Shown: one piece after another, positions 1 to 22,712 of the stretch
Position numbering within the stretch: position 1 is the first letter of the stretch
Layout: every line of letters begins with the position of its first letter
Source: a virus
DNA length: 22,712 nt
Virus record (IMG/VR): IMGVR_UViG_3300024262_000268
Coordinates: 1 to 22,712 of that record
Strand: one strand, 5' to 3'
Translations under genes and position numbers: made by a program
The notes under the pieces: generated by a model
What the model saw: the letters and a program-made list of their open reading frames with translations, nothing else
Told to the model about the DNA's origin: nothing
Database searches by the model: none

Positions 1-756
1 GAGTATATGTGTGAAGTTGCGATTGACACAGAATCGGCAATATGTGCAGAATTCGCGCTAAACAAGGATAATATTGTAGTGTCAGATTATGAGGTTCCGG
101 AGCATACAGATTTCTATATAGGGGCAGATATTGGTTATGTTGATTTAACGGTGATGTTATTTGGATACTATGATTTTAAAAATGCCACTCTAGTAATTAC
201 AGATGAACTGGTAATGTCCGGGGCTACAATGACTACAGAAGCATTAGCTTTAGAGATCAAGAAAAAAGAGAAGCTTAGATTCTTCAAGGATGGTCAAAAT
301 ACCGAACCATACCTTAGAGTTATGGATAATGACTTGAAACTAATCAACGATTTACGCCAACTACATAATATTCAATTTATGCCTACAAAGAAAGATAATA
401 AAGCAGGTGCTATAAATGAGATGAAGATCTGGATGGGTCAAGGTAGGATCAGGATTCATGAACGATGTAAGCACCTTATATACCACCTAGAATATGGTCA
501 GTGGAACAGCAAAAGAAGCGATTTTAAGCGTTTAAATGATTCACCCGATAAAACTATCAAGGGAGGACATGTGGATGCTATACCAGCTTTATATTACCTA
601 ATTAGAAACATACATGCTTATAGAAACCCTTTTCCTGTAGGATATGGGGTAAATATAGGACCAGATACATACCAATCGGCAAAATTAAAGGCTAGAAGAA
701 ACTCGCAAACTGCTGAAACTATGAGAAAAATAATGAATATTGGAAAAAAGAGATAA
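1..756 (+). CDS. terL: Terminase large subunit, C-terminal nuclease part (5' truncated)
   Basis: The frame is open from base 1, so the first ATG at 7 is probably internal and the N-terminal ATPase domain lies upstream of the window. The visible 250 residues fit the RNase H-like nuclease domain of phage large terminases, which cuts concatemeric DNA during packaging. Numbering from the ATG at 7, an acidic beta-strand YIGADIGYVDL has Asp41 as first catalytic candidate. A second acidic strand VITDELVM lies near residue 66, and GGHVDAIPAL near 187-196 gives Asp190 as the usual third metal ligand before a helix. Tyr/Arg-rich residues follow to a basic C-terminus. The portal gene follows after 54 bases, the normal phage order. 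The assignment rests on motif layout and context; the ATPase motifs cannot be seen. I am fairly confident. Confidence 0.8.
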   Translation, partial: EYMCEVAIDTESAICAEFALNKDNIVVSDYEVPEHTDFYIGADIGYVDLTVMLFGYYDFKNATLVITDELVMSGATMTTEALALEIKKKEKLRFFKDGQNTEPYLRVMDNDLKLINDLRQLHNIQFMPTKKDNKAGAINEMKIWMGQGRIRIHERCKHLIYHLEYGQWNSKRSDFKRLNDSPDKTIKGGHVDAIPALYYLIRNIHAYRNPFPVGYGVNIGPDTYQSAKLKARRNSQTAETMRKIMNIGKKR

Positions 757-775
757 AATAATTAATACATTTTAG

Positions 776-789
776 CAACTATATTATAA
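776..789 (+). promoter_or_regulatory. Putative phage promoter element, copy 1 (portal)
   Basis: CAACTATATTATAA lies in the gap between terminase and portal, 35 bases before the portal ATG. It is the best match to an element found at 776, 3291, 4381, 5999, 11895 and 14237. It contains a TATTAT box but has no TTGACA-like sequence about 17 bases upstream. Promoter function is inferred from recurrence and position. Confidence 0.55.
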
Positions 790-810
790 CAAGTACTAAA
801 AAGGAACTAT

Positions 811-2916
811 ATGAACAATGTATATTTTGCGGCAGATAAGCCTGAAGTTAAAGTAAGAGTATTGCGAGAGAAATCAGCAGATTGGTTCGCAGGAATAAAT
901 GACTCTAATTACTTAAATAAGATTGAGAGATCGTATAAGGCATATTACGGAGATTATTATGGATCATCTGGAAATGGCGACCATGCTATATCTTTTGGTG
1001 GAGAAAACGGCGAACTAGTAAATCTGGCAGTAAATCACTACAGAAACTTAGCGCGTCATATTCATGTTATGGTAACAGGTACTAGACCTGCATTTCAATG
1101 TAGAGCCGTGAATACAGATAGAAAATCAATGATACAAGCAAAGCTAGGTAATGGTTTACTTGATTATTATATGAGAGAAGAGAGATTAGAAGAAGTTTTA
1201 AAAGATGCAGTACAATATGCAATAGTCCTAGGATCAGGTTATGTAAAACTTGAATGGAATAGTAATAAGGGCGAAATCCACGACGTAGTGGAGCCTGATC
1301 CTAATTCCATATTCTCAACAGATAAGGAAGGAAATCCTTTAGATGAGAAAGGGAACTTACTGGACGGATTTAATATACACGAAGGAGATGTAGAGTTTTC
1401 ACTAGTATCTCCATACGATGTAGTTTTTGATGCAACAAAAGAATATTATGACAAAAACGATTGGGTTCTAGTTAGATCTAAAATTAACAAATATGATTTA
1501 GCGGCAAAATATCCGGAGCTTAATGAAAAGATAATCCAACTAGATACAGTAGATAAGCAGATGAAAGTTAAGAACTCAGCTTCTTACTCAAAGAGAAATG
1601 AAACTTCAGACGTATTCATATACGAGATGTTTCACAAAAGAACAGCTTCAATGCCAGACGGAAACTATTTCATGTACTGCAACGAAGATGTCATCTTAGA
1701 GGATACAGTTCTCCCATATCGCGGATTACCAGTATACAGAATTACACCTTCAAATATCATTGGAACTCCTTATGGATACTCTGATATGTTTGATTTATTA
1801 CCACTACAAGAAATGCTTAACAGCTTATATTCAACAGCAGCAACAAACATTAACGCATTTGGTATCCAAAGTATCCTAGCTCCTAGAGGTTGTGATATTG
1901 AGCCAGAAGATGTTGGTGACGGTATGCAGTTCTTAAAGTACAACGCTCAGTTTGGAAAACCCGAACCATTACAATTGGTAGCAACTAGTCCAGAAGTTTA
2001 TCAGATGATGAATCTATTAGAAAAGACTATGGAGACATTATCAGGAGTAAACTCAGTAGCGCGTGGTAATCCAGAACAATCACTAAGATCTGGTAATGCA
2101 TTAGCACTTGTTCAGTCGCAAGCTTTACAGTTTGTATCAGGACTACAGCAATCATATATCCGCTTACTAGAAGATGTAGGGACCGGATTAATTAACCTAC
2201 TAAAAGACTTTGCAAAAGCTCCAAGAATGATAGCAATTGCAGGAATAAATAATACTTCAGAAATGAAAGAATTTAAGTCAGATGATATCACATCAATCAA
2301 CAGAGTAATTGTAGACGCAGGAAATGCTTTAATGCAAAGTACAGCAGGTAGAGCGCAAGTAGCAGAAAACCTTTTACAGATGGGTCTAATTGATAATGCT
2401 GATAAATACTTAATGGTATTAAACACTGGAAACTTGGACTACCTAACAGACGGTAAGATCGACAACTTAACTCTAATTAAATCAGAAAATGAAGGTATGG
2501 TAAACGGAGATCCTCAGCAAGCAATATGGTCAGAGAAGCACTCAATGCATATAAAAGAGCATATGGAAGTTTTAAATGATACGGAGCTTAAGAAAGATCC
2601 TCAATTAGTACAACTAGTATTAGATCATGTTCAAGAGCATGTTAATTTACTTCGTACAACAGATCCTGCGCTTCTTCAAATGAATGGTGAAACTCCTATA
2701 GCTCCTGCTCCTATGCCGGAAAATATGGGACAACAAGGAGGACAACCTCCAATGCCACCGGCTCCTCAAGAAGGCGGAATACCTATGGAACAAGGAAATG
2801 CTCCTATGATGGCTCCACAAGATTCTACTGCAGCAGGTATGCCAAATATGCCTGAACCGGCAGGTCAAGGGACTATACTACCTGACAATATGCCCCAAGA
2901 ACCCGGGGACCTATAA
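811..2916 (+). CDS. Portal protein
   Basis: This is a 701-residue protein placed directly after terminase, the size class of P22-type portals. The portal forms the dodecameric ring at one head vertex through which DNA is pumped and to which the tail attaches. In the sequence, an N-terminal alpha/beta region has an aromatic stretch (YKAYYGDYYG, about 44-53), followed by NLAVNHYRNLARHIHVMV. A long helical part around 410-470 contains ARGNPEQSLRSGNALALVQS, typical of the portal stem and crown helices. From about residue 627 to the end the protein is rich in Pro, Met, Gln and Gly, a flexible tail common in large portals. The start has AAAAAGGA about 7 bases upstream. The stop codon overlaps the next start as TAATG. 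Antisense frames inside it are shadows. Confidence 0.85.
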   Translation: MNNVYFAADKPEVKVRVLREKSADWFAGINDSNYLNKIERSYKAYYGDYYGSSGNGDHAISFGGENGELVNLAVNHYRNLARHIHVMVTGTRPAFQCRAVNTDRKSMIQAKLGNGLLDYYMREERLEEVLKDAVQYAIVLGSGYVKLEWNSNKGEIHDVVEPDPNSIFSTDKEGNPLDEKGNLLDGFNIHEGDVEFSLVSPYDVVFDATKEYYDKNDWVLVRSKINKYDLAAKYPELNEKIIQLDTVDKQMKVKNSASYSKRNETSDVFIYEMFHKRTASMPDGNYFMYCNEDVILEDTVLPYRGLPVYRITPSNIIGTPYGYSDMFDLLPLQEMLNSLYSTAATNINAFGIQSILAPRGCDIEPEDVGDGMQFLKYNAQFGKPEPLQLVATSPEVYQMMNLLEKTMETLSGVNSVARGNPEQSLRSGNALALVQSQALQFVSGLQQSYIRLLEDVGTGLINLLKDFAKAPRMIAIAGINNTSEMKEFKSDDITSINRVIVDAGNALMQSTAGRAQVAENLLQMGLIDNADKYLMVLNTGNLDYLTDGKIDNLTLIKSENEGMVNGDPQQAIWSEKHSMHIKEHMEVLNDTELKKDPQLVQLVLDHVQEHVNLLRTTDPALLQMNGETPIAPAPMPENMGQQGGQPPMPPAPQEGGIPMEQGNAPMMAPQDSTAAGMPNMPEPAGQGTILPDNMPQEPGDL

Positions 2917-3269
2917 TGGCAAGTAACCGCATACGTTACATTAAATACGATAGTAGACCGGGATGTAAAATATCTCTTAGAAAGTTTACGTCAAAAAAAA
3001 CTGGCGCAAACTATAGAGTAATTATAAATGAAGAAGATATGGAATATTATATCCGTAACGAAAGAAACAAAGAATTTACAAAAAAGAGTCGCAAGCATAA
3101 AAACATGAACGTATTGAAAAAAGAAGCGAGAGAGGATCTAGAAAGTTTAGGTGTAGAATTTAAACGTGAATCTCGTCAAAGAACTTTTGGAGTAAAACCT
3201 AAAGGCTACGATCAGAAAACTCATGAAAGAGAAGAGCGACTAAAGAAATTAGAAAACGACAATAATTAA
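2916..3269 (+). CDS. Small basic hypothetical protein in head operon
   Basis: This 117-residue protein starts on the last base of the portal stop codon (TAATG), suggesting translational coupling. It is rich in Lys, Arg and Glu. The N-terminal 40 residues look like a short beta sheet (RIRYIKYDSRPGCKISLRKF) and the remainder is highly charged and helical (KKSRKHKNMNVLKKEAREDL and a Glu/Lys-rich end). I do not recognise a family. Its position between portal and scaffold suggests a head-assembly or DNA-contacting accessory role, but this is inference from context only. The upstream ribosome binding site is weak, which fits coupling to portal translation. Confidence 0.7.
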   Translation: MASNRIRYIKYDSRPGCKISLRKFTSKKTGANYRVIINEEDMEYYIRNERNKEFTKKSRKHKNMNVLKKEAREDLESLGVEFKRESRQRTFGVKPKGYDQKTHEREERLKKLENDNN

Positions 3270-3290
3270 ACCTCTATCATAATGACGAGG

Positions 3291-3304
3291 TAACTATGCT
3301 ATAT
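3291..3304 (+). promoter_or_regulatory. Putative phage promoter element, copy 2 (scaffold, degenerate)
   Basis: TAACTATGCTATAT, 38 bases before the scaffold ATG, matches the recurrent element with a T for C at position 1 and a C at position 9. It directly follows a short inverted repeat ACCTC/GAGGT (3270-3291). It is the weakest of the six copies but lies exactly where a promoter would be expected. Confidence 0.35.
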
Positions 3305-3328
3305 CCATAGGACTAGCAAGGAGATAAA

Positions 3329-4309
3329 ATGTCAGAAGAAGTAGTAGCAGCAGAGGCTGTAGAAGAAAGTACGCCCATTCAGGAAGAGTCGGCAGAAGCA
3401 GTTGGAGAAGTATCTGAGCCAATATCGGAAGATAGTGCGCCAGAAGTTCAAGCAGAAACAGAAGCTGAATTAGAAGATGAGATCCAAGCAGCAGCAGAAG
3501 ACGGTGCTACAGAAGAAGAAATCAAAGACATGATTCGTCAGTATACTATCAAAGTAGACGGTAAAGAATTAGTTAGAGAGATCGACGTAAACAATGAAGA
3601 AGAGATGATTCGTCAACTTCAATTAGCAGCAAAGGGTCAAAAAAGTACTCAAGAGTTAGCTGAATTAAAGAAGACTTATAATGCAGGACTTCAGAATATT
3701 CTAAACGATCCATTCGCAGCTTTAAAATCACTAGACCCAGACTTTGATGAAATGGCTTATGTTACAGATTTTGTAAATAAAAGACATGCAGCAGCACAAA
3801 TGTCTCCTGAAGAAAAAGCAGCAGCAGAAAGAGATACTGAGCTTGAACAATTAAGAGCAGAGCGCGATAGAATGGCTCAAGAGAAACAAGAAAGAGAGCA
3901 ATCAGAGCAAAGAAAGCAGTTAGCTGATGAGATTCAAACGGATATTATGGCGGCTTTAGACAGCGACGATGAGCTTATAGCAGATAGAGAGACTATTGGG
4001 TTAATTGCTAACGAACTAATGTGGGCAGTTAAGAATGGTTATGATATGACAGCAAAGGATGTTTTACCTACTGTTAAGGATCAGCTTAAGCAGCAATATG
4101 AGAAAGCTGCAGGAAGATTTAAGAGTACAGACGTTCTTAAGAAGTATTTAGGAAAGAACCTTATCGAAAAGCTTAGAGAAGAAAGAGTTCAACAAGCTAA
4201 AGAACAAGTTAAAAATGTAAAGTCTATTAATAAGGACGTTGCATCTAAACCTGCTGACGCTGAAGAAAATAAGGCTCCGGGAAGAAAACTAAGCGAATTA
4301 TTTAGATAA
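3329..4309 (+). CDS. Putative scaffolding (head assembly) protein
   Basis: This 326-residue protein lies immediately before the major capsid gene, the standard place for the scaffold that directs procapsid assembly. Residues 1-70 are very acidic and rich in Glu, Ala, Val and Ser. Residues about 70-90 carry IKVDGKELVREIDVNNEEEM, a short domain seen at the start of many phage scaffold-like proteins. Residues about 158-200 form a charged coiled coil (LEQLRAERDRMAQEKQERE). The C-terminus is basic and ends KAPGRKLSELFR, similar in style to the coat-binding ends of scaffold proteins. No protease motif is visible, so it is probably not a fused prohead protease. The start has AAGGAG 7 bases upstream. 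Function is assigned from architecture and position, not from a recognised family signature. Confidence 0.75.
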   Translation: MSEEVVAAEAVEESTPIQEESAEAVGEVSEPISEDSAPEVQAETEAELEDEIQAAAEDGATEEEIKDMIRQYTIKVDGKELVREIDVNNEEEMIRQLQLAAKGQKSTQELAELKKTYNAGLQNILNDPFAALKSLDPDFDEMAYVTDFVNKRHAAAQMSPEEKAAAERDTELEQLRAERDRMAQEKQEREQSEQRKQLADEIQTDIMAALDSDDELIADRETIGLIANELMWAVKNGYDMTAKDVLPTVKDQLKQQYEKAAGRFKSTDVLKKYLGKNLIEKLREERVQQAKEQVKNVKSINKDVASKPADAEENKAPGRKLSELFR

Positions 4310-4316
4310 CTAAGTT

Positions 4317-4367
4317 ACTGTAATTGTTGAAAAAGCTAATTTTTATTATTTTTTATGCAATTACAGT
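4317..4367. repeat. Perfect 10-base inverted repeat before the capsid promoter element
   Basis: ACTGTAATTG (4317-4326) and its exact reverse complement CAATTACAGT (4358-4367) flank a 31-base AT-rich spacer. The spacer itself holds an A-run and T-runs. The repeat ends 13 bases before the putative capsid promoter element. It could be a loose terminator for the scaffold operon, an operator, or an RNA stem. It lacks a T-run after the second arm, so a simple intrinsic terminator is not the best reading. Confidence 0.5.
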
Positions 4368-4380
4368 TGCTTTAAATTAA

Positions 4381-4394
4381 CAACTATGTTATGA
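4381..4394 (+). promoter_or_regulatory. Putative phage promoter element, copy 3 (major capsid)
   Basis: CAACTATGTTATGA is one of the six copies of the recurrent element. It lies 215 bases before the capsid start, much farther than the 32-62 bases of the other copies. Copies 3, 5 and 6 share an AT-rich lead of the form AAATYAA. Confidence 0.5.
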
Positions 4395-4595
4395 AGGGTA
4401 ATTTTTCCCTTAGAAGAGACCTCTAGAAGCTGCTTATGCCGTTTAAGGAGATTTTTGGAACAATCAGGATATCCTCGGACTCCTGCTCTAGATCTGAAAT
4501 ACCAATTTTTACTAAAAAGAAGAATAGGATGGTCGTTTTCGTGTAACTTTTAACTAAACTAAATGTCTGAAAGAAGTAGGACAAAGGAAATTAAA
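4394..4595 (+). promoter_or_regulatory. Long 5' leader of the major capsid gene with start-proximal hairpin
   Basis: About 200 bases separate the promoter-like element from the capsid start. The first bases form a stem AAGGG (4394-4398) with CCCTT (4407-4411). Further on are AGAG/CTCT (4415-4424) and CAGGA (4464-4468) with TCCTG (4480-4484), so the leader may be structured. It also holds a 32-codon frame at 4455-4553 that begins with TTG behind a perfect TAAGGAG and translates as LEQSGYPRTP... to CNF; its reality is uncertain. The functional capsid ribosome binding site is AAAGGA at 4583-4588. No other gene is apparent in this gap. Confidence 0.45.
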
Positions 4596-5876
4596 ATGGC
4601 TAATGAAGTAGCTACGCTGAACGGTCTATATAAAGACAGATACGCGTCTGAAGTAACAAAACTAGTACCAGATCATGTTAAATTGTACAATGCTGTAAAG
4701 TATGACTCATCTAAGAAAATCGGGGACGCTTATGTTGAACCTGTTATCCTTTCTTTAGAATCAGGTTTTACTTACGGTGGTGAAGATGGATCTTTATTTG
4801 ATCTTGAAGACGCTAAAGAATTTAAAATGAAGAAAGCTTCTGTTAAAGCAAGAGAACTTGTTTTAAGATCTGCAATCTCTATTGCAGCATTAAACAGATC
4901 AGCTTCTGGTGAACAATCAATCGAAAAAGCAATGGACCTTATGGTTGGAAACATGCTTAAATCAATCTATCACAGATTAGAAGTTCAAATGTTCTACGGA
5001 CAATCAGGACTTGGAATTGTTAAGACTGATAGTGTAGGTGGAGCAAATGATGAAGCTATCAAAATCGAAGTTTCTGAATGGGCTGCAGGTGTTTGGAATG
5101 GTACTACTGGTGCTAAAGTAGAAGTATTTTCTGCTGACAAATCAACTAACAGAGATTCAAATGCATATGAAATCTTAGGATACTCTCTTAAAGATAAAAC
5201 AGTTTCACTTAAGAAATCTACAGGAAACATTGGTCTTGCTGAAATAGTTGCTACAGATGTTATCTTTTTCAAAGGTGCATGTATTGCAGGCGCTCCGGCA
5301 ACTCTTAATGAGTTTATCGGTGTTCACGCTATCTCTGAAGAAACTGTTAACCTATTTGGTGTTCCAAATGCTAACGAGCCTTTATTTCAAGGATCTATCG
5401 TTGACGTTGGTACATTAGCAACTCCAGTTGTTCTTTCACAAGCTAAAATTGAAGAAGGAATTGCTTCAATGGTTGAGAAAGGTCTAATGGAAGAAGAAGT
5501 TTCTGTATATGTTAACCCTAAACAATGGGATGACTTACTTAACGAGCAAGACTCTAAAAGAGTTATCGATAGTTCATATTCATCTGCTAAACACCAGTCA
5601 GGTGCTAGAGAGATCGAATTCTTTGGTCAGAATGGAACAATCAAAATTAAAGCTTCTACATTTGTTAAGCAAGGATACGCTTATATCATCTGTGAGAAGG
5701 ACCTTAAGAGAATCGGATCTACTGAAGTAACATTCAAGAGACCTGATGGTGAAGAATTCTTCAAGTTACTAGAAGGTAAACATGGAGTTGAAATGAGATG
5801 TATGACTGACCAAGCGTTATTCACTTCTCGTCCGGCATCGATCTGTCAATTAAGATATATCAAAGCTGAAGCTTAA
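4596..5876 (+). CDS. Major capsid protein
   Basis: The 426-residue coat protein follows the scaffold gene and ends at a strong terminator. I chose ATG 4596 rather than the in-frame ATG at 4563. AAAGGA lies 7 bases before 4596 and the protein then begins MANEVATLNGLYKDRYASEV, the start expected for this coat family, while nothing resembling a ribosome site precedes 4563. The family pattern continues as LVPDHVKLYNAV, PVILSLESGFTYGGEDGS and ELVLRSAISIAALNRSASG, then a helix ending HRLEVQMFYGQ near residue 136. This is an HK97-fold coat protein type common in environmental podovirus-like phages; that identification is from memory of family sequences. Codons favour GCT, GTT, CTT and TCT more than the neighbouring genes, as expected for the most abundant virion protein. 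Confidence 0.88.
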   Translation: MANEVATLNGLYKDRYASEVTKLVPDHVKLYNAVKYDSSKKIGDAYVEPVILSLESGFTYGGEDGSLFDLEDAKEFKMKKASVKARELVLRSAISIAALNRSASGEQSIEKAMDLMVGNMLKSIYHRLEVQMFYGQSGLGIVKTDSVGGANDEAIKIEVSEWAAGVWNGTTGAKVEVFSADKSTNRDSNAYEILGYSLKDKTVSLKKSTGNIGLAEIVATDVIFFKGACIAGAPATLNEFIGVHAISEETVNLFGVPNANEPLFQGSIVDVGTLATPVVLSQAKIEEGIASMVEKGLMEEEVSVYVNPKQWDDLLNEQDSKRVIDSSYSSAKHQSGAREIEFFGQNGTIKIKASTFVKQGYAYIICEKDLKRIGSTEVTFKRPDGEEFFKLLEGKHGVEMRCMTDQALFTSRPASICQLRYIKAEA

Positions 5877-5899
5877 GATTAAAATTTTACAATAAACAG

Positions 5900-5925
5900 A
5901 GCCTCGGTTAATCCGGGGCTTTTTT
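5900..5925 (+). terminator. Intrinsic terminator after the major capsid gene
   Basis: Stem AGCCTCGG (5900-5907) pairs with CCGGGGCT (5913-5920), with one G-U pair and a 5-base loop TTAAT, followed by a T run (5920-5925). Flanking TAAACA (5893-5898) and TGTTTA (5925-5930) extend the pairing, so it may also act on the other strand. It begins 24 bases after the capsid stop. Confidence 0.9.
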
Positions 5926-5998
5926 GTTTAACTTACCGTAATTACTTAAAATAGCAAAAAACCTCCTAATTTTATGGGTGGATTTACGCTCATATTAG

Positions 5999-6012
5999 CA
6001 ACTATATAATAG
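5999..6012 (+). promoter_or_regulatory. Putative phage promoter element, copy 4 (162-residue protein)
   Basis: CAACTATATAATAG lies 32 bases before the next start and downstream of the capsid terminator, so a new promoter is needed here. The preceding bases CATATTAG resemble CATTTTAG before copy 1. It includes a perfect TATAAT but has no matching -35 box. Confidence 0.6.
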
Positions 6013-6030
6013 AGATATAAAGGGGAAATC

Positions 6031-6519
6031 ATGCCTAAAAATTTAATTGTCGTAGACGAGATATATGAATATCCAGTAACCGGAGATAATAACTACGGCG
6101 AAGAGGCTACAGGTTGGGCAGAAGCTATTACAGGTGTAGCAGCTCAGATCTCAGGACCGGGAGATATCCCAACCACAGAGACTAATCTATTAGGAATATC
6201 ATCTGGAGGGTATGTAACCGGAGATATTACAAACTTATCATTCGACACAGCATACGTTCAATCAATCATTATCACAGGACACATTACAAGAACATACACA
6301 GACGCAACACCTACTGAAGTTGAAGCTTTCTCAATTGAAGGTGTATATAACGGTACAGAGATTAACTTTAGTGCAGATTTTTCAGGTGACGATACAGAGG
6401 TAGAGTTCGACGTAAACGGTGGTCAATTTAGATTCAAATATTTAGAAATAGCAAACACAGATACAGTAGTGGCGAAATTTTCAGCCTCGGCGAAAGTGGA
6501 TGAGGCTTATTTTGCGTAA
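6031..6519 (+). CDS. Small beta-rich probable virion protein
   Basis: This 162-residue protein is transcribed from its own putative promoter after the capsid terminator. It starts at ATG 6031 behind AAAGGGG. The composition is acidic, rich in Thr, Gly, Ala, Val and Ile, with alternating beta-strand patterns (VQSIIITGHITRTYT, IEGVYNGTEINFSADF) and no membrane segment. The last third (FRFKYLEIANTDTVVAKFSA) resembles the C-terminal strand pattern of small beta-sandwich head or tail proteins found in environmental phage genomes. I do not recognise a named family. A decoration protein or adaptor is plausible from its place between capsid and fibre genes, but this is not shown by the sequence. A GC-rich stem and T-rich stretch overlap its 3' end. 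Confidence 0.75.
   Translation: MPKNLIVVDEIYEYPVTGDNNYGEEATGWAEAITGVAAQISGPGDIPTTETNLLGISSGGYVTGDITNLSFDTAYVQSIIITGHITRTYTDATPTEVEAFSIEGVYNGTEINFSADFSGDDTEVEFDVNGGQFRFKYLEIANTDTVVAKFSASAKVDEAYFA
6483..6513 (+). terminator. Possible intrinsic terminator overlapping the gene end
   Basis: AGCCTC (6483-6488) pairs with GAGGCT (6502-6507) and is followed by TTATTTT. The stem lies inside the last codons of the 162-residue protein gene. Its first arm shares the 8-mer AGCCTCGG with the capsid terminator. The 13-base loop and interrupted T run make it weaker than that terminator. Confidence 0.4.
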
Positions 6520-6531
6520 TAGATTAAAACA

Positions 6532-6564
6532 ACGATTAACTTAGCATCGTCTGGAATATAGACG
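6532..6564 (+). repeat. Two overlapping, mutually exclusive short inverted repeats in the fibre leader
   Basis: ACGAT (6532-6536) can pair with ATCGT (6546-6550), and CGTCT (6548-6552) can pair with AGACG (6560-6564). They share bases 6548-6550, so only one stem can form at a time. The stems are only 5 bases, so chance is possible. Confidence 0.3.
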
Positions 6565-6593
6565 GAACCAGAAATGGGGATTTAGGAGAAAAT

Positions 6594-9500
6594 ATGAGTA
6601 TTAAAAGAAGAAAACTGAGTAAAGGTATTAGGATTAAACCTAATGATACGGTTCTAGAGGCAGATGGGGAAATCACTGTAGATAGTGATATTCTAGGAGA
6701 GGAGAGCGAGCAAACTTTAAAAGTTAAGCTTAGTAACTCAGATAAGACTGTAATCACAAAAGATCAATCTCAAACACTAACAAACAAGTCAATAGATGCA
6801 GATACTAACACAATATCAAATATTGAAACTGACAACCTTAAAGCAGGAGTCTTAAACACTGATTTAAGCGGTGCAGCTACTGATACTGAGATACCATCAG
6901 CATTAGCAGTTAAAACGGCTCTAGCAGGTCAAAATGAAGCTTCTGAGATCAATTATGATAATAGCACTTCAGGACTTACAGCAACAGAAGTACAATCAGC
7001 AATAGATGAGGTAGAGGCGAGAACAGATGCTTCTGAAACAGCTTTATCAGATCACTTAGTAGACGCTGTAGACGCTCACGATGCATCAGCAATCTCTAAC
7101 GCACCAACTGGTAACTTACTAGCTACAGACGTTCAAGGAGCCTTAAATGAGCTTCAAACTGAAATAGATGAACTACCGGCTAAAACAGAAACACTTCAAA
7201 ATAAAACACTAGATTCAACAAACGTAATCTCCGGATCAATCGAAACTCCAGTAAGATCAGATGTAAAACAAGATACAGAAGCAAACTTAATTACTTATGC
7301 AGCAACAGCTTCAGACGGTCAATTATGTTTCGCAACAGATACTTTAAAAATGTACCAAGTTATATCAAACGCATTAGAGCCAGTAGGAGGCGGAGGATCA
7401 ACATCTTTCGAAATCACTCAAGCAGGTCATGGTCTTTCAGTAGGTGATGGTATATTACATAATGGAACAATTTATGTTCAAGCTCAAGCAAACGATCCAT
7501 CAACTCTTGCATATCATGTAGTAGTTGAAGTTATTGACGCTAACACTTTTGTAGCGGCAGACTTTGGAAGAATCGAAGTTACAGCTCACGGTTTCACAAT
7601 CGGAGAATACTATTTTCAATCAGAAGCAACAGCAGGATTACCAGTATCAACTGAGCCAGTTTCAGGATACTCAAATCCACTATTTTACGCTGAAGATGCA
7701 AACACTTTACAGATCAAATGTCTAAGACCTTCACCAATAGGTGATACGATAGCATTAGATGAAGTATCAGATGTTTCAGTACCTACTCCATTAGACGGAC
7801 AAGCATTAATTTATGATGTATCAAACCTAAGATGGGAAGCAAAAGATCTAGCAGGATCTACATATGTAATCACTCAAGCATCTCACGGATTTGCTGTAGG
7901 TGATGGTATCTTCCACAACGGAACTGACTATGAAAAAGCATTAGCAAATGATGCAGCGACTTTAGCATATTATGTAGTAGTAGCGATTGATGGAAATGAT
8001 TTCACAATGGCAGACATGACAAGAGTAGAAGCTCCATCTCACGGATATACTGTTGGAAGTTTTTACTGGCTATCAGATTCAGTATTAGGACAAGCAACAT
8101 TAGTTGAACCTTCTTCTGGATTCTCAAACCCATTATTTTATGTAGAAGATGCTAACACACTTCAAATTAAATGTTTAAGACCTGACGCAATTCAAGGAAT
8201 TAACTTAGACGACTTAGATAATGTTTCTGTAGCAGCACCAACAGACAAACAAGTATTAGCTTATAATAATGCAACTTCTACATGGGAAGCTCAAGATGCA
8301 GTTTCAGCAGCAGTAGACGTTACATACGATAATGCAACAAGTGGTCTCGCAGCATCAAATGTTCAAGCAGCAATTGATGAGGTAGTGGCAAATCCTGAGC
8401 TAGATAAATTAACAGACGTAACAATTACAGATAGAAAAGATGGTCAAGTATTAAAATATGATGAAGCTCAAGATCAAATGATTAACGCTCCTATCAAATT
8501 TAACATGCTTGCAAATCACGAAGATCTAACTCCGACTTTAGTAAGCGTAACAGCTACAAAAGACGCGGCAGTATTCCTACCAATTGATGTAAACACTCAA
8601 TCTATGAGAATTACATTTGCAGGATCTGCAGGATCATATTTACAAGAATCAGCTTTAAACTCTGAGCTAGACGGACTTCAAGGAGTTCTTAGAGCTTGGG
8701 TTAAAACGGATCAAGATAACGTACAAGTTTCAACTACAATTGATGGAGTAGTAGTTTCTAGCTTAACAGTATTATCTACTAATAAGTGGAAGCAATATCT
8801 AATTCCAGTTGTTATGAGTGGAACTAACATGGGTATTCAGATAAGCTCGGCTTCTGCTATAACAGGGGATGTTTACTTAGATCAGGTAGAGTTAGAATTA
8901 GACACAACGACTCAAGTAGTTTCACAGGCGCATTTTGTTGGTAGTTTAACCTACAGTGCAGCAAATTGTGTTTGGAGTAGAAATAATACTTCATGGGGTG
9001 ATTTTCCAGCAGATGCCGATTGTGTTGCTTCTAATGTTATTGGCGATGTATCAGAACCAGACACAAAAATACCAGCTATAAAAATAAATAATCCTCGAAC
9101 AGATGGATACTACACAGCTTCTTATCAGGGATTGCTATACTCCAATGTTTCTTCTTCGCACAGATTGTCATTAAGTTCTACCTCCGCATACGAAGATCAA
9201 GGGATGGTTTATGTTAATGATGCAGCAAACCAAGCTGTAAATCATGTTACAGGAAACTTTAGATTTTCTGATGCTACGCCCAAGGAAATTAGAGTTATAC
9301 ACTGGACTACTGGTGGTGCAGGAGCGGCAGAACTATATGCGCAACCCGATACAGGAGCTAAATTCACAGTTCACTTCTTCCCAGACTCTAAAAGCACAAT
9401 AGCAACTCAGAAAACAAGCTCACCAGATAAAGCAGGGTTTTTAACATTCTCATTTTTTGATACAGCGGTTGAAGGTCATCTTCCAGCAGACGGAAAATGC

Positions 9501-11132
9501 GTGAAAAAGATTTCATTCCCAGACTATACTAGAAACGTTGGAACTCTTTACGGAGAGTGTACAATAGATACTGCAAACGATGGTGTAAATTTACCAGACA
9601 TGAGAGGTTATTTTCCTCGTATGGTTGATACTACTAGTGAAGGAACGGCAGGGGTTAACCCAGATAATACTTTAATTGGTGGTAAACAAGCTGATGCTAC
9701 AGCGGCAAATGGATTGAGTATATCACCCAATGGAGATGCTTCTGGTGCTTATGGGAATAGAAATCTTACTGGTGGTGGGCTTGGGCCAGCTTTTAATGCT
9801 GGTGGTAATGGTATATATTTACACCCAGTAGTTTTAGGTATCAATGGAGATAATGAAACCAGACCCTCAGCAATCTCTCTAATGGCTTTTGTTAGAATGG
9901 AAGATAGAGATACTATAATAGGAAAGTTCGAGCAGATAGAAAACGTAACTGCGGATTTGACTGCTGCGACTGCGAATGAGTTTAGCATGAAAGTCAATAC
10001 GGTAGACGGTGTTGTAATATCTCAAAATTATGATTTTATAAACGGTAACTGTTCTATAGGTGGAACTGGAACTATTAATTGCTTATTTAACTCTGGTATA
10101 TTCAGTCAGGTGCCTAGCTGTTCTGCATCGGTTACAAATGCAGGAGTTAATTATAATGAGACAATAGACTTATTAACAACATCAGGTTTTACCATAAAAT
10201 CTTATCAAAATAGCGGATCTTCTTCACCTGCTCAAGTTGATATTCGCTGCTCCAAACAAGGCGCAGACGTAAACAAATCCTTCACAGGTGCAATCATTAA
10301 CGCATCAACAGCTCAAGCAGAAATCGTACAGGAAGTATTAAAGAATACTGCTAGTGATGATTTGTTGGTAATCAAGGGGCGAGGCAGCACAGGAGGCAGT
10401 ATTACTACTAATGTAACACCATATTCTTTTACAGAAATTGAAGATAACTATAATGCTTTTAATGGTACACAATTCACTGTACCTGCCTCTAAGCCATCAT
10501 CTTATTATAATATTTCTGGTCAAGTTGGTATGAATGTTAGTTACCAAAATATATCTCTATTCATAAATGGCTCTGAATTTATAATAAATGCTCAAAATAG
10601 TTTTACTTTAAAGGAGTTTAAATTCTTGGGAGTGAAATTAGTCGCAGGAGACATCGTAGAATTAAGAGGAAATGGAACAGGAACACAGTCTACTTTTGAC
10701 ACTGTAAATTACTTAACCATCCAAGAACTCCCAACAAAAGAAAGCATAGTAGCTAACCTAATAGAGACTCAGGTAACTAAATGTCAAACTAAGTATTTGA
10801 GTGCTAATAATACCAGTACAGGAAATATAGCTGACTTAACATTTAACAATTTAACTATAGGTCGTCGATACAGGGCTAGAGTTCAAGCGTACTTTGTAGC
10901 AGGTCAAGCAATAAATATCAGGCAAAATAACATTAGCATAAGTGAGGTATATGCTGCAACTGGCAATTATGTAGCACACAGTAGTACACCTTCATTTACC
11001 TCTACATCTACTACCCTAGAAACATTTCAACAAACAGTAAATATTTTATATGGGAACGGAACTATATCTCAAACATGGGTCGAACTTTGCGAACTACCAG
11101 AAACAGTAATAGAAACAACGGAGTTTGATTAA
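6594..11132 (+). CDS. Tail fibre 1, 1512 residues, with tail-collar domain
   Basis: The longest gene in the window encodes a modular fibre. Residues 1-110 carry the linker QSQTLTNKSIDADTNTISN and DNLKAG, and 119-200 contain repeats of the YDN...VQ.AI.E type. About 200-270 is the module shared with fibres 2 and 3 (RSDVKQDTEANL, GQLCFATDTLKMYQV). Residues 273-423 and 425-571 are a tandem duplication (VGDGI.HNG, SNPLFY.EDANTLQIKCLRP). About 665-790 is a carbohydrate-binding-like jelly roll (LRAWVKTD, VYLDQVELELD). About 948-1102 is a phage tail-collar domain, with NLPDMRGYFPRMVD and ETRPSAISLMAFVRMED as its recognisable ends. About 1250-1512 holds two C1q-like beta modules. The protein should be a trimeric receptor-binding or side fibre. 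It has no peptidase or lyase motif that I recognise. GGAG lies 7 bases before the start. Confidence 0.85.
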   Translation: MSIKRRKLSKGIRIKPNDTVLEADGEITVDSDILGEESEQTLKVKLSNSDKTVITKDQSQTLTNKSIDADTNTISNIETDNLKAGVLNTDLSGAATDTEIPSALAVKTALAGQNEASEINYDNSTSGLTATEVQSAIDEVEARTDASETALSDHLVDAVDAHDASAISNAPTGNLLATDVQGALNELQTEIDELPAKTETLQNKTLDSTNVISGSIETPVRSDVKQDTEANLITYAATASDGQLCFATDTLKMYQVISNALEPVGGGGSTSFEITQAGHGLSVGDGILHNGTIYVQAQANDPSTLAYHVVVEVIDANTFVAADFGRIEVTAHGFTIGEYYFQSEATAGLPVSTEPVSGYSNPLFYAEDANTLQIKCLRPSPIGDTIALDEVSDVSVPTPLDGQALIYDVSNLRWEAKDLAGSTYVITQASHGFAVGDGIFHNGTDYEKALANDAATLAYYVVVAIDGNDFTMADMTRVEAPSHGYTVGSFYWLSDSVLGQATLVEPSSGFSNPLFYVEDANTLQIKCLRPDAIQGINLDDLDNVSVAAPTDKQVLAYNNATSTWEAQDAVSAAVDVTYDNATSGLAASNVQAAIDEVVANPELDKLTDVTITDRKDGQVLKYDEAQDQMINAPIKFNMLANHEDLTPTLVSVTATKDAAVFLPIDVNTQSMRITFAGSAGSYLQESALNSELDGLQGVLRAWVKTDQDNVQVSTTIDGVVVSSLTVLSTNKWKQYLIPVVMSGTNMGIQISSASAITGDVYLDQVELELDTTTQVVSQAHFVGSLTYSAANCVWSRNNTSWGDFPADADCVASNVIGDVSEPDTKIPAIKINNPRTDGYYTASYQGLLYSNVSSSHRLSLSSTSAYEDQGMVYVNDAANQAVNHVTGNFRFSDATPKEIRVIHWTTGGAGAAELYAQPDTGAKFTVHFFPDSKSTIATQKTSSPDKAGFLTFSFFDTAVEGHLPADGKCVKKISFPDYTRNVGTLYGECTIDTANDGVNLPDMRGYFPRMVDTTSEGTAGVNPDNTLIGGKQADATAANGLSISPNGDASGAYGNRNLTGGGLGPAFNAGGNGIYLHPVVLGINGDNETRPSAISLMAFVRMEDRDTIIGKFEQIENVTADLTAATANEFSMKVNTVDGVVISQNYDFINGNCSIGGTGTINCLFNSGIFSQVPSCSASVTNAGVNYNETIDLLTTSGFTIKSYQNSGSSSPAQVDIRCSKQGADVNKSFTGAIINASTAQAEIVQEVLKNTASDDLLVIKGRGSTGGSITTNVTPYSFTEIEDNYNAFNGTQFTVPASKPSSYYNISGQVGMNVSYQNISLFINGSEFIINAQNSFTLKEFKFLGVKLVAGDIVELRGNGTGTQSTFDTVNYLTIQELPTKESIVANLIETQVTKCQTKYLSANNTSTGNIADLTFNNLTIGRRYRARVQAYFVAGQAINIRQNNISISEVYAATGNYVAHSSTPSFTSTSTTLETFQQTVNILYGNGTISQTWVELCELPETVIETTEFD
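7410..8310 (+). repeat. Tandem duplication of a roughly 150-residue fibre domain
   Basis: Residues 273-423 and 425-571 of fibre 1 are homologous. Shared landmarks include ITQA.HG, VGDGI, SNPLFY, EDANTLQIKCLRP and a Trp at 414 and 564. The DNA copies have diverged at synonymous sites, so the duplication is not recent. Confidence 0.8.
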
Positions 11133-11137
11133 AATAA

Positions 11138-11176
11138 GGGAGTGATCTTGACAGATCGCTCCTAATATGATACCCT
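11138..11176 (+). promoter_or_regulatory. Sigma70-type promoter with its -35 box in a hairpin loop (thioredoxin-like gene)
   Basis: GGGAGTGATC (11138-11147) pairs with GATCGCTCCT (11154-11163) around a 6-base loop that is exactly TTGACA (11148-11153). A 17-base spacer leads to TACCCT (11171-11176) preceded by TGA, giving an extended -10-like TGATACCCT; an alternative box is TATGAT at 11166. No T run follows, so the stem is not a typical terminator. It lies between fibre 1 and the thioredoxin-like gene, 18 bases before the latter's start. Confidence 0.5.
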
Positions 11177-11193
11177 TAAAATAAAGGACTATT

Positions 11194-11670
11194 ATGAAAG
11201 AATTAGAAGTAGAAAAGATTAGCAGCATCAAGGAAAACGAGAAAACAACCGTGATGCTTATTTGGCACGAACATTGCGGCATTTGCCAAGAGGTAAAGCC
11301 GAAGTTTGAGCAGATGAGTAAGAGTTTTGACATGGAATTCTTGACGCTACAATTAAATAATGAGAAGGTTTATGACTTTTACTCAGAGTTTACAGAGAAG
11401 GAAAAAGTAAAAAGTCCCTCATTTGATGAAGATGGGGACGCAATATTAGATGCACAGGGGAATCAGATAGAAAGATTCCACTTAGATGAAAATGGAGAGA
11501 TCATAGAAAAAGCTCCAATTCAAGTGCCAAAGTTCTTCGTATTTAACCAAGCAGGTGCAGACGAGGATAATGAGTTCGGATTTCTAGGTAAGGTAGATGG
11601 ATATAACGTGGAAATGTTAGAAAGCATCTTAACTACAATAGAAAAAGGAGAAATAGATGAGCAAGGTTAA
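11194..11670 (+). CDS. Thioredoxin-fold protein with CGIC active site
   Basis: This 158-residue protein begins with a beta strand (TTVMLIWHE) leading into HCGICQEVKP, with Cys28 and Cys31 at the position of the thioredoxin CxxC motif at the start of helix 1. The cis-proline loop is recognisable as QVPKFFVF with Pro112. Classical thioredoxins have WCGPC; here the Trp is displaced (Trp24) and the central pair is Gly-Ile, which would change redox potential or partner choice. An acidic insert of about 35 residues (about 68-105, including DEDGDAILDAQGN) lengthens the usual 105-residue fold. No signal peptide is present, so it acts in the cytoplasm. It has its own promoter-like sequence and overlaps the next gene by 14 bases. 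Possible roles are folding of cysteine-containing virion proteins or redox support of the neighbour; both are inference. Confidence 0.82.
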   Translation: MKELEVEKISSIKENEKTTVMLIWHEHCGICQEVKPKFEQMSKSFDMEFLTLQLNNEKVYDFYSEFTEKEKVKSPSFDEDGDAILDAQGNQIERFHLDENGEIIEKAPIQVPKFFVFNQAGADEDNEFGFLGKVDGYNVEMLESILTTIEKGEIDEQG

Positions 11671-11905
11671 AAGTGGGCTTAAAAGTCTCTTTAAAATAGC
11701 TGAAAACGCGGCAAAAGGTGTAGATCAGTCGGTTCCTGCTCAAGTAGCTGAAAGTAGGCAAAGTATATGTAATGCTTGCCCGAAAAGGATCGACCTACTA
11801 AACCAGTGTAAAGAATGTGGCTGTTTTTTAGCTGCTAAGACAAAAATAAAGCAAGAAAAGTGTCCTTTAGGTAAATGGGACGAGTATAAATCAACAACTA
11901 TATAA
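11657..11905 (+). CDS. Six-cysteine metal or Fe-S binding-like small protein
   Basis: This 82-residue protein overlaps the thioredoxin-like gene by 14 bases in another frame, so the two are probably co-translated. GGAG at 11648-11651 lies inside the upstream gene. Residues 1-35 are a basic then neutral helix. Residues 38-69 hold cysteines 38, 41, 51, 54, 56 and 69 in the pattern CxxC-x9-CxxCxC-x12-C, ending KCPLGKW. The same pattern (CNxC...CKxCGCF...CPxGKW) occurs in small proteins of many marine phages, where the role is unknown to me; it should bind zinc or an iron-sulphur cluster. Pairing with a thioredoxin-fold protein hints at a redox unit, but this is inference. The last codons overlap a putative promoter element. 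Confidence 0.78.
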   Translation: MSKVKSGLKSLFKIAENAAKGVDQSVPAQVAESRQSICNACPKRIDLLNQCKECGCFLAAKTKIKQEKCPLGKWDEYKSTTI

Positions 11906-11908
11906 TGA
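11895..11908 (+). promoter_or_regulatory. Putative phage promoter element, copy 5 (fibre 2)
   Basis: CAACTATATAATGA overlaps the end of the six-cysteine gene and lies 46 bases before the fibre 2 ATG. The preceding AAATCAA is identical to that before copy 6. It contains a perfect TATAAT. Confidence 0.6.
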
Positions 11909-11920
11909 GAGTCTCTCTCG
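11906..11920 (+). promoter_or_regulatory. Hairpin at the expected 5' end of the fibre 2 transcript
   Basis: GAGAG (11907-11911) pairs with CTCTC (11915-11919) around a 3-base loop, with a possible closing U-G pair. It starts at the end of the promoter-like element, so it would sit at the transcript 5' end. Confidence 0.4.
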
Positions 11921-11940
11921 AAACAGACAAAGGATAAATA

Positions 11941-13893
11941 ATGAGTTTTTCTAGTAACAAGGTAAAACCTAACAACATCAGTATAGACGGCTCTCAGACG
12001 GTCTCTAACAAGGTTTTAGACGCTTCTAACGACTTCTCAGGGGATATCATAGATCCTGCAAGATCAGACGTTAAAAAAGGCACACAGGCTGAATTAGAGA
12101 CATATGCGCTATCAGCAACAAACGGACAACTTTGCTTCGCTACAGATACTAAATTAATGTACCAAGTACTAGACTCAGCTCTAGTTTCAGTAGGTTCAGG
12201 TAGTGCGGCGATTAACTATATCGTTAACCCAGATTTAAACATTGACGAATCTGACATTACAGGAGATACGAACTTAGTAATCTCTCACGAAACAGTAGCT
12301 CCATTAAGAGGAGCAGGATCGCTTAAGATCTCAAAAGGTGCAATAGATGCTTCGACTCAATCGGTACTAATCGACATGAATCCAGTAGATACAGCAGACC
12401 TTGCTAAAAAACTTACAATCAGCTTTGATATCGATGCTTCAAACATAAACTATAAAGATGGCGATGCTCAAGTTAGAATCATAAAAGATCCTGCAGGAAC
12501 ACCAGAAACTATTAGAGTTAACGGTGAAGATATTAAAGGTGGTAAAAATACTCATATCGCTCAATTTCAGACGGATCATACAGAAGTAGATTACGCGCTA
12601 GAAATTTATTGGGCAGATACAGGAGTTCTAGCTACAGAGCTTATTCTTGATAACATACAGGTTGGTCCTAGAGAAGTCGTAAAAGGCGCAGCCATGACTG
12701 ATTGGAAAAGTTATGTTCCAGTGACTCAAGGAATAGGTACACCAGTTATTGATCATTGTCAGTATAGGCGAGTTGGGGATTCGGTTGAGATTAGTGCTAG
12801 ACTTACTACAGGTACATCTACAGCAGTAGAGTTCCAGTTTGGATTACCTAATAATCTTAAGGTAGATTCTAGTATAGGAGCTATAACTACTGTCGGTACA
12901 ATAGAAGCTAGTAATGGGAATGATTATATTCACACTATATTGATCACTGGAGGTGATTCTTATATTAATGTAGGGCTAAGACTTACAGGAGTAGATTCAA
13001 CTTATGTACCCCAGACAGGTTCAGGTCAATATGGTACAGGTAAGTTATTATCCTTCACAGCATCAGTACCAATCCAAGGTTGGTCAGCAAACGCTGTGTC
13101 GTCTGAGGATTTAGGTGGACGTGAGATTGTTGTTGAGGCGAGTAGTAATGGTGGTACAAGTATTACTGCTAATGTTACCAATATTGACTTTACAGAAACT
13201 AGAGATACAACAGGTAGCTTTGACGGTACAACTTTTATTGCACCAGAAACAGGTGACTATATTATATCAGGACAAGTTTATAGCACGGCTAGTAATGCTT
13301 CTAACTTATTGTCATATATAGATACTGTTAGAGATAAAGATGTAATGGTTAGTACGGTAAATACTAGGTACAAACCTTTCTCAACTACTTTTAGACTTAA
13401 TAAAGGTCAAACTTTTAGTATAAGAGGCGATGCTGCTTTTACTCTACAGACTAGCTCTACAGCTCACCATATATCTATAGTAAAACTAGCTTCACCTCAG
13501 ACAATACTTGAGACAGAGACAGTTGCAGCGAGTTATACTAGTAACAGTGGTGCAGTGGTTGCTAATGGTGCTAATATAATATATGAAGATATAGACTTTG
13601 ATACACATGGAGCTTACAACGTATCTACAGGAGATTATACTACTGCTGTCTCGGGCTATTATACCATAACTGCATCATGTTATGTTACTGTAGACAATGC
13701 ACAGCTAAGTATAAACATAGACGGTGTAGAAAAATCTGATGGGTACACAGTAGATAGAGACATTGCAAAAACTAGCTACATAGGATACATAGAAAAAGGT
13801 AAAGTGGTTAGTATTAAAAATACGCTTGGAGTAGCAAGAACCTTGGTTGCTGTAGGCAAGTATAGTTCATTTTCAATAGCGAGGATTAAGTAA
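11941..13893 (+). CDS. Tail fibre 2, 650 residues, C1q-like tip
   Basis: This fibre protein has the same N-terminal module as fibres 1 and 3. Residues 1-90 contain SQTVSNKVLDASNDFSGDI, RSDVKKGTQAELETYA and GQLCFATDTKLMYQVLD. About 95-245 is a jelly-roll, carbohydrate-binding-like domain (LRGAGSLKISKGAID, ATELILDNIQVGP). About 250-385 is a beta domain with YRRVGDSVEISARL and ending VPIQGWSAN, a segment often seen before fibre tips. Residues about 390-510 and 525-650 are two C1q-like beta sandwiches (FTETRDTTGSFDGTTFIAPE, TGDYIISGQV; and SGYYTITASCYV). It is likely a trimeric receptor-binding fibre. The start follows ACAAAGGA, the same ribosome site context as fibre 3 and the capsid gene. The stop overlaps the next start as TAATG. 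Confidence 0.82.
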   Translation: MSFSSNKVKPNNISIDGSQTVSNKVLDASNDFSGDIIDPARSDVKKGTQAELETYALSATNGQLCFATDTKLMYQVLDSALVSVGSGSAAINYIVNPDLNIDESDITGDTNLVISHETVAPLRGAGSLKISKGAIDASTQSVLIDMNPVDTADLAKKLTISFDIDASNINYKDGDAQVRIIKDPAGTPETIRVNGEDIKGGKNTHIAQFQTDHTEVDYALEIYWADTGVLATELILDNIQVGPREVVKGAAMTDWKSYVPVTQGIGTPVIDHCQYRRVGDSVEISARLTTGTSTAVEFQFGLPNNLKVDSSIGAITTVGTIEASNGNDYIHTILITGGDSYINVGLRLTGVDSTYVPQTGSGQYGTGKLLSFTASVPIQGWSANAVSSEDLGGREIVVEASSNGGTSITANVTNIDFTETRDTTGSFDGTTFIAPETGDYIISGQVYSTASNASNLLSYIDTVRDKDVMVSTVNTRYKPFSTTFRLNKGQTFSIRGDAAFTLQTSSTAHHISIVKLASPQTILETETVAASYTSNSGAVVANGANIIYEDIDFDTHGAYNVSTGDYTTAVSGYYTITASCYVTVDNAQLSINIDGVEKSDGYTVDRDIAKTSYIGYIEKGKVVSIKNTLGVARTLVAVGKYSSFSIARIK

Positions 13894-14207
13894 TGATTAA
13901 AATACAAGTAGTAAACGAAGTAAATGGTAGATCTTATGGAATGTCAGGATCAAGACAAGAGGCAGACGAATATATCGCTCGAATGAAGGTAAAGTTCGGC
14001 GAAAACCTTACAATAACTGAGACTGACTCTGAATCAGACAACGATCTTCACAATCAACTAGCAATCCAAGCTAGAGCGGTAGAGTTCGCAAAAATAGACG
14101 TAAATCTAATGGAAGCTTTGGCTGAGAAAGAACTCGGTAACTTAGCTCCAATGGAAGCTTACTTAGCAGCAAGACAGGCTATAAAAGATAATAACCCTAA
14201 GAGGTAA
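13893..14207 (+). CDS. Small hypothetical protein coupled to fibre 2
   Basis: This 104-residue protein starts in a TAATG overlap with the fibre 2 stop. Residues 1-45 look like a small beta-alpha-beta unit (IKIQVVNEVNGRSYGMSG, then ADEYIARMKVKFGENLTITE). Residues 50-104 are helical (FAKIDVNLMEALAEKEL, APMEAYLAARQAIKDN). I do not recognise the family. Small genes directly behind fibre genes often encode fibre assembly chaperones or tail assembly chaperones, and the coupling supports a fibre-related role, but the sequence itself does not show a chaperone signature like that of the gene at 16340. Confidence 0.68.
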   Translation: MIKIQVVNEVNGRSYGMSGSRQEADEYIARMKVKFGENLTITETDSESDNDLHNQLAIQARAVEFAKIDVNLMEALAEKELGNLAPMEAYLAARQAIKDNNPKR

Positions 14208-14236
14208 ATAATATCGGTGAAATCCCGGCAAATCAA

Positions 14237-14250
14237 CAACTATATTGTAG
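14237..14250 (+). promoter_or_regulatory. Putative phage promoter element, copy 6 (fibre 3)
   Basis: CAACTATATTGTAG lies in the 91-base gap before fibre 3, 62 bases from its ATG. The lead AAATCAA is identical to that of copy 5, although the surrounding genes are not otherwise duplicated here. Confidence 0.55.
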
Positions 14251-14267
14251 AAAGGAAACTTCCTACA
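14246..14267 (+). promoter_or_regulatory. GAAA-tetraloop hairpin at the 5' end of the fibre 3 leader
   Basis: TGTAG (14246-14250) pairs with CTACA (14263-14267). After one A-C mismatch, AAG (14252-14254) pairs with CTT (14259-14261), closing a GAAA tetraloop (14255-14258). GNRA tetraloops are especially stable RNA caps. The hairpin begins within the last bases of the promoter-like element, consistent with a stabilised transcript 5' end. Confidence 0.5.
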
Positions 14268-14298
14268 GAAAATAAGAAACAACAACAAAGGATAAAAT

Positions 14299-16338
14299 AT
14301 GGGATTTTCAAGTGGCGGTATTAGCCCGAACAACGTGGACTTAGATAGCTCTCAGACGCTACAAAATAAGACTCTCGATGCTTCAAATGATTACTCAGGG
14401 GATATTATTAACCCAAGTAGAAGCGACGTTAAACAGGACACTCAGGCTAATCTAGAGCTATATGCATCAGGAGCAGCTAACGGTCAAATGTGCTTCGCTA
14501 CAGATACTAAGCAGATGTATCAAGTTTTAGACGGTGCATTAGCTCCAGTAGGCGGAGGATCAGGAGGATTAGATACATTCTTCACAGATACTTTCGAAAT
14601 AGCAGGAGTTGACGACTATACTTCAGGTAATGACGCAGCTTTCGATAATGGTGGAGTTCTAGCAGGAGCTTTAGCTGTAGAAGCAGTTAATAACATTTCT
14701 GGTGATCAATCACTAAAATATACGCAAGCAGCAGGATCTTTAAATGATTTCATAAAGTCGCCGCTTATTCCAATTGATAAGAAGCAACAAGGAAATACTG
14801 TAGGACTCGAACTTTACTACACATATAATGGTAATGATGGGGATCTAAGAATCGTAGGATATGACGATACAGGATCAGAAGTTATGACAATAGCTTCAAA
14901 CACTTTACGAGCAGCTTCAAAGGCTCAAAGATTCTCAGTGCAGTTTCCAGTACCAAGTGGTAGTGCTAACTTAGCATGGGGAATTCAAGTAGGTGTAGAA
15001 AATGATGGTGCAATCTTAGTTATTGATGATGTTCAGATGAGTACTAATCCTTTTGTAAGTAAAGATGTTCAAGATGAGAATAATTTTAGTGCTAGAATTA
15101 CTAATAATGGTACAGCAGCTATAGATTCTCAAGGTGGTTTAGATAGTAGTGGAAATAATGCTATAGCAAGCGTTAGTAGAAGTTCTCTAGGTACTGTGTC
15201 AATAACTTTAACTAGTGGCTTTTTCTCTATAGCTCCTGTTGTTGTATTGGGATCTGAAGATAATACAACAACAACTAGTCTATCTGCTTTTGTTGATTCC
15301 GTTACTACTTCTACTATAGTAATTAAGACCGGAAATGACTCTGTTACTTTAGCTGATAGAGATTTTAATATCTTAATTTCTAGACAAGGTTCAGACTACA
15401 GACAGCCTTCAGAACACATCGTAGCATACAACGCTCGTAACGCAGAAAACAGCATGATAAGACTTCATACTGGTAACGGTCATGGTAGTATCAATAATAA
15501 GATTCGCCGCTTCTCAACTGAAGTAGCTAACTTAGGAAATGCTATTACATATGCTGATAGTGCAACTGATGGGGCTAGTTTTACGATTAATGAAGATGGT
15601 GTTTATATGGTGAGTTCTACAGATGTTAGGTCTAACAATACTACTCCAGTTGGGATAAGTTTAAATAGTACAGAATTAATAACATCTATTCAATCAATTA
15701 ATTCATCAGATAGATTAAACATGATGGACACAGTAGCTACCGGAGGATTTAGAGGAACAGCTTCTTGGTCAGGTATATTGACTAAAGGTGATATTATCAG
15801 ACCTCACGGTGATGGCGGAGCTGATGGTACTACTATATCAACCTTCACAATCTCTAAAATAGGAGTTGGAGATCTTCTCGGAGTCCCTACACCTCGCACA
15901 GCTTATATCAAGGATGTTAAATCAAGTGGTACAGCAGGTGGTACTTTTACAGCCGGAGCTTGGCAAACTAGGGACTTAAATACGCTAGAAGGTGATACTG
16001 AGTTTGTAAGTTTGAGTAGTAATCAGGTAACTTTATCCCCGGGTAAATATGAGATAGAGGCTTCTGCTCCTGCTTTTATAGTAAATTACCATAAACTAAA
16101 ACTTAGAGATATTACGAACTCAGCAGATGCTATCATAGGACAATCGAGATATTGTGATCAGGGTAACATAGTGGAAAATTTAGCAAATCTTGAAAGTACT
16201 ATAGAGATAACATCTTCTATAACTTTTGAGATACAGCATAGATGCAGTACGACAAAAGCAGGTGACGGGTTCGGAATTGCATCAAGTTTCGGAGTAGATG
16301 AGATTTATACTACATTGAAAATTAAAAAGGTAAGCTAG
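14299..16338 (+). CDS. Tail fibre 3, 679 residues
   Basis: The N-terminal 90 residues (SQTLQNKTLDASNDYSGDI, RSDVKQDTQANLELYA, GQMCFATDTKQMYQVLD) match fibres 1 and 2. About 97-255 is a jelly-roll, lectin-like domain (FDNGGVLAGALAVEAV, AILVIDDVQMS). About 262-370 is a beta module (SLGTVSITLTSGFFSIAPVV), then HIVAYNARNAENSMIRLH leads into a C1q-like sandwich (about 385-520, FTINEDGVYMVSS). About 528-679 is a second C1q-like tip carrying TAGAWQTRDLNTLEGD-type residues (TAGAWQTRDLNTLEGDTEF) and LSPGKYEIEASAPAF, a widespread fibre tip in environmental phages. It should be a receptor-binding fibre with a different tip from fibre 2. The start follows ACAAAGGA. The next gene starts one base after the stop codon. 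Confidence 0.83.
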   Translation: MGFSSGGISPNNVDLDSSQTLQNKTLDASNDYSGDIINPSRSDVKQDTQANLELYASGAANGQMCFATDTKQMYQVLDGALAPVGGGSGGLDTFFTDTFEIAGVDDYTSGNDAAFDNGGVLAGALAVEAVNNISGDQSLKYTQAAGSLNDFIKSPLIPIDKKQQGNTVGLELYYTYNGNDGDLRIVGYDDTGSEVMTIASNTLRAASKAQRFSVQFPVPSGSANLAWGIQVGVENDGAILVIDDVQMSTNPFVSKDVQDENNFSARITNNGTAAIDSQGGLDSSGNNAIASVSRSSLGTVSITLTSGFFSIAPVVVLGSEDNTTTTSLSAFVDSVTTSTIVIKTGNDSVTLADRDFNILISRQGSDYRQPSEHIVAYNARNAENSMIRLHTGNGHGSINNKIRRFSTEVANLGNAITYADSATDGASFTINEDGVYMVSSTDVRSNNTTPVGISLNSTELITSIQSINSSDRLNMMDTVATGGFRGTASWSGILTKGDIIRPHGDGGADGTTISTFTISKIGVGDLLGVPTPRTAYIKDVKSSGTAGGTFTAGAWQTRDLNTLEGDTEFVSLSSNQVTLSPGKYEIEASAPAFIVNYHKLKLRDITNSADAIIGQSRYCDQGNIVENLANLESTIEITSSITFEIQHRCSTTKAGDGFGIASSFGVDEIYTTLKIKKVS

Positions 16339-16339
16339 A

Positions 16340-16837
16340 TTGAAAGAGTTAACGCCGCAACAAATTCAAGAGAAACCACAGTTAGAGTCGCGATTAGCGG
16401 CTCTACAAGATCGTAATCTAGTTGCTTCGGAGTTAAAGATTAGCAACCTTTTACTTCACTTCAATAACAACATCGTAGCAAATGATGATAGAGAAGAAGC
16501 AGAAAGATTAATGACTCAACTAGAAGAAGTAGATGAGGCGCAAAAAGATTTGAGGCTGAAGTTCAAGCTAGAAGATATAAGAAGACAGCGAGATAGAATT
16601 CTTGCGGCTACAGATTGGCTCTTCATATCAGATGTTCCGACCCCTCAAAAAGCAAGAAAGATATACATGGAATATCGCCAGTATTTAAGGAACATTACTA
16701 GCGACATGAAAAGAAGTCCAGATACAGTAAAAATAGAAGACTTCGAGCATTTTTTAAGAAGAAAGCATCCTGAAGAGTTTATGGATGGTGGAGATAATGA
16801 AGTAATTATACATAGATTTACATATTACTACAAATAG
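16340..16837 (+). CDS. Phage tail/fibre assembly chaperone-like protein
   Basis: This 165-residue helical protein begins at TTG 16340, with AAAAAGG about 9 bases upstream and only one base between it and the fibre 3 stop. The first 80 residues are coiled-coil-like and charged (LESRLAALQDRNLVASEL). Residues about 89-122 read RRQRDRILAATDWLFISDVP then YMEYRQYLRNI, the signature of the phage tail assembly chaperone family (Arg-Asp-Arg-x-Leu, DW, D-x-P, YRxxLR), in which small proteins encoded next to tail fibre genes help the fibres fold or trimerise. The position directly after a fibre gene agrees. The C-terminal 40 residues are unfamiliar. A non-ATG start and near-overlap suggest coupling to fibre 3 translation. 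Confidence 0.78.
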   Translation: MKELTPQQIQEKPQLESRLAALQDRNLVASELKISNLLLHFNNNIVANDDREEAERLMTQLEEVDEAQKDLRLKFKLEDIRRQRDRILAATDWLFISDVPTPQKARKIYMEYRQYLRNITSDMKRSPDTVKIEDFEHFLRRKHPEEFMDGGDNEVIIHRFTYYYK

Positions 16838-16845
16838 GAGTTAAA

Positions 16846-17097
16846 ATGATAGAGCAAGCAGCATGGATATTACAACAATACCCTTGGATGCAACATATAG
16901 TTGCAGTAATGGTAGTGTCAAGAATCGTATTTAAGCCGGTGTTTAAAATACTAGCAAGATACGTTGAGTTATCTGTTGAGAAAGATGATGATAAAAGACT
17001 TCATAGAATTATGGATAGTAAAGCATATAAAATGTTAGCTTTTATTGTAGATATGTTAGCTTCAGTTAAACTCCCTGAAATTAAGAAGGGGAAGTAA
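16846..17097 (+). CDS. Small membrane protein
   Basis: This 83-residue protein has one convincing hydrophobic segment, about residues 14-29 (WMQHIVAVMVVSRIVF), flanked by basic residues, and a second weaker amphipathic segment near 62-74 (YKMLAFIVDMLASV). The C-terminus is basic (KLPEIKKGK). TAGGAG lies 8 bases before the ATG and includes the stop of the preceding gene. Length and topology would permit a holin, but no endolysin is near and the sequence is not a holin family I recognise. A membrane-associated virion or entry protein is equally possible. Confidence 0.7.
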   Translation: MIEQAAWILQQYPWMQHIVAVMVVSRIVFKPVFKILARYVELSVEKDDDKRLHRIMDSKAYKMLAFIVDMLASVKLPEIKKGK

Positions 17098-17098
17098 T

Positions 17099-17449
17099 AT
17101 GGTTTTGGATATGATCTTAGTAGACGAGCTAATAACTACGTCTACAACAGTAAATACAGATTTCGTAACAAGAGCTTCGGACATTACATATAAAGAAGAT
17201 GCTTTCGCAATACAAATGAACTATAACAATGGTACAAATGTTAGCATGACGGTATTCTTAGAAGTAAGTTTGGACGGAGTAAATTATGCGCCAATATCTG
17301 AATCATTGCAAGTTATAACAGATCCATCAGGAACTGTAATATACGACCTACAGGATTCTGGAACTCACTATATGAGATTAGGCGTAACAGTAGTAACTGG
17401 ATCTATTGACATAAATTTAGTAACCATTCATATGAGAAGAAGACACTAA
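17099..17449 (+). CDS. Small beta-sandwich structural protein
   Basis: This 116-residue protein begins one base after the preceding stop, with AAGGGG 8 bases before ATG 17099. An alternative ATG at 17111 would remove only four residues. The pattern is a series of beta strands: DAFAIQMNYNNGTNVSMTVF, LEVSLDGVNYAPI, GTVIYDLQDSGTHYMRLGV and a basic end (IHMRRRH). This fits a family of small immunoglobulin- or jelly-roll-like virion proteins common in environmental phages (strand, 'vSlDGvnyapi', then 'hymRlgv'). Its place among fibre genes suggests a tail or collar component. The family recall is from memory; the exact role is unknown. Confidence 0.72.
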   Translation: MVLDMILVDELITTSTTVNTDFVTRASDITYKEDAFAIQMNYNNGTNVSMTVFLEVSLDGVNYAPISESLQVITDPSGTVIYDLQDSGTHYMRLGVTVVTGSIDINLVTIHMRRRH

Positions 17450-17461
17450 AAGGACCTTAAC

Positions 17462-19231
17462 ATGGCAAATCATTATATTAGTATAAATTTAGATGCAGCC
17501 GGTGGTAGCGATGATCGTAGAGTTAAAATCTCTAGCGACGACTCATTACCGGGGTTTCTAGAAGAAAAGATTGAGGCAGGTTCCACGAAAGTTGTTGTAA
17601 CTTCAACACTACCGGGTGGCGCAGAAATCTTAGAAGTAGATGTTGACGAAACTCAGATTAATCACGATAATCTTTTAAATCATGCAGTAGATCAACATAG
17701 AGTACACGACGACACTACAACAACTACAACTTCACTATGGTCTTCACAAAAGATTCAAGATGAGTTAGATACAAAGATTAACGCAGCAACTCCTATGACT
17801 GATAACAAGCTTGTAAAAAGTGTTGGAACTTCAGGAGTAGATGTAGAGGCGACAGGAATTGATGTAGATGACTCTAACAATATAACTGGAGTTAATAACT
17901 TAACAATTGATGGAGATCTTACAGTTAACGGAACTACAACTTCTGTAAACTCGGACACATTAGATGTTACTGATGCAAATATCACAATCAATAATGGCGG
18001 AACTCAAGCTTCTGCAGATGCAGGTAATGCCGGTATCACAGTTGAAATGTCGGACGCTACAGATGTAGAACTAGGATATGACAGCACTACAGCCTCTAAA
18101 ATGACTCTAGGAGAGATCGGGTCACAATCTGAGATAATCACAGCTACTCATACTCAAACTGTCTCAAACAAGACGATAGACGCTGATAACAATACAATAA
18201 GCAACTTAGAAGTAGATAATTTAAAAGCAGGTGTTCTATCAATAGATTTAGATGCAGCAGTTGATAATAATAATATTCCGGGATCTCAAGCAGTAAAAGA
18301 TTATGTAGCGGCGAGAGTTGCAGAAAAAGACGATGCTTCTGAGATTACATATGGTCCGGCTACAGCACTAGATTGGGATATTTTACCTACTCATGTTGAT
18401 GGATCTTTAGATGAATTAGCAAGTCGCACAAATACAGTAGAAGATAACCTAACAGCACATTTAAACACAGATCCTGCTAAACATGCAGCAGCTCAAATAA
18501 CAAATGTAGCGGCAGGAAACATCGCGGCTACAACAGTACAAGGGGCTATAAATGAACTCGATACTGAAAAATACATTGCTGCTAATTTTGATGGTGATTT
18601 TGATACTAGATTAGCTACAAAAGATACAGATAATTTGACGGAAAGTGCTACAAATAAGTATGCAAGTCCTGCTCAATTAACTAAAGTAGATTTTATAACA
18701 GTAACTCAAGCAGTAGATTTGGACGATGTAGAAGCTAAGGCTTTATCGGCAACTCAACCTGCTGATAACATTTCAACTCTAACTAATGACTCAGCATTTG
18801 TAGACGCAGCAGGAGCGCAAACAGCAGCAGTAGTTAACTCTACAGCAGGTAATGAAACTGTTCAAGCACCTTCAGTAGCGGCAATGAAAGCTTATGTAGG
18901 ATTTAGCGGCGGAGATTTACTAGAACAATCATTTGCAGTAGTAAATAATATAGCAGTTTTAACGGACATAACAGGATTTTCTTTTGCAAACGCTACAACA
19001 AGATCTTTTGAAGCTCAGGTTTCTATAGATAGATCTGGAGATGGCTTATATGAGAAGTTCGATATAGAAGGAATACAAAAAGCAGGATCATGGGATATAT
19101 CAGTAGAAGCAGTTGGAGATGACTCAGGAATAGAATTTGATATAACAGCAGCAGGTCAAATGCAATATACATCAAGTAATTTGACTTCTGGCGGCACTCT
19201 CAGATTTAGAGCAATAACAACTAGTAATTAA
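17462..19231 (+). CDS. Tail fibre 4, 589 residues
   Basis: This fibre protein has a different N-terminus from fibres 1-3. Residues about 75-105 contain HAVDQHRVHDD and a run of threonines. About 140-225 is a module common in phage fibres (NLTIDGDLTVNGTTTSVNSD, TLDVTDANITINNGG, AGITVEMSDATDVELGYDS). About 230-275 (QTVSNKTIDADNNTISNLEV, DNLKAGVLSIDL) matches the start of fibre 1, as does the AATTVQGAINEL stretch near 350-365. The remainder of the shaft (about 370-480) is alanine-rich and helical. Residues about 490-589 form a beta-sandwich tip (FEAQVSIDRSGDGLYEKFDI, SSNLTSGGTLRFRAITTSN). Ribosome site AAAGGA lies about 8 bases before the ATG. It is probably a long shaft with a small head. Confidence 0.8.
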   Translation: MANHYISINLDAAGGSDDRRVKISSDDSLPGFLEEKIEAGSTKVVVTSTLPGGAEILEVDVDETQINHDNLLNHAVDQHRVHDDTTTTTTSLWSSQKIQDELDTKINAATPMTDNKLVKSVGTSGVDVEATGIDVDDSNNITGVNNLTIDGDLTVNGTTTSVNSDTLDVTDANITINNGGTQASADAGNAGITVEMSDATDVELGYDSTTASKMTLGEIGSQSEIITATHTQTVSNKTIDADNNTISNLEVDNLKAGVLSIDLDAAVDNNNIPGSQAVKDYVAARVAEKDDASEITYGPATALDWDILPTHVDGSLDELASRTNTVEDNLTAHLNTDPAKHAAAQITNVAAGNIAATTVQGAINELDTEKYIAANFDGDFDTRLATKDTDNLTESATNKYASPAQLTKVDFITVTQAVDLDDVEAKALSATQPADNISTLTNDSAFVDAAGAQTAAVVNSTAGNETVQAPSVAAMKAYVGFSGGDLLEQSFAVVNNIAVLTDITGFSFANATTRSFEAQVSIDRSGDGLYEKFDIEGIQKAGSWDISVEAVGDDSGIEFDITAAGQMQYTSSNLTSGGTLRFRAITTSN

Positions 19232-19241
19232 GGAATAGTTA

Positions 19242-20258
19242 ATGAGTAGTAATAAGGTTAACAATAAGTTAGATTTTAGAAATGTTAAGCAGACTCAATT
19301 GGACTCTGCTCAAACACTTAAAGGTTCTTTTTCGGAACTACAATCTGCTTTGCGAACTTATGGAACAAATGCGATACTTAAAGAAGGGTATACTCATTTC
19401 TTTCAACAAACTAATGCTAATGGATTACCAACACATGTAGAGTATTGGCAAGCAAGTGCGCCGTCTACAGATAAACTAAGTTTCAGAGCTGATAGTGGCG
19501 GAGATTTAGCAGGAACATATTTCACTTTACAAGAGTACTTAACTAAAAGAACTCATGTATTTTACTTTGTAGTAAGTGGAGTAGGAGTAGCACCGGGAAT
19601 TGGTGATGTAGAAACTCCTATTATACTTGTGAATAATGATCCTGCTTCGGTAGTGGCATATTCAACTAAGTTAGTATTAGACTCTATAGATGAGTTTACA
19701 GTGACTCATAATGGACTACTTGCTGCTTACTTAGAATTAGAGTATATGCAATTTGGACAAACAGCTCCAATAGATGTTGGAACTACAGGATTCTTAACTA
19801 CGAGAGTAACTCAAGGTGATAGTTTTCAAGTAGGAGAAGTTTATTTAGATTATGACGCTAATGGAAGCCCTATATATGGCGGTAACACTCTAAAAGGATT
19901 ATTATTTAATCCATATACGGCAAGTTTTGATGTTGAGCGTGATGAAGTAACTGTAACAGCAGTAGTAAGTTTAGATCCAATGATCTCGAAAGATCCGGTA
20001 ATCTATAACGTAGATATGGCAGTAGCAGGTACAGAGTATAGTCAGGTTCTACCATTAGGAACAAAAAGAATACAGATGAATATAAGAGATCATCAAGGAA
20101 AATATACAGTAGGTTGGACTTCAGGAAGTGCAGTATTAACAAAAAGTCCGGGATCTACATATACAGAAGAATCATTAGAAATAATAACAGGAAAAGATAC
20201 AATATATTTTAAAGGCACAAAGAATAATATAGTAATGGAAATAATCACATGGAAATAA
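19242..20258 (+). CDS. Probable virion/tail structural protein, 338 residues
   Basis: The gene follows fibre 4 with a 10-base gap and AAGGA 9 bases before ATG 19242. The N-terminal 35 residues (KQTQLDSAQTLKGSFSELQS) resemble the fibre N-termini in having a TQLDSAQTL type linker. About 45-190 contains aromatic beta-rich sequence (YTHFFQQTNANGLPTHVEYW, HVFYFVVSGVG). The C-terminal 80 residues (AGTEYSQVLPLGTKRIQMNI to VMEIITWK) are a beta module that, from memory, recurs at the end of phage virion proteins where a plain 'W' or 'EW' end is usual. I do not recognise the complete family. It lacks visible catalytic motifs. A tail spike base or fibre connector is one possibility. Confidence 0.7.
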   Translation: MSSNKVNNKLDFRNVKQTQLDSAQTLKGSFSELQSALRTYGTNAILKEGYTHFFQQTNANGLPTHVEYWQASAPSTDKLSFRADSGGDLAGTYFTLQEYLTKRTHVFYFVVSGVGVAPGIGDVETPIILVNNDPASVVAYSTKLVLDSIDEFTVTHNGLLAAYLELEYMQFGQTAPIDVGTTGFLTTRVTQGDSFQVGEVYLDYDANGSPIYGGNTLKGLLFNPYTASFDVERDEVTVTAVVSLDPMISKDPVIYNVDMAVAGTEYSQVLPLGTKRIQMNIRDHQGKYTVGWTSGSAVLTKSPGSTYTEESLEIITGKDTIYFKGTKNNIVMEIITWK

Positions 20259-20260
20259 AA

Positions 20261-20279
20261 TTTCTCGATAAACGAGAAA
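20261..20279 (+). promoter_or_regulatory. Intercistronic hairpin before the codon-optimised gene
   Basis: TTTCTCG (20261-20267) pairs perfectly with CGAGAAA (20273-20279) around a 5-base loop ATAAA, two bases after the previous stop codon. No T run follows. It could protect or mark the 5' side of the next message after RNA processing. AAGGAG follows at 20286-20291. Confidence 0.4.
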
Positions 20280-20296
20280 GATCATAAGGAGTTTTT

Positions 20297-21226
20297 ATGA
20301 AAGACCAGTTAATTTTTGACGTAACTGACGCGAACACAATTGCAGACAGTGACAGCATCGGGGCGTTTTTACGAGCTTCCGATGGTACTTTGCTAACGCA
20401 TAGTGACGTTGGAGGAAAAAAGGCACTAGATGTAAGTATTGCAGATGGTGTAAATGTTGAGGTAGACTTATCTCACATTGATGATTCAGTTAGACTTGGA
20501 GATGGGACTAGTTTCTTTACTTCAACTTCTGAAAATGGTGATATTGCATTAGACGTGCATTTATCAAACACTTCAATTGCCGTTACAGCAACTGACCTTG
20601 ACATTCGTGACCTAGCTTTTGCTACGGACAAAGTAGATGTGAGTGGATCAGAAGTTTCTTTAGATGCTGCTACTTTAGCTGCTTTAGAGACTATTAACGC
20701 TGTTCAATCAGGTGTATGGGACATTGGTACTGTAACAAGTATCACAAATGACGTTAACATCGCTGACGGTGGTAACTCAATTACTGTAGATGCTGTTGAC
20801 TTAGACATTCGTGACATCACGGCTGTTAGTGACTCAATTGCTTCTCACATGTTTGATGGTGCAGGTACAGCTTTAACTTCAACTTTAGTTGGAGGAGATC
20901 AAGCATTAGACGTTAACATCTCTAACGAGATTTCTGTTAATGACGCTGCTTTAGCTGACACAGCGATTCTTTCTGCTGCTGATACTTTAGCTGCTGCAGG
21001 AACTGCTGAGAAAGTTGTAGCTTCTAACTTGGCTGCTAGAAAATACCTTTCGATCTACAACAATGACAATAGAAAAATGTACATTGGTGGATCAGGTGTT
21101 GATGCAACTAACGGATTTCCAGTTTCACCGGGATCTTATGTTGAATTAAGAGCAGGAGCTGCTGTTGATGTTTATTATGATTCAGGTAAAAATGGTCATG
21201 CAATCAGAACTTTAGAATTAAGCTAA
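20297..21226 (+). CDS. Repeat-containing probable structural protein, 309 residues
   Basis: The protein has three copies of a unit DGT-x-LTST-x2-GG-x2-ALDV-x-IS, near residues 29-48, 68-92 and 187-208. Two copies of a DLDIRD motif lie near 101-106 and 172-177. An alanine-rich linker follows (ADTAILSAADTLAAAGTAEK). The C-terminal 63 residues are a beta module (RKYLSIYNNDNRKMYIGGSG, GFPVSPGSYVELRAG) that, from memory, closes many phage virion proteins and resembles the protein at 21508. Codons favour GCT, GAC, GTT and CGT more than in the fibre genes, resembling the capsid gene, so it is probably made in large amounts. AAGGAG lies 5 bases before the start. Which part of the particle it forms cannot be told from sequence. 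Confidence 0.75.
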   Translation: MKDQLIFDVTDANTIADSDSIGAFLRASDGTLLTHSDVGGKKALDVSIADGVNVEVDLSHIDDSVRLGDGTSFFTSTSENGDIALDVHLSNTSIAVTATDLDIRDLAFATDKVDVSGSEVSLDAATLAALETINAVQSGVWDIGTVTSITNDVNIADGGNSITVDAVDLDIRDITAVSDSIASHMFDGAGTALTSTLVGGDQALDVNISNEISVNDAALADTAILSAADTLAAAGTAEKVVASNLAARKYLSIYNNDNRKMYIGGSGVDATNGFPVSPGSYVELRAGAAVDVYYDSGKNGHAIRTLELS

Positions 21227-21238
21227 ATTAAATGACTT

Positions 21239-21274
21239 GAGGGGTTGACAAAGCCCCTCTTGTTATGCTAGTAT
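21239..21274 (+). promoter_or_regulatory. Sigma70-type promoter nested in a hairpin (21296 gene set)
   Basis: GAGGGG (21239-21244) pairs with CCCCTC (21254-21259). TTGACA (21245-21250) is the first part of the loop. An 18-base spacer leads to TAGTAT (21269-21274) preceded by TGC, an extended -10 box. The stem is followed by TCTTGTTA, only weakly T-rich, so it may also act as a leaky terminator for the gene upstream. The start of the next gene is 22 bases after the -10 box. Confidence 0.6.
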
Positions 21275-21295
21275 GGTAAATAAAAGGAATTACTT

Positions 21296-21508
21296 ATGGA
21301 AAATAAATTTAGTGAAGAAGACAAGAAAAGATTAATAGAGTTCGTAAATATGATAGCATCTAAAGGTGAGTTTAAATTAAACACACAAGAAGTTATTAAA
21401 TATTTCAAATTACTAAGTTTTGTTCAACAAGAGCTTATTCCTAAAATTGACGCAAACATTATGGAAATTACTAAGGTAGTGGAAGCTTCTGAAGGTAAGG
21501 AAGAATAA
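21296..21508 (+). CDS. Small helical hypothetical phage protein
   Basis: This 70-residue protein is predicted to be largely helical (SEEDKKRLIEFVNMIASKG, then NTQEVIKYFKLLSFVQQEL, then IPKIDANIMEI). Small proteins with this 'EEDK..vI.F.n..a...f.lnt..vi.....ls..q..l.pki.anil' pattern occur among structural genes of environmental phages as I recall, without known function. AAAGGA lies before ATG 21296. It is the first gene after the promoter at 21245-21274 and its stop overlaps the next start as TAATG. There are no cysteines or membrane segments. A helical bundle adaptor or chaperone is possible but unsupported. Confidence 0.68.
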   Translation: MENKFSEEDKKRLIEFVNMIASKGEFKLNTQEVIKYFKLLSFVQQELIPKIDANIMEITKVVEASEGKEE

Positions 21509-21816
21509 TGCTACAACCTCTTGATGGTCCGTCAAAACAATTTATATTAGCTGCGGTTACAACTACAACTCCGGTTGAGGTAAAAGCAGGAGCTACATCA
21601 TTTGCTGAAAGAAAAGTTATAACTCTTCAGGCAGATGCTAAGTTTTATATATATTTTGCCGACGAAGGTGAGACTCCTACAGCAGGGGATATAGCATCAA
21701 AAGGTTTTATCCAATATAAAAATGCAAAAGAATCATATGAGGCAACAGGATCTCAAGCAGTTTTTGTACTGTCCGAATCAGGAACTGTTAATATTAGAGG
21801 AGCTGAGAGAGCATAA
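21508..21816 (+). CDS. Small beta-sandwich structural protein, 102 residues
   Basis: The start overlaps the previous stop by one base (TAATG), with GGAAG just upstream. After 25 residues (LAAVTTTTPVEVKAGATSFA) the protein follows the strand order of the C-terminal module of the 20297 product: RKVITLQADAKFYIYFADE parallels RKYLSIYNNDNRKMYIGGSG. Both then have a phenylalanine-containing loop, a Tyr-Glu strand (SYEATGSQAVFVL / YVELRAGAAVDVYY) and a short final strand. It is therefore probably a free-standing version of that module and a minor virion protein. This relationship was seen by eye and would need a structural comparison. The stop overlaps the next start as TAATG. Confidence 0.7.
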   Translation: MLQPLDGPSKQFILAAVTTTTPVEVKAGATSFAERKVITLQADAKFYIYFADEGETPTAGDIASKGFIQYKNAKESYEATGSQAVFVLSESGTVNIRGAERA

Positions 21817-22307
21817 TGGCTGAAAGAGATAAATTCACACCAGTAGCAGAGCAGGTTCCTTTTGATAATGATACAAATAACTTTGTATCAGAGGACACTC
21901 AATCAGCAATAGAAGAGGCTAGAGATACTGCTGCAGGATTTCCAAGAGCAGGATTAGCCTTAGTTCAAAATGGTCTAATGGGTGATGGCGATTTAGTATC
22001 ATATAGCCACCTGACTCCACAAACTCCAATAGTATTTCCAGTTAATACTAAACTCAATGAAATTACTTTTTCTAATAATAGAAATAGTGTCGAATGCGAT
22101 TTAGAGATATATGACGGAGGTATAGGCGGAACATTAATAAAAACAGTAAACATAAGTACAGGAGCAGGGGTAGCCACTCAAGCTGTAGACTTAAATATAG
22201 ACAACATTACTTTTAATGCAGGTGACAGGATACAAATAATATATAGAGACCAAGGGACTAACGCCAGAGACATGGTAGTAGTTCTATGGATATCAAGGAT
22301 ACCATAA
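21816..22307 (+). CDS. Probable fibre-associated structural protein, 163 residues
   Basis: Coupled by TAATG overlaps on both sides. The first 50 residues contain VPFDNDTNNFVSEDTQSAIE followed by a helix and GFPRAGLALVQNG. The FDN-x-T...VQ/TQ-x-AI-x-E pattern is the same linker as in fibre 1 (YDNSTSGLTATEVQSAIDE), where it probably forms the trimeric shaft. Residues about 60-163 are a beta-sandwich (LNEITFSNNRNSVECDLEIY, GTLIKTVNIS, FNAGDRIQIIY), ending VVVLWISRIP. The whole is a short fibre or collar protein with one linker and one globular head. I have not seen it named, and function is inferred from the linker and the neighbours. Confidence 0.7.
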   Translation: MAERDKFTPVAEQVPFDNDTNNFVSEDTQSAIEEARDTAAGFPRAGLALVQNGLMGDGDLVSYSHLTPQTPIVFPVNTKLNEITFSNNRNSVECDLEIYDGGIGGTLIKTVNISTGAGVATQAVDLNIDNITFNAGDRIQIIYRDQGTNARDMVVVLWISRIP

Positions 22308-22712
22308 TGGCAATAATTAAACGATTAAAAAACACAAGTGGTTCAGGAAAGTTCATTCTTACTAGGACGGTTGCTAATCTAGAGTACTATTACATACCTG
22401 TTAATTTATGGGTACAAGTACTAGAAGAGGTTGACATTCTAGATGATGTCAATTCTGGAGATTTGACCGTAAATGATGGATATGTTGACTTATCAATAGT
22501 ACAAGGTATTGATTGGCTAAACAGATTTGAAACAGATTCGATAGATCCGGATCTTGTTGAAAATAATAGAATTAAAGTAGATATAGGAGACTCATTAGTT
22601 ATAGGACCTCAAGGACCTCAAGGTGATGCAGGTCCAAGTGGTTTTGGTATATATGCATTTAGTAACACCCAAGCAGATGGATCTATATTAAAAGGAAGAG
22701 GGCTTACTGTAT
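22307..22712 (+). CDS. Collagen-like structural protein, 3' truncated
   Basis: A frame begins at ATG 22307, overlapping the previous stop as TAATG, and stays open to the window end (135 codons plus one base). The first 100 residues form a small domain (IIKRLKNTSGSGKFILTRTV, VQVLEEVDILDDVNSGDLTV, VQGIDWLNRFETDSID) ending in DIGDSLVIGPQGPQGDAGPS, a short collagen-like Gly-x-y repeat, followed by GFGIYAFSNTQADGSILKGR. Gly-x-y stretches are common trimerising elements in phage tail and head fibres, and this N-terminal domain layout fits a virion fibre or collar protein. The C-terminus is missing, so neither the full length nor the function can be judged. Confidence 0.7.
   Translation, partial: MAIIKRLKNTSGSGKFILTRTVANLEYYYIPVNLWVQVLEEVDILDDVNSGDLTVNDGYVDLSIVQGIDWLNRFETDSIDPDLVENNRIKVDIGDSLVIGPQGPQGDAGPSGFGIYAFSNTQADGSILKGRGLTV

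Follow-up and report, generated by a model that had tools for sequence, protein, structure and literature searches.

DUF6171 (PF19668), or phrog_13558, is catalogued in Pfam and PHROGs without an assigned function, and a literature search found no paper naming it; zinc ribbons such as those of bL32 and RPB12 have a CxxC...CxxC knuckle in common with it. Thioredoxin, TrbB, StoA and DsbE are united by the thioredoxin fold, a CxxC active site and a cis-proline, and TrbB serves the assembly of an extracellular appendage, the F-type pili. In tail-fibre assembly, chaperones of the Tfa, T4 gp38 or gp57A type are small proteins encoded directly downstream of a fibre gene, and the T4-type gp38 adhesins sit on gp37. 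To our knowledge, the building of cysteine-rich, probably cross-linked receptor-binding proteins by phages in the reducing cytosol has been little studied, and our literature search turned up no relevant work on thioredoxin or disulphide systems that phages would use for their fibres. Here, we describe a locus in which a thioredoxin-fold gene and a DUF6171 gene lie directly after a cysteine-rich fibre gene.

Layout of the locus and its two proteins

The DNA analysed is a whole virus record of 22,712 bases (hereafter, the window), in which a truncated terminase large subunit gene is followed by portal and capsid genes and then by several fibre genes. The gene pair is flanked by two of these fibre genes (6594-11132 and 11941-13893), and the features discussed below are as follows.

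6594..11132, + strand: tail-fibre gene (1512 aa) directly upstream of the pair, with 13 cysteines; the proposed client
9984..10308, + strand: cysteine-bearing domain of this fibre, residues about 1131-1238 (..NC..INC..GIFSQVPSC..IRCSKQGADVNKSF)
11138..11163, + strand: strong hairpin 3' of the fibre gene, 11 pairs, z -5.6, no T tract, holding TTGACA
11183..11188, + strand: Shine-Dalgarno sequence AAAGGA of the thioredoxin-like gene, read from the sequence
11194..11670, + strand: thioredoxin-fold gene, ORF of 158 aa with CGIC (C28-G-I-C31)
11645..11650, + strand: Shine-Dalgarno sequence AAGGAG of the DUF6171 gene, within the thioredoxin-like gene, read from the sequence
11657..11905, + strand: DUF6171 / phrog_13558 gene, 82 aa, C38xxC41-x9-C51xxC54-x-C56-x12-C69, zinc-ribbon-like
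11657..11670, + strand: overlap of the two genes, 14 bases, of equal length in L116, S-IOM18 and L209-L211
11941-13893: fibre gene downstream of the pair, from the ORF list
14299..16338, + strand: third fibre gene, with a cysteine-less paralogue of the domain; internal control
16340-16837: tail assembly chaperone gene (PF16778), separate from the pair

We re-derived the ORFs, the CGIC motif, the six-cysteine pattern and the 14-base overlap, and the positions and motifs that the initial annotation had assigned to both genes proved correct.

The thioredoxin-like ORF matches Pfam Thioredoxin (PF00085) at 24.7 bits (cut-off 23.5) and has sequence similarity to solved thioredoxins, and its predicted structure (AF2, mean pLDDT 88) returns 17 PDB matches at E < 1e-3, with thioredoxins at the top. 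With an active site at C28 and C31 and P112 at the cis-proline position, it has the CxxC, the cis-proline and the fold of the superfamily. It differs from thioredoxin, TrbB, StoA and DsbE, however, in having no CGPC, no evident signal peptide and an additional beta insertion, about 35 residues long (about 66-111), preceding P112. Neither of two curated subfamilies accommodates it: the active site reads HCGIC instead of the WCGPC of TrxA, whose equivalog model gives 28.4 bits (cut-off 96.8), and the TrbB equivalog score is 19.6 against 132 bits. Similarity to TrbB, the pilus-assembly thiol isomerase, and to StoA is weak and lies far below curated cut-offs, and a tblastn search with the protein against named phages gave no match.

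The six-cysteine ORF belongs to DUF6171 both by score (28.3 bits against a cut-off of 27; phrog_13558 at E 3.8e-18) and by its CxxC..CxxCGC..CP..W pattern, and has no evident leader peptide; a search of the virus's own record matched the family as well. None of the six cysteines varies in alignments of 12 and of 34 relatives, the larger of which also keeps R34, G55, K61, P70 and W74 throughout, with C51, C54, G55 and C56 forced by the search pattern itself. The core of the protein is predicted with pLDDT > 90, and a Foldseek search with the model found no similar solved fold in the PDB, the only matches being family members from other phages. Its resemblance to structurally known zinc ribbons, including profile similarity to bL32 and RPB12, stays below threshold, and DUF6171 has six invariant cysteines rather than their four; the cysteine pattern together with this sub-threshold similarity makes it a probable zinc protein. 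Two other assignments were rejected. For a bacterial origin, there was one match to the pattern we used in 84,980 genomes, on an 8-kb Pirellulales contig where it adjoins a 38-cysteine protein, so that bacterial neighbourhoods were uninformative; for an anti-phage defence or counter-defence family, PADLOC had no match for the pair.

We also made two observations on the virus itself. The fibres at 6594-11132, 11941-13893 and 14299-16338 have in common a repeated N-terminal module of about 70-110 aa that is 50-65% identical between them (...DVKQDTxANLxxYAxxAxDGQLCFATDT...) and is probably a common attachment domain. The nearest named-phage relative of the portal (811-2916) comes from a phage of Silvanigrella aquatica at 28% identity, hinting at a Bdellovibrionota-type host.

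Recurrence and expression of the gene pair

The closest relative of the window, a 74-kb contig (L116), is collinear with it from terminase through fibres and has both genes of the pair, again overlapping by 14 bases. Within the structural module of this lineage, DUF6171 is conserved most strongly, at 70.5% identity, compared with 57.7% for the portal, 53.8% for the terminase (TerL), 50.2% for the capsid protein (MCP) and 46.8% for the thioredoxin, and the pair is therefore not a dispensable curiosity there. Four further loci (L032, L033, L034 and L077) were found through DUF6171 similarity alone, each with a thioredoxin gene directly upstream, and a second, very divergent type of thioredoxin lies directly before DUF6171 in the cyanophages QB2, S-M1, S-IOM18 and WH25-B as well as in L059. 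Searching from the thioredoxin side gave the same arrangement: for the cyanophage type, DUF6171 follows directly downstream in 5/5 named phage records and in all three new IMG/VR contigs (L209-L211), and for the window type the searches led only to contigs already identified, all of which have the thioredoxin beside DUF6171. The Pfam Thioredoxin model has a single match per record, at the DUF6171 neighbour, in six of seven records, L059 being unmatched by the model. Since L116 and loci of the T4-like cyanophage type (S-IOM18 and L209-L211) show the pairing as well as the 14-base overlap, the pairing is not due to chance; it is real and recurs in divergent lineages, T4-like cyanophages among them.

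Co-occurrence of the two families, on which the initial annotation had staked its reading, holds in one direction. Every thioredoxin relative found adjoins DUF6171, while DUF6171 is the wider family, a thioredoxin neighbour being absent from most of the roughly 60 non-redundant loci; DUF6171 therefore does not need the thioredoxin. The association is thus asymmetric, the thioredoxin going with DUF6171 and not the reverse, and the families are not mutually dependent. S-SSM7 and Sf-FS3 have genes close to DUF6171 that are annotated as "peroxyredoxin" and as a "thioredoxin domain" protein; these match Redoxin, not the window subfamily, and were left out of these counts.

These data bear on the possibility that the thioredoxin is a plain redox auxiliary for nucleotide reduction or oxidative stress, and that the small zinc protein beside it is unrelated. 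Auxiliary genes commonly include thioredoxins, and the Redoxin-family genes of S-SSM7 and Sf-FS3 would suit such a role, but the active sites of the relatives (CEFC, CQHC, CHHC, CPAC, CPVC, CPTC and CPQC) are never CGPC, the family has so far been found only beside DUF6171, and its location within the fibre cluster is retained. We regard this explanation as very unlikely.

The pair had also been credited with its own sigma70 promoter and, on the strength of the overlap, with tied expression. In the window, TTGACA (11148-11153) spans the loop of the hairpin and is separated from TATGAT (11166-11171) by a spacer of 12 bases, a position and spacing that speak against a -35 box, and a consensus promoter scan of the window gave a single formal match, scoring 9 of 12, which overlaps the start codon. 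Of four relatives, three (L116, L113 and L115) do have sigma70-type sites scoring 11 of 12, with spacers of 17-18 bases, ahead of the pair, and the promoter scan found none there in L114. A promoter of its own is accordingly plausible for the pair family and unsupported for the window copy. As for tied expression, the DUF6171 gene has its own Shine-Dalgarno sequence, so that coupling through the overlap is possible but not required.

Promoters of this quality would suit expression apart from the late genes, as would be expected of a moron-like pair directed at the host, with the thioredoxin acting on host redox partners, the zinc-ribbon protein acting on host transcription or another target, and the fibre region serving as a mere insertion site. 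The weak similarity of DUF6171 to RPB12-type zinc ribbons, and the annotation of DUF6171 as RNA polymerase-like in some records, point the same way. The window, however, has neither a well-spaced promoter nor, by our scan, a terminator after the pair, and the conserved place and strong sequence conservation of the pair, as well as a cysteine excess specific to the gene directly upstream (see below), argue against a host-directed function, which we consider quite unlikely. Foreign base composition, as in an imported moron, was rejected: the GC content of the pair (about 0.36-0.39) equals that of its neighbours.

Our analysis also revealed a range of other genes around DUF6171. Flavin-dependent halogenase genes adjoin DUF6171 and fibre genes in unrelated phages (L059 4182-5597 and 5806-7287, the second copy judged by eye; L011 4279-5736), the L059 locus also having a thioredoxin, and are possibly further adhesin-modifying enzymes. 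Genes for 2OG-Fe(II) oxygenases cluster around DUF6171 in cyanophages (L022, L024, L025 and L030), those of Sf-FS3 and L030 being of the prolyl-hydroxylase type; L210 4606-5268 was called an oxygenase from an HxD-like motif spotted by eye. In the small phages of the L035-L091 group, proteins of 112-129 aa that start with MSVCSPCFDSG and contain about 8 cysteines overlap the start of DUF6171 (e.g., L045 3660-4004, a member without a Pfam match). Finally, structural proteins upstream of DUF6171 in L147, L168 and L170 contain putative cysteine-rich repeats resembling eukaryotic thrombospondin type-1 repeats (CTASCGSWTYTYGAWSDWGTCS...).

Cysteine content of the gene upstream of DUF6171

The fibre gene directly upstream of the pair in the window encodes 13 cysteines, compared with 3, 3, 0 and 0 in the later fibre genes. 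Its counterparts in other paired loci are likewise cysteine-rich: 7 cysteines in 455 aa in L116; 10 in 577 aa in L113, where the preceding fibres have 0 and 1; 12 in 612 aa in L114, where the preceding one has 2 in 1042; 13 in 418 aa in L115; and 8 in 313 aa in L209, where the preceding fibres have 1, 0 and 1. In all seven thioredoxin loci tested, the upstream fibre exceeds the locus mean.

We then asked the same of DUF6171 loci at large, comparing genes of at least 200 aa with the other genes of the same locus. The nearest upstream gene of DUF6171 lies above the locus-mean cysteine content in 38 of 46 non-redundant loci (Wilcoxon p = 8e-8), the remaining 8 running counter to the trend, and in 14/15 after clustering at 50% identity (p = 1.2e-4); these p-values ignore residual relatedness, and since ORFs were called mechanically, single cases may be wrong. 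Neither the second upstream gene (12/41) nor the nearest downstream gene (16/38) is cysteine-enriched in the same test. Because the idea was formed on thioredoxin-paired loci, these neighbouring genes served as controls, and a re-test was confined to thioredoxin-free loci. In the latter the upstream gene is enriched in 33 of 41 (p = 1.2e-6), the medians are 2.1 against 0.8 cysteines per 100 residues, and among the 19 residues tested none is more distinctive than cysteine. The rest of the compositional shift in the upstream gene (less Glu, Lys and Met; more Ser) resembles that of fibre proteins.

In the window, L116, L113, L114 and L115, the fibre upstream of the pair ends in, or has within it, a related cysteine-bearing domain; the window domain is homologous to the C-terminal domains of the other four, and a profile built from L113-L115 alone matches the L116 fibre (E 4e-7). 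The cysteines of ...FSxxPSC... and the later ...C[SM][KG]... are clear in the window, L116, L113 and L114, and weaker in L115. With about 39% identity between them, the window and L116 share each of the six C-terminal fibre cysteines. The third window fibre (14299-16338) provides an internal control: its paralogue of the domain has other residues in place of the cysteines (GFFSIAPVVV ... ILISRQG); the cysteines therefore go with the domain copy beside the redox pair. A tblastn search with the domain against named phages gave no match.

The initial annotation had suggested that the pair could handle thiol or metal chemistry of virion proteins, or act on the host. The selective cysteine richness of the gene directly upstream of DUF6171 lends strong support to the first part of an interpretation which, taken whole, is partly borne out. 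The statistical link between DUF6171 and cysteine-rich fibres is new here, and is the part of this work most likely to last.

A candidate maturation module for cysteine-bearing fibres

As the pair recurs directly after the one cysteine-rich tail-fibre gene, it probably helps that fibre, itself probably a receptor-binding protein, to fold or mature. More specifically, the sequence evidence suggests that the two genes may form a module dedicated to maturing the cysteine-bearing fibre encoded just upstream through thiol and metal chemistry, a reading to which we give an even chance. Its basis is the pairing, the place after a cysteine-rich fibre, the thioredoxin fold, the six invariant cysteines and the lack of evident leaders on either protein. 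In such a module, DUF6171, as a small protein of the zinc-ribbon type, would engage the fibre cysteine domain in the host cytosol, and would shield or metal-load the fibre thiols up to the point of trimerisation. The thioredoxin-like enzyme, which some lineages have and others lack, and whose active sites are other than CGPC (CGIC, CEFC, CQHC, CHHC and CPxC), would make, break or reshuffle disulphides in the fibre or in DUF6171, and may reset DUF6171. The chemistry on the fibre cysteines could be of either kind, disulphide or metal. The strong conservation of DUF6171 and the weak similarity of the enzyme to TrbB and StoA speak for such a module; the DUF6171 genes lying away from fibres, the 8 loci that defy the cysteine trend, the promoters of the three relatives and the many loci lacking a thioredoxin speak against it.

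The module would thereby act like a tail-fibre-assembly chaperone plus a thiol-disulphide isomerase, resembling by function a Tfa chaperone joined to a TrbB-type isomerase but by sequence neither. Compared with known Tfa families, the pair has no match in Pfam or PHROGs; it would use cysteine chemistry, unlike the Tfa-type chaperones, and the window has its tail assembly chaperone gene elsewhere.

The same position directly after a fibre or adhesin gene, like that of gp38, could instead indicate that DUF6171 belongs to the virion, as a metal-stapled cap or adaptor that remains bound to the tip of the cysteine-rich fibre, with the thioredoxin only keeping the cysteines of DUF6171 reduced before assembly. 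The very high conservation of DUF6171 and its small size, with an invariant C-terminal CPxxxW, are consistent with a structural part of this kind. DUF6171 is, however, conserved to a far greater degree than the fibres it would cap, which are variable, and in some phages it lies away from fibres, its genes in Stenotrophomonas, Rhizobium and Acidovorax phages having no adjoining fibre. We therefore regard a cap as unlikely, and return to the maturation of the upstream fibre as the preferred reading.

Extended to the family, this reading would describe a phage-run cytosolic cysteine-maturation pathway for tail adhesins, in which DUF6171 serves as a metal or thiol chaperone specific to fibres across many tailed-phage lineages, some of which have recruited a thioredoxin-fold oxidase or isomerase; we put this forward tentatively, as a possibility that is still doubtful. 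If true, it would amount to a virus-encoded folding system by which disulphide- or metal-stapled receptor-binding proteins are made in the reducing cytosol, and the dedicated enzyme and metal protein would serve as a co-expression aid for producing cysteine-rich adhesins. The widespread family DUF6171 / phrog_13558 would gain a concrete, testable role together with a likely client, the cysteine-bearing tail adhesin.
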